Source of the DNA: Pedobacter faecalis
Lineage (GTDB): Bacteria; Bacteroidota; Bacteroidia; Sphingobacteriales; Sphingobacteriaceae
Direction of reading: 5' to 3'
NCBI RefSeq assembly: GCF_030182585.1
Contig: NZ_JARXOW010000002.1
Location: forward strand, 310,001-374,000
Length of the DNA: 64,000 nucleotides
The notes under the pieces were generated by a model that was not told the origin of the DNA, searched no databases, and saw nothing but the letters and a program-made list of their open reading frames with translations. Shown one piece after another: positions 1 through 64,000 of the stretch. Position numbers and translations under genes: made by a program. Numbering within the stretch: the stretch's first letter is position 1; every line of letters begins with the position of its first letter.

Positions 1-2
1 CC

Positions 3-3000
3 GCTTACGCGGAACCTCTTGCACGGATATCCCTGCAACAACTGTATCCTGCCATAAACCTTGAGGCCAATCAAACGAAAGACTCCTTAACGGTCGCGGT
101 GTCAAATCCGCATAAAGTGCCCTTCTGGTATACAGCATATACAGGCAAATCGGTCTTGTTCAGTGGTTATGGTAGTGGCTTAGACACCGCGCTGCGTTTG
201 CCGTCCGACAAAATTGCTACCGTTAATATCAGTTATGTTTGGGGGGGCTTGGTGCATACCGATCAGGCAGAAGCAGGATTTAATCAAGATCGGATCAATG
301 TTAAGCTCGACGCCCCGCGCATGGTATATCCCGGACAGGAAGTAAATATGCAGGTTAACCTTACCGATTATCTGGGGAGGCCGGTTCCGCAAACAGATGT
401 GACCGCCCTGGCCTATACCACCAAGTTCGGATTTAACAGTTTACCTGCCCTGCCAGGCTTTCATACAGATAAGCCCTTGAAGTCTTATCCGCCTACGAAA
501 TCACTTATGCTATTCGGTGCCGAAGGGGAAGCCGCGTTAGACTGGGAAAAGCTGGGTAAACAACTACAGTTGGACACTGCCCAGTATTTCAGATTTGTAA
601 ACACTAAAGACAGGTACCTGATTGAAGAAGACTATGCAGACAGCATGGCGGTAGTAGCTCCATTCGCCGTGGCAAACGGAGCCATCCAGCCGGCGCATAT
701 TGTTTACATCGACGAAATACCGGTGTTTTTCAGCCAGACCAACCAGCTCCAGCGGTACGCGTTCCGTGTAAAACCAGGCAGACATAGCATCAGAATCCGT
801 ACGCTCAACCGCACCATTGCCGACGATAATGTTACCTTGAAAGCCGGTAAGAAAACCATTATCAGTTTTTCAGCTGACACCACAAACCAAGAGGCGAGGG
901 TCGTTAGCCGCCTAAATACGCTAACTGACAATGAGGCCGCAGAACTGATGCGATATATGGTTCGCGTACACGATAACTTCAGGGGCCGGAAAACCATCAT
1001 TTCTGCCGATGGGATGGAGACCTCCTATTATACGCAATTGTCGCCCGGAGTACCTCCCGACAAGCTCCTGGGGCCTTACCGGGGGTTGAACATGGACATC
1101 CGGTCAGACAGTTCCAGTTATGCCTTTTCGCGAGAGTGGGGGTATACCTATACATTCAAACCCGGACTCATCAAACAGAAGTCGTACGGAAGCACATTTG
1201 GTTTCGAACCGGAGCTAAACAGAGTCCCGGCTCCCGCTTTCGCTTCCGACTATAAGCAATATCCGTTGCGGAAAGGTGATGTAGATAGCATATGGAACGA
1301 GCTGCTCAATCAGCGTAGCTGTGTAAGTCCTTTTTTCCAAACATTCAGTTTCGAAAATGTACCTAGAACGGCACGGTTGCTGATGAATCTCGATTCTTCC
1401 GTAACAAAAGGGCGCCCTTACGTCAAAAACCTGCTTATTTACCAGCCGGGTAACCCTGACTTTATTCAGAATGTGCCTGGCAACTATATAAATGACGTGA
1501 TGCATTTACCCGCCGGCCGTTACAACGCTGTGTATATCTTCCAGGACAACAGCTTCTTTGAGGCAAAAGATATCGATGTGCCCGGGCATGGAACCAGCTA
1601 TCGCCTTTGGAATAACCAACTGGTTATTCCGCAAAACGAACTGACCAGCGCTATCGATTCCCTATTTAAAACCGCGTCATTTTATGAAGATCGTTATAGT
1701 ACTGTTGAATTACAGCAGCGTATCTTAGGTCTGCTATACGCGAAAGACTTGCCCGCTTCAGCGGTAAACTACACCATTAAAGGCCGGGTGCTCGACGCAG
1801 ATACGAAACTTCCGTTAGCAGATGCAGGAGTACAGCTCTTTGGTATAGGCGCATCCGTTAAAGCCGATCAATCAGGATATTTTACACTGAAAGGGCCAAA
1901 TAAAGGGCACCTCTTATTTACACATACGGGTTATCTAACAAAATATTTCCCTATACGCGCCGACTCCGCTATGGTTATTCTGCTAAAAGAAGTCAGGAAT
2001 GGAATGAATGAGGTTGTCGTCCGGGGTTACACTAAGCGATCCCGTGAGCAAACAACAGGCTCATCCTATACCGTATCAGGCGCTGAGATAGGGGCCCCTG
2101 GCCTTAAAGGATCTGTGGGTGTCCGGGGACTCAATGTCGTATCGCCGCCTCCCGCGGGGCTGCCGGGAAACTCGCTCATTATAGTCAACAATCTTCCTTA
2201 TCAGGGCCGGGTTGAAGACATACCAGCAGAAAGCATTGCCACGCTAAATGTGTTGAGAGGTGCTGAAGCAACGACCATTTACGGTAGCGCGGGTAAGAAT
2301 GGCGTTATTCTAATCACCACCGTGCCTGGAGCTAGCCTTCCTGGGATGGCAAATACCCTTGAGCCACAGAAACCGACCCTTCGTACAAGGTTCTCCGACT
2401 ATGCTTTTTGGCAACCAAGGCTGCTAACTGATGATAGGGGTATTGCACGTTTCAAAGTGCGTTTCCCAGATGATATCACCAGTTGGTCAGCGCAAGTTAT
2501 CGCGATTAATGGAAGGAAGCAGAGCGGAATGGCAACAGAAACCATCAAATCCTTTAAATCGTTGAGCGCTAATCTCGTATCACCGTCTTTTGCCGTTTCA
2601 GGTGACAGCCTCAGCATGATAGGTAAGTTGATGAATTACAACAGCTTCACTGAACAGGTTCAGCGCAGGTTTAGCTACAACGGCAATCCGTTAATGGAAG
2701 GAAATGTGGATCTTAAAAACGCCTGGCTCGACACCGTCAAAATTGTTGCGCAAATGGGAATGCAGCGCAGTCACCCTATTGCCGCCGACAGTCTCAGTTT
2801 CGAGTACAGCATGCAGCAGGAAAACGGATACTTCGACGGGGAACTCAGGAAAATACCTTTGTTGCCTAAGGGAACCACGGAAACCAGCGGTGTTTTTGAT
2901 GTGCTTAACCGTGACACCTCAGTAAGCTACACTTTCGACGCTGGTCTGGGTAAAATCACCCTGCGTGCAGAGGCCTCCGTTTTTCCCGTGCTGCTCGACG

Positions 3001-4307
3001 AGATCGATAAACTTCGCAATTATGAGTATCTGTGCAACGAACAGATGGCTTCCAAACTGAAAGCATTGCTGCTCGAAAAAGCCGTGCGCAAGTATTTGGG
3101 CGAGACGTTTAGGGAAGATCCGAACATCAGCATGCTGCTTAAAAAACTTCATGAGAACAAGAAGCCTCAGGGAACCTGGGGCTGGTGGAGAGACAGCCAG
3201 GAAGAAATATGGATCAGTCTCCATGTCGTTGAAGCATTGCTCATGGCAGAAAAAGCCGGTTACCCCATACAGCTCGACAGGATGGCGCTATATGCGTATT
3301 TCCAGAATACCATCGAAACAAAGCCCATCTTCCAACAGATTCAGATCCTGAAGCTCATGATGATGCTCGACAACAAGCCTTATACAGCAGAATTTATATC
3401 GCGGGCCGACAAGCAGGTCAGCAAACGCTCGATTCCTTTGCAGGAGGCCCTGGAGCTTATGTTGCTTAAACAGAAAGCCGGACTCGATATAGATATCAAA
3501 TGGCTCCTTAATCGCAAAAAGCAAACCATGTTCGGTGCAAGTTACTGGGGCAGCTCAGATTATGCCTTCTGGGACAACAGCATACAGAATACCCTGCTGG
3601 CCTACCGAATATTGAAAGGCCAGGATGGCTACGCGCAAGAACTCGACCGCATCATCCGGTACTTTCTGGAGCAGCGTAAAGAGGGGCAGTGGCGCAACAC
3701 CTATGAATCGTCGCTCATTCTGGAAACGATTCTGCCCGACCTTATGATGGGCGGCCAAAAGCCTGTACCTCCGGCCATCGTGCTGAATAAAACAGAGACA
3801 GTGAATGTGTTCCCTTATACGAAGACGTTCGAAGCGTCCAAGCTAACAGTCGACCATAAAGGAACCACACCAGTTTACCTTACGGCTTTCCAGCAGTTCA
3901 ATAATCCGGATCCCGACAAGCGCAGTAAAGACTTTACCGTAAATACCTCGATGCTGCAAGGGGGGACAGTGGTGAAAAGTCTCAAGGCCGGAACTTCCAC
4001 TACATTAAGGGTAGAAGTAGAGGTACGTGCAGATGCCGATTATGTCATGATCGAAGTACCCATTCCTGCCGGATGCTCTTATGAAAGCAAACCCCAAAAT
4101 TATTGGGGTGCAGAAACACATCGGGAGTATTTCAAGCATAAGACCTCGATCTTCTGCACAAAGCTTCGCCAGGGAAAATACACCTTTAACATTCAACTCC
4201 TGCCAAGGTATTCCGGAGTTTACACGCTCAACCCAGCAAAGGCCGAGATGATGTACTTTCCTGTCTTTTACGGAAGGGAAGGCATGAAGAAAGTGAGTAT
4301 TCAATAA
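3..4307 (+). CDS. alpha-2-macroglobulin family protein with embedded TonB plug-like module (5' partial)
   Basis: The frame is open from base 3 with no start visible, so the gene begins left of the window; 1434 codons remain. In order (numbered from base 3) I see MG-type beta domains, a carboxypeptidase-regulatory-like domain near 588-660 (YTIKGRVLDADTKLPLADAG), a TonB plug-like segment near 667-776 (NEVVVRGY, VRGLNVVSPPP, ESIATLNVLRGAEATTIYG, GVILITT), the A2M domain (FWQPRLLTDDRGIARFKVRFP), and a helical thioester domain. The thioester motif is intact: YEYLCNEQMASKL with the CxEQ Cys at 3033-3035 and Gln at 3042-3044. Bacterial A2Ms are envelope protease traps or colonisation factors. The plug segment follows no beta-barrel, so it is not a transporter; it may be a surface or protein-interaction module (inference). 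The gene converges on the WD40 gene with a 6-nt gap and no clear terminator. Confidence 0.88.
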   Translation, partial: AYAEPLARISLQQLYPAINLEANQTKDSLTVAVSNPHKVPFWYTAYTGKSVLFSGYGSGLDTALRLPSDKIATVNISYVWGGLVHTDQAEAGFNQDRINVKLDAPRMVYPGQEVNMQVNLTDYLGRPVPQTDVTALAYTTKFGFNSLPALPGFHTDKPLKSYPPTKSLMLFGAEGEAALDWEKLGKQLQLDTAQYFRFVNTKDRYLIEEDYADSMAVVAPFAVANGAIQPAHIVYIDEIPVFFSQTNQLQRYAFRVKPGRHSIRIRTLNRTIADDNVTLKAGKKTIISFSADTTNQEARVVSRLNTLTDNEAAELMRYMVRVHDNFRGRKTIISADGMETSYYTQLSPGVPPDKLLGPYRGLNMDIRSDSSSYAFSREWGYTYTFKPGLIKQKSYGSTFGFEPELNRVPAPAFASDYKQYPLRKGDVDSIWNELLNQRSCVSPFFQTFSFENVPRTARLLMNLDSSVTKGRPYVKNLLIYQPGNPDFIQNVPGNYINDVMHLPAGRYNAVYIFQDNSFFEAKDIDVPGHGTSYRLWNNQLVIPQNELTSAIDSLFKTASFYEDRYSTVELQQRILGLLYAKDLPASAVNYTIKGRVLDADTKLPLADAGVQLFGIGASVKADQSGYFTLKGPNKGHLLFTHTGYLTKYFPIRADSAMVILLKEVRNGMNEVVVRGYTKRSREQTTGSSYTVSGAEIGAPGLKGSVGVRGLNVVSPPPAGLPGNSLIIVNNLPYQGRVEDIPAESIATLNVLRGAEATTIYGSAGKNGVILITTVPGASLPGMANTLEPQKPTLRTRFSDYAFWQPRLLTDDRGIARFKVRFPDDITSWSAQVIAINGRKQSGMATETIKSFKSLSANLVSPSFAVSGDSLSMIGKLMNYNSFTEQVQRRFSYNGNPLMEGNVDLKNAWLDTVKIVAQMGMQRSHPIAADSLSFEYSMQQENGYFDGELRKIPLLPKGTTETSGVFDVLNRDTSVSYTFDAGLGKITLRAEASVFPVLLDEIDKLRNYEYLCNEQMASKLKALLLEKAVRKYLGETFREDPNISMLLKKLHENKKPQGTWGWWRDSQEEIWISLHVVEALLMAEKAGYPIQLDRMALYAYFQNTIETKPIFQQIQILKLMMMLDNKPYTAEFISRADKQVSKRSIPLQEALELMLLKQKAGLDIDIKWLLNRKKQTMFGASYWGSSDYAFWDNSIQNTLLAYRILKGQDGYAQELDRIIRYFLEQRKEGQWRNTYESSLILETILPDLMMGGQKPVPPAIVLNKTETVNVFPYTKTFEASKLTVDHKGTTPVYLTAFQQFNNPDPDKRSKDFTVNTSMLQGGTVVKSLKAGTSTTLRVEVEVRADADYVMIEVPIPAGCSYESKPQNYWGAETHREYFKHKTSIFCTKLRQGKYTFNIQLLPRYSGVYTLNPAKAEMMYFPVFYGREGMKKVSIQ

Positions 4308-4313
4308 AGAAGT

Positions 4314-5219
4314 TTAGCGGCGACCGGTAAACGCCCAGGTCATCACCTGCCGGTCGTCGCCCGTTGAGATCAGAAATTTGCCATCCGGAGTCCACAGGAG
4401 CTTGTTCACAGAGTGCTTGTGGCCTTCTGTGTCCTTTTCCAGACTTAAGATCTTGTAAAGCCTGAAATCCTGACCGCTCCACAATTTAATGCTCTTATCC
4501 TGGCTGCAGGTAGCAAATACCGGAAGGTCCGGATGAAACACAATACTGTATACGGCGAACATATGTGCGGCGACCGTCTGTACCTCACGATACTCAGGAA
4601 GGCTCCAGATCTTTAAGCGGGCATCCCTGCTTCCCGAAATCAGGTAAGTTCCATCTGGGGCATATGAGAGGGCCGTGATGGCATATTCATGCGCCTTTAT
4701 CTCCTGTTGAAGTCCGTAGTCGAAAGAATTGTATACCCTGATCACACCGTCTTTACAGCCCAGCGCCAGTTCCTTTTCATCTCTGCTCAGCGCAATCACG
4801 CGTACGGTATTGTCAAGCACCTTAAACTCGTAGACCAGGCTAAAGTCATTAATCGACCAAACCGCCACCGTGCCGTCTTCACCGGTGCTCAGCAATTCGT
4901 TTTTAGAACGGATTACCCGAAGATCAAAGACTGCTTTCTGATGATGCGCCAGACGCGCAATGATCTTTTCTTGCTCTAGATCCAACACCAGGATCAGCCC
5001 ATTTTTTTGAGCGATGAAGAGCGTATCCTCATGCCTGCACATGGCATATACCGAACTTTGCAGCGGAACCAGTACTTTAATGAAAGCCAGCTCGGTGAGC
5101 GACCACTTTACGACACCTTTGTCGTTACCGGCGCTGTAAAACGTACCAGCTTCCACACCATCGGCCAGCGTGTATACCGGGTTCTGGTGGCCGCCGAAGG
5201 TATGATGGTGGGTTAGCAT
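4314..5219 (-). CDS. WD40-repeat protein, last gene of the his operon
   Basis: This 301-aa protein consists almost wholly of WD40 repeats. I count seven units, enough for one closed seven-bladed propeller; clear ones end in VAVWSI, LKIWSL, IKLWSG and VMTWAF, with GH/H-D spacing such as SGSRDARLKIW and ATCSQDKSIKLW. No signal peptide or membrane segment is present, so it should be cytoplasmic. It starts 2 nt after the hisIE stop codon and so is almost certainly cotranscribed with the histidine genes, though WD40 proteins are scaffolds with no known step in histidine synthesis. Its N-terminus, MLTHHHTFGGH, has several His codons, probably by chance. The exact function is unknown. Confidence 0.85.
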   Translation of the reverse strand: MLTHHHTFGGHQNPVYTLADGVEAGTFYSAGNDKGVVKWSLTELAFIKVLVPLQSSVYAMCRHEDTLFIAQKNGLILVLDLEQEKIIARLAHHQKAVFDLRVIRSKNELLSTGEDGTVAVWSINDFSLVYEFKVLDNTVRVIALSRDEKELALGCKDGVIRVYNSFDYGLQQEIKAHEYAITALSYAPDGTYLISGSRDARLKIWSLPEYREVQTVAAHMFAVYSIVFHPDLPVFATCSQDKSIKLWSGQDFRLYKILSLEKDTEGHKHSVNKLLWTPDGKFLISTGDDRQVMTWAFTGRR

Positions 5220-5221
5220 AT

Positions 5222-5809
5222 TTATTTATGACGTCCTTCCAGGTTAAGCCCCAGGTCGGCCAAAGTTTTTCCTTTTTCCCGGAGCAGTACCAGCAGGTGA
5301 AAGATCAGGTCAGAACTCTCATTGATAAAGTCCGAGTCTGTTTCCGCAAGTGCAGCAATCACCGTTTCCACACCTTCTTCGCCCACTTTCTGGGCAATCT
5401 TATTTAAGCCTTTGTTGCGCAGCTTATTTACATAAGACTCAGCAGAAGGGTTTTCGTACCTGTCGGCAATGATTTGTTCCAGCTTAAAGATGAAGTTATG
5501 GTTATAGTCCGTTTTAAAACAGCTGCGTGAGCCCGTATGGCAGGTCGGGCCTACAGGGCTAACCTTAATCAGCAGGGTATCGTTATCGCAGTCTATATGC
5601 GTTTCTTTCACAAACAGGAAATTGCCGCTTTCCTCGCCTTTGGTCCACAACCGCTTCTTGCTGCGGGAAAAGAAAGTGACTTTACCCTCCGCCTGCGTCT
5701 TATCCCATGCTTCCTGGTTCATATAACCCAGCATGAGCACTTCAAGTGTCTTTTCATCCTGTATAATCACCGGAACCATGCCGCCGGTCTTTTCAAAATC
5801 TATCTTCAT
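5222..5809 (-). CDS. hisIE: bifunctional phosphoribosyl-AMP cyclohydrolase / phosphoribosyl-ATP pyrophosphatase
   Basis: Histidine synthesis steps 2 and 3: PR-ATP is hydrolysed to PR-AMP, then the ring is opened to ProFAR. Residues about 1-105 are the HisI cyclohydrolase domain, with the zinc/catalytic motifs [10 protein letters not shown] and CHTGSRSCF. Residues about 110-190 are the helical HisE (MazG-like) domain, with the acidic motif [12 protein letters not shown] and [13 protein letters not shown]. At 195 aa it has the usual length of a HisIE fusion. Its ATG overlaps the hisF stop by one base (TAATG), which indicates translational coupling. Confidence 0.96.
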
Positions 5810-6564
5810 TACAGCCTTACAGGTATGTTGTGTTTCTTTAGTTCTTTCTTTAATTCCGGAATAGGTATCTCACCAAAATGAAATACAGATGCCGCAAGCG
5901 CAGCATCAACGCCAGTTTTCTGGAACACCTCTGTAAAATGTTCCATCTTGCCGGCTCCGCCCGAAGCAATAACCGGAATGTTTATTGAACGCGATATTTT
6001 ATCGAGCAGCGGACAGTCAAATCCGTTCTTCGTGCCGTCATGATCCATCGAAGTCAGTAGAATCTCGCCCGCACCCAGGCTTTCCGCCTCAATAATCCAG
6101 TCTTCCGTTTGCAGCTCCGTAATCAATCTGCCTCCGTTCAGGTGTACCATGTTCCGGCCGTCAACCAGCTTAGTGTCTACGGCAACCACCACAAACTGTA
6201 CACCGAAAGCATTTGCCAGTTCTGCAATCAGCGAAGGATCCCTGACCGCCGCAGAATTAATGCTGATCTTGTCGGCCCCCGAATTCAGCAGGGCCTCAGC
6301 ATCAGCAACGGAAGTAATCCCTCCGCCTATGGTAAACGGAATATTCAGTTGCCTGGCTACCGCCTTCACCATCTCAATGGTCGTACCCCGGCGTTCATGT
6401 GTAGCCGTAATGTCCAGGAATACCAGTTCATCAGCACCCTGCTGCGCGTATTGCCAGGCCAATTCCACAGGGTCACCGGCATCCTTCAGGTCAACAAAAT
6501 TAACGCCTTTTACAGTACGGCCGTCCTTAACATCCAGGCAGGGAATAATGCGTTTGCTTAACAT
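5809..6564 (-). CDS. hisF: imidazole glycerol phosphate synthase, cyclase subunit
   Basis: HisF uses ammonia delivered by HisH to convert PRFAR into imidazole glycerol phosphate and AICAR. The 251-aa TIM barrel is full length. It starts [21 protein letters not shown], with the catalytic Asp in CLDVKDGR, and has the second phosphate/catalytic region in [15 protein letters not shown] and the phosphate-binding [10 protein letters not shown]. It lies 21 nt downstream of hisA and overlaps hisIE by one base. Nothing is missing from the family's key motifs. Confidence 0.97.
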
Positions 6565-6585
6565 GCTTTCTACTAATGCCTGTCT

Positions 6586-7335
6586 CTACAAGGAGGTCAT
6601 CTGTTTCAGGTTCCATTGCTTAATCTCCTCAATAGAGATGCGATTTTCGTAGATGGCTTTACCCACCACTACCGAGCGGATATCCAGCTTAGCCAGTTCT
6701 TCAATATCCGCCATGGAACTGATTCCGCCAGATGCGATCAGCTTGATAAAAGGAGAGTGGTCGAGCAGTTTTCTGTACAGATCTACCGCCGCACCGCCAA
6801 GCTTGCCGTCTTTATTGATGTCCGTGCACAAAAATCTGAAAAAGCCCAACTGCAGGCACTTATCCACATAGTCCATCAGCTTGATTGGCGAGCTTTCCAT
6901 CCAGCCGCTATACTTGATCACCTCATCAAGCACATCAATAGCGATCACGATGCGGTTTGCATAGTCATATTTCTTGCCCACTTCCGTGCTCAGTTCTTTC
7001 AGAAAGTTAGGATTGGTAATGGCCTGCGTACCCACGATCACCCGGTGTATTCCGGCATCAAGCAAGTCTGTCACCTGCTGTATGGTACGTATACCCCCCC
7101 CATACTGCACCCGCATGTCCGTTTTCTTAATGATATCAAATAAAGTCTTTTGATTGCTGAAATCGCCTTTGGCGCCATTCAGGTCAATGATGTGTATAAA
7201 CTCGGTACCGTTAGAGCGGTACGTATTAATCATGTCTTCTATCGAAACATCATACACTGTTTTCTGATCGTAGTCGCCCTCTCTTAGCCGGACCACCTTT
7301 CCGTCCAGTATATCAATTGCAGGAATTATATACAT
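6586..7335 (-). CDS. hisA: ProFAR isomerase
   Basis: HisA isomerises ProFAR to PRFAR (histidine pathway step 4). The 249-aa TIM barrel starts MYIIPAIDILDGKVVRL with the catalytic Asp in PAIDILDGK. It carries the phosphate-binding QYGGGIRTIQQV and the C-terminal LIASGGISSMADI followed by VVVGKAIYENRI. It sits between hisH (22-nt gap) and hisF (21-nt gap) on the same strand, as expected for the HisH-HisA-HisF block. An eight-C run in the plus strand near 7096 codes for the conserved Gly-Gly-Gly. Confidence 0.97.
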   Translation of the reverse strand: MYIIPAIDILDGKVVRLREGDYDQKTVYDVSIEDMINTYRSNGTEFIHIIDLNGAKGDFSNQKTLFDIIKKTDMRVQYGGGIRTIQQVTDLLDAGIHRVIVGTQAITNPNFLKELSTEVGKKYDYANRIVIAIDVLDEVIKYSGWMESSPIKLMDYVDKCLQLGFFRFLCTDINKDGKLGGAAVDLYRKLLDHSPFIKLIASGGISSMADIEELAKLDIRSVVVGKAIYENRISIEEIKQWNLKQMTSL

Positions 7336-7357
7336 TTTAGTGTTTTAAGTTTAAAAT

Positions 7358-7975
7358 TTACAGCCGCTCCGGGCATTCTAATTTTGAAAAGTTCTTCAAT
7401 AAACGTTCGCCGGCTGCCCCGGATTTTTCAGGATGAAACTGCACCCCGTAAAAGTTATCTTTCTGCACCCCCGCAGAGAAAGGCAGGCCATACTCCGCTG
7501 TAGCGATGTCAAAAATAGGGTTATATTCAATAAAGTACGAATGCACAAAATAAAATTGTGCATCAGGCGCAATGCCCTCAAACAGCGAATTGTTATGGTG
7601 GGCAACGTTATTCCAGCCCATATGCGGAATCTTAATGCCTTTTTCACGGTCAAACAAACGCGTTCTTACCGGAACCACAGCCATCATATCAGCATCCCCC
7701 TCTTCAGAGTGGGCGGTGAGCAGTTGCATGCCAACGCAAATACCCAGAACAGGCTTTTTTAATGCCTTAAGCGGCTTAATCAGTCCCGTTTGCTCCAGCT
7801 TCTTCATTGCGGCGCCGGCATGGCCCACACCAGGAATAATAATGTGCGTATACTTTTCCAGATCAGCTTCCTCATTCACCATCCCGTAGGCAATCCCTTG
7901 TCGTTCCAGTGCCGAAGTCAGGGAAAAGATATTTCCCGCACCATAGTTTACAATCCCGATCATATCGTTAGTCAA
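7358..7975 (-). CDS. hisH: imidazole glycerol phosphate synthase, glutamine amidotransferase subunit
   Basis: HisH hydrolyses glutamine and channels ammonia to HisF. The class I amidotransferase fold is complete: MIGIVNYGAGNIFSL at the N-terminus, nucleophile Cys in LGICVGMQLL, and catalytic His/Glu in GVQFHPEKSG. The longest frame begins with TTG at 7975, but an ATG four codons later at 7963 gives MIGIVNYGAG, the usual family N-terminus, so that start is more likely (201 aa). It follows hisB by about 17-30 nt. Converting PRFAR requires both HisH and HisF, and both are present in this operon. Confidence 0.95.
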   Translation of the reverse strand: MTNDMIGIVNYGAGNIFSLTSALERQGIAYGMVNEEADLEKYTHIIIPGVGHAGAAMKKLEQTGLIKPLKALKKPVLGICVGMQLLTAHSEEGDADMMAVVPVRTRLFDREKGIKIPHMGWNNVAHHNNSLFEGIAPDAQFYFVHSYFIEYNPIFDIATAEYGLPFSAGVQKDNFYGVQFHPEKSGAAGERLLKNFSKLECPERL

Positions 7976-7992
7976 TACACAAAGATAAGCAA

Positions 7993-9126
7993 TTATAATA
8001 CCCCTTTTGTACTTGGCAGTATCAGCTTCTCAGGATCCCGCTTTATCGCCATTTTAATGGCTTTTGCAAAGGCCTTGAAAATCGCCTCTATCTTATGATG
8101 CTCATTCTCACCCTCAGCTTTAATATTCAGGTTACACTTTGCCGCATCGGTAAACGATTTGAAGAAATGATAGAACATCTCCGTCGGCATATCGCCGACC
8201 TTTTCCCGTTTAAATTCCGCATCCCATACAATCCATGGACGCCCCCCGAAATCAATCGCCGCCTGGGCCAGACAATCGTCCATCGGCAAACAGAATCCGT
8301 ATCTTTCCAGGCCGAGTTTATTGCCAATGGCTTTTGCAAAAGCCTCACCCAGTGCAATACCCGTGTCTTCTATCGTATGGTGCTCGTCGATGTGCAGGTC
8401 GCCCTCCGTTTTAATGCTCAGGTCTACACTGCCGTGACGGGCAATCTGATCCAGCATATGATCAAAGAAATGCAGACCGGTAGAAACTTCCGCTTTTCCG
8501 GTACCGTCAAGATCAATAGCGATGGCTATTTTCGTCTCATTGGTATTACGCTCATGCTTTACCCGCCGGCTTCCCGCTTTCAGCATCGTGTAAATATCTT
8601 CCCATTTTTGCGTTTCCAGGGAAATATGCGCGCCCAGGGACTCCGCTTTCTCCAGCATCTCGCCCGATCCTAGGGCGTCATTATTACGCAGCCATATCGC
8701 TTTTGCGCCAAGGTTCTTCGCCAGGATCACATCATTGAGCCTGTCGCCAATCACATAAGAATTCGGCAGGTCAAAACCCTCGCCCAGAAAATGCTGCAGC
8801 AAACCCGTGTTCGGCTTGCGCGTAATTGCGTTCTCATTCGCAAAGGTCTTGTCAATAATCACCTCACTGAATACTACGCCTTCGCCCGCAAAGGTGTCCA
8901 TGATGAAATTATGCACCGGCCAGAAATTCTCCTCCGGATGTGAATCCGTTCCTAAACCATCCTGATTGGTCACCATCACCAGCGTGTAGTCAAGCTCTGC
9001 CGCAATCCTCGACAGGTAATACAAAGCCCGCGGATAAAATTCCAGCTTGGCAAATGAGTCAATCTGCTCATCTTCCGGTTCTTTGATCAGCGTGCCGTCA
9101 CGGTCTATAAAGAGTACTTTTTTCAT
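7993..9126 (-). CDS. hisB: bifunctional histidinol-phosphatase / imidazoleglycerol-phosphate dehydratase
   Basis: The protein catalyses steps 6 and 8 of histidine synthesis. Residues about 1-165 are a HAD phosphatase with the nucleophile motif DRDGTLI, the second motif VMVTNQDGLG, and GDRLNDVILAKNLGAKAIWL. Residues about 190-377 are the manganese-dependent dehydratase, with HFFDHMLDQIARHG, HHTIEDTGIALG and ENEHHKIEAIFKAFAKA. The fused form (377 aa) is common in Bacteroidota and gamma-proteobacteria. It lies 1 nt after hisC. Confidence 0.96.
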   Translation of the reverse strand: MKKVLFIDRDGTLIKEPEDEQIDSFAKLEFYPRALYYLSRIAAELDYTLVMVTNQDGLGTDSHPEENFWPVHNFIMDTFAGEGVVFSEVIIDKTFANENAITRKPNTGLLQHFLGEGFDLPNSYVIGDRLNDVILAKNLGAKAIWLRNNDALGSGEMLEKAESLGAHISLETQKWEDIYTMLKAGSRRVKHERNTNETKIAIAIDLDGTGKAEVSTGLHFFDHMLDQIARHGSVDLSIKTEGDLHIDEHHTIEDTGIALGEAFAKAIGNKLGLERYGFCLPMDDCLAQAAIDFGGRPWIVWDAEFKREKVGDMPTEMFYHFFKSFTDAAKCNLNIKAEGENEHHKIEAIFKAFAKAIKMAIKRDPEKLILPSTKGVL

Positions 9127-9127
9127 G

Positions 9128-10192
9128 TTAAATATCTTTTAGCGCTGCCAGCAGCGTTTTGTTCTCTTCCGGTGTCCCAATCGTAATCCTCAGGCAGCCC
9201 TCGCAAAGTGTTACCTTAGAGCGATCGCGGATAATAATCCCCTGATCTACCAGCGCATTATATGTTCCGGTCGCATCCTTAACTTTAGCCAGTATAAAAT
9301 TAGCATCTGAAGGATAAACATTAAGCACGCTGTCCAGCTCCTGCAAGTCCGCAATCAGTTGCTCCCGGTCGGCCACCGTAACCCTGATCCATTCATTCAC
9401 CTGTTCAATGTTTTTCAGCGCATTTAAGGCAATGTCCTGAGTAGCTTGATTGATGTTGTACGGAGGCTTCACCTTGTTAAAAATATCGATCACCTGTCTC
9501 GATGCAAAAGCCATTCCCAGCCGCAAAGCCGCAAGTCCCCACGCCTTTGAGAAGGTCTGGAGCACAACCAGGTTCGGGTATTCCGTCAGCTCCTGGATAA
9601 AACTGCGCTGCTTGGCGTAATTGATATAAGCCTCGTCGATTACCACAAGACCCTTAAAATTAGCCAGTATGGTTTCGATATCTGTACGGATGATTGAATT
9701 ACCCGTCGGATTGTTTGGTGAGCAGATAAAGATCACTTTCGTATGCTCATCGATCGCTTCTGCAATGCCGTCAAGGTCCAGTTGAAACTGGGGCGTAAGG
9801 TTCACCCGGCGCACCTCCACATTGTTGATGCCTGCCGAAACCTCATACATGCCGTAAGTTGGGGGGAGGATGATCACATTGTCCACCCCAGGCTCGCAAA
9901 AAGCCCGGTAAAGAAGGTCTATCGCCTCGTCACTTCCGTTGCCCAGGAAAGTATTCTCAATCGGCACCCCTTTAATCTTGCTGATCGCATCCTTCAAATC
10001 CAGTTGCAGGGGATCAGGATAACGGTTGTAGTCCTTTTGCAAAGCACTGCTCAGCTCACCGTTCAGCGGTGAACCAAAGCTGTTTTCATTGGCGTCCAGA
10101 AATACACTGGCCTGGCCCTTGTATTCGTCCCTCGCCGTAGAGTAAGGCTTCAGGTTCTTTATGTTTTCTCTCTGTAAACTCGTTATGTCCAT
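9128..10192 (-). CDS. hisC: histidinol-phosphate aminotransferase
   Basis: A PLP-dependent class II aminotransferase (step 7: imidazole acetol phosphate to histidinol phosphate). The 354-aa sequence has LDANENSFGSP near the N-terminus, the substrate/PLP loop GNGSDEAIDLL, SPNNPTGN, the PLP-stacking VVIDEAYINYA, and the Schiff-base lysine in TFSKAWGLAALRLG. C-terminal LRITIGTPEENK is standard for the family. It is packed between hisD (2-nt gap) and hisB (1-nt gap). Confidence 0.96.
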   Translation of the reverse strand: MDITSLQRENIKNLKPYSTARDEYKGQASVFLDANENSFGSPLNGELSSALQKDYNRYPDPLQLDLKDAISKIKGVPIENTFLGNGSDEAIDLLYRAFCEPGVDNVIILPPTYGMYEVSAGINNVEVRRVNLTPQFQLDLDGIAEAIDEHTKVIFICSPNNPTGNSIIRTDIETILANFKGLVVIDEAYINYAKQRSFIQELTEYPNLVVLQTFSKAWGLAALRLGMAFASRQVIDIFNKVKPPYNINQATQDIALNALKNIEQVNEWIRVTVADREQLIADLQELDSVLNVYPSDANFILAKVKDATGTYNALVDQGIIIRDRSKVTLCEGCLRITIGTPEENKTLLAALKDI

Positions 10193-10194
10193 GG

Positions 10195-11484
10195 TTAAAT
10201 GTCTTTTAATCGTATGCTCACCGCGTTTCTGTGCGCCTGCAGGCCTTCAGCCTCCGCAAGTGTCTCTACGGTTTGCCCAATCTGCCCCAGTCCCTGCCGG
10301 TCGATATACTGAAAAGTGATTTTCTTAACGAAAGCGTCGAGTGATACCCCTGAGTATGCTTTTGCAAAGCCGCTTGTCGGAAGCGTATGGTTAGTTCCCG
10401 AAGCATAGTCGCCCGCGCTCTCCGGCGTCAGGTTGCCCAGAAATACCGAACCCGCATTGCGGATCAGCGGCAGCAGTTTCTCATACTTTTCTGAAGCCAC
10501 AATGAGGTGTTCCGGCGCGTACACATTGCTGAATTCCATACCCTGTTCGAGGCTATCGACCAGTACGGCATACGAGTTGGCAATCGCTTTAGCGGTTACA
10601 TCCCTCCTTGGTAAGACGGCCAGCTGCGCCTCCAGTTCCTTCATTGTCTCGTCTAGTATGGAACTTGAGGTAGCCACCAAAATTGACTGAGAATCAGTAC
10701 CATGCTCTGCCTGTGCAAGCAGGTCGGATGCTAAGTATGACGGATTGGCAGTCTCATCCGCAAGTACCAAAACCTCCGATGGACCAGCAGGCATATCAAT
10801 CGCAGTTCCGGCGGCCGACTGTACCAATTGTTTAGCCTGAGTCACATAGCGATTGCCCGGCCCGAAGATCTTGTAAACCTGGGGTACAGTCTCCGTACCG
10901 AAGGCCATCGCTGCTACAGCCTGCGCGCCGCCGATGAGGTATATTCGCTCAATACCGAGCTTCATCGCCACATAGGCCACATAGCAGTTCGTCTTGCCAT
11001 CCTTTTGCGGAGGAGAACATACCACAATCTCCCGGCAGCCTGCCAGCGTTGCCGGAACGCCTAGCATCAGGAAAGTACTCGGCAGTACAGCCGATCCGCC
11101 CGGGACGTACAAACCAACACGATCTATCGCTCGGCTTTCCCTCCAGCAGGTTATCCCGGGCATCGTGTCAATCTTCTCCTCGCGGCAAGCCTGTGCAGCG
11201 TGAAATGCCCGGATGTTTTCGTAAGCGATATCGATAGCCCGTTTGCCCTCTGCGGGAATAGAAGCTGCTATCATTTCAAGCTCTTCAGGACCCAACCAAA
11301 GACGCTCCATTTCCACCCTGTCAAACTGTTTGGCATAGTCGAACAAGGCCGTGTCACCTTCCACTTTTACCCGCTTTACAATAGTTTCAACCTGTTGCTG
11401 TATACTGGCATCGTCTTCAAGCTGGCGTAGGCAAATCGATTCAATTTCCTCTTTAGATAAATCAGTATATCTGTAGATTTTCAA
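10195..11484 (-). CDS. hisD: histidinol dehydrogenase
   Basis: A zinc- and NAD-dependent enzyme that oxidises histidinol to histidine in two steps. The 429-aa protein has the expected GPGNRYVTQAKQLV, the DMPAGPSEVLVLAD signature, QAEHGTDSQSILVA with zinc ligands, and the C-terminal SGTNHTLPTSGFAKAYSG. The frame starts with TTG (MKIYRYTDLSKEE); no in-frame ATG upstream is better placed. The 35-nt gap to hisG is the largest in the hisG-hisD-hisC-hisB segment. Confidence 0.96.
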   Translation of the reverse strand: MKIYRYTDLSKEEIESICLRQLEDDASIQQQVETIVKRVKVEGDTALFDYAKQFDRVEMERLWLGPEELEMIAASIPAEGKRAIDIAYENIRAFHAAQACREEKIDTMPGITCWRESRAIDRVGLYVPGGSAVLPSTFLMLGVPATLAGCREIVVCSPPQKDGKTNCYVAYVAMKLGIERIYLIGGAQAVAAMAFGTETVPQVYKIFGPGNRYVTQAKQLVQSAAGTAIDMPAGPSEVLVLADETANPSYLASDLLAQAEHGTDSQSILVATSSSILDETMKELEAQLAVLPRRDVTAKAIANSYAVLVDSLEQGMEFSNVYAPEHLIVASEKYEKLLPLIRNAGSVFLGNLTPESAGDYASGTNHTLPTSGFAKAYSGVSLDAFVKKITFQYIDRQGLGQIGQTVETLAEAEGLQAHRNAVSIRLKDI

Positions 11485-11519
11485 TGATTTATATTTTATT
11501 ATTAATTAATAGTTAATGC

Positions 11520-12371
11520 TTATGCAATGATTTTTTCTATCGGCATCACCATTATTCCCTGTGCACCGGCTGCCTTTAAAAGGTTTATTTTCTCCCAGAA
11601 ATCATGCTCTGCGATGACTGAGTGCACAGCCACCCAATCCTCGTCAAACAAAGGCACTACGGTCGGACTTTTCACGCCTGGCAGCAGGTCCACGATTTTT
11701 TGCAGGTTGCTTTTTGCCACGTTCAATACCACATATTTTGTCTCCTTGGCGCGTAGTACAGAACGTATCCTTTGCAGGAGTTCCTGAACTTCCGGCAGCA
11801 GGTCAGACCCCTCCTTGCCAATCAGCACGGCTTCCGATTTCATCACTTCCGAGAAAGGTTTCAGACCATTGCTTTTCAGTGTTCCGCCGGTCGACACAAT
11901 ATCGCAGATCGCATCGCTTAACCCCAGGCCCGGGCCGATCTCTACCGATCCGGATATGGTGCGCACTTCAGCATCCACATTATTTTCCTTAAGGTACTTC
12001 TCCAGGATAACCGGGTAGGAGGTTGCAATCGCCTTGCCCTTCAACTGGCTCACCTCGGTAATGCTGCTGTCGTTAGGCACGGCAATCTTCAGGGTGCATT
12101 TACCGAAGCCAAGCCGCTGCAGGTAGGTCACCTCAGCGCCCGCCTCTACAATCACATTTTCACCAACAATACCCAGATCGGCAATGCCGTCCTGCACATA
12201 TTCCGGGATATCATCATCACGAAGGAAGAGTATCTCCAGCGGAAAATTGGTGACAGAGGATATTAACGAGCTCTTGTAGTTCTCGAAAGACAAACCACAA
12301 TTTTTAAGGATCTCTACTGATTTTTCGTTTAATCTACCCGATTTCTGGATAGCTATTTTGAGTGTTTTCAC
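11520..12371 (-). CDS. hisG: ATP phosphoribosyltransferase, long form
   Basis: Commits PRPP and ATP to histidine synthesis. At 283 aa it is the long form: two periplasmic-binding-like catalytic lobes (MKTLKIAIQKSGRLNEKS, DDDIPEYVQDGIADLGIVGE, the PRPP-binding region DIVSTGGTLKSNGL) plus the C-terminal HisG_C regulatory domain (about 210-283) that binds histidine for feedback inhibition. No hisZ is therefore needed. The start is GTG; an in-frame TAA four codons upstream excludes a longer form. The gene is preceded by a 134-nt leader that contains hisL, so it is likely controlled both by feedback and by attenuation. Confidence 0.96.
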   Translation of the reverse strand: MKTLKIAIQKSGRLNEKSVEILKNCGLSFENYKSSLISSVTNFPLEILFLRDDDIPEYVQDGIADLGIVGENVIVEAGAEVTYLQRLGFGKCTLKIAVPNDSSITEVSQLKGKAIATSYPVILEKYLKENNVDAEVRTISGSVEIGPGLGLSDAICDIVSTGGTLKSNGLKPFSEVMKSEAVLIGKEGSDLLPEVQELLQRIRSVLRAKETKYVVLNVAKSNLQKIVDLLPGVKSPTVVPLFDEDWVAVHSVIAEHDFWEKINLLKAAGAQGIMVMPIEKIIA

Positions 12372-12448
12372 TATATGCTTTTAGAATTATTGAATTAATG
12401 AACAAGAAATAAAGTCGAAACAAGTTTTGAAGTACAAAACATTACATA

Positions 12449-12505
12449 TTACATCGCCGCCAGGCGATGATGAAAATGTAAGTGATGGTTCAAAATTGTA
12501 TTCAT
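12449..12505 (-). CDS. hisL: his operon leader peptide
   Basis: On the minus strand an 18-codon frame encodes MNTILNHHLHFHHRLAAM: ATG at 12505-12503, TAA at 12451-12449. Five of the seven codons from 7 to 13 are His (HHLHFHH). It lies between a promoter match (12555-12584) and hisG, 77 nt before the hisG GTG. Histidine-codon clusters in short leader ORFs ahead of his operons are the hallmark of attenuation (as in enterobacterial HisL). The last His codon begins the 5' arm of a 7-bp hairpin, so a ribosome stalled at the His codons would occlude that arm. I could not find a strong U-tract terminator, so the exact read-out is open. Confidence 0.85.
   Translation of the reverse strand: MNTILNHHLHFHHRLAAM
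12452..12469 (-). promoter_or_regulatory. hairpin overlapping the hisL end (attenuator element)
   Basis: A perfect 7-bp stem, CATCGCC / GGCGATG, with loop TGGC. Read on the minus strand, the 5' arm starts at the final His codon and the 3' arm ends at codon 18. A second CATCGCC occurs at 12548-12554, just after the promoter -7 element, and could pair with the same 3' arm if transcribed. A weaker hairpin (GTTTTG / CAAAAC) followed by a T-rich stretch lies at about 12415-12441. These look like parts of an attenuation switch, but the fold is not proven. Confidence 0.5.
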
Positions 12506-12554
12506 AACTTATTTAAGTTCCTTATCAACAATGACTAGCATCTCCGAGGCGATG

Positions 12555-12584
12555 CAAATATAAAAAACGCTTTGTGAAATCAAA
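12555..12584 (-). promoter_or_regulatory. his operon promoter (Bacteroidota type)
   Basis: Reading the minus strand, TTTG at 12584-12581 and TATATTTG at 12562-12555 are separated by 18 nt. They match the Bacteroidota primary sigma consensus (TTTG at -33, TAnnTTTG at -7). Transcription would start at about 12550, leaving roughly 45 nt before hisL. It is the only promoter of this quality upstream of the tightly packed his genes. Confidence 0.65.
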
Positions 12585-12688
12585 ACAGCTTTTCACAATT
12601 AAATCGGCGGAATCTCTAATTCACCCAGGTACTGACTATTGCCGGTATGCTTGCCATATCCCGACGCAAAGTTCTTATCTTAGCGTCG

Positions 12689-13471
12689 ATGGTCACACTA
12701 GGCAAAGGTGAATATCTTGGGGAGAACATAACGCGGTTTGAGTCAGACGGCCTTACGATTGTTGATACGAGCTACAGGCAGCCCGTATATTCAGGCTGGC
12801 ATTCGCACCATTGTGCGCACCTCACGCTTGTTCTCAATGGCGGTAACCTCGAAAAGCGTCCACGGAGGGAGTTGCAACTCAGCAGCGGGCAAGTGGTTTT
12901 CTACCACCATGGGGAACTTCACCGAAATGATCATACGCTGTTTCCTTCGCGCAACATCAATCTTGAACTGAGTGAGGATTTTTTTTTAATGAGCGGACTA
13001 ACGCCGATACAATTGGAAAAAGCTGTAGCAGGACGGGGGTTACAGGCGGCCGATATTATCAGAGTTTTACATGAACTTTTTTATCCCGGTGCCGATCTGC
13101 AGCAGACGGCTACAATGATCCTTGGGGCTGCGGCAAGTGCCCCCCTGGGAAGGTTGGAGCCAGATTGGGTTGCTGTGGTACGGACGTTTCTGGAGGATAA
13201 CTGGTACAGATGGCCTGGCCTAGTTGAAATTGCGGAGGCTGCAGGCGTACACCCGATTACCATCTCAAAGTCATTCAGCCGATATTTTAGCGGAACGCTA
13301 AGTTCATATACCCGAAAATTGAAGGTTGGCCGGGCCGTTGCACTGATCAGGTCGGGCAAATATTCGCTCACTACTGTCGCCTTAATGTGTGGGTTTGCTG
13401 ACCAAAGTCATTTTATCAGGGCGTTTAAAGCGAATACCGGCCTCCTGCCCAAGGCTTTTGAACGTTGGTAA
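12689..13471 (+). CDS. AraC family transcriptional regulator
   Basis: The N-terminal half is a cupin-like sensor (GWHSHHCAHLTLVLNGG, SGQVVFYHHGELHRN), and the C-terminal about 100 residues hold two helix-turn-helix motifs (LVEIAEAAGVHPITISKSF, LTTVALMCGFADQSHFIRAFKA). I prefer the ATG at 12689. A longer frame from 12647 is possible, but its first 14 codons cover an inverted repeat (CGACGC at 12662-12667, GCGTCG at 12683-12688) and a TATCTTAG -7-like box, which look non-coding. The gene diverges from hisL and precedes the serine hydrolase by 61 nt, so regulation of that neighbour is possible. The ligand is unknown. Confidence 0.85.
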   Translation: MVTLGKGEYLGENITRFESDGLTIVDTSYRQPVYSGWHSHHCAHLTLVLNGGNLEKRPRRELQLSSGQVVFYHHGELHRNDHTLFPSRNINLELSEDFFLMSGLTPIQLEKAVAGRGLQAADIIRVLHELFYPGADLQQTATMILGAAASAPLGRLEPDWVAVVRTFLEDNWYRWPGLVEIAEAAGVHPITISKSFSRYFSGTLSSYTRKLKVGRAVALIRSGKYSLTTVALMCGFADQSHFIRAFKANTGLLPKAFERW

Positions 13472-13532
13472 GTTCCATGGGCAGGCAAATCCTGTTCTAT
13501 TTTTAAAGTATGATCTGGCTTAGTTTTACGGC

Positions 13533-15035
13533 ATGAAAAAAATTGTTCTGCTTTTATCGATGCTTGGTCTGTTTGGAAATGTCGCCGCGCAACATTTACC
13601 CGCTAGGCTTGATAGCTTCTATTCCAGCCTGGCGGCCGAGGGCCGCTTGAACGGGGGTGTACTGGTGGCGTCCAAAGGACAGGTGCTTTATGAGCGATAT
13701 TTTGGTTGGGCCAGCATACAACATAAGCGACGTAATGAAGCGGCTACAGCATTTCAGCTGGCCTCTCTATCAAAACCTTTTACTGCTGTCGCCATTATGC
13801 AACTGGCTGAAACCGGAAAGCTGAATCTGAGTGAGCGCTTCTCCCATTACTTCCCTCAGTTTCCATACAAAGATATTACGATCGCGCAATTGCTTTCTCA
13901 CAGTTCCGGGCTTTCAGATCAGGATTTGTCGGACGCCCAGGCAGCCTTTGAACGCAGGCTGGGGCGCCGACACTGCAACGCCGACCTCGTAGCTATGCTT
14001 GCTGAAGCGAAAGTGAAGTTAAAGCTAAAGCCTGGTGAAAAGTGGTGGTACAGCAATCTTGGCTTCGAATTGCTAGCTACTTTGGTCGAAAAGGTGTCTG
14101 GTCTCGGTTTTCCACATTATCTGAATAGGTATATATGGAGCCCTGCGGGCATGGAGCATACCTATCTCCGCATGTCGCAAAAAGACGAGAGAATTTGGCA
14201 GGCACGCAATTATGACTACCCTAAAAGGTATGCACCATACCGTGAAAGGGTAGACAATAGTGGGGGCGACTATACGGAACGCGCTTACGGGCATAGTAAC
14301 ATTGTCAGCACATGCCGGGATCTGCTCAAATTTAGCCAGGCATTTTTCGGCGGACGTTTGGTGTCCCCGGCTATGGTGACTCATGCGACGACAGGCACCA
14401 GTTTACAGAACGGTCGGCCAAATGCCGTATGGATGAACATTGGAAGTATGGGCAGCACCGTAAACGGCTTGGGATGGTTTGTCTTCAACCAAAGCCCCAG
14501 AGCGGGAACGTTGTTCCATGCGGGCGGAATGTCGGGTGCGGTCACTATCCTTTTGTTTGATCCCAGCTCGGCGTCAACGGTGATCATTCTAGACAATATG
14601 GGCAGTGAAGGAATTTATAATAATGCCTTGAACGGTCTACGGCTGCTGAACGGGCGGCAGGTTGTACCCTCAAAAAAGAATCTTGCCCGCTTGTACGGTC
14701 GCTGGCTCATGACAATGAAGGCTGACGCTGCAGCGAAACTACTCATGAAGCTTCGCAATGACACGCTTAACTATACCCTAAACGAAAACGACATAAACAA
14801 CCTGGGGTACGCTCTGCTGCATGATAAGATTCAGCAAAAGGCTCTTGAGGTCTTCAAGATCAACTGTTTTTTATTCCCGGCAAGCGACAATGCCTTTAAC
14901 AGTTATGCTGAGGCTTTGGAGCAAATCGGGCAGCAGGCCGATGCGCTTGATATGTACCGGAAGTCGGTACAACTTAACCCCGACAACCAGGATTCGTTAA
15001 AGGCACTTCGGCGCCTTGAAAGTACCACACAATAA
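13533..15035 (+). CDS. serine hydrolase, beta-lactamase/class C PBP-like, with C-terminal TPR
   Basis: An N-terminal signal peptide (MKKIVLLLSMLGLFGNVAAQ) indicates export. The class C serine hydrolase triad is present: SLSK (Ser78, Lys81), YSN near residue 171, and HAGG near residue 327. After the about 350-residue catalytic domain comes a helical C-terminal part that ends with TPR-like repeats (ALEVFKINCFLFPASDNAFNSYAEAL... ALDMYRKSVQLNPDNQ). Such proteins are D-aminopeptidases, esterases or PBP-like enzymes; real beta-lactamase activity cannot be inferred. It follows an AraC gene on the same strand. Confidence 0.88.
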   Translation: MKKIVLLLSMLGLFGNVAAQHLPARLDSFYSSLAAEGRLNGGVLVASKGQVLYERYFGWASIQHKRRNEAATAFQLASLSKPFTAVAIMQLAETGKLNLSERFSHYFPQFPYKDITIAQLLSHSSGLSDQDLSDAQAAFERRLGRRHCNADLVAMLAEAKVKLKLKPGEKWWYSNLGFELLATLVEKVSGLGFPHYLNRYIWSPAGMEHTYLRMSQKDERIWQARNYDYPKRYAPYRERVDNSGGDYTERAYGHSNIVSTCRDLLKFSQAFFGGRLVSPAMVTHATTGTSLQNGRPNAVWMNIGSMGSTVNGLGWFVFNQSPRAGTLFHAGGMSGAVTILLFDPSSASTVIILDNMGSEGIYNNALNGLRLLNGRQVVPSKKNLARLYGRWLMTMKADAAAKLLMKLRNDTLNYTLNENDINNLGYALLHDKIQQKALEVFKINCFLFPASDNAFNSYAEALEQIGQQADALDMYRKSVQLNPDNQDSLKALRRLESTTQ

Positions 15036-15061
15036 ATTTACCAAACTTAAGCCCGAATACT

Positions 15062-15069
15062 TACCTTTG
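15062..15069 (+). promoter_or_regulatory. possible -7 element for the BatA-like operon
   Basis: TACCTTTG matches TAnnTTTG exactly, but no good TTG is seen 17-20 nt upstream. The element ends 7 nt before the ATG at 15077, so a transcript from it would be almost leaderless. A weak call based on one element. Confidence 0.35.
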
Positions 15070-15076
15070 ATTTTTA

Positions 15077-17137
15077 ATGAATTTCCTATATCCAGGTTTC
15101 CTTTTCGCACTGGGGGCAATAGCAATTCCTATTGTAATTCATCTTTTCAATTTCAGGAAGTTAAAGCGCGTTTATTTTAGTAATGTCCAGTTTCTGGTGT
15201 CGCTGCAGCAGGAGCATGCAACGGGCAGGAAATTGAAACACCGGCTCGTGCTGTTGAGCCGGATCCTGGCCATTGTATTTCTTGTACTTGCATTTGCCCG
15301 TCCTTATATATCCGCGGGTAACCAGGCGGTCAGTCCCGATGCGCGTACGGTGGTGAGTGTTTATGTCGACAATTCCTATAGTATGCAAACGCTGAACCGG
15401 GAGGGTACGCTGCTCGACGAGGCTAAGCGAAAAGCTGCGGAGATTGCCAAGACGTACGGACTGAACGACCGGTTTCAACTCATTACCAATGATTTTGAGG
15501 GCAGGCACCAGCGGCTGGTCGACCGCCAGGAATTCATCGATCTGCTGGCAGAAGTGAATATCTCGCCTTCCTCCCGAAATTTGCAGCAGGTCATCTACCG
15601 TCAGCAAACTGACGCGGTTAAAGCACAAAACCAGGTGTTTTACCTCTTGTCCGATTTTCAAAAGAGCTTTTTAGGGAAGAAGCCGGTTGCCGGATTCGTG
15701 CCGGCTGCCGGTTATCATTTTGTAAAGCTGGACGCCAACAGTCAGCCGAATATAACTGTCGACACCCTCTGGAGCTTGTCGCCCGTACATCGGCCCGGCC
15801 AGCCTGTGCAACTCGTTGTTCAACTTAAAAATTTCGGAATGGAGGACGCCGAGCAGGTACCCTTGAAACTTAGTATAGGCGGTCGGCAGAAAGCCGTACG
15901 AACGGTATCCGTTCCCGCCTTACGAACAGTAAAAGACACCTTATCGTTCAGCGGCCTCAATGCAGCCTGGCAAAAGGCAGAACTTCGCATCACGGATTAT
16001 CCGCTTACCTTCGACGACGTGCTGAACTTCAGTTTTCCGGTAAGCACAAAAATGCCTGTACTGCACATCAGCGGCGATTTGTCCAGTCCCGTGATCCGTT
16101 CCCTTTTCAGATCAGATCCATACTTTGAGCTTAAGGAGATGCCGGAAGGCAACATCCAGTATTCAGCGCTAGGGAATTATCAACTTATCGTGGTGTCCGG
16201 CCTGAAGCAGCTTTCTGCCGGGCTGGCCGCAGAGCTGAAAACACAGGTGCAGAGCGGGGCTTCCCTGATTATTTTTCCAGATACGGAGATAGAGCCCCCC
16301 GTGCACAATGCCTTTCTGGCGGGACTTTCATTGCCACAGGTAAAAGAACTTCACAAGGAAGCCTCACTGCGCAGTTCTGCCGATCTGAGCAGTGAGCTGT
16401 TTGATGATGTGTTTGAGCAGATACCTGCCCAAATGGATCTGCCGCAGGTCACGCGGTATTTCGAGTATGGTCCTGCAGGAAAGCTGGGCCGGCAAAATAT
16501 CCTAAGCCTGCCGCTGAACAGAGGTTTACTCTCAGGTTATCTTCTGGGCGACGGGCGTGTATACCTCTCGGCGGTATCGCTAAGTGAGGAGGATAGCAAC
16601 CTGGCCCGGCATCCGATTTTTCTGCCACTGATGTTTAAGGCTGCGTTTAGCAGTTCCAGGCCGCAGCCACTGTTCTATATTGCGGGGCGAGACAACCTGC
16701 TCGAGACTGGAAGAATCAGTTTGCCCGACAAGCAGGTACCGAGATTGTCGACAGGCACTTTTGAGGTGATCCCGGAGGTACGGCAGAGCCCGGGTAAAAC
16801 AACCTTGTACGTGGCCGACCAGATTCGCGAGGCGGGATTTTACGATCTGAAACTCGGCGATTCTACCTTGGCAGTATTGGCTTTTAACGACAACCGGCTG
16901 GAGTCGGACATGACTTATGCGTCCGATAGTGAGCTGCGCACGCTGGCGGGTAAGGCACATGGGCGTCTTTTGAATGCGAAAACCGATACCGGCTCCATCA
17001 GCATACATACCAGGGGCGAAGCTACAGAGTTCTGGAAACTTTGTGCTATTTTCGCGATACTTTGCCTGATCGCAGAGGTATTGCTGATCCGATTTTATGA
17101 TGCAAGCAACAAACAAGTAAATAAAACGATAATTTAG
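15077..17137 (+). CDS. BatA-like membrane protein with von Willebrand factor A-like domain
   Basis: The N-terminus is the aerotolerance-regulator (BatA) signature: MNFLYPGFLFALGAIAIPIVIHLFNFR, with two membrane segments at about 4-22 and 55-75. A vWA-like domain follows with a DNSYS (DxSxS) metal-ion-dependent adhesion motif near residue 97. A large periplasmic beta-rich portion runs to a final membrane helix near 655-675 (LCAIFAILCLIAEVLLI). 686 aa is normal for this Bacteroidota family. It is the first gene of a four-gene operon: the next start is 1 nt beyond its stop. The function is probably envelope or stress-related; the exact role is unknown. Confidence 0.85.
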   Translation: MNFLYPGFLFALGAIAIPIVIHLFNFRKLKRVYFSNVQFLVSLQQEHATGRKLKHRLVLLSRILAIVFLVLAFARPYISAGNQAVSPDARTVVSVYVDNSYSMQTLNREGTLLDEAKRKAAEIAKTYGLNDRFQLITNDFEGRHQRLVDRQEFIDLLAEVNISPSSRNLQQVIYRQQTDAVKAQNQVFYLLSDFQKSFLGKKPVAGFVPAAGYHFVKLDANSQPNITVDTLWSLSPVHRPGQPVQLVVQLKNFGMEDAEQVPLKLSIGGRQKAVRTVSVPALRTVKDTLSFSGLNAAWQKAELRITDYPLTFDDVLNFSFPVSTKMPVLHISGDLSSPVIRSLFRSDPYFELKEMPEGNIQYSALGNYQLIVVSGLKQLSAGLAAELKTQVQSGASLIIFPDTEIEPPVHNAFLAGLSLPQVKELHKEASLRSSADLSSELFDDVFEQIPAQMDLPQVTRYFEYGPAGKLGRQNILSLPLNRGLLSGYLLGDGRVYLSAVSLSEEDSNLARHPIFLPLMFKAAFSSSRPQPLFYIAGRDNLLETGRISLPDKQVPRLSTGTFEVIPEVRQSPGKTTLYVADQIREAGFYDLKLGDSTLAVLAFNDNRLESDMTYASDSELRTLAGKAHGRLLNAKTDTGSISIHTRGEATEFWKLCAIFAILCLIAEVLLIRFYDASNKQVNKTII

Positions 17138-17138
17138 T

Positions 17139-18413
17139 ATGATGAACCTTCTCTTAAAGAGCGTAACGATAGCCGATCCGAACAGCAAATATAACGGGCA
17201 GCAATGTGATGTGCGTATAGAGGCCGGCAGGATTACGGCAGTGTCCGCGGCGGGTACTGCAGCAGATGTCACAAAGGATGTTGAGGTGATAGAAGGCAAA
17301 GGTCTGGTGCTCTCTCCCGGGTTCTTTGATCTCAACTGTTCCGTGGGCGATCCGGGTTATGAAACGCGTGAAGACATCACTACGGCCACTGCAGCGGCGG
17401 CGGCAGGGGGCTTCACGGGTATTGCTGTACTGCCCGATACGGCGCCGGTCGTGCAATCGAAAGCTCAGGTGGAATATATAAAGAACCGCGCCAGTGGTGG
17501 TTTGGTGAGCGTGTACCCGCTTGGTGCAGTGAGCCAGAACCGCGAAGGCAAGGAACTCGCAGAGATGTACGATATGAAGCTTGCCGGGGCGGTTGCTTTT
17601 ACGGATGGCGATAAGCCGATTGCTGATGATGGTTTCATGAGCAGGGCCATGCAGTATGCCAAAGGTTTTGGTAGTCTTATTATGACCTACCCGGAGAATA
17701 AGTCGATAGCCGGTAAATCTCAGGTGAATGAGAGCGGCACAAGTGTCCTGCTGGGCATGAAAGGCATTCCGGCCCTGGCCGAGGAAATGCACGTTAGCCG
17801 CGACCTGTTCCTTGCCGAACACTACGAGGCGCCCGTACACATCAGCACCATATCAACCGCAGGTGCTGTGGAACTGATGCGCAGCGCTAAAGCTAAGGGC
17901 CTGAAGGTCTCCTGCGATGTAGCTGCACATCATTTGGTGTGGACAGAGGAACTGCTGAACGATTTTGACAGCAATTATAAAGTAAAGCCACCGTTGCGGG
18001 GCCAGGCAGATGTAGAGGCTTTGCGGCGTGGACTGAAAGACGGAACGATAGACGCGGTGGTATCGCAGCATCGTCCGCATGAGATCGAATTTAAGGCAGT
18101 AGAGTTTGAAATTGCCTCGTATGGGGTTACAGGATTGCAAACTACGCTCTCTTTATTACTTCAGGCCGGACTAGAAGGAGAGGAGATTGCACGTGTGCTT
18201 GCCCTGAATCCAAGGAACCTCCTTAAGCTGGAAGTCCCGGTCATCACCGAGGATACCGCCGCTAATGTGGTACTTTACGATCCTGTCGGGGCGTGGACCT
18301 ATACAGAAGAGAATAACCGTTCAAAATCCGCCAACACGCCGCTGATGAACAAAACGCTTACCGGTAAGGTAAGGTTGGTATGCAACAATAGTCAAATAGA
18401 AACCTATGGATAA
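17139..18413 (+). CDS. dihydroorotase-like protein lacking catalytic residues (probable pseudoenzyme)
   Basis: Overall it is a 424-aa amidohydrolase of the dihydroorotase class: N-terminal beta domain, SPGFFDLNCSVGDPGYETREDI, AAAAAGGFTGIAVLPDTAPV, VHISTISTAG, CDVAAHHLVWTEELL. But the metal-binding HxH of the motif DxHVHLREPG is replaced by NCS, the HCED-type segment reads TYPENKSI, and the catalytic Asp of ATDHAPH is replaced in VSQHRPHE. These losses should abolish zinc binding and catalysis. Non-catalytic dihydroorotases that structurally support aspartate transcarbamoylase are known (PyrC-prime of Pseudomonas). Here a similar or unrelated scaffold role is an inference. It overlaps the next gene by 8 nt. 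Confidence 0.85.
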   Translation: MMNLLLKSVTIADPNSKYNGQQCDVRIEAGRITAVSAAGTAADVTKDVEVIEGKGLVLSPGFFDLNCSVGDPGYETREDITTATAAAAAGGFTGIAVLPDTAPVVQSKAQVEYIKNRASGGLVSVYPLGAVSQNREGKELAEMYDMKLAGAVAFTDGDKPIADDGFMSRAMQYAKGFGSLIMTYPENKSIAGKSQVNESGTSVLLGMKGIPALAEEMHVSRDLFLAEHYEAPVHISTISTAGAVELMRSAKAKGLKVSCDVAAHHLVWTEELLNDFDSNYKVKPPLRGQADVEALRRGLKDGTIDAVVSQHRPHEIEFKAVEFEIASYGVTGLQTTLSLLLQAGLEGEEIARVLALNPRNLLKLEVPVITEDTAANVVLYDPVGAWTYTEENNRSKSANTPLMNKTLTGKVRLVCNNSQIETYG

Positions 18414-19074
18414 TCATGTAAAGGCCGCTCTGACGGCATCATTGGAAAGCTTTACGCGGGTAAGCGGTCAGGAATCTGCTAGCCTAATGGATAAACTGGT
18501 CGGCGTGTTCGACATGGAAGCAGGCTTTATGGAAAAGGTAGATGCCTTTGATGCGGCTATGGACGATTACCCGGCTTTTGAAGAGCTTCGGGAAACCTAT
18601 TTTGATTTGCTGATGATCAATTTCTTTGCAAGCGACGTAAAGAAACTGGAGGAAGATTACCTCGATTCACCAGAGTGGGAAGCTATTGAGGAACAGACGC
18701 TCGACCGGGGTACTGAACTGCTTAACCTGCTGCTGTACATCAATGAATGTCACGATGAGGATATAGAGCCGGAACTTGGCGACTTCCTGAAGGAGTTTTT
18801 GCTGGTGGAAGAGGACGAGTTTCAGGATGAGTTCCACATTTACGAGGAGCTGATCAGCAATCAGCAGCTTGCGGAAAGCAGCGTACAGGACATCTGCAGG
18901 CATGCATTGCAAATCCCGGAGACGGAGGAGATCAGGGAACTGTTTGTTTCGTTCATGAGCTTCTTCTTAGAGCCGGGAGGTGATCTGAAACTGGAAAGCG
19001 AGATCGAAAAGTACAGTGAAAATAAAACTTTTGATGTGGCGGTTTACGCATTGATTGCTAACTTTAATAAGTAA
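18406..19074 (+). CDS. conserved acidic protein of unknown function
   Basis: A 222-aa, strongly acidic, helix-rich protein (many DE clusters such as LVEEDEFQDEFHIYEEL) without signal peptide or membrane segments. I recognise no domain. Its ATG overlaps the end of the dihydroorotase-like gene by 8 nt (ACCTATGGATAA), and a DUF4199 gene follows 13 nt later, so it belongs to the same transcript. The coupled translation suggests its product acts with the membrane proteins of the operon, but nothing in the sequence shows how. Confidence 0.75.
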   Translation: MDNHVKAALTASLESFTRVSGQESASLMDKLVGVFDMEAGFMEKVDAFDAAMDDYPAFEELRETYFDLLMINFFASDVKKLEEDYLDSPEWEAIEEQTLDRGTELLNLLLYINECHDEDIEPELGDFLKEFLLVEEDEFQDEFHIYEELISNQQLAESSVQDICRHALQIPETEEIRELFVSFMSFFLEPGGDLKLESEIEKYSENKTFDVAVYALIANFNK

Positions 19075-19087
19075 TCTGAAAGAAATT

Positions 19088-19660
19088 ATGGAAACAACTG
19101 CGACGAACGTCAATATCAAACAGGAATCTATTAAAAACGGGCTTATTATGGCTGCGGTAAGTATTGTCCTGTTTCTTTTCACCAACTATGTCCTTCCCGA
19201 TATGATGGGATCGACGATCATGTTTATAGGCCAGATGATCGTGGGTCTGCTTATTGCCATAGCGCTGATCCTGGACATGCGTAAAAAGATCGGAGGATAT
19301 TGGACCTTCGGGCAGGCGCTTACACACATTTTTGTGATGTTTATGATTTCAGCGGTAGTGGTCTACTTCTTTACGATAGCCTTTGGGAAATATATTGATA
19401 CTACATACCCGGAACGTATGAAGGCAATTATCTATGAAAAGACTGAGGGAATGCTCAAGTCGATGAATATGGATCAGGACGACATCGATGAAGCTATGCG
19501 CAAGCAGAGTGCCGATATGGAAAAGCAGTTCGACCCAAGTTTTTCACAGATGGTGGTAGGCCTGGGTATACAACTGGTGATGTACTTTATAGGAGCATTG
19601 ATCTTTGCAGCTATCTTTAAAAAGAGTCCTCCGCCGCATCTGCAGTTCGACGAGGAATAA
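19088..19660 (+). CDS. DUF4199 family membrane protein
   Basis: About 190 aa with four predicted membrane segments: LIMAAVSIVLFLFTNYVL, IMFIGQMIVGLLIAIALIL, ALTHIFVMFMISAVVVYFF and MVVGLGIQLVMYFIGALIFAAIF. A charged loop between the third and fourth segments contains an amphipathic helix (MKAIIYEKTEGMLKSMNMDQ). I start at ATG 19088 (METTATNVN); the longer frame from 19055 runs back into the previous gene. DUF4199 proteins are typical of Bacteroidota and uncharacterised. It is the last gene of its operon; a strong terminator follows. Confidence 0.82.
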   Translation: METTATNVNIKQESIKNGLIMAAVSIVLFLFTNYVLPDMMGSTIMFIGQMIVGLLIAIALILDMRKKIGGYWTFGQALTHIFVMFMISAVVVYFFTIAFGKYIDTTYPERMKAIIYEKTEGMLKSMNMDQDDIDEAMRKQSADMEKQFDPSFSQMVVGLGIQLVMYFIGALIFAAIFKKSPPPHLQFDEE

Positions 19661-19670
19661 AATTTATTTA

Positions 19671-19701
19671 AAAAAAGCCGGTCTTGCGACCGGCTTTTTT
19701 T
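19671..19701. terminator. bidirectional intrinsic terminator
   Basis: AAAAAGCCGGTC / GACCGGCTTTTT with loop TTGC: a perfect GC-rich stem flanked by A and T runs, so it works in both directions. It serves the DUF4199 operon (plus) and the aldo/keto reductase (minus); the T run overlaps the stop codon of the latter. Confidence 0.9.
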
Positions 19702-20590
19702 ATGCTCCTTCGGTAGATACATTATACAGATCGTACCAGTCCTGATGGTCCAGATCGATCGAAAATGCATTGGCAATATTCCTGATGCGCTGTTCGTTGC
19801 GTGTTCCGATCAGTGGCAGGGCACCCAGCTTGTTAAGCCAGGCAATGGCCAGTGATTCGATGTCTGCGTTGTATTTGCTGCTCAGTTCCTCAAGTTTCTT
19901 CCTTACAGCTACGGCCTGAGGATCTTTGCCCTCAGCGATCCGTCCTTCAGCAAGGGGGGCATAAGCCAGAGGACGCATGTAGCGCTGTTTGATATAGTCG
20001 ATCTGCCCGTTTTCCAGAGCTTTCGTGTTGAGCAGGTTAAGTTCAATGTGATTGGTTACGATCGGCTTGTTGAGGTATGAAGCCAGCAACTGGTGCTGGA
20101 ATACCGTAAAATTAGCAACGCCGATGTTCTTTATTTTTCCGGAGTCTTTAAGCTTTTCCAGTGTCAGGGCGGTCTCCTCCAGGTTAGAGATCGGGTCGAG
20201 CTTGTCGAGCAGCAGGATATCCAGGTAATCTGTCTTAAGCTTCTTCAGGGAACGCTCTACGCTGCTGGTAATCTGGCTGGCGGAGGTGTTATAATGCCTG
20301 ATGCGCACGCCAGGATTTTCGGCATGCGGAACGTTTAATCCGCATTTGGTAAACAACACAACTTCCGAGCGTTTTACTACGCCCTCCTGTATAAGGTTGC
20401 CGAACAACTCTTCGCAGGTAAAATTCCCGTAATGGTCGCTGTGCTCAAAGGTGTTGATGCCGAGCTCCAGGCAGAGTTCCACAATCCTGCGCAACGTTTT
20501 TGATGTGTCGGCCACGTCATCCCATCTGTAAAAACCATAAACGGCAGGCGAAACTTTCGGGCCTGCGTCTCCCATGTATATCTTTTGCAT
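19700..20590 (-). CDS. aldo/keto reductase
   Basis: A 296-aa TIM-barrel NADPH oxidoreductase. The catalytic tetrad is visible: Asp and Tyr in NTFEHSDHYGN, Lys in VVLFTKCGLN, and His in IVTNHIELNLL. The C-terminal cofactor-binding region is ALPLIGTRNEQRI. The variation HSDHYGN with a Bacteroidota-type N-terminus (MGDAGPKVSPAVYGFYRWDD) is closest to the YdhF-type oxidoreductases. It stands alone on the minus strand. The substrate cannot be told. Confidence 0.88.
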   Translation of the reverse strand: MQKIYMGDAGPKVSPAVYGFYRWDDVADTSKTLRRIVELCLELGINTFEHSDHYGNFTCEELFGNLIQEGVVKRSEVVLFTKCGLNVPHAENPGVRIRHYNTSASQITSSVERSLKKLKTDYLDILLLDKLDPISNLEETALTLEKLKDSGKIKNIGVANFTVFQHQLLASYLNKPIVTNHIELNLLNTKALENGQIDYIKQRYMRPLAYAPLAEGRIAEGKDPQAVAVRKKLEELSSKYNADIESLAIAWLNKLGALPLIGTRNEQRIRNIANAFSIDLDHQDWYDLYNVSTEGA

Positions 20591-20597
20591 AACATCT

Positions 20598-20605
20598 CAA
20601 ATCTA
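20598..20605 (-). promoter_or_regulatory. possible -7 element for the aldo/keto reductase
   Basis: Minus strand reads TAGATTTG (fits TAnnTTTG) 7 nt before the ATG at 20590. A TTG occurs upstream but only about 11 nt away, so the -33 element is unconvincing. Weak evidence. Confidence 0.3.
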
Positions 20606-20690
20606 TTGAAAAAAATCAATTCATAAACCGGGCCAGAAGAGATTTTGGTTATCTTCACCAGGCACTGAGTAATCACCCAGATATTGAGTC

Positions 20691-22133
20691 ATGAGCAAAA
20701 CCGCGTACGATGCCATTGTTGTAGGATCGGGGCCGAACGGACTGGCCGCCGCCATCACCCTTCAGCAGGAAGGGCTCTCTGTGCTACTTATCGAAGGCAA
20801 GGATAAAATAGGCGGCGGATTGCGGTCGGCCGAACTCACCCTTCCGGGTTTTATGCACGACGTATGTTCGGCGATACACCCACTTGCTGTGGGTTCACCT
20901 TTCTTTCAGACACTGCCACTGTCCGACCATGGGTTAACTTACCTTTACCCGGAGCTGGCCGCTGCCCATCCGTTCGACGACGGGACCGCGGCCGTATTGA
21001 GCAGTTCGCTGAGAGATACAGCCCGCTGCCTGGGCGCCGACGAGCGCAGGTATTTAAAACTAATGGGACCTGTTGTGGAAGACTGGCCCGATCTGGCGGC
21101 TGATGTACTCGGGCCGCTTCGTTTTCCGAAGCATCCATTGAAGCTGGCCTCATTTGGCTTAAAGGCACTCACATCTGCCACTTATCTGTCGCGGCGTTTC
21201 AAAACGGCAAAGGCCCGCGGACTGTGGGCAGGTATGGCAGCACATTCGATACAGCCGCTCAGCAACCTAAGCACCTCGGCGATTGGCCTGGTACTTATGG
21301 CTGCGGCACACCTCAAAGGCTGGCCCGTGCCTGCTGGGGGCTCGGGCGAAATAGCCGCTGCGCTTTCTTCTTACTTCCTCAGTCTGGGCGGGCGCATCGA
21401 AACCAACTGGTATGTACGCAGTCTGGACGAACTTCCAACCGCCAAGACGGTTCTTTTTGATGTTACCCCCCGGCAAATGCTGCAGATTGCCGGACACAGA
21501 TTTTCGACCATTTACAAATGGCAGCTCGAGCGTTACCGTTACGGTATGGGCGTATTTAAAATAGATTGGGCACTGGATGGCCCTGTTCCTTTTACAGCAG
21601 CAGAAGCGAGACGTGCAGGAACCGTTCATATAGGCAACACCATGGAGGAAATTGAGTTTTCGGAGCGGGAATGCTGGCAGGGCAAACATGCAGATAGGCC
21701 TTTTGTACTCCTTGCCCAGCAAAGTCTGTTCGACGACTCGCGGGCACCTTCAGGTAAGCACACCGCCTGGGCCTATTGCCACGTACCCTATGGGTCGACC
21801 AAAGATATGACTACAGCTATAGAAGGCCAGGTGGAACGGTTCGCGCCTGGCTTCCGCGACCTGATCCTGGCCCGCCATACGATGAACACGGCGCAGATGC
21901 AGGAATACAATCCAAATTATATCGGCGGTGATATCAACGGGGGAGTGATTGATCTGGCGCAGCTATTTACCAGGCCGGCACTGCGCATGTCTCCATACCG
22001 CAGTTCGGCCAAAGGCCTTTACATCTGTTCCTCCTCTACGCCGCCGGGAGGAGGCGTTCACGGCATGTGTGGCTATCATGCGGCAAAGCGGGCACTTAAG
22101 GATGTTTTTTCCATTCATTTGAGCGACCTTTAG
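20691..22133 (+). CDS. FAD-dependent phytoene desaturase-like oxidoreductase
   Basis: 480 aa. The Rossmann FAD motif is at the N-terminus (AIVVGSGPNGLAAAITLQQEG, then LLIEGKDKIGGGLRS), and the C-terminal dinucleotide/flavin segment reads GLYICSSSTPPGGGVHGMCGYHAA. This is the NAD(P)/FAD oxidoreductase family related to carotenoid desaturases and retinol saturases. No phytoene synthase or other carotenoid gene lies nearby, so a carotenoid role is not supported. It is monocistronic by position. Confidence 0.85.
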   Translation: MSKTAYDAIVVGSGPNGLAAAITLQQEGLSVLLIEGKDKIGGGLRSAELTLPGFMHDVCSAIHPLAVGSPFFQTLPLSDHGLTYLYPELAAAHPFDDGTAAVLSSSLRDTARCLGADERRYLKLMGPVVEDWPDLAADVLGPLRFPKHPLKLASFGLKALTSATYLSRRFKTAKARGLWAGMAAHSIQPLSNLSTSAIGLVLMAAAHLKGWPVPAGGSGEIAAALSSYFLSLGGRIETNWYVRSLDELPTAKTVLFDVTPRQMLQIAGHRFSTIYKWQLERYRYGMGVFKIDWALDGPVPFTAAEARRAGTVHIGNTMEEIEFSERECWQGKHADRPFVLLAQQSLFDDSRAPSGKHTAWAYCHVPYGSTKDMTTAIEGQVERFAPGFRDLILARHTMNTAQMQEYNPNYIGGDINGGVIDLAQLFTRPALRMSPYRSSAKGLYICSSSTPPGGGVHGMCGYHAAKRALKDVFSIHLSDL

Positions 22134-22209
22134 CAGGAGCCGGATTTTGGTCTGCGCTGGCGCTCTTCGTTTGCCCGAAACGGTAGTTATTTTTAACATC
22201 ATTTTTAAA

Positions 22210-22237
22210 TTGAGGTTATACCGATACCCTAGGTTTG
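22210..22237 (+). promoter_or_regulatory. promoter for the PhoX-like / peroxidase operon
   Basis: TTG at 22210-22212 and TAGGTTTG at 22230-22237 with 17 nt between: a good fit to the Bacteroidota -33/-7 consensus. The 5' leader would be about 15 nt before the ATG at 22257. Confidence 0.55.
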
Positions 22238-22256
22238 TCTGCATATAACATCAGAC

Positions 22257-23744
22257 ATGACAAAAAACCTACTTAACCGACACACGCTTCACGCAGCGGT
22301 GTTTGCTTTTACTGCAACAATCATGCTTAGTGCCTGTAAAAAGGACAAGGAAAAGAACGATGATACCAACCCGATCGTCCCGGTTGAACTGAAAGACTAT
22401 TCTGTAAACCCCTCGCTGCTCAAAACCATGCCCGGTTTTGAAAGCCTGAAGATCACGACGCTGATCAGCAGTGACGATGTACTTCCTGAATCGCCCAACT
22501 TTATTTTTGGCGCACAGCCTGACGGGGCTGGCATTATTAAAGATCCCGCAGGCAACGGTTTCATTATGATCAACAATCATGAGATACTGCAATCGGTTTC
22601 ACGCGTATACCTGGATAAAAACTTCAAGCCTGTGAAGGGTGAGTACATTGTTGATTCCGATGGTGGTATGACGCGCCTTTGCTCAGCTACCATGGCAACA
22701 CCGGAGGAGCATGGTTTCGCCAAGCCAGTCTTTCTTACCGCTGGAGAGAGCGGTGCAGAATCAATGATCCACGCCATAGATCCTCTGGCGCCGGCCGATA
22801 AAAAGAATAATCAGCGTACGCTGCAGGCGCTGGGACGCTGGAGCGCTGAAAATGCTGTACCTCTCCCTAAAGGTAGCTTTCCTGGCAAATCTGTTATCCT
22901 TATTGGTGAAGATGAGAGCGACGGTCAGCTGGCCATGTACGTTTCCGCGCAAGGCGATCTGAACAACGGTAAGCTTTACGTGATGAAACGGGACAACAAC
23001 GACCCTGTAGAGACGAATATGGTGAAGGGCCGGAGCTATAATGTAGAGTTTGTGGAACTCGACAATGTGAAAACAAGTACAGGTGCACAATTGCAGCAGC
23101 AGACCATCGACAAGAAGGCATTGATGCTGGCACGGGTAGAGGATATCGATTATCGTAAGGGAAGCGCTGCAAATGGACGGGAGGTTTATTTCACGGCAAC
23201 AGGTGTTAGCCAGGCCGATAAGATTACCCCGGTAACAGGCAAAACGATGTGGGGCCGCGTGTATAAGCTTGTGCTCGACGCTAACGATCCGCTGAGAGGT
23301 AAACTAGAGGTAGCGGTAGACGGAAATGACAGCCCGGGCAGCAGCATTGTAAACCCTGATAACCTTTGTGTAACGGAGAATTATGTGTACATCCAGGAGG
23401 ATGGTGACTCGTTCTATAAGAACAACAATCATGATGGTACGATCTGGCAGTTTGCAATGGGGAACAAAACCTTGAAAGCCATGCTTCAAATGGATCACAG
23501 ACGTAATGATGCAGCATTCAGCGCTAAGTATAACCCTGCCAAAAATCTGCAGTTGAGCACCTGGGAATACGGTGCGATGTACGACGTGTCAGATCTTACC
23601 GGTATCCCTGGAACCTTTGCAGTAAACCTGCACCCGCATACCTGGACAGACAATAAGTATCGCAATGCCGACGGCGGAACGACTCGTCTGACAAACAATA
23701 GCGAAGGTGGCCAGGTGGTTATTGTACGTGGCATAGCTAGATAA
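22257..23744 (+). CDS. PhoX-like (DUF839) lipoprotein
   Basis: 495 aa with a lipoprotein signal (TATIMLSACKKDKEKN), so probably membrane-anchored. The body is a DUF839/PhoX-like beta-propeller: an N-terminal NNHE segment (IMINNHEILQ), GGMTRLCSATMATPEEHG, VILIGEDESDGQLAMYVS, VEDIDYRKGSAANGREVYFTATG and DNLCVTENYVYIQEDGDS. PhoX enzymes are calcium/iron phosphatases, but many DUF839 proteins are not proven phosphatases. It is followed 7 nt later by a diheme peroxidase gene, suggesting a joint periplasmic or surface role. Confidence 0.82.
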   Translation: MTKNLLNRHTLHAAVFAFTATIMLSACKKDKEKNDDTNPIVPVELKDYSVNPSLLKTMPGFESLKITTLISSDDVLPESPNFIFGAQPDGAGIIKDPAGNGFIMINNHEILQSVSRVYLDKNFKPVKGEYIVDSDGGMTRLCSATMATPEEHGFAKPVFLTAGESGAESMIHAIDPLAPADKKNNQRTLQALGRWSAENAVPLPKGSFPGKSVILIGEDESDGQLAMYVSAQGDLNNGKLYVMKRDNNDPVETNMVKGRSYNVEFVELDNVKTSTGAQLQQQTIDKKALMLARVEDIDYRKGSAANGREVYFTATGVSQADKITPVTGKTMWGRVYKLVLDANDPLRGKLEVAVDGNDSPGSSIVNPDNLCVTENYVYIQEDGDSFYKNNNHDGTIWQFAMGNKTLKAMLQMDHRRNDAAFSAKYNPAKNLQLSTWEYGAMYDVSDLTGIPGTFAVNLHPHTWTDNKYRNADGGTTRLTNNSEGGQVVIVRGIAR

Positions 23745-23751
23745 CATATTG

Positions 23752-25545
23752 ATGATCAATAGATTTTTCAACGCAGGCCTGGCCTGCGTTGTTTTGCTTT
23801 TTGGGCTACAAGCTTGTAAAACAGCACAGCAAGATACAGCTGAAAACGTTAAGGCAATTTTTGAGCAGGAGCTGAAGCGTTTGCAGGAGGTGGTAGATGG
23901 AGACTTGCTGCCCGCTGCCGAAGGGGGCGACAGCCAAAAAATGAAATTATCTCTTGCCAGGGCCAGGGAACAATACAAGCGGATCGAATACTATTTCGAG
24001 TATTTTTTCCCGAAGACTGCGGTGCTCGTAAACGGGCCACCCATTGATGAAATTGAACTTGGGGAGAATCTGGTAGAGCCACCAACGGGCTTTCAGGTCA
24101 TGGAAGAACTTATTTTTGGGAAGCAAACTGCAGAAAGCAGGGCAGAGCTGATCAACGAGATCAAAAAGATGCAGGTCGACCTGAAGCGGGCTGTGCGGTA
24201 CAATGCGGAATACCAGATTACCGATGCACAGTTATTTGATGCCATGCGGCTGGAGGTATTTCGTATTATAAGTCTCGGTATTACCGGCTTCGACAGTCCG
24301 GCGGCACTCACGTCGCTTCCCGAGGCCTCGGCGGCGTTGTCGGGAATGATGCAGGCCATAGAGACTTACCCTGGTCACGGGCAACTAAAAAGCAATCTTG
24401 AAGAGGCAATCGCTTACCTCAATAAGGCTAAAGATTTTAATGCGTTCGACCGGCTTACATTTACTGCGGTACATGTGCAAAAGGTAAGTGAAAGCCTGGC
24501 AAAACTTCGTAAACAGTTGGACATCGAGACTGCCGCAAGCGGTTCGGCCTTGCAAGATTCGGCCGTAACGATGTTTCAGAAGCAGGCGTTCGACGTAAAC
24601 CGCTTTACAAGTAACCACACAGAGTTTATTTCTGATGCCAAGGTTAGCCTGGGTAAAACGTTGTTTAACAGTGCCCTGCTCTCTAAGAAAAATGACCGGA
24701 GCTGCGCCAGTTGCCACCGGGAGTCTATGGCTTTCACTGACGGACTGAAGACTGCCGCGGGAATTAACGGCAGGCAATCTCTTTTGCGTAATACGCCTAG
24801 CTTGCTGTATGCCGGTATGCAACGCGCGTTCTTTTACGACCTGAAGGCAGCCTCCTTAGAAGATCAGGCGCTGGACGTGGTTCATCATAAAAACGAAATG
24901 GACGGGTCGCTGGAGGATGCTGCCCGCGAGATCAACCGCACAGGTGTCTATGTACCTGCTTTCAAAGCCGCTTATGGCGACACTTCTCAGAAGGCTACGC
25001 CCTGGAGGATACAGCATGCCATCGCTTCTTACATTCGCTCACTTGCACCCTTTTCGTCGCGGACAGATCAATATCTGCGGGGCGACCGATCCAAATTAAG
25101 TGCGGCAGAGAAGCGGGGGTATAATTTGTTTATGGGCAAGGCAAAATGCGGAAGTTGCCATTTTGCACCTTTATATAATGGCACCCCGGCACCCTTGTTT
25201 CAAAAAAGTGAAGGTGAAGTATTAGGCGTGCCAGCCGCCGCCGATACTGTCGGCGCAAAGGTTGACCCGGACGGAGGAAGATACACACTGAACCCGTATC
25301 CGCAGTACCGGTTTGCATTTAAGACACCTACGCTACGAAATGTAGCGCGCACGGCGCCATACATGCACAATGGCGTGTATCAAACTTTGGAAGAGGTTCT
25401 CGATTTCTATAATCGCGGAGGCGGGGCGGGGATTGGAATTGCTCTGGATAACCAGACCTTGTCGGCCGATCCTTTGAACCTTTCCAGACAGGAAATAAAA
25501 GACATCGTCGAATTCTTAAAGGCCTTAAATGATGAAAAAGATTAA
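23752..25545 (+). CDS. diheme cytochrome c peroxidase with imelysin-like N-terminal domain
   Basis: 597 aa from the ATG at 23752 (a TTG one codon earlier is less likely). It begins with a lipoprotein signal (LLFGLQACKTAQ). Residues about 30-265 are helical and imelysin-like, with PPTGFQVMEELIFG in the place of the family GxHxxE motif (the His is Gln). Residues about 280-597 form a CcpA/MauG-type peroxidase with two c-heme motifs, CASCH (near 24702) and CGSCH (near 25149), and the C-terminal TPTLRNVARTAPYMHNG. Its end overlaps the next glycosyltransferase by 17 nt. The likely role is periplasmic peroxide detoxification or metal/redox chemistry. Confidence 0.85.
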   Translation: MINRFFNAGLACVVLLFGLQACKTAQQDTAENVKAIFEQELKRLQEVVDGDLLPAAEGGDSQKMKLSLARAREQYKRIEYYFEYFFPKTAVLVNGPPIDEIELGENLVEPPTGFQVMEELIFGKQTAESRAELINEIKKMQVDLKRAVRYNAEYQITDAQLFDAMRLEVFRIISLGITGFDSPAALTSLPEASAALSGMMQAIETYPGHGQLKSNLEEAIAYLNKAKDFNAFDRLTFTAVHVQKVSESLAKLRKQLDIETAASGSALQDSAVTMFQKQAFDVNRFTSNHTEFISDAKVSLGKTLFNSALLSKKNDRSCASCHRESMAFTDGLKTAAGINGRQSLLRNTPSLLYAGMQRAFFYDLKAASLEDQALDVVHHKNEMDGSLEDAAREINRTGVYVPAFKAAYGDTSQKATPWRIQHAIASYIRSLAPFSSRTDQYLRGDRSKLSAAEKRGYNLFMGKAKCGSCHFAPLYNGTPAPLFQKSEGEVLGVPAAADTVGAKVDPDGGRYTLNPYPQYRFAFKTPTLRNVARTAPYMHNGVYQTLEEVLDFYNRGGGAGIGIALDNQTLSADPLNLSRQEIKDIVEFLKALNDEKD

Positions 25546-26710
25546 GGTTGCTTTTTTTGCTGAAATTCTGGTGGAGGACTTTGACGGGGCTGCCCGCACG
25601 ATGTTTCAACTGATCAAGAGAATTGATCCCTCCCGCTTTGAGTTTCTCTTCTTTTGCGGGGTAGGGCCTGACAAGCTTGTGGAGTTTGAATGCATTAAAC
25701 TTCCAATAGTTACACTGCCCATCAACGCTACATATACCATGGCCTTACCGGGCCTGATGAAAAAACAGCTAAAAAAGAGGCTCCGGGAGTTTATGCCCGA
25801 CCTGGTTCATATTGCCACTCCCTCGCTGCTCGGAGGATTCGCCCTGAAATATGCCAACCGGCAGGGGCTCCCGGTAATGACCATTTATCATACGCACTTC
25901 GTGTCGTATATAGATTACTACTTAAAATATGCGCCTTTTTTGATTGAAAAGGTGAAGCAGATGCTGGCGGATAACCAAAAGCTTTTTTATAACAGATGCG
26001 ATACCATTTATGTGCCGTCAACCAGTATCATGACTGAGCTGAAGAGATATGGGGTGGACTCGAACCGCATGAAACTTTGGAAACGGGGAATTAATGCCAG
26101 GCTCTTTTCACCGGATAAACGCGACGCTCGCGTTATAGAGCGGTTAACCGGTAACAACCGCCCCGCTATCCTTTTTGCCAGTCGCCTGGTATGGGAAAAA
26201 AACCTGGAGACGCTGTTTAAAATATATGATGGGGTGCAGGGCGCCGGACTAGACGTTAATTTTATTGTTGCGGGCGACGGTATTGCAAAGCGTGCATGCC
26301 AAAGCCGCATGAAACGTGCGGTCTTTGTAGGTAAGCTCGGACACGATGCGTTGTCCGCCTTGTATGCCAGTGCAAGTATTTTCCTATTCCCCTCTGTGTC
26401 GGAAACCTACGGAAACGTCGTGCTCGAAGCGATGGCTTCGGGGCTGCCCTGCATTATTGCAGATGGTGGGGGTTCGGCCGACTTTATTAAGGATGGTGTA
26501 AACGGGTTTAAGTGTGCCCCGTATGATGCCGACCATTATGTAATGCGCATTCGCAGGTTGTTGAATGACCGCCAGTTGGCCAGGCAGTTTTCCGCCGCCG
26601 GCCTTGCACAGTGCTTCGGGCTCGACTGGGATCAGTTAGCTACGGCTTACTTTGATGAAGTGAGCTTACTTGCAGACCGGAGGGAGAAAGATAGTTGCCG
26701 CGTTTCGTGA
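25529..26710 (+). CDS. glycosyltransferase family 4 (GT-B)
   Basis: 393 aa, cytoplasmic, GT-B fold. N-terminal FFAEILVEDFDGAARTMFQL is the acceptor-side glycine loop region, and the donor side has LFASRLVWEKNLETLFKIY and the retaining-enzyme motif SETYGNVVLEAMASG (E-x7-E). It resembles the SqdX/MgtA-type mannosyl or sulfoquinovosyl transferases; the sugar is unknown. It starts inside the peroxidase gene (17-nt overlap) and overlaps the next gene by 16 nt. That indicates one coupled transcript of glycan genes. Confidence 0.86.
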   Translation: MMKKIKVAFFAEILVEDFDGAARTMFQLIKRIDPSRFEFLFFCGVGPDKLVEFECIKLPIVTLPINATYTMALPGLMKKQLKKRLREFMPDLVHIATPSLLGGFALKYANRQGLPVMTIYHTHFVSYIDYYLKYAPFLIEKVKQMLADNQKLFYNRCDTIYVPSTSIMTELKRYGVDSNRMKLWKRGINARLFSPDKRDARVIERLTGNNRPAILFASRLVWEKNLETLFKIYDGVQGAGLDVNFIVAGDGIAKRACQSRMKRAVFVGKLGHDALSALYASASIFLFPSVSETYGNVVLEAMASGLPCIIADGGGSADFIKDGVNGFKCAPYDADHYVMRIRRLLNDRQLARQFSAAGLAQCFGLDWDQLATAYFDEVSLLADRREKDSCRVS

Positions 26711-27654
26711 GGCGCTGGCTAACGATACTGCTGATGCTGATCACCCTGACTTCTTTGGTGATGTACATCCGTGCGGCCGACTTGACGCTGGCCTTGGCTG
26801 CTGTAGGCAGTATTGGTCCTAAGTTTTTGTTACTACTGGGTATTACGCTTTGCGCGTATGTTCTGGGTACCCTGAGCTGGCAATGCTGTCTTGGCAGTTC
26901 TGCAAAAAAGCTTTCCCTTTTCCGCCTGTTCATCATCCGCCACACAGGCGAAACCTTCGGTGTGTTTAATCCGGTAAGTGTGGTTGGGGGCGACTGGCTA
27001 AAAGTTAAGCTTCTTAAACAAGCAGGCATAGCCGGCGGCGCTGCCGGTAGTTCTGTTATCCTGTCAAGGGCAATTATGGTCATCAGTCAGTTGATGCTGT
27101 TCACCGCAGTCACTTTGCTGGCCTTGAGGGGTAAACAATTGGCGCTACCCTATGGGCCTTACCCACGGTATTTGATCGCCGGAGTCGTATTGATCGGTGT
27201 AGCAGCGATGATTCTGTATTTTATAGGAAAAAAATCGGGTAACAGGCGGCTGCGTGAAACATTCGAGACAATGAAAATGCAGCTTCGCCTGCATAAAATC
27301 CTGCTCTTATGGTCGCTCCTGTTAGCCACCCTACACTGGGTTGTTGGTGCCATGGAGTTTTGGCTGATTCTTGATATGCTTGACATTCACATCAGCGCCC
27401 TGCAGGCGATGATGGTAGATATGGGTGTCATTCTATTTAAATCGGCCGGCGCATTTATTCCCGGTCAGCTAGGCGTAGAAGAGTACGGTAATAAGATAAT
27501 GCTGCTCATTATCGGCGTACAGGGTGCGGGTATATGGATTACAGCGTCCATTTTGCGCAGGGCCAGGCAACTGTTCTGGGTGCTTCTCGGGCTCGTCATT
27601 TACTTCGCTTTTTTTAAGAATGCAGGAGGCATGAGATGGAAATATTGTTTGTAA
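26695..27654 (+). CDS. flippase-like membrane protein (LPG synthase TM / UPF0104 family)
   Basis: 319 aa with about eight hydrophobic helices and the family landmarks HTGETFGVFNPVSVVGGDWLKVKLL and FIPGQLGVEEYGNKIML. The family covers the membrane part of lysyl-phosphatidylglycerol synthase and many glycolipid or polyprenyl-linked export proteins. No soluble LPG-synthase domain follows, so only the membrane domain is present. The start is probably TTG at 26695, within the end of the preceding glycosyltransferase; it overlaps the next gene by 19 nt. It may move a glycolipid made by its neighbours. Confidence 0.8.
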   Translation: MPRFVRRWLTILLMLITLTSLVMYIRAADLTLALAAVGSIGPKFLLLLGITLCAYVLGTLSWQCCLGSSAKKLSLFRLFIIRHTGETFGVFNPVSVVGGDWLKVKLLKQAGIAGGAAGSSVILSRAIMVISQLMLFTAVTLLALRGKQLALPYGPYPRYLIAGVVLIGVAAMILYFIGKKSGNRRLRETFETMKMQLRLHKILLLWSLLLATLHWVVGAMEFWLILDMLDIHISALQAMMVDMGVILFKSAGAFIPGQLGVEEYGNKIMLLIIGVQGAGIWITASILRRARQLFWVLLGLVIYFAFFKNAGGMRWKYCL

Positions 27655-28796
27655 CCCACAAGTATCCACCTTCAATAGGCGGCATGGAAAAACAGAGCTA
27701 TGAGTTAATACAGGGCATGTCCCGTTATGCCCGGGTACATACGATCGTTTATGAAGGGGGCGGGCGATTAAGGTTCTTGTCAACCTTGAACAGCCGTATC
27801 CTGGCTGTATTAAGGGAGAATCCGCAAATATCCGTAATCCACTTTAACGACGGATTGATTGCTGCGGTAAGCTTAATGCATACCGGCTATGCACATCTAA
27901 GGCGTTGTGTAACGATGCACGGGCTAGACGTAGTGTTCCCGGGATGGATTTACCAGCGTATGATTTTACCAAGGTTCAACCGTTTCGACCTGATCATTGC
28001 AGTGAGCCGTGCTACTGCCGAGGCTTGCATCATAAGGGGAATCAGTAAGGAAAAGATCGTTGTGATCAACAATGGCGTTGATACCAGTGAAAAACATCCG
28101 GCGGCCCGGCCGGAACTGGAGGCGTTGTTGCTGAACAAATATGCCATTGACCCAGGAGGAAAGCAAGTGTTACTGGCGATGGGCCGCGCGGTGAAACGTA
28201 AAGGATTTTCCTGGTTCCTGCGGAATGTGGTGCCAGGTTTAAATCACGACGTATTGGTACTGCTGATTTCCCCTGGAGCCTGGAACACGGCGACCGACCG
28301 TCTGTTGGCCATATTGCCCGGGTTCCTCAGAGCGCGGGTTGAGTTGTTCCTCGGCTATCCGGGCGACGCCCGTATGATAGACAAGTTGCTGAAAGGCAGT
28401 ACGCTGTCGCAGAGAGTCTACCGCCTGCAGGGTTTGCCGCGGGCAGATATTAATACAGTTTTTGCCGGAGCCGACGCCTTTGTGATGCCAAATATTGAGG
28501 TTGACGGCGATATGGAGGGTTTCGGTCTTGTTTGTCTGGAGGCCTGCATGTATGGCCTTCCGGTTTTTGCCGCGGCAAGCGGGGGTATAACGGATGCCGT
28601 CATACCCGGGAAGAATGGCATCTTGCTGCCGCCCGGAAATGCGGAGAGATGGATCAACGAACTAAATAACTTTGAGCCCGGTGCGGCCGACAAAACAGCG
28701 CTCGCCACTTCCATTATTTCATTTACCCGCGAACGTTTCAGCTGGGAAGTTATGGTGCATAATTATTTTGTTTTTTTGTCTAAGTTTGCACGTTGA
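27636..28796 (+). CDS. glycosyltransferase family 4 (GT-B)
   Basis: 386 aa. It opens MEILFVTHKYPPSIGGMEKQ, the typical GT4 N-terminus, and has VINNGVDTSEK, LLAMGRAVKRKGFSWFL and the donor motif EGFGLVCLEACMYGLPV (E-x7-E). It is a retaining nucleotide-sugar transferase acting at the cytoplasmic face of the membrane. It begins inside the flippase-like gene (19-nt overlap) and is the second GT4 in the cluster. Confidence 0.86.
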   Translation: MEILFVTHKYPPSIGGMEKQSYELIQGMSRYARVHTIVYEGGGRLRFLSTLNSRILAVLRENPQISVIHFNDGLIAAVSLMHTGYAHLRRCVTMHGLDVVFPGWIYQRMILPRFNRFDLIIAVSRATAEACIIRGISKEKIVVINNGVDTSEKHPAARPELEALLLNKYAIDPGGKQVLLAMGRAVKRKGFSWFLRNVVPGLNHDVLVLLISPGAWNTATDRLLAILPGFLRARVELFLGYPGDARMIDKLLKGSTLSQRVYRLQGLPRADINTVFAGADAFVMPNIEVDGDMEGFGLVCLEACMYGLPVFAAASGGITDAVIPGKNGILLPPGNAERWINELNNFEPGAADKTALATSIISFTRERFSWEVMVHNYFVFLSKFAR

Positions 28797-28813
28797 CTAA
28801 GTGCAATGCGCAA

Positions 28814-29767
28814 ATGGATATATCTGTTGTAATTCCCTTATATAATGAAGATGAGTCGCTCCCTGAGCTAGCCGCCTGGATAGCCAGGGTGATGCATGAG
28901 CACCGCTTCACTTATGAAGTTGTTTTTGTAGACGATGGGAGTACAGACAATTCCTGGGCTGTTATAGAAGATCTTAAAAAACAATACCCCGCCATACGGG
29001 CCATTAAATTCAGAAGGAACTATGGCAAATCGGCTGCCCTGAACGTCGCCTTTGAGGCTGCTCAGGGCGATGTGGTAGTTACCATGGATGCCGACCTGCA
29101 GGATAGTCCGGATGAGATCCCGGAACTTTACCGCAGGATTAAAGAAGAAAAGTTTGACCTGATCTCCGGATGGAAAAAGAAACGCTATGATCCGGTAACC
29201 AAGACGATCCCTACCAAACTGTTCAATGCGGCTACCAGGCGCATGTCGGGCATCAAACTGAATGATTTTAATTGTGGTTTGAAGGCGTATCGCAAAGATG
29301 TGATTAAGACCATAGAGGTTTACGGCGAAATGCACAGGTACATACCGGTAATTGCGAAATGGGCAGGATTTAAAAAGATCGGGGAGCAGGTGGTAGAACA
29401 CCGGGCGCGTAAGTATGGCGTCACCAAGTTTGGTCTGAGCCGCTTTATTAATGGTTTCCTGGATCTGCTGTCCATTTTCTTTGTGGGTAAGTTTGGCAAA
29501 AGACCCATGCACTTTTTTGGTTCACTTGGCGTATTGAGTTTTCTGATGGGTACTTTTATGGCGCTCTGGCTTATCGGCGAGAAGCTATATCATTTGTCGG
29601 CCGGCATACCCTATCGGAGGGATGTGACCGACCAGCCTTTATTCTATATCGCACTTGTGGCCATTATTGTAGGTTCACAGCTGTTTTTAACTGGTTTTGT
29701 TGCAGAACTCGTTACCCGTAACGCACCGGAACGGAACCAGTATCTTATTGAAAGGGAACTTCATTAA
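28814..29767 (+). CDS. polyprenyl-phosphate-type glycosyltransferase family 2
   Basis: GT-A enzyme with the DPM1/ArnC layout: catalytic domain MDISVVIPLYNEDESLPEL, VVFVDDGSTDNSW, TMDADLQDSPDEIP (DxD motif), then two C-terminal membrane helices (FGSLGVLSFLMGTFMALWLI, FYIALVAIIVGSQLFLTGF). Such enzymes load a sugar onto undecaprenyl phosphate. I take ATG at 28814; the frame could also open with TTG at 28793, overlapping the previous stop. It is followed after 3 nt by another GT2. Confidence 0.87.
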   Translation: MDISVVIPLYNEDESLPELAAWIARVMHEHRFTYEVVFVDDGSTDNSWAVIEDLKKQYPAIRAIKFRRNYGKSAALNVAFEAAQGDVVVTMDADLQDSPDEIPELYRRIKEEKFDLISGWKKKRYDPVTKTIPTKLFNAATRRMSGIKLNDFNCGLKAYRKDVIKTIEVYGEMHRYIPVIAKWAGFKKIGEQVVEHRARKYGVTKFGLSRFINGFLDLLSIFFVGKFGKRPMHFFGSLGVLSFLMGTFMALWLIGEKLYHLSAGIPYRRDVTDQPLFYIALVAIIVGSQLFLTGFVAELVTRNAPERNQYLIERELH

Positions 29768-29770
29768 CAC

Positions 29771-30736
29771 ATGTTTTTTTCCATCATAATTCCGCTTTAC
29801 AATCGCCCGCAGGAGATCGACGAGCTGTTGCATACACTCACCAAACAGAGCTATATGCAGTTTGAAGTGCTCGTTATAGAAGACGGATCGGTGAACGATG
29901 CGGCGGCTATCGTACAGAAATACAGCAATGTACTGGATATTAAATATTATGTGAAGCCGAACTCGGGACAGGGTTTTAGCCGTAACTTCGGTTTTGAGCG
30001 TGCCTCGGGAGATTACTTTGTTATTTTCGATTCAGACTGCCTGATCCCTTCCACCTATCTGGAAACCGTGCGTGACTATCTGTATGAGCACAAGTTAGAC
30101 GCCTATGGTGGCCCCGATGCGGCGCATGGCAGTTTTACACCAGTCCAAAAAGCCATCAGTTATTCGATGACTTCACCCTTTACCACAGGCGGGATCCGCG
30201 GAAACCGGAAGCATATCGGACAGTTTCATCCACGCAGTTTTAATATGGGCGTATCGCGTCAGGTCTGGGAGAAAGTCGGCGGATTTATCCTGACCAGGCT
30301 GGGGGAAGACATTGAATACAGCATCAGAATCCATGAGGCAGGTTTTAAGATAGGTTTGATACCTGATGCCTATGTGTATCATAAGCGCCGAACCAGCTTC
30401 ATGCAGTTTTACAAACAACTTCACTTTTTCGGTCGCGCACGCATCAATGTGTATAAGCATTTCCCGGCCGAACTAAAACTCGTACATTTCTTTCCTGCGG
30501 CCTTCACCTGTTTTGCAGGCCTTACCATACTTTTCAATGTGTTTCGTCTGCCGCTGGCATTTACTGCCAACATTTTGATACTGGTATACTTTATGTTGAT
30601 ATTTTTTCACGCCTGCGTTGTCAACAAGTCGTTAAAAGTTGCAATTTTGAGTGTTGTTGCTTCGTTTATACAGCTCACAGCGTATGGACTTGGTTTTATG
30701 CAGGATTTTATAAAGAGAGTAGTATTTAAACAATGA
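29771..30736 (+). CDS. glycosyltransferase family 2
   Basis: 321 aa. GT-A catalytic part starts MFFSIIIPLYNRPQEIDEL, with VLVIEDGSVNDAA and VIFDSDCLIP (DxD), and LTRLGEDIEYSIRIHEAGFKIG as the acceptor-side ED motif. At least two hydrophobic helices near the C-terminus anchor it in the membrane. It sits between another GT2 and a membrane protein whose ATG overlaps its stop by 4 nt. The sugar and acceptor are unknown. Confidence 0.87.
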   Translation: MFFSIIIPLYNRPQEIDELLHTLTKQSYMQFEVLVIEDGSVNDAAAIVQKYSNVLDIKYYVKPNSGQGFSRNFGFERASGDYFVIFDSDCLIPSTYLETVRDYLYEHKLDAYGGPDAAHGSFTPVQKAISYSMTSPFTTGGIRGNRKHIGQFHPRSFNMGVSRQVWEKVGGFILTRLGEDIEYSIRIHEAGFKIGLIPDAYVYHKRRTSFMQFYKQLHFFGRARINVYKHFPAELKLVHFFPAAFTCFAGLTILFNVFRLPLAFTANILILVYFMLIFFHACVVNKSLKVAILSVVASFIQLTAYGLGFMQDFIKRVVFKQ

Positions 30737-31521
30737 TTGATTTTTTAAAGGAAAGTACCTTTGCTGTTAATGAAGTGATCGGCAAAGCCTGGACGGTAAC
30801 CAAGCGAAATTACTTCTCTATTGCTACCTTATGCTTTCTGATGTTCATCACCTCGAATGCTTCGGGACTGATGGCGTTTTTTCTGAAAGACGTAAGTAAG
30901 GGTCTAAGTATTCTGATGGCCTTTATTTTCGCTATGTTTTACTTTACCATCAACTTGTCGCTGTTCAGGTATATATTTCATTTGCTTGACGATGAGGAGC
31001 ATGATGTAAGTATTGTAAGTACTATCCCTACCCGCAGGCATATTATCAGGTTCCTGGTAGCCACTCTATATTTTATGTTGTGTATTGTGGGCGTTTATAC
31101 GCTGGTAATACTGCTTGCCTTTCCTTTCATTTATACAGGCATACGTATGGAAGTGATCACCAATGTCGCCATTTCAGTAGGCATTGTAGCCATATTCATT
31201 ACCTGGATCAGGATTTCGTTCTTTCCGTTCTTTATCCTGGACAAGAACCTGCCGCCCTTCGCCTCTATTAAATATAGTCTGGCCACCACAAGGGGCAACT
31301 TTACCAAGATTCTGCTGCTGCTGCTCATTTTGCTAAGTTTTCATTTGCTTTACTTATTTTTCAGTTACATACACTGGCCTTTTGTGGCCTTTTTCGTCAA
31401 TATCCTCAGTTCGTTCATTGTTGTCCCGCTTTCCAGTGTGGCCCTCACTGTGGCCTACCGTAAAATGATGAGCGAGTATCAGGACAATGGAGAACCGGAT
31501 ATTATTCATAATATCGTTTAA
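30733..31521 (+). CDS. uncharacterised polytopic membrane protein
   Basis: 262 aa with about six hydrophobic segments, including LMAFIFAMFYFTINLSLFRYIF, LVATLYFMLCIVGVYTLVILLAFPFI, VAISVGIVAIFITWIRISFFPFFIL and FVAFFVNILSSFIVVPLSSV. I do not recognise a named family; the layout resembles small DUF975-like or YIP-like membrane proteins. ATGA overlap with the preceding GT2 and a 9-nt gap to the GH3 gene place it in the same operon. Confidence 0.7.
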   Translation: MIDFLKESTFAVNEVIGKAWTVTKRNYFSIATLCFLMFITSNASGLMAFFLKDVSKGLSILMAFIFAMFYFTINLSLFRYIFHLLDDEEHDVSIVSTIPTRRHIIRFLVATLYFMLCIVGVYTLVILLAFPFIYTGIRMEVITNVAISVGIVAIFITWIRISFFPFFILDKNLPPFASIKYSLATTRGNFTKILLLLLILLSFHLLYLFFSYIHWPFVAFFVNILSSFIVVPLSSVALTVAYRKMMSEYQDNGEPDIIHNIV

Positions 31522-31530
31522 CATATTTTT

Positions 31531-33030
31531 ATGGGCTGGAAAGCGGCATTAAGCAAACCATTTGCCGCCCTGGTAATGCGGGGTATCGACAAATGGAAGA
31601 AGGACGCTGTTAAGGCGCAGGAGGAAACGCTACGTATGCTGATACGCAAGGCGCAGCATACGGCCTTTGGGTGCGACCATCAGTTTTCCTCTATCAAGAA
31701 CTACAGTGATTTTAAGCACTTGGTTCCTGTTCGCGACTATGAGGAGCTTCGTCCGTATGTAGACCGCGTGATAGCTGGCGAAGCCGACGTGTTGTGGAAG
31801 GGAAAGCCTGCCTACCTGGCCAAGACTTCAGGTACTACCTCGGGTGTTAAGTATATCCCGATCTCCAAAGAATCTATGCCTGAGCACATAAAAGCAGCCA
31901 GGAACGCTTTGTTGACCTATATCCATGAAACCGGCAAAGCCGATTTTGTGAACGGAAAGATGATTTTCCTGCAGGGCAGCCCCCTGCTTAGCGAAAAGCA
32001 TGGCATTAAAGTGGGCAGGCTCTCGGGTATTGTGGCCAACCTGGTCCCGGCCTATCTGCAAAAAAACAGGCTGCCTTCGTTTGCCACCAACTGTATTGAA
32101 GATTGGGAGCAGAAAGTAGATGCCATTGTTTCCGAGACGGTGAATGAAGACATGCGGCTGATCTCCGGAATCCCGCCCTGGGTACAGATGTATTTTGATC
32201 GTCTGATACAGCAATCGGGTGGCAAACCCATAAAAGATATATTCCCGAATTTTAGCTTGTATGTTTACGGAGGCGTCAATTTTGAACCATACCGTGCAAA
32301 GATCGAAGCCAGTATTGGCGAACGCATCGATGCGATAGAGACCTATCCGGCTTCCGAAGGCTTTATTGCGTACCAGGATTCTCAGAGCGATAAGGGCTTG
32401 CTGCTGCTCGCAGATGCTGGGATTTTTTATGAGTTTGTGCCGGCCGACGAGTATTACAATGATAACCCTCAACGGATTAGCCTGAAGGATGTGGAACTTG
32501 ATAAGAATTATGCGCTGATTCTGAACACCAATGCCGGGCTATGGGGTTACAGCATTGGCGATACAGTTAAGTTTGTGTCCCTCAATCCCTATAAGATCGT
32601 GGTTACAGGACGCATCAAGCATTTTATATCGGCTTTTGGCGAGCATGTGATCGGTGAAGAAGTGGAGCACGCACTGCTTAGCGTAGCTAATAAAGAAGGG
32701 GTTGGTATCACAGAATTTACGGTAGCGCCCCGCATAGCGGTTGAAGCCGGAGAACTTCCTTATCACGAATGGTTTATAGAGTTTTCCAGGCCGCCGGCCG
32801 ATCTTCCTGCTTTCAGCAAAAAGGTAGATGAGGCACTACAAAAGAAGAATATTTACTATTTTGACCTGATTGAAGGGAAAATCCTGCAGCCGTTAATTAT
32901 AAGACCTTTGGAAAAAGATGCTTTTGTCAATTATATGCGCTCGCAGGGTAAACTGGGAGGGCAAAACAAGGTGCCGCGACTGGCTAATGACAGGAAGATT
33001 GCGGATGATTTAATCGCGTTTATACATTGA
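31531..33030 (+). CDS. GH3 auxin-responsive promoter family (acyl-adenylating) protein
   Basis: 499 aa, full length for the bacterial GH3 family of adenylating amino-acid conjugases. Motifs: the ATP loop TSGTTSGVKYIPI, IETYPASEGFIAYQ, and the C-terminal ALILNTNAGLWGYSIGDTVKF followed by VTGRIKHFISAFGEHV. Plant GH3s conjugate auxin or jasmonate to amino acids; bacterial members have no assigned substrate. Its stop overlaps the dxr TTG start by 4 nt, so it is translated together with an isoprenoid gene. Confidence 0.88.
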   Translation: MGWKAALSKPFAALVMRGIDKWKKDAVKAQEETLRMLIRKAQHTAFGCDHQFSSIKNYSDFKHLVPVRDYEELRPYVDRVIAGEADVLWKGKPAYLAKTSGTTSGVKYIPISKESMPEHIKAARNALLTYIHETGKADFVNGKMIFLQGSPLLSEKHGIKVGRLSGIVANLVPAYLQKNRLPSFATNCIEDWEQKVDAIVSETVNEDMRLISGIPPWVQMYFDRLIQQSGGKPIKDIFPNFSLYVYGGVNFEPYRAKIEASIGERIDAIETYPASEGFIAYQDSQSDKGLLLLADAGIFYEFVPADEYYNDNPQRISLKDVELDKNYALILNTNAGLWGYSIGDTVKFVSLNPYKIVVTGRIKHFISAFGEHVIGEEVEHALLSVANKEGVGITEFTVAPRIAVEAGELPYHEWFIEFSRPPADLPAFSKKVDEALQKKNIYYFDLIEGKILQPLIIRPLEKDAFVNYMRSQGKLGGQNKVPRLANDRKIADDLIAFIH

Positions 33031-34202
33031 AGAATATATCTATACTAGGTGCAACGGGCTCTATCGGGACCCAGGCCTTGGAGGTTGTTGAAGCCCACGC
33101 AGATTTGTACCGCGTCTGCGCGCTTACCGCGCATTCGAACGCCAAACTTCTGATCAGTCAGGCGCAAAAGTTTAAGCCGGACCTGGTAGTGATTGGTGAG
33201 AACCAGTGCTACGGCGAAGTAAAAGCAGCCTTGCCGGGCATCAAGGTACTGACCGGTCAGCAGGCGCTGTGCGAAGCAGCGGCATTGCCTCAGGCCGAGC
33301 TGGTGCTTACCGCGCTGGTGGGCGCTGCGGGCTTACAGCCTACCATTTCTGCCATTGAGGCCGGGAAGGACATTGCGCTGGCCAACAAAGAAACGCTTGT
33401 TGTTGCAGGCGACATCGTGACGCAGCTTGCGCAGCAGCATGGCGTAAAGATCATTCCGGTTGATTCCGAGCATTCGGCTATTTACCAGTGCCTGGTAGGT
33501 GAGGAAGGTAATCCGGTAGAAAAGATTTACCTGACTGCATCGGGTGGCCCGTTCAGGGGAAAGGATCGCGAAGCACTGTCGGGGGTGACTAAAGCTGCGG
33601 CTTTAAAGCATCCAAACTGGACCATGGGCGCAAAGATCACCATCGATTCTGCTTCGTTGATGAATAAAGGACTGGAGGTGATCGAAGCACGCTGGCTGTT
33701 TGGTCTTGACCCGGATCAGATCGACGTCATTGTTCACCCTCAATCTATCGTACATTCACTGGTGCAATTTACCGATGGTTCTATAAAAGCCCAGATGGGT
33801 TTGCCCGATATGAAGCTGCCAATCCACTATGCTTTAGCCTATCCAGGCAGAATAACGAGCAGCTACGAACGTTTTAGTTTTATGGATTATCCGGAGTTCA
33901 CGTTCTCCAAACCTGACATGCATACCTTCCGCAACCTGCAGCTGGCATACCATGCGCTCAGGAAGGGCGGCAATATGCCTTGTATCATCAATGCGGCCAA
34001 CGAAGTTGTGGTCAATGCCTTTTTAAACGACCAGATCGGCTTTCTGCAAATGAGCGACGTGATTGAGCGTTGTATGGAAGATATCCCCTTTATAGAAAAG
34101 CCAAGCCTCGATAATTATTTAGAAACCGACAGCTATACCCGTATATTTGCCGGCGACTTGGTAACAAAACAAGCTTATTTAACTCAAAACATAAAATATT
34201 AG
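33027..34202 (+). CDS. dxr: 1-deoxy-D-xylulose 5-phosphate reductoisomerase
   Basis: Second enzyme of the MEP isoprenoid pathway (DXP plus NADPH to MEP). The 391-aa protein has the NADPH loop ISILGATGSIGTQALEV, ALANKETLVVAGD, VDSEHSAIYQCL, LTASGGPFRG, the metal/substrate motif IDSASLMNKGLEVIEA, and VHPQSIVHSLVQFTDGS. All are intact. The start is TTG within the GH3 stop (4-nt overlap). The gene order dxr-rseP is a common one in bacteria. Confidence 0.97.
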   Translation: MKNISILGATGSIGTQALEVVEAHADLYRVCALTAHSNAKLLISQAQKFKPDLVVIGENQCYGEVKAALPGIKVLTGQQALCEAAALPQAELVLTALVGAAGLQPTISAIEAGKDIALANKETLVVAGDIVTQLAQQHGVKIIPVDSEHSAIYQCLVGEEGNPVEKIYLTASGGPFRGKDREALSGVTKAAALKHPNWTMGAKITIDSASLMNKGLEVIEARWLFGLDPDQIDVIVHPQSIVHSLVQFTDGSIKAQMGLPDMKLPIHYALAYPGRITSSYERFSFMDYPEFTFSKPDMHTFRNLQLAYHALRKGGNMPCIINAANEVVVNAFLNDQIGFLQMSDVIERCMEDIPFIEKPSLDNYLETDSYTRIFAGDLVTKQAYLTQNIKY

Positions 34203-34210
34203 ACTAAGAT

Positions 34211-35542
34211 ATGAGCGGACTGATTATGGCGGCCCAGTTACTCCTGGGATTATCGATACTGGTTATTTTGCACGAGCTGGGGCACTTCCTTGCGGCACGG
34301 GCATTCGGAATTAAGGTAGAAAAGTTCTACCTTTTCTTTGATGCCTGGGGCGTGAAGTTGTTCAGCATAAAGAGGGGCGACTGCGAGTACGGAATCGGCT
34401 GGCTGCCCTTGGGCGGCTATGTGAAAATCGCTGGGATGATCGATGAATCTATGGATACCGAGCAGATGAAGCAACCCGCACAGCCCTGGGAGTTCCGTTC
34501 AAAACCTGCATGGCAGCGGCTCATCGTTATGCTGGGCGGTGTAATTGTGAATATTGTGGTAGGTATCCTGATTTTCTGGATGCTGACGTTCAAATACGGC
34601 GAAAGTTTTATCCCGAATTCAACGGTTGCGGGTATTAATCCTGGTGTTATCGGCAAGGAGATTGGTTTAAAGCAGGGCGATAAGGTTGTGGCCGTTAACG
34701 GAAAGAAGGTGATCCGTTTTGATGAATTGATCAGTTCTCAAGTGCTGCTAGGCAATACGAACCTTACAGTGATCCGCGATGGCAAGGCACTGGACATTAA
34801 AGTGCCCGACAATATATTAAACAAGGTTTCTGACCTTGGTATTGAAGAATTCATCAGCAGGATGCCGCTGGTATCTACAACGCTCGATAGCATTCCTGAA
34901 ACAATGCCTGCGTATAAAGCCGGAGTGCGTAAGGGGGATAAGGTGCTTGCAGTTAATGGTCAGCCCGTAAAATATGACGTTGATGTTAAAAGGATCGTCA
35001 AGCAGAATAAAGCCAAGCCGGTTACGTTTGACATCATGCGCGGCGGCGAGCAGCTTAGCTTAACCATCCCCGTAGATACAGCCGGTACCATCGGCGTCTA
35101 TTTCAATCATGCAAACGAACTTCGCGAGCAAACCATTCACTACGGATTGTTTGAGTCGCTGCCGATAGGAATAAATCAGGCCTGGAAGGTGTTTAGCGAC
35201 AATGGAAAGGGCATCTGGAAGGTGCTTACCGGAAAGATACATGCCAACAAGGCATTTTCAGGCCCTGTAGAGATTGCGCGTAAGGTTTACGGAGGTGAAT
35301 GGATATGGGCCAGGTTCTGGGCTTCAACCGGTTTTATCTCTATTGCACTGGCCTTCATGAACCTGCTTCCTATTCCGGCGCTAGACGGTGGTCACGTCGT
35401 ATTTCTAATCATTGAGATGATCAAAGGCAAGCCCCTGGGCGATAAGTTTATGGAGCGGGCGCAGATTGTGGGCTTTGTATTGTTGCTGTCGCTCATGGTA
35501 TTTGTGCTGGGCAACGATATATTTAAAGCGATAATGCAGTAG
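34211..35542 (+). CDS. rseP: site-2 protease RseP
   Basis: An inner-membrane zinc metalloprotease that cleaves anti-sigma factors and other membrane substrates. Active-site HELGH is in the first helix (LVILHELGHFLAARAFG), and the second zinc ligand region is MNLLPIPALDGGH near the C-terminus. Two PDZ-like domains lie between (GLKQGDKVVAVNGKKV; GVRKGDKVLAVNGQPV), as in the usual 443-aa form. It is 8 nt after dxr and 2 nt before hscB. With FecR-type systems signalled by the STN receptor at the window end, RseP is the expected protease. Confidence 0.95.
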   Translation: MSGLIMAAQLLLGLSILVILHELGHFLAARAFGIKVEKFYLFFDAWGVKLFSIKRGDCEYGIGWLPLGGYVKIAGMIDESMDTEQMKQPAQPWEFRSKPAWQRLIVMLGGVIVNIVVGILIFWMLTFKYGESFIPNSTVAGINPGVIGKEIGLKQGDKVVAVNGKKVIRFDELISSQVLLGNTNLTVIRDGKALDIKVPDNILNKVSDLGIEEFISRMPLVSTTLDSIPETMPAYKAGVRKGDKVLAVNGQPVKYDVDVKRIVKQNKAKPVTFDIMRGGEQLSLTIPVDTAGTIGVYFNHANELREQTIHYGLFESLPIGINQAWKVFSDNGKGIWKVLTGKIHANKAFSGPVEIARKVYGGEWIWARFWASTGFISIALAFMNLLPIPALDGGHVVFLIIEMIKGKPLGDKFMERAQIVGFVLLLSLMVFVLGNDIFKAIMQ

Positions 35543-35544
35543 CG

Positions 35545-36075
35545 ATGACAGATTATTTTGCTTTTTACGGGCTACCGCTGAGCTTCAATCCCGATCAGGA
35601 GCTCGTTAAGCAGCAGTATTATGCGCTGAGCAAGCGTTATCACCCCGACTTTTACATCAATGAAAGTGAGGAGAAGCAGTCGGAGGTTTTGGAGCTCAGT
35701 ACACTGAACAACAAAGCCTACCAGGTGCTGAGCAACAGGGAGCGCCTGATTCAGTATGTGCTTGAACTGGAAGGTGTGATTAGTGAGGGCGAAAACTACG
35801 CTCTACCTCAGGATTTCCTGATGGATATGATGGATATCAATGAATCGCTCATGGATCTAAGTATGGAACCCGATGCAGAGCGCCTTGCCTTGCTCGACCA
35901 GGAAGTGGCGGCAATCGAACAAGGGCTGTCAGCCCACCTCGACGAGCGCTTTCAGGAGTTTGCGCAACAAGAAGGGGAAGCGCGGGCGATAACGCTGCAA
36001 AAGATCAAAGACTTGTATTACCGAGGGAAATATTTGCAAAGGCTGAGAGGTAACATCAGCAAAGCCATGGTATAA
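35545..36075 (+). CDS. hscB: iron-sulfur cluster co-chaperone HscB
   Basis: 176 aa. The N-terminal J-domain contains the HPD tripeptide (ALSKRYHPDFYIN), and the C-terminal three-helix part fits the HscB domain that binds IscU (ALPQDFLMDMMDINESLMDL). Typical length is 165-175. It hands IscU to the HscA chaperone; no isc genes are within this window. It is the last gene of the run that starts near 22.2 kb, followed by a strong terminator. Confidence 0.92.
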   Translation: MTDYFAFYGLPLSFNPDQELVKQQYYALSKRYHPDFYINESEEKQSEVLELSTLNNKAYQVLSNRERLIQYVLELEGVISEGENYALPQDFLMDMMDINESLMDLSMEPDAERLALLDQEVAAIEQGLSAHLDERFQEFAQQEGEARAITLQKIKDLYYRGKYLQRLRGNISKAMV

Positions 36076-36089
36076 AACCCGAAGTAACA

Positions 36090-36122
36090 AAAAAAGCCCT
36101 TGTCTGAGACAAGGGCTTTTTA
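36090..36122. terminator. bidirectional intrinsic terminator
   Basis: AAAAAGCCCTTGTC / GACAAGGGCTTTTT with loop TGA. It ends the hscB transcript (plus) and can also serve the converging DUF4965 gene (minus), whose stop is 20 nt away. Confidence 0.9.
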
Positions 36123-36139
36123 ATTGCATAGCCAGGTGG

Positions 36140-38638
36140 TTATTTGCCTGGAAGACTGCCATTAACGCGGTTCAGTTTGTCGGAGAACAGCTTCATATAA
36201 AAGCCGCCCACCACACTTCTCGCTTTAAAGTTATCACGAATACCCGTGTTGGTATCGTAGAAGTCGTTTAGAGGTACTCTCGACTCGGTTTCTACCGCAT
36301 GCTTGTAAACCGGTGCAACCAGGGCTTTGAAGTCCTTCTCATTGCTCGTAAAGGTGGCTGTCCACAAGATCCAGTCGTTCTTGGTGTAGGCCTTTCTGCT
36401 GTCTAAAGGCAGTCCGTACCGGTTTTGCTTGGTCAGGTAGTATTTGATCTCCGTGTCGTACACCTTTTGAGGGAAAAGGTCTAAGTTCAATACTTTATCC
36501 CAAACCAGGTTATACTTCTGACTCCAGGTATTCTTGTTGTCGAAAGTCAGCGCATAGTGATCTCCCGCGTCTGCCATTTGCATCCACTGAGGTACCATGG
36601 ACTTAGCAATGTCACGGTATTTTTTTGCGGTCTCGCTGTAACCTAGAGACTCTGCCAATTGCGCATAGCAGGCAATACCTACAATAGCTTTTACAGAAAG
36701 GTTCGCGTTTCTGGCCAGGTGGCCCGCGAAGTCGTCAGTACACAATTGTGTTTTCGGATCCAGTCCCTCCCTGGTCAGATAGTCTGCCCAGGTCGTCAAA
36801 GTTTTCCAGTGCTTTTTAGCATAATTCGCATTTCCCTGTGCCTTTGCGATGGCTGCGGTAAGGATAATCATGTTGCCCGACTCCTCCACCGGCATAGGCT
36901 CGCCGTAGGTTTGTCCGTTGGCCAGAGGGTACGTGCCAAGGTCGTGCGCAGCCCATGGATGCGGATATTTACCGCTCTCGCTGAAATAGAAAATACCGTT
37001 CAGCATGCCCTGCAGCAGCTGAGGGTTGTAGATCAGGTATAGCGGAGCCGATGGGTAGGTCACGTCTACCGTGTTGATAAAGCCACCGCTGTTGTTTTCC
37101 TTAGACAACCAAAGGATTTCCCGTTCCGGACTTTTCACGAGGGTATGAGCGGCAATACTCTGACGGTATGCCAGGTTACATAATTCCGCGTAATCCTTGC
37201 CGCCAGATTTCAGGGCATCCGCATAAACAGTTTTGTTGAATGCCTCGCACTTTGCCAAAACAGCTTTGTAAGCGTTCGAAGCATCCGTCATTTGTCCCTC
37301 AATGGTTTCCTTACCCGATGTATTCCACCATGGTCTGAGGTTCCTCTTAAAGTACTGAATGGAATAGATCTCATCGTAAGCCAGCTGGATATATTTCTCA
37401 ACCGGCGTACTGTTCACGCTTCCAAAAGGAATGATGGTATTCAGTGCCAGCGAACGACCTTTTTGAGCCGTGGTGGTTACAATGCCTTTTCTGAACGCAT
37501 CTGCTGCATTCTTCTGAGGCGTAATAAATTGAATGGCTCCAGCCGTTTTAGGCGCAGCTACATAAAAATAACCCCAGTCGATACGCATATCATCGGCGGC
37601 CTTTTGCAGTACGGGCTGCTCGACGGTACCGGTTTTAAGGATATTTAGTTTGGCTGTGCTGTATTTTTGCGCCGTTACCTCCTGCGCCGGGCGATACACG
37701 GCAATATCCGAAGAGGCACTCATAAATACTTTTACCTGGTGCGCTTTGTTGTCGTTGGCTTTTACCTGGTAGGTCACATAAGATACCGGACGTGCAAGCA
37801 CACCCAGATCATCCATCAACAGGGGAGACGTAAAGGTCAGTTTCAAATCTACCTTTCCGCAAGTAAAATCATAAACGGTTTGGGTTGCCTTAAACTCTAC
37901 GTTCGTCTGCCTGGCAAGTTGTACGGCGCCCGACTCGTCTTTCAGTTTATTGGAAAGTCCGAAATCGAGATAGCGGCCTCCCGCCGTGTTTACCAGGTGT
38001 ATCGCGATCACGTTTTTGCCTTTTTTCAAGGCACGCTTATCGCTGTCGCTAAGCGCGATGTACTGAAAGTTCGATGTCCAGCCCACCTTGGTATAAATCT
38101 TCTTCCCGTTCAGGTACAGGTTGATGTTATCATCATGGTTCAGCTTTAGATAAAGCTCGTTTACAGACTCCGGGTTTGTTACGTCAAAAGTTCTTCTCAC
38201 CCAGATGTCGTGCGATTTCCACATGGTTTTTGCCGTTTTCGCATCATCCCCGATTGGGGCAGCACCTGTACGCCAGCTTGATGCATCGTAATCGGCCGAC
38301 TGCCAGTCGCCCTCAGGCTCCTTCTCGGTATATTTTACCTGGTATGGCGCATCGTCGGAGGCAGCAACCACGGTTTGGTAGTTGGGCGCCTCTTTGCCCA
38401 TAAAACGGTAAATCGTGCCGTCTACGTTGATCATACCTAAAAGCGAATGATCTGCGCCAGTCCAGTGCTGGGTGGCCGACTCGTTCAGCTTATCGGTGCT
38501 CGACCAGATACTAAAGTTTGGATTGTGGGTAATGAGGGGGTAGGCTGGGGCCTTTCGGTCCTGCGCGCCGGCCGGATTGGCAAGCGAACCGCAGGCCACT
38601 AGGGTTAGCAGCCCGAAGAGTTTGGTTTTGTTCATCAT
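36140..38638 (-). CDS. DUF4965/DUF1793 glutaminase-A-like secreted protein
   Basis: 832 aa with a signal peptide (KLFGLLTLVACGSLANPAGAQ), so exported. The N-terminus YPLITHNPNFSIWSSTDKLNE is the DUF4964-like opener. It is followed by an inserted jelly-roll (WKSHDIWVRRTFDV ... INLYLNGKKIY ... GKNVIAIHLVNTAGG), then the DUF5127/DUF4965/DUF1793 parts with the long alpha-helical barrel (LYLIYNPQLLQGMLNGIFYF, HDLGTYPLANGQTYGEPMPVEESGN). Fungal GtaA of this superfamily is a glutaminase. Bacteroidota members are often found in carbohydrate loci, and their activity is unclear. The start may be the second Met. Confidence 0.87.
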   Translation of the reverse strand: MMNKTKLFGLLTLVACGSLANPAGAQDRKAPAYPLITHNPNFSIWSSTDKLNESATQHWTGADHSLLGMINVDGTIYRFMGKEAPNYQTVVAASDDAPYQVKYTEKEPEGDWQSADYDASSWRTGAAPIGDDAKTAKTMWKSHDIWVRRTFDVTNPESVNELYLKLNHDDNINLYLNGKKIYTKVGWTSNFQYIALSDSDKRALKKGKNVIAIHLVNTAGGRYLDFGLSNKLKDESGAVQLARQTNVEFKATQTVYDFTCGKVDLKLTFTSPLLMDDLGVLARPVSYVTYQVKANDNKAHQVKVFMSASSDIAVYRPAQEVTAQKYSTAKLNILKTGTVEQPVLQKAADDMRIDWGYFYVAAPKTAGAIQFITPQKNAADAFRKGIVTTTAQKGRSLALNTIIPFGSVNSTPVEKYIQLAYDEIYSIQYFKRNLRPWWNTSGKETIEGQMTDASNAYKAVLAKCEAFNKTVYADALKSGGKDYAELCNLAYRQSIAAHTLVKSPEREILWLSKENNSGGFINTVDVTYPSAPLYLIYNPQLLQGMLNGIFYFSESGKYPHPWAAHDLGTYPLANGQTYGEPMPVEESGNMIILTAAIAKAQGNANYAKKHWKTLTTWADYLTREGLDPKTQLCTDDFAGHLARNANLSVKAIVGIACYAQLAESLGYSETAKKYRDIAKSMVPQWMQMADAGDHYALTFDNKNTWSQKYNLVWDKVLNLDLFPQKVYDTEIKYYLTKQNRYGLPLDSRKAYTKNDWILWTATFTSNEKDFKALVAPVYKHAVETESRVPLNDFYDTNTGIRDNFKARSVVGGFYMKLFSDKLNRVNGSLPGK

Positions 38639-38661
38639 TTGTGTGTTAACTATAGGTTCCG

Positions 38662-38682
38662 CGTTTTACATCGCGTAAAACG
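38662..38682. promoter_or_regulatory. perfect inverted repeat, candidate operator
   Basis: CGTTTTAC-N5-GTAAAACG, a perfect 8-bp-arm palindrome, lies 24 nt upstream of the DUF4965 gene start. Short perfect palindromes at this distance are typical operators. The nearby AraC gene does not usually recognise such palindromes, so a LacI- or GntR-type factor encoded elsewhere is a candidate. Confidence 0.4.
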
Positions 38683-38770
38683 GTTCCCTAAAATAGGAAA
38701 ATTATTTCAAGTAAGCGCCAGGCGGGCTGCGTTCTAGCTTACGAGTCTTGCAGACGTGTCGTTACTTGCC

Positions 38771-39178
38771 TTACGCGTCCCTGCTCATTTCCGGATTATA
38801 ATGCAGTCCGGGTGTAAGCCAGTAGAGCAGTATTACCCGCGAAAAGCGGTAGTTGAAGGGCGAAAGGATGAGTACTGCCGGAAATATGGTGGCAATATAC
38901 AGCCACATGTTTTCCAGGTTGCCCGTTAAAACGTAGGTGGCTACAGCAATCGATATGATCTCCGCCACGTTCATGGCATAGCTGATAAACATCGAAACGT
39001 AAAAGTACCCCGGCTCACGTTCAAATCTTAGTCCGCAATGCGGGCACGTGACATGCATTTTCTGAAGCTTAAAACCGTACATTGGTCCGTCGAACATGTT
39101 TCCTCTTCTGCATCTTGGGCATTTGGCGTGCATCGCTGCCGAAAATTCTGAACTCGTATCAATTTTTAAAGGCTTCAT
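38771..39178 (-). CDS. DUF983 family protein
   Basis: 135 aa. Two CxxC zinc-ribbon-like pairs (KCPRCRRGNMFDGP and TCPHCGLRFEREPG) precede two membrane segments (YVSMFISYAMNVAEIISIAVATYVL, LYIATIFPAVLILSPF), the DUF983 layout. The family is widespread and uncharacterised. It starts 4 nt after the stop of the AraC gene, so the two are probably cotranscribed. Confidence 0.85.
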   Translation of the reverse strand: MKPLKIDTSSEFSAAMHAKCPRCRRGNMFDGPMYGFKLQKMHVTCPHCGLRFEREPGYFYVSMFISYAMNVAEIISIAVATYVLTGNLENMWLYIATIFPAVLILSPFNYRFSRVILLYWLTPGLHYNPEMSRDA

Positions 39179-39182
39179 CGTC

Positions 39183-40058
39183 TTATTTTTTTAAAGTATG
39201 TTTTCTAAATTCTTCCGGTGTCTGACCTACATACTTCTTGAAGAACTTCGTAAAATAGGAGTTGTCGTTAAAGTTCAGTTGCATGGAGATTTCGCTGATC
39301 GGGAGATCGAGATTTACGAGCAGTCTTTTAGCTTCAAGCACCACCCTGTTCCGGATCACTTCGCCGGCCGGCATGCCTAACAGATCGTTACATAAGGCAT
39401 TCAGATGATTAGGCGTAATGTACAACAGTTCCGCATAGGCCTTAGGCAGTCTGAGTTCAGCGAAGTTCCGTTCAATCAGTTGCTGAAAATTCTTGAGCAG
39501 GGTATAGTTGTACGATGTAACGTAAGCGTCGGGCTTTTCAGCAACCAGGTCAGACAGCATGATAAACATTTTTAACAACAGTATTCTGATATAGTCGTCG
39601 CTAAACCGCTTGCTTTGATTTCCTGCGATGAGCAGCTCCTCGAATATCCCGCCTATGGCCCGGCGACAATCCTCAGGGACTTCCAAAACGGAATCCCTGA
39701 CAACGCCTGAGAAGAAACTGAACTTTTGCAGATAATCGGTAAGCAGTAAAAAGGACTGAAAGTAATTACTGGAAAAGTTAACCACGTAGCCGTCGACCGC
39801 CCCGGTAAAGCTCCAGCTGTGTACCTGCCCGGGAATCATAAAATAGATTTGCCAGGGCTTAACCTCAAAGTTCTCGAAATCAATGGAATGATGTCCGGAT
39901 CCTTCTGTAAAAAGTACGACATGATAGAAGCTATGCCGATGGGCGTAATGTAAATGCTGATGCGTTTTAGAATAGGGGCCAAACCGGCTCACAATGATGT
40001 CTTCCTTACGAAAGCCTGTGAAGCTGCTGATATCGTATATAGGAATCTCATTTTTCAT
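39183..40058 (-). CDS. AraC family transcriptional regulator
   Basis: 291 aa. N-terminal cupin-like sensor (HYAHRHSFYHVVLFTEGSG, VKPWQIYFMIPGQVHSW) and C-terminal double HTH (AYAELLYITPNHLNALCNDLLG, ISEISMQLNFNDNSYFTKFFKKYVGQTPEEFR). The second HTH closely follows the family pattern. It sits between aldose 1-epimerase and DUF983 on the same strand, so control of sugar genes here is plausible but not shown. Confidence 0.9.
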   Translation of the reverse strand: MKNEIPIYDISSFTGFRKEDIIVSRFGPYSKTHQHLHYAHRHSFYHVVLFTEGSGHHSIDFENFEVKPWQIYFMIPGQVHSWSFTGAVDGYVVNFSSNYFQSFLLLTDYLQKFSFFSGVVRDSVLEVPEDCRRAIGGIFEELLIAGNQSKRFSDDYIRILLLKMFIMLSDLVAEKPDAYVTSYNYTLLKNFQQLIERNFAELRLPKAYAELLYITPNHLNALCNDLLGMPAGEVIRNRVVLEAKRLLVNLDLPISEISMQLNFNDNSYFTKFFKKYVGQTPEEFRKHTLKK

Positions 40059-40121
40059 ACCACAAAGTTACCTGATATTGATCGGTAATAATGGTATTGC
40101 TTACCTGAGTTATGGTGTTTT

Positions 40122-41237
40122 TTACCGATTCGTAAATTCGTAGACCGTCTGCGAGCGGTAAACTTCACCTGGCTTTAGCAATGTGCTGGGGAATGCCCGT
40201 TGATTGGGAGCGTCAGGATAATGCTGAAATTCCAGGCAAAAACCCCCGTATCTCGTCATGGGCTGCTGCTGTCTGCCTGTTAAGCCGGGGTTCAGGTGAT
40301 TTCCTGTATAAAACACCAATCCCGGCTCGGTAGAGTAGGCTTTCAACACACGGCCAGAGTGCGGCTCGTAAGCCTGCGCAGCGAGTCTTAACTTCCCGGA
40401 CTGATTTTTCAACACATAAGTAAGATCATAGCCGTTACCTATTTTCAATGCTGGGTGCTCGTCCTTTATCCGCTTGCCAATCGCTTGTGCCCTGGAGAAA
40501 TCCAATGCTGTCCCATTTACAGGCAGGATTTTCCCAGAGGGGATATTGTTTCTGTCGGCCTCCAGGTATTTGTCAGACAGGATGCGTAATTCCGTATCCA
40601 AAACAGTCGCCGGACTTCCGCCTGAGAGATTAAAATAAGTGTGATTGGTAAGGTTTACATGCGTAGGCCGGTCGGTAATAGCCGTATAATCCATCTTCAG
40701 TTCATTTTTGCTGGTCAGCGTGTAAACCACGCTTACTTCAAGATTTCCAGGATAGCCTTCTTCTCCGTCCCGGCTTAGGTAACTCATTCTTATGCCAGGC
40801 CCGTCGCCCTTCCTGATCTCTTCTACATTCCAGATCCTTTTATCAAAGCCAAGTTTACCGCCGTGAATATTCGAGCTCAGGATATACTCCTGAGCCCCGA
40901 TGGTAAATCGCCCTTTAGCAATGCGGTTGGCCACACGACCTACTATGGCGCCCATTAAGGGGTTGCGAGGGGATGTGTACGCATGAAGCGAATCGAACCC
41001 TAACACAACGCTGCTCAAAACTCCGTTTCTGTCGGGAACACGGATATCCGTAATTGTAGCTCCATAACTTATGAGCTTCACCTGCATACCTTGTGCGTTG
41101 GTTAATACGTATTCATAAATCTCCTGTCCGTCGATTTTCCCAAAAAGGTGTTTGGAGAGATGTTGCCCCTGTGCAGTCGCACAGACCTGATGTAATAATA
41201 GTAAGACAAAGACTATCAAATTTTTAAGCATTTTCAT
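40122..41237 (-). CDS. galM: aldose 1-epimerase
   Basis: 371 aa with an N-terminal signal peptide (NLIVFVLLLLHQVCATAQG), so exported rather than cytoplasmic. Family motifs: SYGATITDIRVPDRNG, NRIAKGRF, the catalytic His in THVNLTNHTYFNLSGG, and the C-terminal catalytic Glu in GGFCLEFQHYPDAPN. It interconverts alpha and beta hexose anomers. Divergent from the GH92 gene across a 71-bp gap, which suggests joint induction during glycan breakdown. Confidence 0.9.
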   Translation of the reverse strand: MKMLKNLIVFVLLLLHQVCATAQGQHLSKHLFGKIDGQEIYEYVLTNAQGMQVKLISYGATITDIRVPDRNGVLSSVVLGFDSLHAYTSPRNPLMGAIVGRVANRIAKGRFTIGAQEYILSSNIHGGKLGFDKRIWNVEEIRKGDGPGIRMSYLSRDGEEGYPGNLEVSVVYTLTSKNELKMDYTAITDRPTHVNLTNHTYFNLSGGSPATVLDTELRILSDKYLEADRNNIPSGKILPVNGTALDFSRAQAIGKRIKDEHPALKIGNGYDLTYVLKNQSGKLRLAAQAYEPHSGRVLKAYSTEPGLVFYTGNHLNPGLTGRQQQPMTRYGGFCLEFQHYPDAPNQRAFPSTLLKPGEVYRSQTVYEFTNR

Positions 41238-41308
41238 TTTTACCTATTTTTAATCATCCCACAACGATTAATATACGATATTGGGGTGTATACACAAAAA
41301 AACCAGAT

Positions 41309-43540
41309 ATGAACCTTACTTACCTGCGATCGCTCTTTTCCGCTGCGAGGAATATTTTTGTCATGGCGTTGCTCTTTTTTCCAATGCTGAGTTTCGGACA
41401 AAAGCAAGTCCGCTTAACAAATTATGTCAACCCTTTATTGGGTACCACGGTGCTGACCGATTCCGCGCTTTTAGGCTACAACCCGCCATGGCGCACCTGG
41501 AATGGCCTTACAGGCCCCGGCGCTACAGTGCCGCACGGCATGGTACAGGTGGTGCCGGTGACCACCTATGGCAGCGGCAGTGGATATGAGTACGAGGTAA
41601 ATACCATAAAGGCGATTGCGCAAACGAGCGGAAACCATTGGGGCGACCTTAACATACCGGTGATGCCTTTGGAGGGAACGGATTTTACGGCAGATGATTT
41701 TGCTTCTGTCTACAGTCACTCCACGGAGGTGGCGCGACCCGGATATTATGAGGTCGTGCTGGAACGCTATAAGGTAAAGGCTCAGCTTACGGCCACAAAA
41801 CGAGCCGCATATCATAAATATACGTATACAGGCGGTCAGGCCAAGAAACTGGCGTTCGATCTTGTTCGTGCTGGTGGGGGAAGCAGCACCTGGGAACTCA
41901 GTCGGGCAGGCGACTACGCGGTAACCGGAAGGCAGGGCAATCTCTATTTCTATGCCGTGATGAACCATAAGATAAAAAGCATCGATGCACACAAACGAAA
42001 TCCGAATCAGCCAGAAATTCCGCGCAGCGGGCAGGGCGCCGGGGGCCAGCGAAAACTCACCGGAAACCTCGATGTTACCGTAATTACCTTTGAGAACTCC
42101 AATCGCCCGCTCGAGCTTAAAATTACCCTCTCACGAGTCAGCCCCGAGGGTGCAAAAGCTAACTATGACGCGGAGATTGCCAACAAGGACTTTGATCAGG
42201 TGTATAGCGAAGCAGATAAAACCTGGGAACAACTCCTCGGTAAAATCAAGGTTACAGGCGGAACAGAGAAGCAAAAATCCATGTTCTATTCATGTCTGTA
42301 CAGGCAGTTCTGTTACCCGAGCATAACCAGCGATGCCGATGGCAAAACAGGCGGGCTTGTCCAGAGCAATCCGGGGTTCGAAACTTATGCAAGTCCCGCA
42401 CTCTGGGATGTTTTTCGTACCCAGCTCCCCGTTCTGGATTTAATTGAGCCGGAGGTAAGTAATAATGTTATCAGATCTATGATCCTCAATGGCGAGCGTT
42501 CCGGATTTCTGCCCACGTCATTCCATGGCGATTTCGCGTCGACCTATATCGCCGGTGCTTACGCCCGCGGAATAAGGGACTACGACGTTAAGGAAGCCTA
42601 TCGCCTTATGCTTAACAATGCCAATACCCCAACGGGCGAAGGTGTTAGGGGACCAAGACCCCATAACGGCCAATACCTGAAATTAGGCTATCTGCCAGAA
42701 GCGGATATCAAGAACCCTACCACCGAAACGGTGTCTACCGCCGGCACTACCAAGACGCTTGAGTTTGCCTATTCTGATTACTCCATCGCACAACTGGCAA
42801 AAGCCTTGGGCGACAATGATACTTATAACATCATGATGAAACGGAGCCAGAACTACCGGAATGTTTTCGATGCACAGACCGGCTTCATGAGGGGGCGTCT
42901 CGCCGATGGAAAATGGGTTAGCCCGTTTGATCCGGGCTACCCTTACTATGAATTTATGTATCGGGAAGCAAATGCCTGGCAGGCCTCCTTCTTTGTCCCA
43001 CAGGATACCAAGGGACTGATATCCTTATATCAAAGTCCCCGCGATTTTGAACTTAAAATAGACTCACTTTTTTCCGTTCCCTGGGGCGGCTATGCTAAAG
43101 ATAACCTCTCGGTATTTCTCGGACAATTCTGTATGGGAAACCAACCCGACTTCGGTTATCCTTACCTCTACTATTTTGTGAATAAACCCGAGAAGTCACA
43201 GGCCATACTCAACAAACTCATGTCAGATTATTTCGGCATGGGGCCTGAAGGACTTGCCCTTGCAGGGATGGACGATTATGGGTCACTTACAGGCTGGTAC
43301 GTATTAAACGCCATGGGCATATATCCTTATTCTCCCGCAGACCCTGAATACATCGTATCTGTACCTATTTTTGACAAAGTTGAAATGCAACTTGGCAATG
43401 GCAAAGTATTTACGATCAACAAAAGAGGAAAAGGGAAGAATATCTCAAAACTTACCATTGGGGGCGCTCCCTTAAATGGTTGGTTTATTAAGTATGCCGA
43501 CCTTGCTCAGGGCAAGCCATTAGATATTTTTACTAAATGA
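41309..43540 (+). CDS. GH92 family alpha-mannosidase
   Basis: 743 aa, with a long signal peptide (AARNIFVMALLFFPMLSFGQ). GH92 landmarks: VNPLLGT, GATVPHGMVQVVP, LSRAGDYAVTGRQGN, YSCLYRQFCYPS, SPALWDVFRTQLPVL, GEGVRGPRPHNGQYLKLGYLP, and the catalytic-domain end DDYGSLTGWYVLNAMGIYPYSP. GH92 enzymes are calcium-dependent exo-alpha-mannosidases acting on N-glycans and mannans. No SusCD pair is adjacent. The divergent aldose epimerase fits release of free mannose. Confidence 0.93.
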   Translation: MNLTYLRSLFSAARNIFVMALLFFPMLSFGQKQVRLTNYVNPLLGTTVLTDSALLGYNPPWRTWNGLTGPGATVPHGMVQVVPVTTYGSGSGYEYEVNTIKAIAQTSGNHWGDLNIPVMPLEGTDFTADDFASVYSHSTEVARPGYYEVVLERYKVKAQLTATKRAAYHKYTYTGGQAKKLAFDLVRAGGGSSTWELSRAGDYAVTGRQGNLYFYAVMNHKIKSIDAHKRNPNQPEIPRSGQGAGGQRKLTGNLDVTVITFENSNRPLELKITLSRVSPEGAKANYDAEIANKDFDQVYSEADKTWEQLLGKIKVTGGTEKQKSMFYSCLYRQFCYPSITSDADGKTGGLVQSNPGFETYASPALWDVFRTQLPVLDLIEPEVSNNVIRSMILNGERSGFLPTSFHGDFASTYIAGAYARGIRDYDVKEAYRLMLNNANTPTGEGVRGPRPHNGQYLKLGYLPEADIKNPTTETVSTAGTTKTLEFAYSDYSIAQLAKALGDNDTYNIMMKRSQNYRNVFDAQTGFMRGRLADGKWVSPFDPGYPYYEFMYREANAWQASFFVPQDTKGLISLYQSPRDFELKIDSLFSVPWGGYAKDNLSVFLGQFCMGNQPDFGYPYLYYFVNKPEKSQAILNKLMSDYFGMGPEGLALAGMDDYGSLTGWYVLNAMGIYPYSPADPEYIVSVPIFDKVEMQLGNGKVFTINKRGKGKNISKLTIGGAPLNGWFIKYADLAQGKPLDIFTK

Positions 43541-43642
43541 CCAGGCTTTGCTGATTCTTATACATTCTTATAAAGCATGTGTGTGTTATTTTATGGAATT
43601 TTCTAAGCAATCGCATCTTTCCACAAACAAGCTTTTGTTTAT

Positions 43643-44905
43643 ATGAAAAATCTCTGCCTCTCTCTGATTTGTATGCTATTTACAACAGTTAATTCATCTT
43701 TTGCTCAAGATGGACCGGCTATCCTCACTGAAATTAAGAACCATGTAGTTCCCATTGATACAGGGGGTTTCTACAAAGGCCATAATGAATACAAACAAAG
43801 TGTATTCAATAAGTTAAGGAAATTCAAAGTTTTAGGTATTGGAGAACAAACTCACGGTACACATGAATTTTTTCAAACAAAAAAAGCCCTTATTATTACA
43901 TTGAGCCGTGAATATGGATATAACTTAGTCGGCCTGGAAGCACCGTTTGCGGAAGTAGAAAATTTAAACGGCTATGTGCTGGAAGGAAGAGGTGACTTGA
44001 AGGAAATTTTAAAGAGCTTTCGCCAATACACCTTTGAGTGCTCTGAATTTGAATCGCTGGTAGAAAGCCTCAAAGATGATAATAAGCACGCGGTCTCAAA
44101 AATTAAATTCTTTGGGTTTGATTTTCAAAGCCCTTTTGGAAGTCTAGAATATCTGTATAAGACAGACCAACTCAGAAAGGGTTTGAACGCCAAAAAAATT
44201 CAAGGTCTCATTAAGGCTTATACAAAACTGAATAACGAGCTTTATTCGCACAGTATTGACCCTTCAACTTTCTCAGAATTAAATGCGATAAGCAAAGAAG
44301 TCATAGATAATATGCAGGCGAACAGTAATAAGGATTCACAGCTAAATCAATACATTGAAAGCTACAATCAATTTCTGAAACTAAACAACCTTGTTCTAAC
44401 AAACGATTCCTTGAGCATGAGTAAGCTCTCGTTGCTAAGAGATTCCCTGATGGCATTAAACATTGTTAATAATGTTACCGGAGAAAATAATATTATACTT
44501 TGGGCACACAACGCACATCTGCAAAAAACGCCCAGTATTTATTCAAAGTCTGTGGGGTATTTTTTGAAGAAAAAGTTAAAAGAAAGTTATGCGGTGGTGG
44601 GTCAAACTACTTCAACAGGATACTTTACCGGGTTTAATCCGACCGCTGGTAAAGTGACGAATAGAAACATCATTGTAAAACCACAGAATACAGATTTTGA
44701 ATACTATTTTTCTTCAACAGGTATACCAATATTTTTTCTGGAATCTTCCAAAGTAAAAAATAACCGTTCTCCAGCGTATAGTTACAGGTTACTAGGATAC
44801 GGTGTGACGGATAGGCAATTTGCACACGGCAACCTTCTTGCGGACTTCGATTTTATAATACACACAGAGACAACCACCGGTAACAACAGTTTTTATCTAA
44901 AATGA
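43643..44905 (+). CDS. erythromycin esterase family protein
   Basis: 420 aa with a signal peptide (LCLSLICMLFTTVNSSFAQ). Family motifs: LGIGEQTHGTHEFFQTK (catalytic GExxHGxxE/H region), LVGLEAPFAEV, FFGFDFQSP and ILWAHNAHLQKTP with a catalytic His. Family members include macrolide esterases EreA/EreB and many of unknown function, so resistance cannot be claimed. Base composition (about 35-42% GC in sampled lines) is visibly lower than the flanking GH92 gene, suggesting acquisition by transfer. Confidence 0.88.
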   Translation: MKNLCLSLICMLFTTVNSSFAQDGPAILTEIKNHVVPIDTGGFYKGHNEYKQSVFNKLRKFKVLGIGEQTHGTHEFFQTKKALIITLSREYGYNLVGLEAPFAEVENLNGYVLEGRGDLKEILKSFRQYTFECSEFESLVESLKDDNKHAVSKIKFFGFDFQSPFGSLEYLYKTDQLRKGLNAKKIQGLIKAYTKLNNELYSHSIDPSTFSELNAISKEVIDNMQANSNKDSQLNQYIESYNQFLKLNNLVLTNDSLSMSKLSLLRDSLMALNIVNNVTGENNIILWAHNAHLQKTPSIYSKSVGYFLKKKLKESYAVVGQTTSTGYFTGFNPTAGKVTNRNIIVKPQNTDFEYYFSSTGIPIFFLESSKVKNNRSPAYSYRLLGYGVTDRQFAHGNLLADFDFIIHTETTTGNNSFYLK

Positions 44906-45367
44906 CTTTTGGTGAGTAGTTTAGGATTTCTAGTCAAATAATTCATACAGACTGAAGATTACCAAGACTCATCTATAGCGAAAGCTGAACAAGTAGTTGC
45001 TAATAACTCCATTATTTTTAGATAATAAGTAGATAATAACTAGATAAATGGCTTATGGTTAAGCTATCATTGACATATCGTTGGTATATCTAATCGATAT
45101 ATCAACGATATACCAACCATATGCCAAGGATATACCAACGATATATCAACCCTCTACTTATTATGCACTTATTATCTAAATATATCCTGGTTATTACGAA
45201 CGAGGTGACTTGATTATGTTGTGTTTGTTGGCTTGTGATAGCGGCTGAGATTTTTTGAGGAAACAGAGTGCGGTTAGGGGTATTCGACCATATGAGCTCC
45301 GCAACGTTGCTTAAAACATCCAAGCGTAAATATATACACTTAAATAAATTATGCGAATATTTGTTTT
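44906..45367. other. AT-rich intergenic region holding the repeat array
   Basis: Between the erythromycin esterase and the antitoxin-like gene there are 462 bp without a supportable gene. Besides the 11-bp array at 45019-45178, the rest (44906-45018 and 45179-45367) shows no terminator or clear promoter. A near-match to a -7 box (AATATTTG) lies just upstream of the ATG at 45368. Confidence 0.5.
45019..45178. repeat. 11-bp periodic direct and inverted repeat array
   Basis: Five contiguous 11-mers at 45096-45150 read GATATATCAAC, GATATACCAAC, CATATGCCAAG, GATATACCAAC, GATATATCAAC. Two inverted copies (ATTGACATATC, GTTGGTATATC) lie at 45069-45090 across a TAATC spacer. Outside them are TAGATAATAAG, TAGATAATAAC and TAGATAAATGG at 45019-45051, and two inverted relatives at 45157-45178 (CTTATTATGCA, CTTATTATCTA). 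The whole block is thus a large imperfect palindrome built from 11-bp units, one helical turn each. It could be an iteron-like binding array or a large RNA/cruciform hairpin. No coding sense is evident in either strand. Confidence 0.8.
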
Positions 45368-45610
45368 ATGAAAGCCAGATTGAATTTAACAATTGATGAA
45401 TCCTTATTGTCCCGCGTCAAACAATATTCTGAAAACAATAAGATTAGTATATCCAAATTGGTAGAACAGTATTTCAAAAGCATCTCGAAGCCTGCAATGA
45501 AGGAAAATATCATTGATATGGTAGAGCGTTTAAAGGAAGCGAAGTTTAACGTGAATGCAGATTTGAAAAATGGCTATTACGAAGAGCAAGCCGGTAAATA
45601 TGGGTTTTAG
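45368..45610 (+). CDS. DUF6364-type ribbon-helix-helix antitoxin-like protein (orphan)
   Basis: 80 aa. MKARLNLTIDESLLSRVKQYSENNKISISKLVEQYF is the short beta strand plus two helices of ribbon-helix-helix/DUF6364 proteins, which are usually antitoxins placed just upstream of a PIN-domain (VapC) toxin. No PIN gene follows: the next 225 bp contain only a 27-codon frame with no PIN motif. It is therefore an orphan, perhaps a remnant of a toxin-antitoxin pair. The 11-bp repeat array upstream is a possible operator, by inference. Confidence 0.75.
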   Translation: MKARLNLTIDESLLSRVKQYSENNKISISKLVEQYFKSISKPAMKENIIDMVERLKEAKFNVNADLKNGYYEEQAGKYGF

Positions 45611-45673
45611 ACATTTTGGACTAAAAAATTCTGATAATTTTTGGAATTCTATAGAAAGTTTGCATCTTAGTTG

Positions 45674-45851
45674 TGCGAAATAATAATTAATAGACTTACA
45701 AACTTAAAAGAGGTACAATTCAAGTAGAATCATTTTAACAATATTCCTGGGTGAGCGGTTTGGAGCCGTATCTGATTTACCTCTGTAAAGAGTTAATTGT
45801 TGTTTCGCAGCACCCAGGATTTTTTTAACAATGTTATGCGAAACAACAATT
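45674..45851 (+). ncRNA. candidate structured RNA / leader with competing stems
   Basis: A 9-bp stem TCCTGGGTG (45745-45753) / CACCCAGGA (45811-45819) followed by seven T (45120-offset 45820-45826) looks like an intrinsic terminator enclosing about 57 nt. Inside are CGGTT-TGG-AGCCG and CTCT-GTAA-AGAG (GNRA-like loop). The segment AATTGTTGTTTCGCA at 45795-45809 is perfectly complementary to TGCGAAACAACAATT at 45837-45851. It is also complementary to TGCGAAATAATAATT at 45674-45688 if two G-U pairs are allowed. The three copies allow alternative folds, one of which pairs with the start region of the next gene (ATG 45836). No known riboswitch class is recognised. Confidence 0.4.
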
Positions 45852-46441
45852 GTAAAAATCAACCTGCTAAGTTATGCTTAGCAGGTCAACAGTTCCCTGG
45901 TCAGGTTGAAGCTGTAAATGAAAAAATCAGGGTGATCCCTGTTCCTCAGCCAAATATTGAATCTCCCGTATGCCTTATAAAAAGCCATACAGGGCCTTGC
46001 AATCATAAATGGTGCTCGATGGTGCATCAGAAACCTCATTTTTATGGCCGCACCGTATCTGAGTTCTATAACACCCATGACTTTTCAGAGTTCAACGTTA
46101 TACGCAGTCCTGTCGGTCACCCGCATATTATTCCTAAAAATCCGAACCCTGGGGCTGAGGATGGGTTTGAATTATTCAGACAATCAATGACTGCGGTAAC
46201 TCATATGGCCGGATCGTGGCCGGATATAGACGTCGCCCCCCGCGAACATGTAGAATTTAGATGGGTCGAGCATATAGATTGCTATCCGGAAACTGACCGG
46301 ATTACAGGAAGTGTTATTTGGAAGGATAGGCTTGACGTTAAATTATGTGCTTTCTATGTTGGGCCAATTAACATAATTGGTATTAAGCCGATAGACGTGA
46401 ACGCGGTATTTGCGGTACCTGAAATATTTCTTACTCCTTGA
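45836..46441 (+). CDS. hypothetical protein, unrecognised
   Basis: 201 aa from ATG 45836 (a TTG frame opening at 45797 would run through the candidate RNA structure and is less likely). The sequence is rich in Pro, His and Cys (GPCNHKWCSMVHQKPHFYG, SPVGHPHIIPKNPNPG) and ends VFAVPEIFLTP. No signal peptide, membrane segment or known domain is seen. It lies alone in the AT-rich strip, with a terminator about 105 bp downstream. The first codons coincide with the repeated 15-nt element, so the true start could be further in. Confidence 0.55.
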   Translation: MRNNNCKNQPAKLCLAGQQFPGQVEAVNEKIRVIPVPQPNIESPVCLIKSHTGPCNHKWCSMVHQKPHFYGRTVSEFYNTHDFSEFNVIRSPVGHPHIIPKNPNPGAEDGFELFRQSMTAVTHMAGSWPDIDVAPREHVEFRWVEHIDCYPETDRITGSVIWKDRLDVKLCAFYVGPINIIGIKPIDVNAVFAVPEIFLTP

Positions 46442-46547
46442 TGACCCATGCCGGTATGCCGAAAACTTTAGCGCACTGAAGCGATAGCTGGCGATCTATT
46501 TAAATCATTCTTTCAATACTGATTAAGATTATTGGACTTTAAAGTAT

Positions 46548-46576
46548 AAGCCCTTGCAGAGACGCAAGGGCTTTTT
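46548..46576 (+). terminator. intrinsic terminator
   Basis: AAGCCCTTGC / GCAAGGGCTT, perfect 10-bp stem with a 6-nt loop followed by TTT, about 105 bp after the unrecognised gene at 45836-46441. Confidence 0.85.
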
Positions 46577-46795
46577 GTTATAATCAATGGGTTCTGTTTT
46601 ACTGAGTGGTGCCGATTAATATTTACACTAAGAAAAAAATGGAGAAAAAATTACGTGTAATGGTTTGGATATTAGTATCTTGGATTAATTATTATCTTTT
46701 GTCAACGCTCAAATGTTTTGCGGATTGGCGTACAAAGAGTTGATGACTAATAAAACCTATCATCTATGCTTAGCGTTCTTCTAAAAACTTTATCA

Positions 46796-46816
46796 CCCCC
46801 CCCCCCAAAAAAAAAA
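46796..46816. repeat. C11-A10 homopolymer tract
   Basis: Eleven C followed by ten A. Such tracts are prone to slipped-strand mispairing. If translation starts at ATG 46766 the tract is coding (PPPPKKK) and length changes would switch the frame; if it starts at 46856 the tract lies in the 5' region. A sequencing error in the tract is also possible. Confidence 0.85.
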
Positions 46817-46855
46817 CTTCGGTTTCTGTATTGGATTTGCTTCTCCCGAAACTTA

Positions 46856-47329
46856 ATGAAAAATAAGAAATTAGTGCGGACATCATGTTGTCTTGCATAT
46901 CTAATGACTATCTCGCTTAGCCTTTTTTCACAACATGTGAAAACATTAGTGGTTGGCGTCGAAAAGTTGATCGAGAATGTCGAACTGTATCCCGAAAGCG
47001 CGTCAGTTCATGCTGCTTATCAAAAGGCGTTCCGAGATATCGATTCAACTATTGTAATCACACAATATGAGAAATGGCGTAGAAAATTTCCGATGAGTGT
47101 TGGCATCCATCTAGCTGTACTGCCTTTTATTAAGAACACTGGTTATACATTTTTGCCTCTAAAGGTGTCAAATAGCTGGGACAAAGGAAACTTACAGAAT
47201 AATGGCAGCGCGCCGGTAAACTTTTTAATTGACCAGTTCGGAAATATTCTATGGAAGAACTTTCAAGCTCACAACAGGGATCAGCAAGAGGCTGTCGAAT
47301 TAATGATTGAAGAGTCTTTGAACAATTAG
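46856..47329 (+). pseudogene. internally deleted TlpA/redoxin-like protein
   Basis: 157 aa from ATG 46856 with a signal-like N-terminus (LAYLMTISLSLFSQ). The first half resembles the N-terminal helical part of long Bacteroidota TlpA-type redoxins (LYPESASVHAAYQKAFRDI... EKWRRKFPMSVGIHLAVLPF). The last part matches the C-terminal end of the thioredoxin fold (NTGYTFLPLKV, SAPVNFLIDQFGNILWKNF, VELMIEESL). The middle, including the CxxC redox site, is missing, so it cannot act as a thiol oxidoreductase. I read it as a decayed copy after an in-frame deletion; the homopolymer tract upstream fits a degrading locus. Confidence 0.6.
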
Positions 47330-47434
47330 ATCAAATCAAACCCAATATCTTCGCGAAAGTGGGTATTCCGGGAAAAGTGGAACCGCTAAAATGAACTTGG
47401 CCTTCAGATTTATCTGCCACATTAACAATAAATT

Positions 47435-47484
47435 TGGAGTGAAAAAGAAATGGAGTTAGCTCTATAAAAGAACTAACTCCATTC
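47435..47484 (-). terminator. terminator of tRNA-Leu
   Basis: AATGGAGTTAG / CTAACTCCATT, a perfect 11-bp stem at 47449-47459 and 47473-47483. On the minus strand it is followed by TTTCTTTTTC. It starts 4 bp beyond the tRNA 3' end. Confidence 0.8.
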
Positions 47485-47487
47485 TTG

Positions 47488-47567
47488 TACCTTGGGCCGG
47501 AGTCGAACCGGCACGGTTTCCCACAGGTGTTTGAGACCAGCGCGTCTACCAATTCCGCCACCAAGGC
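47488..47567 (-). tRNA. tRNA-Leu (anticodon CAA)
   Basis: The minus strand folds as a leucine tRNA: acceptor GCCTTGG pairs with CCAAGGT (one G-U), D arm GCGGAATTGGTAGACGC, anticodon loop CTCAAAC (anticodon CAA, preceded by the conserved T), a long variable arm (GTGGGAAACCGTGC region), and T arm with GGTTCGACTCC. The discriminator is A, and CCA is not encoded. The anticodon stem has one T-T mismatch. A second-frame ORF across it is spurious. Confidence 0.93.
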
Positions 47568-47625
47568 ATTTGCTGTTTAGCGGGACGCAAATGTATACAT
47601 TGCTTCGCTATTATCAAAGAATATT

Positions 47626-47910
47626 TTAATTATCTTCTTTCAATTGCTTGTCTACCCAAAACGGAGCAAAGGGCAGAAGTGATGCAAATCCAAAGAGCGC
47701 AACCCGTTTAAAGTTCCATTTATATTCCTGCCATGCCATAATAAGCACTACAACATAGAGCATGAACAGTACGCCATGTGCCCAGCCCGTGTATTTCACC
47801 GCTTCAGGCATATCAAGCCAGTACTTGAGCGGCATGGCGATGAATATAAGCAGGATGTATGAAATCCCTTCAGCAACGGCAACTTTTCTGAAAATTGATA
47901 ACGTATTCAT
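47626..47910 (-). CDS. DUF3817 family membrane protein
   Basis: 94 aa with three membrane segments (ISYILLIFIAMPLKYWL, WAHGVLFMLYVVVLIMAW, VALFGFASLLPFAPFWV). The pattern FRKVAVAEGISYILL ... WAHGVLFMLY is the DUF3817 signature; members are about 90-110 aa and uncharacterised. It stands alone upstream of the tRNA on the same strand. Confidence 0.88.
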   Translation of the reverse strand: MNTLSIFRKVAVAEGISYILLIFIAMPLKYWLDMPEAVKYTGWAHGVLFMLYVVVLIMAWQEYKWNFKRVALFGFASLLPFAPFWVDKQLKEDN

Positions 47911-47991
47911 AGTGTGTTTTCAGCAAAGGTATTGAAACCACACTATGAAGTAGGGAGTTGGCGTATTTTTGACAATCTGCCAACATGCCGG

Positions 47992-48144
47992 CTACAGCAG
48001 CCGCAGCTTATAATCGGGCCGGGATGGCTTTTTGAAGTTCTTAGACTTAACCTCTTTTTCAATTTTGCTCTCTTGTTTAGGCCCGCCGTGAGCTAAAGGT
48101 TTTGAGAATGCGCCAGCGTCGATGGTTTTTTGAACGGTTTTCAT
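47992..48144 (-). CDS. small basic protein, possible
   Basis: A 50-codon frame on the minus strand, MKTVQKTIDAGAFSKPLAHG followed by a Lys-rich tail that ends PSRPDYKLRLL. It is too short for many gene finders. Codon use and the basic composition look coding, and it fills an otherwise empty 460-bp gap, but I see no Shine-Dalgarno or promoter and no known family. The overlapping plus-strand frame at 47914-48096 looks worse. Confidence 0.4.
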   Translation of the reverse strand: MKTVQKTIDAGAFSKPLAHGGPKQESKIEKEVKSKNFKKPSRPDYKLRLL

Positions 48145-48373
48145 AAGTTAGTGATTATCGTCGTTAAAACACTTTTGCGAGATTCTTGTTTTATAATAAT
48201 CGCAGAAAGCGTAATAAAACGCTGTTTGCGGTTTGTGCTTGTTTTAAGCGTATAAAAACGGGAAAAAACGCGTATATCATCAAAAAATCCGAATCGCTAA
48301 AAAGATTAATATTGCAGAAGAATATTCCGAAAACTATTAACAATTCTAACTCAATATAAAAGGATCATCAATA

Positions 48374-49015
48374 ATGATTAATATCATCCTCGCTGAAGAC
48401 CATCAAATCGTTCGTGCCGGTATAAAATTGCTGTTGAGCGACGACCCGGATCTCCATATTGTCGCCGAGGCCAGAAACGGACAGTCCGTATTGGAACTGT
48501 TGGGCGACAATACTACTGCTGATGTGATCTTGTCTGACATCACGATGCCAATAATGGACGGTTTCGAAATGCTTCAGCAAGTCAAAGCTAAATATCCGGA
48601 TGTCAGGGTAGTTTTCCTGTCGATGATAGACGATGAGAAGCAAATTGCTGCAGCTATTGCGGGTGGTGCTGCGGGTTATCTCTTCAAAAATGCAGATGCC
48701 CAGGAGCTTACTTTTGCCATCAAGTTTGTGGCAGGTGGCCAGCGATATATCTGTTCTGAACTTGCTTTTAGGCTTCTGGAAAGATTACCGGCCGCCAGAC
48801 GAACCGAAGATACATACGACGCTGAAGAATTCACGGATCGTGAGATGGAGGTGTTAAAGCTGATTGCCGACGGACTCACCAACGCTGAAATAGCCGATAA
48901 AATATTTCTAAGCAAGCGTACGGTAGAGGGACACCGGCAGGCGCTTTTAAAGAAAACAGGTGCACGCAATTCTGCAAGCCTGATCCGCGCTGCAATGCAA
49001 AAAAACATGATTTAA
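48374..49015 (+). CDS. NarL/FixJ-type response regulator (orphan)
   Basis: 213 aa. Receiver domain with the acidic pair in ILAEDHQIV, phosphoacceptor Asp in VILSDITMPIMDG, Ser in VVFLSMID and Lys in GYLFKNA. C-terminal LuxR-type HTH: FTDREMEVLKLIADGLTNAEIADKIFLSKRTVEGHRQALL. All receiver residues are present, so it should be phosphorylated, but no histidine kinase gene is adjacent. It precedes a block of stress-type genes and could control them (inference). Confidence 0.94.
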   Translation: MINIILAEDHQIVRAGIKLLLSDDPDLHIVAEARNGQSVLELLGDNTTADVILSDITMPIMDGFEMLQQVKAKYPDVRVVFLSMIDDEKQIAAAIAGGAAGYLFKNADAQELTFAIKFVAGGQRYICSELAFRLLERLPAARRTEDTYDAEEFTDREMEVLKLIADGLTNAEIADKIFLSKRTVEGHRQALLKKTGARNSASLIRAAMQKNMI

Positions 49016-49049
49016 ACAAATGATCGCTTTTCAGGGTTTCTAAAGAACT

Positions 49050-50588
49050 ATGAAAAGCGATATGAAAAAGAATATATTAAGGGATAGCATTACTGCAAGT
49101 CCCTGGCAAACCATCGGAAAGCCAGAGGTCGGCGCCGCGACCAATCTCACTGAAATATTCGACACCGTTATCATTGGCGCCGGGATAACGGGTATAACCA
49201 CTGCCTTGATGCTTCAACAGGCGGGTCAGAAATGTATCGTACTCGAAGCTGGCAACGTTGGCTATGGCACTACAGGAGGAACCAGCGCGCACCTGAACAC
49301 CTTTTTCGACACAACTTACCCTCAGATTGAGAGCGACTTCAGTAAAGAAGCGGCTAAGCTTGTCGCCCAAACTGGTAAAGAGGCCATGGGCATCATTAAG
49401 GGCTATATCGACAAATATCAGGCAGATTGCGATTTCGAGTGTAAAGACGGGTATCTGTACTCAGAAAATGAGCGTGAAACCAAGGAATTAAAAGAGATCC
49501 TGGAGTCTTCCGCTGAAGCTGGGGTGGAAGTGGAGGAAGCCAGTGAAAACGGGGTGACGGTTCCTTTCGAAAGCGTGATCAGGTTTGGCAATCAGGCACA
49601 GTTTCACCCGATGAAATATCTGGCAACCCTGGCCAAGGCATTTACCGATATGGGCGGCATCGTACTGGAGAATGCTTTTGTGACCAATCGTAAAAGTAAA
49701 GACGGGCTGAGTGAGGTGGTTACGGATAAAGCTCAGATAAAAGGCCGTAACGTGGTTTATGCTACACATCTGCCGCCGGGAATTACTGCTTTTAGTTTGC
49801 GCTGCGCGCCATACCGGAGTTATGTGATCGGCGCCAGACTTAAAAATGAACAGTATCCAGGCAGTCTGACCTACGATATGCAGGAGCCTTATCATTATTT
49901 CCGTACGCATGAAATAGAAGGTCAGAAGTATCTGATCGTTGGTGGAGAAGACCATAAGACCGGTCACGATAATCCCGAAGAAGCCTTTGCGAACCTGGAG
50001 TCTTATCTCCGGCAGTATTATGAGGTGGAAAGTATCGACTATCGCTGGTCGTCGCAATATTATGTGCCGGTCGACGGCCTCCCGTATATAGGTTCGATGG
50101 CGGCTGCCGACGAGCAAGTTTATATCGCTACAGGTTTTAACGGTAATGGGATGATCTTCGGAACGATCTCTGGAAAGATCATCAGCGATCAGATTCTCGG
50201 CATAGAAAATCCATATTCGCAGCTTTATAGTCCTTCGCGGCTTAAGCCTATCGCAGGCTTCTCTGAATTTGTAAAGGAGAACGCTGATGTAGCCTGGCGG
50301 TTTGTGGCCGATCGTTTCGGAACCGAGGAGCTTGAGGCGGTGGCCGATCTGAAGCCAGGCGAAGGAAAGGTAGTGGAATTTGATGGCGACCGCCTTGCGG
50401 TTTACAAAGACGCAGGCGGTAAGGTTACTGCGCTGAGTCCCGTATGTACGCACGCAGGATGTATCGTTAATTTCAATGCCGCTGAAAAAAGCTGGGATTG
50501 TCCGTGTCATGGCGGCAGGTTCGACACATCAGGTAAAGTGCTGTGCGGCCCGCCTCAGAAAGACCTGGAGCAGGTAGCATTCTCTTAG
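49050..50588 (+). CDS. FAD-dependent oxidoreductase with C-terminal Rieske domain
   Basis: 512 aa. Residues about 35-400 are a DAO-type FAD oxidoreductase (DTVIIGAGITGITTALMLQQAG, GGTSAHLNTFFDTTY, VPVDGLPYIGSM, YIATGFNGNGMIFG). Residues about 420-510 are a Rieske [2Fe-2S] domain with both ligand pairs, CTHAGC and CPCHGG. The fusion is known in Bacteroidota and Firmicutes; the substrate is unknown. A shorter start at the second Met (49062) is possible. It is on the same strand as the response regulator, 34 nt downstream. Confidence 0.88.
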   Translation: MKSDMKKNILRDSITASPWQTIGKPEVGAATNLTEIFDTVIIGAGITGITTALMLQQAGQKCIVLEAGNVGYGTTGGTSAHLNTFFDTTYPQIESDFSKEAAKLVAQTGKEAMGIIKGYIDKYQADCDFECKDGYLYSENERETKELKEILESSAEAGVEVEEASENGVTVPFESVIRFGNQAQFHPMKYLATLAKAFTDMGGIVLENAFVTNRKSKDGLSEVVTDKAQIKGRNVVYATHLPPGITAFSLRCAPYRSYVIGARLKNEQYPGSLTYDMQEPYHYFRTHEIEGQKYLIVGGEDHKTGHDNPEEAFANLESYLRQYYEVESIDYRWSSQYYVPVDGLPYIGSMAAADEQVYIATGFNGNGMIFGTISGKIISDQILGIENPYSQLYSPSRLKPIAGFSEFVKENADVAWRFVADRFGTEELEAVADLKPGEGKVVEFDGDRLAVYKDAGGKVTALSPVCTHAGCIVNFNAAEKSWDCPCHGGRFDTSGKVLCGPPQKDLEQVAFS

Positions 50589-50672
50589 TTTAAATAGTGA
50601 AAACTTTTTTGGCCGCTAAGCCTTCTATATATCAGTGTATTTATATGATTTATTCACTATAAACCTTATTGT

Positions 50673-51824
50673 ATGTTAGCAATGAATTACAGAGGCCCCT
50701 ATAGGGTCAGGGCAGAACAAAGGCCGATGCCAGAGATACTTCACCCGGAAGATGCGATTGTCCGGGTAACGCGTACTTGCATCTGCGGTTCCGATCTGCA
50801 TCTTTATCATGGTATGGTGCCCGACACCAGGGTGGGCCAGACTTTTGGTCACGAGTTTACCGGTGTGGTTGAAGAAGTTGGTCCGCTGGTCAAGAATTTG
50901 AAAGTAGGCGATCAGGTACTGGTGCCGTTTAACATTGCCTGCGGAAAATGTAATTTCTGCAAGCAGGGCCTGTATGGTAACTGTCATGAATCGAACCCTA
51001 TGGCCACAGCGGTTGGCGGTATTTTCGGGTATTCACACACTGCAGGTGGTTTTGATGGCGGACAGGCAGAATATGTCCGAGTACCCTACGCCGATGTTGG
51101 CCCTACAGTCATTCCGCCCGACATGGATCCGGATGATGCTGTTTTGCTGACGGATGTGGTTCCCACGGGATACCAGGCTGCTGAGATGGGAGGTATAAAA
51201 GAAGGCGATACGGTAGTCGTATTTGGCGCCGGACCTATCGGCATTATGGCCGCAAGATGTGCCTGGTTCTTTGGCCCTTCGCGTGTAATTATCATAGACC
51301 ATGTCGACTATCGCCTGGAATTTGCGCGCAACTATGCTAAGTGTGAGGCGTATAACTTCAAGGAAATGAACGACCCTGTAGTGTTCCTTAAAAAGATTAC
51401 CGACTGGTACGGTGCTGATGTTTGTATAGACTGTGTAGGCTGTGAGGCCGAAGGAAACACGTTACAGACCTTCAGCGGCAGGGTGATGATGATGCAGGCT
51501 GGCTCAGGTACGGCTTTGCAGTGGGCGATAAACTCTGTGAAAAAAGGCGGAATCGTCTCCATCGTAGGTGTGTACGGCCCGCCGTTCAACCTTATCCCAA
51601 TTGGAAACGTGTTAAATAAAGGTATTACGGTCCGTGCAAATCAGGCATCCGTGAAGCGGCTGTTGCCAAGGTTGATCGACCATGTGCAGTCAGGCAGGCT
51701 TAACCCTAAAGGATTGATCACGCATCGTATTCCGCTCGAAGAGGTGTCGGATGCCTACCGGCTCTTCTCATCCAAGTTAGACAATTGTATTAAAACCGTG
51801 CTGATCCCATCGGCTAAACCTTAA
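50673..51824 (+). CDS. zinc-dependent alcohol dehydrogenase (glutathione-independent formaldehyde dehydrogenase-like)
   Basis: 383 aa MDR protein. Catalytic zinc ligands: CICGSDLHLYHG (Cys) and GHEFTGVVEEVG (His). The structural zinc loop is CGKCNFCKQGLYGNC, all four Cys present. NAD-binding Rossmann motif: VVVFGAGPIGIMAARCA. The long form with TDVVPTGYQAAEMGG is closest to Zn-dependent dehydrogenases annotated as formaldehyde dehydrogenase. Start at 50673; a second Met three codons later is also possible. Followed after 4 nt by a small gene in the same transcript. Confidence 0.88.
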   Translation: MLAMNYRGPYRVRAEQRPMPEILHPEDAIVRVTRTCICGSDLHLYHGMVPDTRVGQTFGHEFTGVVEEVGPLVKNLKVGDQVLVPFNIACGKCNFCKQGLYGNCHESNPMATAVGGIFGYSHTAGGFDGGQAEYVRVPYADVGPTVIPPDMDPDDAVLLTDVVPTGYQAAEMGGIKEGDTVVVFGAGPIGIMAARCAWFFGPSRVIIIDHVDYRLEFARNYAKCEAYNFKEMNDPVVFLKKITDWYGADVCIDCVGCEAEGNTLQTFSGRVMMMQAGSGTALQWAINSVKKGGIVSIVGVYGPPFNLIPIGNVLNKGITVRANQASVKRLLPRLIDHVQSGRLNPKGLITHRIPLEEVSDAYRLFSSKLDNCIKTVLIPSAKP

Positions 51825-51828
51825 GATT

Positions 51829-52314
51829 ATGGAACCGTTAAACACTAATTACAGAGATATACCAGGTTGGGGAATGGACGCTGATCCGGAGAACGAACCC
51901 ACCTATCCGATGAAGCATTATACCGGAGACGATCATAACCGGATAAATTATGAGCGCTCTGAGCAGCAACCCGTCGACGTGGAACTGCTGATGTCCATAG
52001 AGCGCCCTGCAGTGCCACGCGTATTTGGGAATACCCTTCCGCCTAGCGGACTAAGCGGTATGATCAGGCGCTATGCTTTCCGGCATAGTGAAGACAGGTA
52101 CAGGCACTGGCTGCCCCTGATTCTGGCCGACAGGATAAACGTGGTGGAAGGGCTGGTCGATGATATAAAACGCGGGCACTTCCCTAACATCATTGCCGAA
52201 CGAGGCTGGAAAGCCGAGTGGAAGCACAACAAAAAAGGTATGGTGGTAAAGATAGCCACTTTCGCTGCCCTGAGTTATATCATCTACTTATCGTGCCGTA
52301 AAAGCAGGCGCTAA
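51829..52314 (+). CDS. hypothetical protein with C-terminal membrane helix
   Basis: 161 aa; I do not recognise the family. The N-terminal part is hydrophilic and rich in Pro/Asp (IPGWGMDADPENEPTYPMKHYTG). The middle holds a helical region (MIRRYAFRHSEDRYRHWLPLILADRINVVEGLVDD), and the end is one hydrophobic helix with a basic tail (VVKIATFAALSYIIYLSCRKSRR). It follows the alcohol dehydrogenase by 4 nt and ends at a strong terminator, so the two form an operon; membrane anchoring is the only functional hint. Confidence 0.7.
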   Translation: MEPLNTNYRDIPGWGMDADPENEPTYPMKHYTGDDHNRINYERSEQQPVDVELLMSIERPAVPRVFGNTLPPSGLSGMIRRYAFRHSEDRYRHWLPLILADRINVVEGLVDDIKRGHFPNIIAERGWKAEWKHNKKGMVVKIATFAALSYIIYLSCRKSRR

Positions 52315-52329
52315 TACGAGTCTAAATAA

Positions 52330-52361
52330 CAAAAAGGCCGGCATATTTGCCGGCTTTTTTA
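52330..52361. terminator. bidirectional intrinsic terminator
   Basis: AAAAAGGCCGGC / GCCGGCTTTTTT with loop ATATTT. It terminates the dehydrogenase operon (plus), and in the other direction the DUF4142 gene. Confidence 0.9.
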
Positions 52362-52379
52362 TTGCTGTAAAATTATAGC

Positions 52380-53036
52380 TTAATTGGTATGGCCTGGTGC
52401 CGGACTCATGCCCTGCGGATCATCGCCGTTGCCGGAATTGTTCAGGTTCATGGTCTTACCAATTTTAAGCGCCTCGTTATAGTGCTGGGTAAGTACTGGT
52501 AAAGTTTTAGAGGCGAAAGATTTCACGTCGGCATCCGACAACCGGGCGCCTTCGGTAAACAGTTTTACAGTCGCCGAATGGTCTTTGATCATCATAAGCA
52601 TGTACTGCTCATCGAACTTTTTGTCGTTCAGACTTTGCATGCCCTTTAGGTGCGCCTGTTTATCCTTAGGTAAAGATGTAGGCAGTTGTATGCCTAGTTT
52701 GGACGCGATAGTGGCCAGTTCGGCGTTGGCTTTGGTATGATCCCTCACCATCATCTCAGCAAATTTTCTCACCGACTCATTTTTAGAGGTGGTTAGTGCC
52801 GCTTTGCCTGCTTCAACCTCCATCAACCCGCCTGTAGCGGCCGCATTGATAAATGTCTTTTCATCGCCGGGCAAATCTATGTCGGCCGTCATAGCCTGCG
52901 CACGTTCGGTTGTATCACTGATAGAATCAATCACTTGGGTGGAAGCCGCGTCGCGGTCGCCACGCTCCGCATTTCCGCATGAGTAGGCCATCGCAGCGGC
53001 AATAGCCAGCATTGGTAATCTGATAGAGTTTTTCAT
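52380..53036 (-). CDS. DUF4142 family lipoprotein
   Basis: 218 aa from ATG 53036 (MKNSIRLPMLAIAAAMAYSCG), a lipoprotein signal; a longer frame to 53078 adds nothing plausible. The DUF4142 four-helix (ferritin-like) region spans about 65-195: DEKTFINAAATGGLMEVEAGK, KFAEMMVRDHTKANAEL, FDEQYMLMMIKDHSATVKLF. Conserved His-containing DH pairs are present. DUF4142 proteins are secreted and usually linked to stress. Convergent with the dehydrogenase operon. Confidence 0.88.
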   Translation of the reverse strand: MKNSIRLPMLAIAAAMAYSCGNAERGDRDAASTQVIDSISDTTERAQAMTADIDLPGDEKTFINAAATGGLMEVEAGKAALTTSKNESVRKFAEMMVRDHTKANAELATIASKLGIQLPTSLPKDKQAHLKGMQSLNDKKFDEQYMLMMIKDHSATVKLFTEGARLSDADVKSFASKTLPVLTQHYNEALKIGKTMNLNNSGNGDDPQGMSPAPGHTN

Positions 53037-53131
53037 AGTGTAGTAGTTTTCCTTTAAGCAAACATCAGCAGCGGCCAATTGGTTTTGATGAAAAATTGCT
53101 ATTATTGCGAACCAGACAAAACCAAATACTA

Positions 53132-54028
53132 ATGCTCAAACCTATTACCTTGCTCTCTCTGCTTTTCGTCTTCATGTATTCGAATTTAGCCTTAAGCCAG
53201 CATCTCAGACGACACGACATTGCCAACTTAACCGCTGAAGATTATAAAGGTGCTGCTCCCGAAAGTAACGCAAGAACCGCTTTTACCGACGTGCGGATTT
53301 ATTATCGGTTAGATTCCATTACGACGCTGGCAGACAATAAGGTTAAGCTTTCATTCATCACGAAGGTGGATCAGAAAAAAGAAAGCAGTTACTTGAACCG
53401 CGACAAGTTTAGCAGTCCGCCTTTCGATAAAATGATCAGCCATGAGCAAGGTCATCTGCTCATCGGTTTCATCTGTGCAAACAGGGCAGAAAAGCTTTTC
53501 TCGTCGAAGGTATGGTCGGCAAACTATAAGGAGGAAATTCGATCAGCTTTTGCGCAATACCTGAGAAATCATTTTCACGCGCTGCAGTCTGACTACGATG
53601 AGGCAACCAGTCACGGTTCCGACCTGAAGCGCCAGGAAATCTGGGCGGCACGATTGAGCCTGATGTTTGAGGAAACATATAACGGAAGTGTTGAGGATGT
53701 GGGCTTGCCGACAGGCGATGCAGCAGTGGCCACAAATGTCGAGTCGCAGCCGGAGTTTCCGGGTGGAGCTCAGGCGATGTATAAATTTATTGGCGACAGT
53801 TACAGCTACCCGAGCGATCTGCGTCCTCGTCCGGAAGGACGCATAGTGGTTCAGTTCGTTGTAGATCAGGATGGCTATGTCGTAGAACCGAGAATACGTG
53901 AAAGCCTTCACCCGCGTCTCGATGCAGAGGCGCTTCGGGTGGTAAAACGCATGCCCAGATGGACACCTGGGGTACAGGGGGGAAGGGCGGTGCGTGTCCT
54001 GTACAATTTGCCCATCAATCTTAAATAG
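53132..54028 (+). CDS. secreted zincin-like (DUF922-type) / TonB C-terminal domain fusion
   Basis: 298 aa from ATG 53132, which gives a signal peptide (MLKPITLLSLLFVFMYSNLALSQ); an upstream start at 53096 is less likely. The N-terminal domain (about 25-190) contains HEQGH (FDKMISHEQGHLLIGFI), an HExxH zinc-protease motif, in a DUF922-like setting. The C-terminal about 80 residues are TonB_C: EFPGGAQAMYKFIGDSYSYP, GRIVVQFVVDQDGYVVEPRI, LDAEALRVVKRMPRWTPGVQGG. There is no membrane anchor other than the signal, so it does not act as a classic TonB. The pairing is unusual. Confidence 0.78.
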   Translation: MLKPITLLSLLFVFMYSNLALSQHLRRHDIANLTAEDYKGAAPESNARTAFTDVRIYYRLDSITTLADNKVKLSFITKVDQKKESSYLNRDKFSSPPFDKMISHEQGHLLIGFICANRAEKLFSSKVWSANYKEEIRSAFAQYLRNHFHALQSDYDEATSHGSDLKRQEIWAARLSLMFEETYNGSVEDVGLPTGDAAVATNVESQPEFPGGAQAMYKFIGDSYSYPSDLRPRPEGRIVVQFVVDQDGYVVEPRIRESLHPRLDAEALRVVKRMPRWTPGVQGGRAVRVLYNLPINLK

Positions 54029-54140
54029 AACTGGACAGAGGCCCCGCCTATAGTGAAAATCTGGCATGATCAGGCTGAAAAATTTTCATCATTGCTGAAA
54101 AAAAATCATTTCCAGCCGTCGTTTCTGGCTCGAAACAGCA

Positions 54141-54157
54141 TTGGCACAGCTGTTGTA
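54141..54157 (+). promoter_or_regulatory. sigma-54-like promoter upstream of hsp20
   Basis: TTGGCACAGCTGTTGTA: TGGCAC (-24) and TTGT (-12, consensus TTGC) with the exact 5-nt spacing. It lies 80 nt upstream of the ATG. No TAnnTTTG -7 element is present in this interval. A single near-match, so uncertain. Confidence 0.35.
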
Positions 54158-54221
54158 AATTGCTAAGCGGAACTGAGGTTCTGAGTTTAATTAATCAAAG
54201 TTTTAATCGTTAATAAAAATT

Positions 54222-54228
54222 AAGGAGG
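54222..54228 (+). promoter_or_regulatory. strong Shine-Dalgarno of hsp20
   Basis: AAGGAGG 8 nt before the ATG at 54237. Strong SD sites are rare in Bacteroidota, where most genes in this window have none; here it fits a highly expressed chaperone. Confidence 0.75.
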
Positions 54229-54236
54229 AAAAACCT

Positions 54237-54677
54237 ATGACATTGGTTAAATTTAATCCAGCACAAAAAAACAATGCATTAATGCCAGGCTTTAATGACG
54301 TTTTTGACTCAATTTTCAACGACACCTTTTTCTCAGATCGAATGATCAGCCGGGTACCCGCTGTAAACATCAGCGAAAGCCAGGATCATTTCCATATTGA
54401 ACTGGCGGCCCCAGGCTTAAATAAAGGCGACTTCAAACTAAATCTCGACCGTAACATGCTTAACATTTCGGTTGAGCAGAGCATGGAAAACAAGGATCAG
54501 GAAAAGAATTACAGCAAGCGTGAGTACAGCTACAGTTCGTTCGTAAGATCGTTCACACTTCCTGAAAGTGCCGATCCGAATCAGATAGATGCAAGCTATA
54601 CAGATGGTATTCTGAAGATCGATATCGCGAAAAGAGAAGAAGCGAAATCCATCGCCCGACAGATCGAAATTAAGTAA
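54237..54677 (+). CDS. small heat shock protein (Hsp20 / alpha-crystallin)
   Basis: 146 aa, the usual size. The alpha-crystallin domain spans about 38-135: RVPAVNISESQDHFHIELAAPGL, the beta-sheet core, SYSSFVRSFTLPESADPNQ, then DGILKIDIAKR with the GILxIxxxK motif. It is an ATP-independent holdase in the cytoplasm. Monocistronic, with its own strong SD and terminator. Confidence 0.95.
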   Translation: MTLVKFNPAQKNNALMPGFNDVFDSIFNDTFFSDRMISRVPAVNISESQDHFHIELAAPGLNKGDFKLNLDRNMLNISVEQSMENKDQEKNYSKREYSYSSFVRSFTLPESADPNQIDASYTDGILKIDIAKREEAKSIARQIEIK

Positions 54678-54701
54678 GCTGCCGCTACAGCATACCATAT
54701 G

Positions 54702-54736
54702 TACCAAAAAAGGATGTCGGCCGACATCCTTTTTTT
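54702..54736. terminator. bidirectional intrinsic terminator
   Basis: AAAAAAGGATGTCGG / CCGACATCCTTTTTT, an almost perfect palindrome immediately after hsp20. It may also stop readthrough from the minus-strand acidic protein gene at 54765. Confidence 0.85.
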
Positions 54737-54764
54737 ATTTAGCGATCTTTTACGTACCTGCGGT

Positions 54765-55052
54765 TTATGAACCCTTAGGTACATCATTGTCTAGGTCGCC
54801 ATCGTCGAGACCGAGGTCTAAGGCCTCCTGGTCGCGGTCAAAGCCCTTTGATGTATCGTTGGCAGCCATTTCGGGATCTGCGGCATCCTCATCGGTTGAG
54901 TCGTCGCCCGCCGTTTTTGGGTCGGTAGGCGAAAGTGCCCCGGTAAGGTCATCATTATTGCCCATTTCGCTGTTGCTCACCGGCCCGTCTGAAGGCAATG
55001 AGCTGTTGTGTTGTTTTTCGTTTTCCATATGATGTTTCTTTAGGGTATTCAT
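54765..55052 (-). CDS. small acidic hypothetical protein
   Basis: 95 aa (87 aa if it starts at Met 9). Very rich in Asp, Glu, Ser and Asn (NNDDLTGALSPTDPKTAGDD... LDLGLDDGDLDNDVPKG), probably disordered. No domain. It starts 3 nt after the stop of the PRC-barrel gene, so it is cotranscribed with it. No function can be assigned. Confidence 0.6.
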   Translation of the reverse strand: MNTLKKHHMENEKQHNSSLPSDGPVSNSEMGNNDDLTGALSPTDPKTAGDDSTDEDAADPEMAANDTSKGFDRDQEALDLGLDDGDLDNDVPKGS

Positions 55053-55055
55053 GTA

Positions 55056-55541
55056 TTATCTGCCCCGGTTTAGGCGGGCATCGTCAAAGTGCTGGTGCTT
55101 GTAGAAATCAGAGGGATGGGTATCGTAGACCACCGCTTCGGCATGCGGCAAGGCGTTCTCGCCCAAAAAAGCATATCTGATGGCTAGTTCTGCGGCAGGC
55201 GAAAGCACCTTACCTGGTTCGTATTCGGGCAGCGACTCCAGGAAAGCTCCAGATACGCCGGGTACGATCACTTCGTCATCATCCTCATCCAGATCTACCA
55301 CGCCGATCGGCATCAGCACAGCTTTTGAACTGGAACTGATTTCCGCCGACAGCCTCACAATCAGGTACCTTACCTTAAGTTCATTGCTGTCGAAGATCAG
55401 GTCTTCAACTTCGCCGATATCATTACCATCGGTATCGACCACTTCCCAGCCGGTAATGTCCGATTGATGATCTGCGATTTCAAAATCGCTCCCGCGGAGC
55501 GGCTCGAGGTAAGTCGTGCGGTGTTGTTCTTCCATTTCCAT
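55056..55541 (-). CDS. PRC-barrel domain protein
   Basis: 161 aa from ATG 55541 (MEMEEQHRTTYLEPLRGSDFEI). A longer frame to 55691 crosses the intergenic region and is rejected. The PRC barrel is at about 20-95 (ITGWEVVDTDGNDIGEVEDLIFD, VRYLIVRLSAEI, LMPIGVVDLDEDDDEVIVPG). In Bacteroidota and cyanobacteria such proteins accompany stress genes. The tail YDTHPSDFYKHQHFDDARLNRG has no known function. Confidence 0.82.
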   Translation of the reverse strand: MEMEEQHRTTYLEPLRGSDFEIADHQSDITGWEVVDTDGNDIGEVEDLIFDSNELKVRYLIVRLSAEISSSSKAVLMPIGVVDLDEDDDEVIVPGVSGAFLESLPEYEPGKVLSPAAELAIRYAFLGENALPHAEAVVYDTHPSDFYKHQHFDDARLNRGR

Positions 55542-55709
55542 TGATATATGTTTGTCATTAAACAACCCGGCAGCATATAGAGTTTTGGCTAAAGTAAGAA
55601 GTCGCGCGGCCGACGGTATCTGCCCCTTCTTTTGTCTTAATCGCACCCTCCTAAATCCGTTGATATTCGCGAACTTAGAGATTAAGATCAACCATTTAAA
55701 AGTTTGTAT

Positions 55710-56117
55710 ATGACAGCAAAAAATCCGTTTGTGTGGACCGAGATCAGCGTTTCTGATCTGGCAAGAGCAAAGAAATTTTACGAAACCGTACTGCAGGTGC
55801 AGCTATCTGACCTCCCGGTGCCGGAGAGCATGCAGGCCGAGCCCGGGAGCGACGATTATTTTGAGATGATAGCTTTTCCCGGCGATATGATGGGGCCGGG
55901 CTGCAGCGGTACATTGGTACGTTCTGGTATGAACCGGCCAGGTCCGGGCGGTACTATGGTATATTTTCATAGCGAGGACTGTGACATTGAGACGGGCAGG
56001 GTGGAGGCTGCGGGCGGCAAGGTCATCGCCGGAAAGATGTCGCTGGGCGAGTATGGATTTTGTTCCATCTGTGAAGACTCCGAAGGCAATGCCATCGGTT
56101 TTCACTCCATGAAATGA
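55710..56117 (+). CDS. VOC family (glyoxalase/bleomycin resistance-like) protein
   Basis: 135 aa from ATG 55710; a TTG two codons earlier is less likely. It has paired beta-alpha-beta-beta-beta modules (FVWTEISVSDLARAKKFYETVLQVQL; GGTMVYFHSEDCDIETGRVEAAGG; LGEYGFCSICEDSEGNAIGFHS). Ligands for a metal are possible but not certain. The gene converges on the ClC channel and overlaps it by 16 nt at their 3' ends. Confidence 0.9.
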   Translation: MTAKNPFVWTEISVSDLARAKKFYETVLQVQLSDLPVPESMQAEPGSDDYFEMIAFPGDMMGPGCSGTLVRSGMNRPGPGGTMVYFHSEDCDIETGRVEAAGGKVIAGKMSLGEYGFCSICEDSEGNAIGFHSMK

Positions 56118-57388
56118 TGCCTGCCAGCAACAGGTTTCTTTTGGGCACTGTAGATTCCGGCGGTGCCGCTAAAAAGATAAGCCGTAAAACAGGCCACAGC
56201 AAAAAACAGCGTATACTGACTGCCGAAGAGTTCGACACCCATAATGGTGCATGCTAAGGGCGTGTTGGTAGCACCAGAAAACACCGCAATGAAGCCGAGG
56301 GCGGCAAAGAGGCTTACTGGTGCGTTTAGTATGGCCGACAAGGTATTTCCGAGTGTAGCCCCGATATAGAACAGCGGGGTTACCTCGCCGCCCTTAAAGC
56401 CGCTGCCGAGCGTTATGGAGGTGTAAACCAGTTTCCAAAGCCAGCTCCAGGCATCTGCTCCTCCGGCCTCAAAAGCTGAGGAGACCGTCACAGCCCCCGG
56501 ATATTCGGCTTCCACGCCCAGCCCCAGATAATCGGGTTTACCAAGCGCAAAACTAAGCGCAATGATGGTAAGTCCACCTAAAACCGGAACCATCCATTGA
56601 TGCGTAAAGAAACGCCCGAAAAAAGCTTTGACGCCATTGAGCGAGGCAATGAACAACCAGCTTACCAGTCCGAATACTACAGAGGCTGCAATAACTTTCA
56701 GGAGCAATAGAAGATCTATCGCGAAATACCTGGCGTAGCTATAATCAGACTGTGCTGCAACGTTGATATGATATGCCGCATGATGGAGCCCCCAGGCCGA
56801 TACGGTGAGATCGCCAACTATGCTTGCAATGAGCGCCGGAAGCAGCGCATTGTACCGCATCCTGCCCAGTACCAATACCTCAAGCGCAAATACTGCGCCT
56901 GTGAGCGGTGTGCCAAACACGGCTCCAAATCCGGCAGCGATACCGGCAGTAAGCATAACTTTCGTCTCAGCCTCATCTAATCTGAACCATTTGCGGAACA
57001 TATCTGCAATGCCGCCGCCCATTTGGACAGCAGTGCCTTCCCGTCCGGCAGAGCCGCCAAACAGGTGGGTAAGCACGGTAGTAATCAGAATAATCGGCGC
57101 CATGACTCTTGGAATACCGTCTCCGCCGTCATTGATCTGCGTGATGATGAGGTTGTTTCCCTTCTCGGAGGATTTACCGATGGTGGTATAGAGCAGATGA
57201 ATAAGCAGGCCTGCCAGTGGTAATAGAAAAAGCAGCCAGGTATGCTGAAACCGGAACTGCGTTGCCCAATGCAGGAGCCAGAGAAAGAGCGCAACCGCAC
57301 TTCCGATGACAATAGCCGCTGGAACAATAAGCAGTGTCCACCGCAAGGCGTACTTCATGATGGCAAGATGTTCAGATCGAAACTTCAT
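56102..57388 (-). CDS. ClC chloride channel / transporter family protein
   Basis: 428 aa, about ten or more hydrophobic helices. The selectivity segment is GSAGREGTAVQMGGGIAD (GREG with the gating Glu); the later helix N segment is LGSGFKGGEVTPLFYIGATLG. This is the ClC fold; the usual GSGIP motif is replaced, as in several Bacteroidota/Firmicutes ClCs, so whether it is a chloride or fluoride handler is open. It overlaps the VOC gene by 16 nt convergently. Confidence 0.88.
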   Translation of the reverse strand: MKFRSEHLAIMKYALRWTLLIVPAAIVIGSAVALFLWLLHWATQFRFQHTWLLFLLPLAGLLIHLLYTTIGKSSEKGNNLIITQINDGGDGIPRVMAPIILITTVLTHLFGGSAGREGTAVQMGGGIADMFRKWFRLDEAETKVMLTAGIAAGFGAVFGTPLTGAVFALEVLVLGRMRYNALLPALIASIVGDLTVSAWGLHHAAYHINVAAQSDYSYARYFAIDLLLLLKVIAASVVFGLVSWLFIASLNGVKAFFGRFFTHQWMVPVLGGLTIIALSFALGKPDYLGLGVEAEYPGAVTVSSAFEAGGADAWSWLWKLVYTSITLGSGFKGGEVTPLFYIGATLGNTLSAILNAPVSLFAALGFIAVFSGATNTPLACTIMGVELFGSQYTLFFAVACFTAYLFSGTAGIYSAQKKPVAGRHHFME

Positions 57389-57558
57389 ATCGGTGAGGCT
57401 AAATTAAGCCTAAAATTGCCACTATTAAAATATCATTTTTTAGCTATGTTTATTACTGCCGTCCAGCAGAAAGCAAATGGTAGAAAACCAAACGGGGTCT
57501 GTTTCTGTTTTAGGATGAGTAAATAACCAAATATTTTTTCATTCCTAAAAACCTTCGT

Positions 57559-58533
57559 ATGAAGACATTAAAACTACGACTGCCAGTTTACCTGGTTGCG
57601 GCGCTAGCCTTTGCGTCGTGCAAAAAACAAGACAATCCAGTAGAAAAGTTTAAACCCGAGCGTTTGAGCAATGTATCGGCAGCTGGCGTTGTCCCGCCGG
57701 GCTACGGACTTAGTAACTGGATGGGGGCCGTTTCCGACAATACGAGCATCGCTCAGATGTCAATCCCCGGTACGCATGATTCAGGCGCCCGTACCGAGCC
57801 CATCGGTGGTACTGCCAAGTGTCAGAATCTCAGTATTGCAGAACAGTTGTCGGCCGGCGTACGCTTCCTCGACATCCGCTGCAGGCATATCGATAATGCC
57901 TTTGCCATTCACCACGGTGCCATTTATCAGAACCTGAATTTCAATGATGTGCTGAATGCCTGTATCAGTTTTCTTAACAGCAATCCTACCGAGACCATTA
58001 TTATGAGCGTGAAGGAGGAGCATACACCCTCAAACAATACCCGCAGTTTTGAGCAGACTTTTGATAGCTATGTAGCGCAAAACAGCTCTAAATGGGATCT
58101 TGGTACCGGTATACCTAACCTTGGAACTGTCCGCGGCAAGATTAAATTGCTGAGGAGATTTGGCACCGGAAGCCCTAAAGGAATCGATGCTACGGCCTGG
58201 GCTGATAACACCACGTTTAGCATCAACAATTCTGCAGCTAACCTGAAAGTTCAGGATTTCTATAATATAAACGATGTAAATACAAAATGGACAAACGTTC
58301 AAACACAGTTGAACGATGCGCATAACGACACGTCTAACCGCCTTTACCTGAATTTCTGTAGCGGATACAAGCCCGGCTTGTTCGGTATTCCAAGCATCAC
58401 CACGGTATCCAACTTTATAAATCCTAAGGTAAGCACCTTTTTTACCAATAACACGAGTGGTAAATATGGTGTAGTCATTCTGGATTTTATCGACTCATCC
58501 AGGAGTCAGCTGATCGCGAATACAAATTTCTAA
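57559..58533 (+). CDS. PI-PLC X domain lipoprotein
   Basis: 324 aa. Lipoprotein signal: LVAALAFASCKKQDN. The X domain follows: MSIPGTHDSGARTEP (first catalytic His), VRFLDIRCRHIDNAFAIHHGAIYQ (second His), ETIIMSVKEEHTPS and KYGVVILDFIDSSR. Bacterial PI-PLCs cleave glycosyl-phosphatidylinositol or phosphatidylinositol without calcium. The enzyme is probably surface-anchored or in the periplasm. Flanked by a ClC gene and a SusD gene in opposite orientation. Confidence 0.9.
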   Translation: MKTLKLRLPVYLVAALAFASCKKQDNPVEKFKPERLSNVSAAGVVPPGYGLSNWMGAVSDNTSIAQMSIPGTHDSGARTEPIGGTAKCQNLSIAEQLSAGVRFLDIRCRHIDNAFAIHHGAIYQNLNFNDVLNACISFLNSNPTETIIMSVKEEHTPSNNTRSFEQTFDSYVAQNSSKWDLGTGIPNLGTVRGKIKLLRRFGTGSPKGIDATAWADNTTFSINNSAANLKVQDFYNINDVNTKWTNVQTQLNDAHNDTSNRLYLNFCSGYKPGLFGIPSITTVSNFINPKVSTFFTNNTSGKYGVVILDFIDSSRSQLIANTNF

Positions 58534-58549
58534 CTGCTCGATCTAAATT

Positions 58550-58586
58550 AAAACGGGCATGCGAGGTGATCGCATGCCCGTTTTTA
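58550..58586. terminator. bidirectional intrinsic terminator
   Basis: AAAACGGGCATGCGA / TCGCATGCCCGTTTTT with loop GGTGA. It lies between the PI-PLC gene (plus) and the end of susD (minus), serving both. Confidence 0.9.
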
Positions 58587-58602
58587 TTGGAGGTACGTTT
58601 TT

Positions 58603-60618
58603 TTAATCGACGTTGTCCTCGTCGGCTACAGCATCTTCCCAGTTTTCCCATTTAGGGGTGTTAGGGTCGTAACCGTCATAGCCATAATTCTGACTTAGCT
58701 GACCTCGCTTGTTTGCCGTAATAGCGGCGTCTGGTATGGGCCAGTAAAGGTTCTTCTTATCCATGGTATAATTCGGATTACTGTTGCCCGTTGCGTTAAT
58801 CTGGATAGGGCCTTTGTTATACAGGCTATAGTGATTAATGCGCTGGAACCAATAGCTTCCGCCGGCAGGTGCGGTTCCGCTTTGCTTGTCGAAGTTGTTC
58901 AACGTATAGGTATTCCCCCATTCGTCTGGTTTTCCGCTACGTGCCAGGCATAAGGAAACGCGGGTCAGCTCCACATTTCTCCATTCTTCCCAATACAACT
59001 CACGGGCCCGCTCATTCATAATATCGCCAATGCTTACCGCACCGGTATACAGCTGAGTGCATTTAGCCCGTCGCCTGATGATATTCAGGTCTTCCGCGAT
59101 AGATGGGTCGGCCGGGTTCATATAATATTTTGCCTCGGCACGAAGCAGGTAGGCTTCTGCCAGCCGGTAAACATACCAATCGGCGTTTGAGCCGTTTGTA
59201 GCGCCACGTAAGCCGTCGGAGCCAGCGATATTGGCTTCGTTAACCGGGTCGTCCAGGAAAAATTTATAGTGCGGCACATCAAACCACCTTCTTATGGTAT
59301 CACTGCATAGCAATTTACCAGAGGTGGGATGGTACAGTCTCAAAGGTTTGCCAAAGTCTACCGAAGCTTTGTTGTTTACACGGTAATCTTCCATACGCAC
59401 CCAGTTGCCGCTTTCAGCGCTATGACGCAGATCGGTTGCATCCATTACCCCGTTCACTTTCCATAAGGTATGCGTGCTGAAGTGCGTGGGGCGGAAGGTG
59501 GCGATACCGCGACCAAAAGCGCGCATGTAATCGTAAGTCGCATTGTAATCGGACGAATTACGCCTGATGTTCATAAGCGCCTGTTTACCGTCTGTGGTCT
59601 GGATACGGTTGTCGAACACGAACGGATAAAGGATCCGCATGGTCAGCATCTGGACAAAAGATTCGGCACTAGCGCCCCTGTTGGGCACACCCATGATTAC
59701 CTCGCGGTTTGCCCCAATCAGTTTGTTCTCTGGCCGGTGCAAGTCCCATACAACGTTTCGCGTAATTTTCCAGGTAAGCGGTTCACCGCCGTCGTTAAAA
59801 GTACCGAAGGTATTGGTCATCAGTGAATAACCCGACTGATCGATCAGGATATCGGTTTGTTCTTTTGCTTTTTCGTATTCACCCAAAGCCAGGTAGCATT
59901 TAGCAAGCAGCATCCTGCAGGCACCTTTGTTTACCATACCCACCAGGCTCATTGCGCTCTGATCTGGAACCCATTGCACCGCAAGCTCCATGTCTCTGGT
60001 AATCATTTTTAGAATGGCTTCCTGTTTTGTGCTGCGATAGTTTTGTTTAGGCACTTCAAGAAGCTTGGTTACCAGCGGCACATCGCCAAACTGAAACGTC
60101 AGCGCCATATACCTGAATGCGCGGTGGAAGTAAGCCCGGCCTACATACTCATTCTTGGTGTTTTCGTCAAGGCCTTCAACTTTATCTGCATACTGAATGA
60201 TCGTATTGGCATACATAATCCCTTTATAGGTTTCCTCCCAGAAATACCAGATGCTATTGGTCCGGTCTATATTCTGATAGGATGTTTCGCTTGTTGGGGT
60301 CAGCATGTTGGCCACATCAGCAAGCATATTGCGCTTATCTGTAGCGCTAGCAACCATCAGGTCTGAAAAAATATATTCCGTTCCCAGCGTAAGCATCTCA
60401 TTGTGGTCTGTTGCCCAATAGAGTTTTAGATGCCGGTCGCATATGGCCTGGGCCGACATAAGGCCTGATAAGGTGGTAAATGTGGCCGACGGCTCGTAAA
60501 ATGATAGAGGTTCGGGGTTTAGAAACTCCCGTTTACATCCACTTAGCAGTGTTGCGCTGCCAGCAAAAACGATGAGATATCTTTTAAAGCGATTAATTTT
60601 TTGAGTTAACTTTTTCAT
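58603..60618 (-). CDS. SusD/RagB outer-membrane glycan/nutrient-binding lipoprotein
   Basis: 671 aa with a lipoprotein signal (YLIVFAGSATLLSGCKREFLN). SusD-like TPR-helical fold: NEYVGRAYFHRAFRYMALTFQFGDVPLV in the N-terminal half and YVYRLAEAYLLRAEAKYYMN in the C-terminal half, then WEEWRNVELTRVSLCL and LYWPIPDAAI. It is the partner lid protein of the adjacent SusC-type receptor (16-nt gap). 671 aa is longer than many SusDs (about 500-550), suggesting extra loops in the binding part. Substrate unknown. Confidence 0.94.
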   Translation of the reverse strand: MKKLTQKINRFKRYLIVFAGSATLLSGCKREFLNPEPLSFYEPSATFTTLSGLMSAQAICDRHLKLYWATDHNEMLTLGTEYIFSDLMVASATDKRNMLADVANMLTPTSETSYQNIDRTNSIWYFWEETYKGIMYANTIIQYADKVEGLDENTKNEYVGRAYFHRAFRYMALTFQFGDVPLVTKLLEVPKQNYRSTKQEAILKMITRDMELAVQWVPDQSAMSLVGMVNKGACRMLLAKCYLALGEYEKAKEQTDILIDQSGYSLMTNTFGTFNDGGEPLTWKITRNVVWDLHRPENKLIGANREVIMGVPNRGASAESFVQMLTMRILYPFVFDNRIQTTDGKQALMNIRRNSSDYNATYDYMRAFGRGIATFRPTHFSTHTLWKVNGVMDATDLRHSAESGNWVRMEDYRVNNKASVDFGKPLRLYHPTSGKLLCSDTIRRWFDVPHYKFFLDDPVNEANIAGSDGLRGATNGSNADWYVYRLAEAYLLRAEAKYYMNPADPSIAEDLNIIRRRAKCTQLYTGAVSIGDIMNERARELYWEEWRNVELTRVSLCLARSGKPDEWGNTYTLNNFDKQSGTAPAGGSYWFQRINHYSLYNKGPIQINATGNSNPNYTMDKKNLYWPIPDAAITANKRGQLSQNYGYDGYDPNTPKWENWEDAVADEDNVD

Positions 60619-60634
60619 GTCGGTCGATTAATAG

Positions 60635-63600
60635 TTAGAAAACGAGATTTAAGCCGAGCGTAAATACACGCGTAGCCCATCCCTGGCCATTATCGGGGCT
60701 TTGCGTTTCAGGATCGCCGTAAGTCCATTCTTTAGTCCAGGTGGCAACATTGCGCACCGTTCCATATACCCTGACACGGTTAAGGTCCCATCTGGACGTC
60801 CATTTACTGGGCAGGGTATAAGCAACAGATACATTGTCGAGCCGTACGAAAGACCGATCGTACAAACGCTGCGCCCCGGCTGCGCCAACAGGTCCCTTTG
60901 CCTCAATACGTCCGAATTCATTGGTCGGATTTTCTGGGGTCCAGTACGCTTTGCGCGGCAGGTTGATTAAGGCATAGGCCATGCGTCCGCCGTCATCATC
61001 ATTATTCAGGTATTCGCCAAACAAGCTTTTATGGCCGGTGTATGCATAAATATTAAAGGAAACGCTCAGGTCTTTCCAAAGCGAAAAATCGTTGCGTAGC
61101 GACCAGCGGTACGGGGGAGACGTTTCACCCAGAAACTCTTTGTCCTTGTTGTTATATACAGGTTTAGCTGTACCATCGGCGTTGATTTCATCGTCGGCAG
61201 TGTAGCTGTTGGCCACCTTCGGATCCCCAGGTACCTGTCCGTATTTCTTGGCTTCCTCCGCCTCGTTTGCCTGCCATATGCCAGTAACACGGTAATCCCA
61301 GATGACACCAATAGGACGATCTATGAACCAGCCGTTGGGCTGGTCGTCCATTTCCCTTCTTCCGATAACATTACCGTTGGCGTCGAGCACATCCTCATAG
61401 TCGTAATACAAATGGGTAATCTTGTTTTTGTTGTACGAGAACCCGAAGGTGCTGGACCACTCGAAAGCGTTTCTGCGCATATTGACAGTATTAAGTGCAA
61501 ACTCAATTCCGCTGTTGTCTACCCGCCCCAAGTTTGTTGTGATATTGGTAAAGCCTGTGAAGCTTGGTAAACGCTCTTTCATGATCATATCATGAGTTTT
61601 CATATTGTAGTATTCCAGGCTGCCGGTCAACCGATTACCGAGGAATCCGAAATCAAGACCAAAGTTCCATGATGCTGTCTTTTCCCATTGCAGGAAGGGG
61701 TTTGCCAGCCTGTCGGCCATCAGGTAGCGGTATAAGATCTGTTCGCCCGCCGAATTTAAATAGCCCTGCATCTTACCGCCGCCTTCGGACAGGTTGGAAA
61801 GCGCTATGTAGGGGTTGGCGAGTGACCGGTTTCCGTTTTCGCCGTATGACACCCGGAGTTTACCGCTGTTCATGATATGGCCCCATTTAAAAAACTTCTC
61901 GTTGGTGAATGACCATGCTACGGCCATGGAAGGAAAAACAGCATAGGGATTGGAGGTTCCGAATGCCGAGTAGCCATCCCTCCGCACCGAAGTGGTGATC
62001 AGATAACGGTCGTCATAAGAATAAAACAAACGGGCAAGCAGGCCGTCGGCCGATTGCTCATTATCCTCGCTTGAAAAGGTACTGTTTTCTTTACTGCCGT
62101 TCTTCGTATTGTGAAATCCGAGCACGTCGGAAGGCAATATTTTTCTGGCCTCTATCCGATCCCTCCAGAACCTGTTCTGTTCGGCCTCCTGTACCAGGGT
62201 AAGGATAACATGGTGCTTCTTTTTAAAGGTATGATCCCAGGCCAGCGTGTTGTTGAGCGACCAGTTCAGACTTTTCGATTGTTCCCGGTTAGCTCCGCGG
62301 GTGGCAGGATCAGATCCGGGCAGATTGGCCGACATAAAATACCGGTCGTAAAAGTTTTGATAGCGCGGAGAGAAATTGAAAGAGTAGGTAATCCCCAGTG
62401 GCAGTTTAACGTTTGCATTCAAGATCGTGTTGACCACAGTGTATCCCTTCTCAAGTTCAAGATATTGTTTCTGGAAGTCATAGTTATAGCCGCGCTGGCT
62501 ATACTTTTCATTTAAAGGAAACTGTCCGGGATTACCGGTTTCGTCGTAATAATCCGCAAAGGGACTATTGCGCAGCGACTGGTCGATATCTATGTCCACG
62601 TTCCCATCTGAACGGTCCTGAAAGTTCACGTTAGCGCCAAGTTCCAGCCAGTTGTTCACTTTAGCATCAATCTTCATATTGCTGCGTACCGACCGGTAGT
62701 CGTCGCTTACCACTACGCCCTGATTGCGCAGATATCCCATAGACAGGTAATAATTGATCCTGTCGCCGGCACCGCTAACGCTTGCGTTATAATCCTGGTT
62801 AAAGCCCGTACGGAACGTTCTGTCGGCCCAGTCTACCGTCTTTCCATCCAGAAAGTTTTGCAGGGCGTTGCCTACCAGGCCGAGGCGTTGTGCCCATATG
62901 TTCAGGTCCGACTGGTCTGCCTGGTTTTCGGTATAGCCCCGCCAGGTGTCCAAAGAAATGCTGGACGGGAGCTGGTCCGGTCGCATAAAAAACCCAGGTT
63001 GCGAGGCATAAACTCCGGTTTGATAAGCTTCGTACACATTGGTTGCCGGGTTAAGTCCATAGGTGTTTTTTGTAAACCAGTCCTGGCGGTGCTGCAGATA
63101 GGCTTCCGTATCAAAACGGTCGCGATAATCGCTCAACCCTGTCGAGCCCACGTTCATCGTCATATTGATCACCGGCTTTCCGGGCTTCCCTTTCTTCGTG
63201 GTGATGATGATCACCCCGCTCGCAGCCTTTGCCCCATAAATAGCAGCCGCAGAAGCATCTTTGAGGATGTCTATCTGGGCAATATCATCGGGATTTATTT
63301 CTGAAAGCTCGCCATAAAAGATCATACCATCTAGAATAAGCAATGGACTGTTGTGGCCCCCTTCGTCGTAAACCGATCGCCTGCCGCGAATCTCTATCTC
63401 GCCGCCTCCTTTAGCCGAAGGATTATAACCTACCCGCAAACCAGGCGTTCCGCGAAGGATGTCTTGTACGGTCTTCGGGTTTTCATTGGCAATCCGGTCG
63501 GGGATAATTTGTGTAACTGAGCCTGTAAGATCCTTTTTTTGCATGGTACCATAGCCCACTACCACAACCTCGTTCAGGTCGCTGGTTGTGCGCACCAGCT

Positions 63601-64000
63601 TAATGCTGCCCATATCAGGGGCCGCGTTAACTTCCATGAGTTCATAGCCAATGTAGCTGATCACAAGTTTATCGTCTTCAGCAACATTTTCCATGTAAAA
63701 AGCTCCGTTTTGGTCCGTCTTAACTGATCTCCCTTTTCCTTTTAATCCCACCGTAGCGCCAATAAGGGGCTGGTCGTTTTCGTCAACGATCTTCCCCCTT
63801 ACATTGATAGCCCTGAAGCTGGTTACGAGATTGCGGAGAAAGTTGCTCCCCGCTTTCCGGATGGTGATGTTCTTATTCTCGATCACGTAGGTGAGGGGCA
63901 GGTCTTTGAGTACAGTTCTTAAGGCTTCATCAACGGTCACATTCCGGAGGTTCAGGTCCTTCAGCTGGTTGTTTGAAATGATTCCCCCTTCATAATAAAA
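60635..64000 (-). CDS. SusC/RagA TonB-linked outer-membrane receptor with STN domain (5' partial)
   Basis: The frame is open to the right edge; 1121 codons are visible. At the cut N-terminus is an STN domain (LKDLNLRNVTVDEALRTVLKD, YVIENKNITIRKA), then a carboxypeptidase-regulatory-like domain (VRGKIVDENDQPLIGATVGL), the SusC signature LNEVVVVGYGTMQKKDLTGSV, and a plug (DILRGTPGLRVGYNP, IDILKDASAAAIYGAKAASGVIIITTKKG). The remainder is the beta-barrel that ends in a terminal Phe (VFTLGLNLVF). The STN domain indicates regulation by a FecR anti-sigma factor, whose gene should lie just to the right. Forms a SusCD complex with the adjacent lipoprotein. Confidence 0.95.
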   Translation of the reverse strand, partial: FYYEGGIISNNQLKDLNLRNVTVDEALRTVLKDLPLTYVIENKNITIRKAGSNFLRNLVTSFRAINVRGKIVDENDQPLIGATVGLKGKGRSVKTDQNGAFYMENVAEDDKLVISYIGYELMEVNAAPDMGSIKLVRTTSDLNEVVVVGYGTMQKKDLTGSVTQIIPDRIANENPKTVQDILRGTPGLRVGYNPSAKGGGEIEIRGRRSVYDEGGHNSPLLILDGMIFYGELSEINPDDIAQIDILKDASAAAIYGAKAASGVIIITTKKGKPGKPVINMTMNVGSTGLSDYRDRFDTEAYLQHRQDWFTKNTYGLNPATNVYEAYQTGVYASQPGFFMRPDQLPSSISLDTWRGYTENQADQSDLNIWAQRLGLVGNALQNFLDGKTVDWADRTFRTGFNQDYNASVSGAGDRINYYLSMGYLRNQGVVVSDDYRSVRSNMKIDAKVNNWLELGANVNFQDRSDGNVDIDIDQSLRNSPFADYYDETGNPGQFPLNEKYSQRGYNYDFQKQYLELEKGYTVVNTILNANVKLPLGITYSFNFSPRYQNFYDRYFMSANLPGSDPATRGANREQSKSLNWSLNNTLAWDHTFKKKHHVILTLVQEAEQNRFWRDRIEARKILPSDVLGFHNTKNGSKENSTFSSEDNEQSADGLLARLFYSYDDRYLITTSVRRDGYSAFGTSNPYAVFPSMAVAWSFTNEKFFKWGHIMNSGKLRVSYGENGNRSLANPYIALSNLSEGGGKMQGYLNSAGEQILYRYLMADRLANPFLQWEKTASWNFGLDFGFLGNRLTGSLEYYNMKTHDMIMKERLPSFTGFTNITTNLGRVDNSGIEFALNTVNMRRNAFEWSSTFGFSYNKNKITHLYYDYEDVLDANGNVIGRREMDDQPNGWFIDRPIGVIWDYRVTGIWQANEAEEAKKYGQVPGDPKVANSYTADDEINADGTAKPVYNNKDKEFLGETSPPYRWSLRNDFSLWKDLSVSFNIYAYTGHKSLFGEYLNNDDDGGRMAYALINLPRKAYWTPENPTNEFGRIEAKGPVGAAGAQRLYDRSFVRLDNVSVAYTLPSKWTSRWDLNRVRVYGTVRNVATWTKEWTYGDPETQSPDNGQGWATRVFTLGLNLVF

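What the first reader, a model, noticed from the sequence alone, without database searches (positions are those of the whole stretch)
12449..12505. Unannotated his leader peptide with five His codons
An 18-codon frame (MNTILNHHLHFHHRLAAM) sits between a good Bacteroidota promoter and hisG. Five His in seven codons is far beyond chance for a random 18-codon frame and occurs exactly in front of a his operon. Ribosome-mediated attenuation is well known in Proteobacteria; in Bacteroidota it is much less described.
Basis: partly seen in the sequence, partly recalled or inferred. Interest (0 to 1): 0.72.

Follow-up and report, generated by a model that had tools for sequence, protein, structure and literature searches.

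The report
Terminator-less histidine operon leader switch
In front of this soil bacterium's histidine-making genes lies a tiny histidine-rich gene that probably works as a sensor of histidine supply, and its RNA appears to switch the operon on and off without the usual transcription stop signal.

Summary
On the minus strand, 12505-12449 encodes MNTILNHHLHFHHRLAAM*, between a Bacteroidota-type promoter and a complete his operon. It is beyond chance (1 of 829 ATG frames in the window; 1 of 69,483 in simulated sequence) and conserved: 162 of 164 distinct Sphingobacteriaceae hisG upstream regions have a short ORF with at least 4 His in 8 codons. 'His leader peptide' is well supported; classical transcription attenuation is not. 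A terminator between leader and hisG was found in 0 of 164, against 8 of 8 trpE and 10 of 10 pheA leaders tested in the same genus and 51 of 66 hisG regions tested from other families. Instead the leader folds into a long rod: a 5'UTR/pre-hisG helix (P1), a codon 4-6/H2-arm helix, and a tip hairpin on the His-His-Arg codons; a small hairpin, H2, excludes it. Comparative tests support both folds. A ribosome modelled on the first His codon raises H2 from 0.24 to 0.88 and lowers the cost of opening the hisG region from 10.6 to 7.6 kcal/mol. Most likely translational attenuation; Rho is the main rival. New variant of a known kind; all mechanism is in silico.

The parts
12555..12584 (-). promoter: TTTG (12584-12581), 18 nt, TATATTTG (12562-12555); predicted start near 12549
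   Evidence: sequence; T[AG]nnTTTG motif upstream of 141 of 144 family leaders; pattern itself recalled
12505..12542 (-). P1 5' arm: 5'UTR up to the first base of the leader start codon
   Evidence: duplex with 12417-12374, -17.6 kcal/mol; native vs species-swapped test
12449..12505 (-). His leader ORF MNTILNHHLHFHHRLAAM*
12489..12495 (-). segment A (leader codons 4-6, UUUUGAA), pairs with 12431-12425 in the rod
12476..12481 (-). segment M left (UUACAU), pairs with 12447-12442
12452..12469 (-). H1 hairpin CAUCGCC/GGCGAUG at the His-His-Arg codons, tip of the rod
   Evidence: one pair changes G-C to A-U in 3 of 18 sequences
12442..12447 (-). segment M right (AUGUAA)
12424..12440 (-). H2 hairpin GUUUUG-UACUU-CAAAAC, the alternative to the rod; weak (-2.9 kcal/mol) and without a clean U-tract, so not a usual terminator
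12425..12431 (-). segment E (UUCAAAA): overlaps the 3' arm of H2, or pairs with segment A
   Evidence: alignment column 82 covaries with column 75 (H2) and column 15 (A:E)
12374..12417 (-). P1 3' arm, immediately upstream of the hisG start
11520..12371 (-). hisG, GTG start
   Evidence: NCBIfam TIGR00070
5222..11484 (-). rest of the operon: hisD 10195-11484, hisC 9128-10192, hisB 7993-9126, hisH 7358-7975, hisA 6586-7335, hisF 5809-6564, hisIE 5222-5809

Best explanation
A His-tRNA sensing leader that regulates by ribosome stalling without an intrinsic terminator, most likely by translational attenuation of hisG. With enough histidine, the first ribosome finishes the 18-codon leader and leaves; the leader RNA zips into a rod (P1 + A:E + M + H1) that reaches from the leader's own start to the region just upstream of the weak GTG start of hisG, so hisG is poorly translated (and the rest of the operon probably suffers polarity). 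When His-tRNA is short, the ribosome waits on a His codon (7, 8, 10, 12 or 13). At codons 7-8 it physically blocks segments A and M; at 12-13 it blocks M and H1. Segment E then pairs locally in H2 and the rod cannot close; P1 alone, bridging a large loop around the ribosome, is weaker and hisG can be initiated. Shown by sequence or computation: the ORF, its conservation, the absence of terminators, comparative support for both folds, and the computed switch. Inferred: the transcription start, stalling, and that P1 limits hisG translation.
For: Leader conserved in 162 of 164 distinct loci (>=4 His in 8). Covariance model R1 gives one match in each of 19 of 19 same-genus genomes, each directly in front of hisG, and none in 12 of 12 genomes of other families (the search scores at most 124 candidates a genome). 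Terminator after the leader: 0 of 164 family loci; trpE 8 of 8 and pheA 10 of 10 same-genus leaders tested, ilvD 4 of 4 with a leader. P1: native duplex mean -10.68 vs -6.59 kcal/mol when partners are swapped among 29 representatives, 0 of 20,000 permutations as good; A:E -7.12 vs -4.91, 0 of 20,000; non-cognate pairs of the same RNAs differ by about 0.9 only, though not null (P5:E 306, A:P3 39 of 20,000). Covariation score H1+H2 0.242 vs shuffled 0.100 (0 of 500; best slid 0.080), rod 0.196 vs 0.099 (0 of 500; best slid 0.103). Stall model on 126 leaders, A site at the first His: H2 0.24 -> 0.88, rod pairs 29.8 -> 13.0; cost of opening hisG -35..+9 10.61 -> 7.63 kcal/mol, lower by >=1 in 106 of 126; with the A site one codon on 8.39 (93 of 126), at the last His pair 8.62 (81 of 126). 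P1 3' arm centre tied more closely to the hisG start (sd 3.5) than to the leader stop (sd 5.7), n = 23. hisG start TTG 88, GTG 40, ATG 14, unclear 2 of 144; 125 of 128 non-ATG starts have no in-frame upstream ATG before a stop.
Against: Predicted accessibility of hisG -20..+12 does not change on stalling (0.55 in both), and P1 mostly persists (15.0 -> 11.8 to 13.7 pairs). In 14 loci with 100-319 nt between leader and hisG, the best P1 duplex starts 30-68 nt after the leader stop, and in 13 of 14 ends 22 nt or more before the hisG start. P1 is weaker than -6 kcal/mol in 6 of 29 representatives (L054, L108, L109, L126, L150, L163) and H2 was not found in L108, L146, L195. Against dinucleotide shuffles P1 reaches z < -2 in only 15 of 29. 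Two of the five covariation measures are not above shuffles (H1+H2: pairs changed on both sides 52 of 500, further pair types 217 of 500; rod: 77 and 116 of 500), A:E is paired in only 62.7% of cells, and shuffles ignore relatedness. hisD of this operon probably also starts with TTG, so a weak start codon is not special to hisG. The segment between H2 and hisG has more C than G in 26 of 29, which would also suit Rho. The 30-nt footprint is an assumption; the ribosome's bulk is not modelled.
Confidence: 0.55

Rival explanations
1. Rho-dependent attenuation: the same stall-controlled RNA switch decides whether Rho can load on the C-rich, G-poor stretch between H2 and hisG, so that transcription, not translation initiation, is the regulated step.
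For: C exceeds G in 26 of 29 representatives between H2 and hisG (C 140, G 53 in all); no intrinsic terminator after the leader; P1 stays near the leader where hisG lies further away; Rho was proposed for terminator-less cys leaders in Actinobacteria (PMC1262725, passages).
Against: The free stretch is short (leader stop to hisG is mostly 55-85 nt); low G is also what an unstructured AT-rich leader shows; no Rho signal could be tested; the rod would cover most of the leader in the state that should terminate.
Confidence: 0.2
2. Classical transcription attenuation with an unusual, weak AT-rich terminator (H2 plus U-tract).
For: In many Pedobacter H2 is followed by CTTTTTTCC; 43 of 137 H2-like hairpins have >=6 T in the next 8 nt. 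In a wider scan four of 164 family loci (L044, L111, L160, L184) have an H1-based stem with a T-rich tail.
Against: Mean H2 stability -3.2 kcal/mol against about -10 to -23 for most terminators found in other families; 94 of 137 lack the T run. Stalling is predicted to favour H2, so H2 as terminator would switch the operon off in starvation. The same genus uses strong terminators for trpE and pheA.
Confidence: 0.08
3. The rod or H2 is mainly a site for a protein or RNase (mRNA stability), with the leader peptide as modulator.
For: The H2 loop UAC and the sequence GUUUCUACGUGAA recur in several genera beyond pairing needs (by eye); long base-paired rod.
Against: No protein candidate was sought or found; the conserved His run argues for codon sensing; pairing explains much of the conservation.
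Confidence: 0.1
4. Chance ORF or fortuitous His-rich frame.
For: None beyond the lack of experimental data.
Against: Chance estimate and conservation across the family.
Confidence: 0.01

Closest known systems
his leader / classical ribosome-mediated transcription attenuation (E. coli, Salmonella hisL; recalled)
   Same: short ORF with a run of His codons between promoter and hisG; two exclusive RNA folds switched by a stalled ribosome
   Different: no intrinsic terminator after the leader; long-range helix joins the leader's 5'UTR to the region before hisG; no Rfam match at the leader
hisG and other amino-acid leaders of Flavobacteriaceae (PMC9723704, passages read) and the terminator-type his leaders found here in other Bacteroidota families
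   Same: 5' element or His-rich leader peptide in front of hisG, same phylum
   Different: those found here mostly have a GC-rich hairpin plus T run (18 of 18 tested in the unnamed family f20); the Sphingobacteriaceae have none
LEU element of Actinobacteria (PMC1262725, abstract and passages read)
   Same: leader peptide, base stem that involves the start region of the structural gene, alternative folds, no terminator described in the passages
   Different: there the Leu codons themselves pair with the Shine-Dalgarno box, and the paper doubts leader-peptide control; here the 5'UTR pairs upstream of hisG and the His codons are in the switchable part
Polycysteine leaderless ORFs of mycobacteria (Canestrari 2020, not held; seen only in the reference list of PMC9094748)
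   Same: amino-acid codon run that attenuates an operon (title); without terminator (recalled)
   Different: leaderless ORF, different amino acid
erm/cat translational attenuators (search listing only; otherwise recalled)
   Same: stalled ribosome frees a sequestered start region
   Different: respond to antibiotics rather than to charged tRNA; local hairpins rather than a rod that includes the leader's own 5'UTR

Membership tests
Ribosome-mediated transcription attenuator (his/trp type) | leader ORF with run of regulatory codons upstream of the matching operon | tested here: met
Ribosome-mediated transcription attenuator (his/trp type) | leader ORF lies inside the transcript | tested here: inconclusive
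   promoter motif upstream in 141 of 144; start site not mapped
Ribosome-mediated transcription attenuator (his/trp type) | mutually exclusive RNA folds, choice set by a ribosome at the regulatory codons | tested here: met
   in silico only:
Ribosome-mediated transcription attenuator (his/trp type) | intrinsic terminator before the first structural gene | tested here: not met
   window; 0 of 164 distinct family loci after the leader, (0 of 144)
Translational attenuator with leader peptide | start region of the structural gene sequestered in the default fold | tested here: inconclusive
   P1 arm typically about -30 to -12 of hisG, opening cost 10.6 kcal/mol; but the start codon region is about half unpaired in both states
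Translational attenuator with leader peptide | stalling releases the start region | tested here: inconclusive
   2 to 3 kcal/mol lower on average, >=1 kcal/mol in 81 to 106 of 126 by stall position; P1 persists in part
Translational attenuator with leader peptide | induction by starvation acts on translation of the structural gene | not testable with these tools
   needs reporters
Rfam families (including a His leader family, recalled) | match at gathering score | tested here: not met
   Searches (window; L001, L015, L124, L127, L128, L130): no match at the leader; only sub-threshold matches to unrelated families

The most novel reading that the evidence does not exclude
A whole bacterial family replaced its ancestral terminator-type his attenuator by a translational switch in which the leader peptide's own ribosome-binding region is the anti-start-site of hisG, so that the two genes mutually lock each other and a ribosome stalled on His codons breaks the lock, while the trp and phe operons of the same cells keep classical transcription attenuation.
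Probability: 0.42. Interest if true: 0.66.

Novelty: new variant of a known kind. Interest (0 to 1): 0.52.

Why it matters
Leader-peptide control of amino-acid operons is a textbook model built on terminators. Here the same logic appears to run without one across a family, beside classical versions in the same genus, which gives a natural comparison of transcriptional and translational output from one sensing principle. Bacteroidota initiate translation largely without Shine-Dalgarno pairing (recalled), so a structure-based switch of initiation would be informative there. The element is short, apparently single-copy, covarying and without an Rfam match, so it could become a new RNA family and an annotated small protein.

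Tried and rejected
Rfam scans gave nothing at the leader above gathering score; the weak hits are to unrelated families. A promoter/terminator consensus scan found no terminator in 12300-12700. H2 as a usual terminator: rejected on stability, missing T runs and wrong direction. Direct change of hisG start-codon accessibility on stalling: not seen, so the translational reading rests on the wider window. A consensus fold of 27 Pedobacter-like leaders gave only H1, four pairs of M, H2 and a 3-pair helix, not P1 or A:E, with changes on both sides in 4 of 19 pairs; P1 does not align by sequence, hence the swap test. P1 controls on trpE and pheA leaders of the genus showed no or little native advantage (trpE -9.56 vs -10.45, pheA -12.24 vs -11.84, seven each), but his in eight such close genomes shows only a modest one (-13.25 vs -11.64), so this control is weak. 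My first terminator comparison scanned 330-350 nt in the controls but only the leader-hisG interval in the family; one search repeats it on the interval after the leader for all. Scanned over 330 nt, 31 of 164 family loci (22 at -8 kcal/mol) do have a hit, nearly all upstream of the leader; four (L044, L111, L160, L184) are H1-based. ilvD of the window's own genome (L248) has no leader or terminator, nor do L250 and L254-L256; L227 (trpE) did not fit the script's coordinates and was left out; the homoserine dehydrogenase loci did not reach a gene start and told nothing. Rows dropped: of 195 family loci, 33 duplicates and 18 that failed the strict ATG/first-His rule were left out of the 144, 18 more (spacing, promoter or short 5'UTR) out of the 126 used for folding, and six P1 duplexes weaker than -6 kcal/mol out of the 23 used for positions. 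The A1 alignment used 18 sequences: the window and 17 of the 19 representatives (L108 and L128 left out by me). The 66 loci of other families are 26 that the searches returned and 40 that I picked from the listed matches, mostly better-scoring ones; the many low-scoring matches there (family f32 and others) were not examined.

Full report
What is there. On the minus strand, between a Bacteroidota-type promoter (TTTG, 18 nt, TATATTTG; pattern recalled) and hisG, lies an 18-codon ORF, MNTILNHHLHFHHRLAAM* (12505-12449). Downstream is a complete his operon, hisG-D-C-B-H-A-F-IE. hisG starts with GTG at 12371. The hisG protein is 100% identical to that of Pedobacter deserti SYSU D00382, so the window is from Pedobacter.

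More than chance. Of 829 ATG frames of 10-40 codons in the window, this is the only one with at least five His in eight codons; in 60 simulated windows 1 of 69,483 frames reached that. I collected 195 hisG upstream regions of the family: 25, 26, 80 named records, 60 that I chose from the remaining matches and 4. The named ones are mostly Pedobacter, with Mucilaginibacter, Olivibacter and Daejeonella, all Sphingobacteriaceae. 164 are distinct; 162 of these have a short ORF with at least 4 His in 8 codons and 142 at least 5. One of the two exceptions, L185, probably has no leader. Among the 60 chosen regions the leader (at least 4 in 8) occurs in 19 genera. In 85 of 144 leaders the pattern is HHxHxHHR; the second and fourth His of it vary between CAC and CAT, as expected for a coding sequence.

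No terminator. I scanned the interval from leader end to hisG for a stem with at least three G-C pairs followed by a T run: 0 of 164 distinct family loci have one at -6 or -8 kcal/mol. The same scan after the leader finds one in 8 of 8 trpE and 10 of 10 pheA leaders of Pedobacter and in 4 of 4 ilvD regions that have a leader (a ninth trpE, from another family, also has one). In 66 hisG regions of other families, 51 have one at -8 kcal/mol (52 at -6; one, L316, is doubtful) and 62 have a His-rich short frame, some of which may be chance; all 18 of family f20 have both. Those without are f38 (4 of 4), f15 (3 of 6), f25 (2 of 2), f44 (2 of 2), f24 (1 of 2), f29, f40 and f57 (1 of 1 each). Over 330 nt, 31 of 164 family loci show a hit, nearly all upstream of the leader, four of them built on H1. 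The trpE and pheA leaders of the window's own genome (L232, L292) look like textbook attenuators. So the missing terminator is a property of the his leader in this family, not of the organism.

What replaces it. The minimum-energy fold of the window's leader is one long rod (-35.2 kcal/mol, z -4.1; for relatives). Its parts: P1 joins the 5'UTR up to the leader start codon with the stretch just before hisG; A:E joins leader codons 4-6 with the 3' arm of a small hairpin H2; M joins UUACAU with AUGUAA; H1 is a hairpin of the His-His-Arg codons with the end of the ORF. H2 (GUUUUG-UACUU-CAAAAC here; GUUUCUACGUGAAAC in several other genera) is exclusive with A:E. To test the long-range helices without an alignment I compared native arm pairs with pairs swapped between 29 leaders under 78% identity: P1 -10.68 against -6.59 kcal/mol and A:E -7.12 against -4.91, both 0 of 20,000 permutations. 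Non-cognate controls from the same RNAs differ by about 0.9 (306 and 39 of 20,000), so they are small but not null. Against dinucleotide shuffles P1 is moderate (mean z -2.03, below -2 in 15 of 29). On an 18-sequence alignment the covariation score is 0.242 for H1+H2 (0.100 shuffled, at most 0.080 slid) and 0.196 for the rod (0.099 shuffled, at most 0.103 slid), 0 of 500 shuffles each; but the numbers of pairs changed on both sides and of further pair types are not clearly above shuffles (52 and 217 of 500; 77 and 116 of 500), and shuffling ignores relatedness. Column 82 is the telling one: it is C or G in step with column 75 in H2 (8 G-C, 8 C-G, 2 unpaired) and partly with column 15 in the leader ORF (6 G-C, 5 C-G, 7 unpaired), which is what two exclusive partners of one base should show. 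A covariance model of the core gives one match in each of 19 same-genus genomes, directly in front of hisG, and none in 12 genomes of other families (at most 124 candidates scored in each).

How it would work. In 126 leaders I blocked 30 nt around the P site (an assumed footprint). With the A site at the first His, H2 rises from 0.24 to 0.88 and rod pairs fall from 29.8 to 13.0. The cost of opening hisG -35..+9 falls from 10.61 to 7.63 kcal/mol, by at least 1 in 106 of 126; stalls further on give 8.39 and 8.62 (93 and 81 of 126), and a ribosome initiating on the leader 5.35. The P1 3' arm is centred 18.5 nt before the hisG start (sd 3.5) and 49.8 nt after the leader stop (sd 5.7; n = 23). hisG starts are TTG or GTG in 128 of 144, 125 of these without an in-frame upstream ATG. 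I therefore favour translational attenuation: rod closed means hisG off, ribosome stalled on His means rod open and hisG on.

What speaks against it. The accessibility of -20..+12 does not change and P1 partly persists with a stalled ribosome. In 14 loci hisG begins 100-319 nt from the leader, yet the best P1 duplex stays near the leader and in 13 of 14 ends 22 nt or more before hisG; in several the TTGAAA or TTGAAC context remains at the usual distance. P1 is weak in several, mainly Mucilaginibacter-like, leaders. hisD probably also starts with TTG. C exceeds G before hisG in 26 of 29, which leaves Rho open. Nothing here was measured in cells.

What is known. PMC9723704 (passages) reports strong clues for leader-peptide attenuation before amino-acid operons of F. 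psychrophilum and a 5' element before hisG present in other genera of Flavobacteriaceae. PMC8305728 on his genes of this superphylum has no occurrence of 'leader' in its main text, and the one attenuation passage concerns S. enterica and E. coli. PMC7366714 mentions leader-peptide-like sORFs in B. thetaiotaomicron (passages). PMC4833913 reports a distance peak of leader genes in Bacteroidetes among others (passages). PMC1262725 (passages) describes the LEU element. The listings showed no description of this family's leader; the library holds open-licence papers only, listings were cut, and I read only the papers named here, in passages. Rfam has no match at the leader.

Verdict. Observation confirmed; leader peptide near certain (about 0.93, my estimate); terminator-less RNA switch likely (about 0.8); translational output the best guess (about 0.55).

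Noticed in passing
L330, L331, L332, L333 (family f38, unnamed): His-rich leader ORFs (GTG start in three of four) begin, by eye, only a few bases after a promoter-like element, so these may be leaderless mRNAs, and they have no terminator before hisG: possibly another terminator-less his leader type.
   Followed up: partly
L215, L217, L220 (family f15): Leaders ending in HHFHHSS* whose last codons and stop form a TTCCTC/GAGGAA hairpin, resembling H1, without a GC-rich terminator; the other three f15 loci (L027, L210, L317) have a normal terminator.
   Followed up: partly
L160, L167, L168, L182, L188 (genus g20): hisG begins 140-319 nt from the leader; at the usual distance a TTGAAA or TTGAAC context remains and, by eye, opens a frame of 4-11 codons in L160, L167 and L168 and a longer one in L182 and L188, while P1 near the leader is kept.
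   Followed up: partly
L232, L292, L252: Pedobacter trpE, pheA and ilvD have leader peptides (MINNTHTWQWRR.., MNNITTYWFGYFYYFSKSRD, MNLNTNIISNLIIVISQKRGGNRCV) followed by canonical terminators.
   Followed up: partly
L018, L021, L039, L088 and other Pedobacter loci, about 200-230 nt before hisG, upstream of the promoter: A palindrome TGGCAAATTAAGTGCCA recurs just upstream of the his promoter (as a false terminator hit); it could be an operator. It is not in the window's own sequence by eye.
   Followed up: no
window 12424-12440 and H2 of other genera: H2 keeps a UAC loop in most and, outside Pedobacter, nearly the same sequence GUUUCUACGUGAA in many genera; pairing alone does not explain this.
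   Followed up: no
window 12554-12537: The predicted 5' end carries GCATCGCC...GATGC; GCATCGCC could pair with the right arm of H1 (GGCGATG), a further alternative fold in this species.
   Followed up: no
window 12647-13471 and 13533-15035, plus strand: A divergently transcribed AraC-like regulator (only a sub-cutoff NCBIfam hit; AraC-like by eye) and a serine hydrolase resembling class C beta-lactamases/AmpH below cut-off.
   Followed up: no
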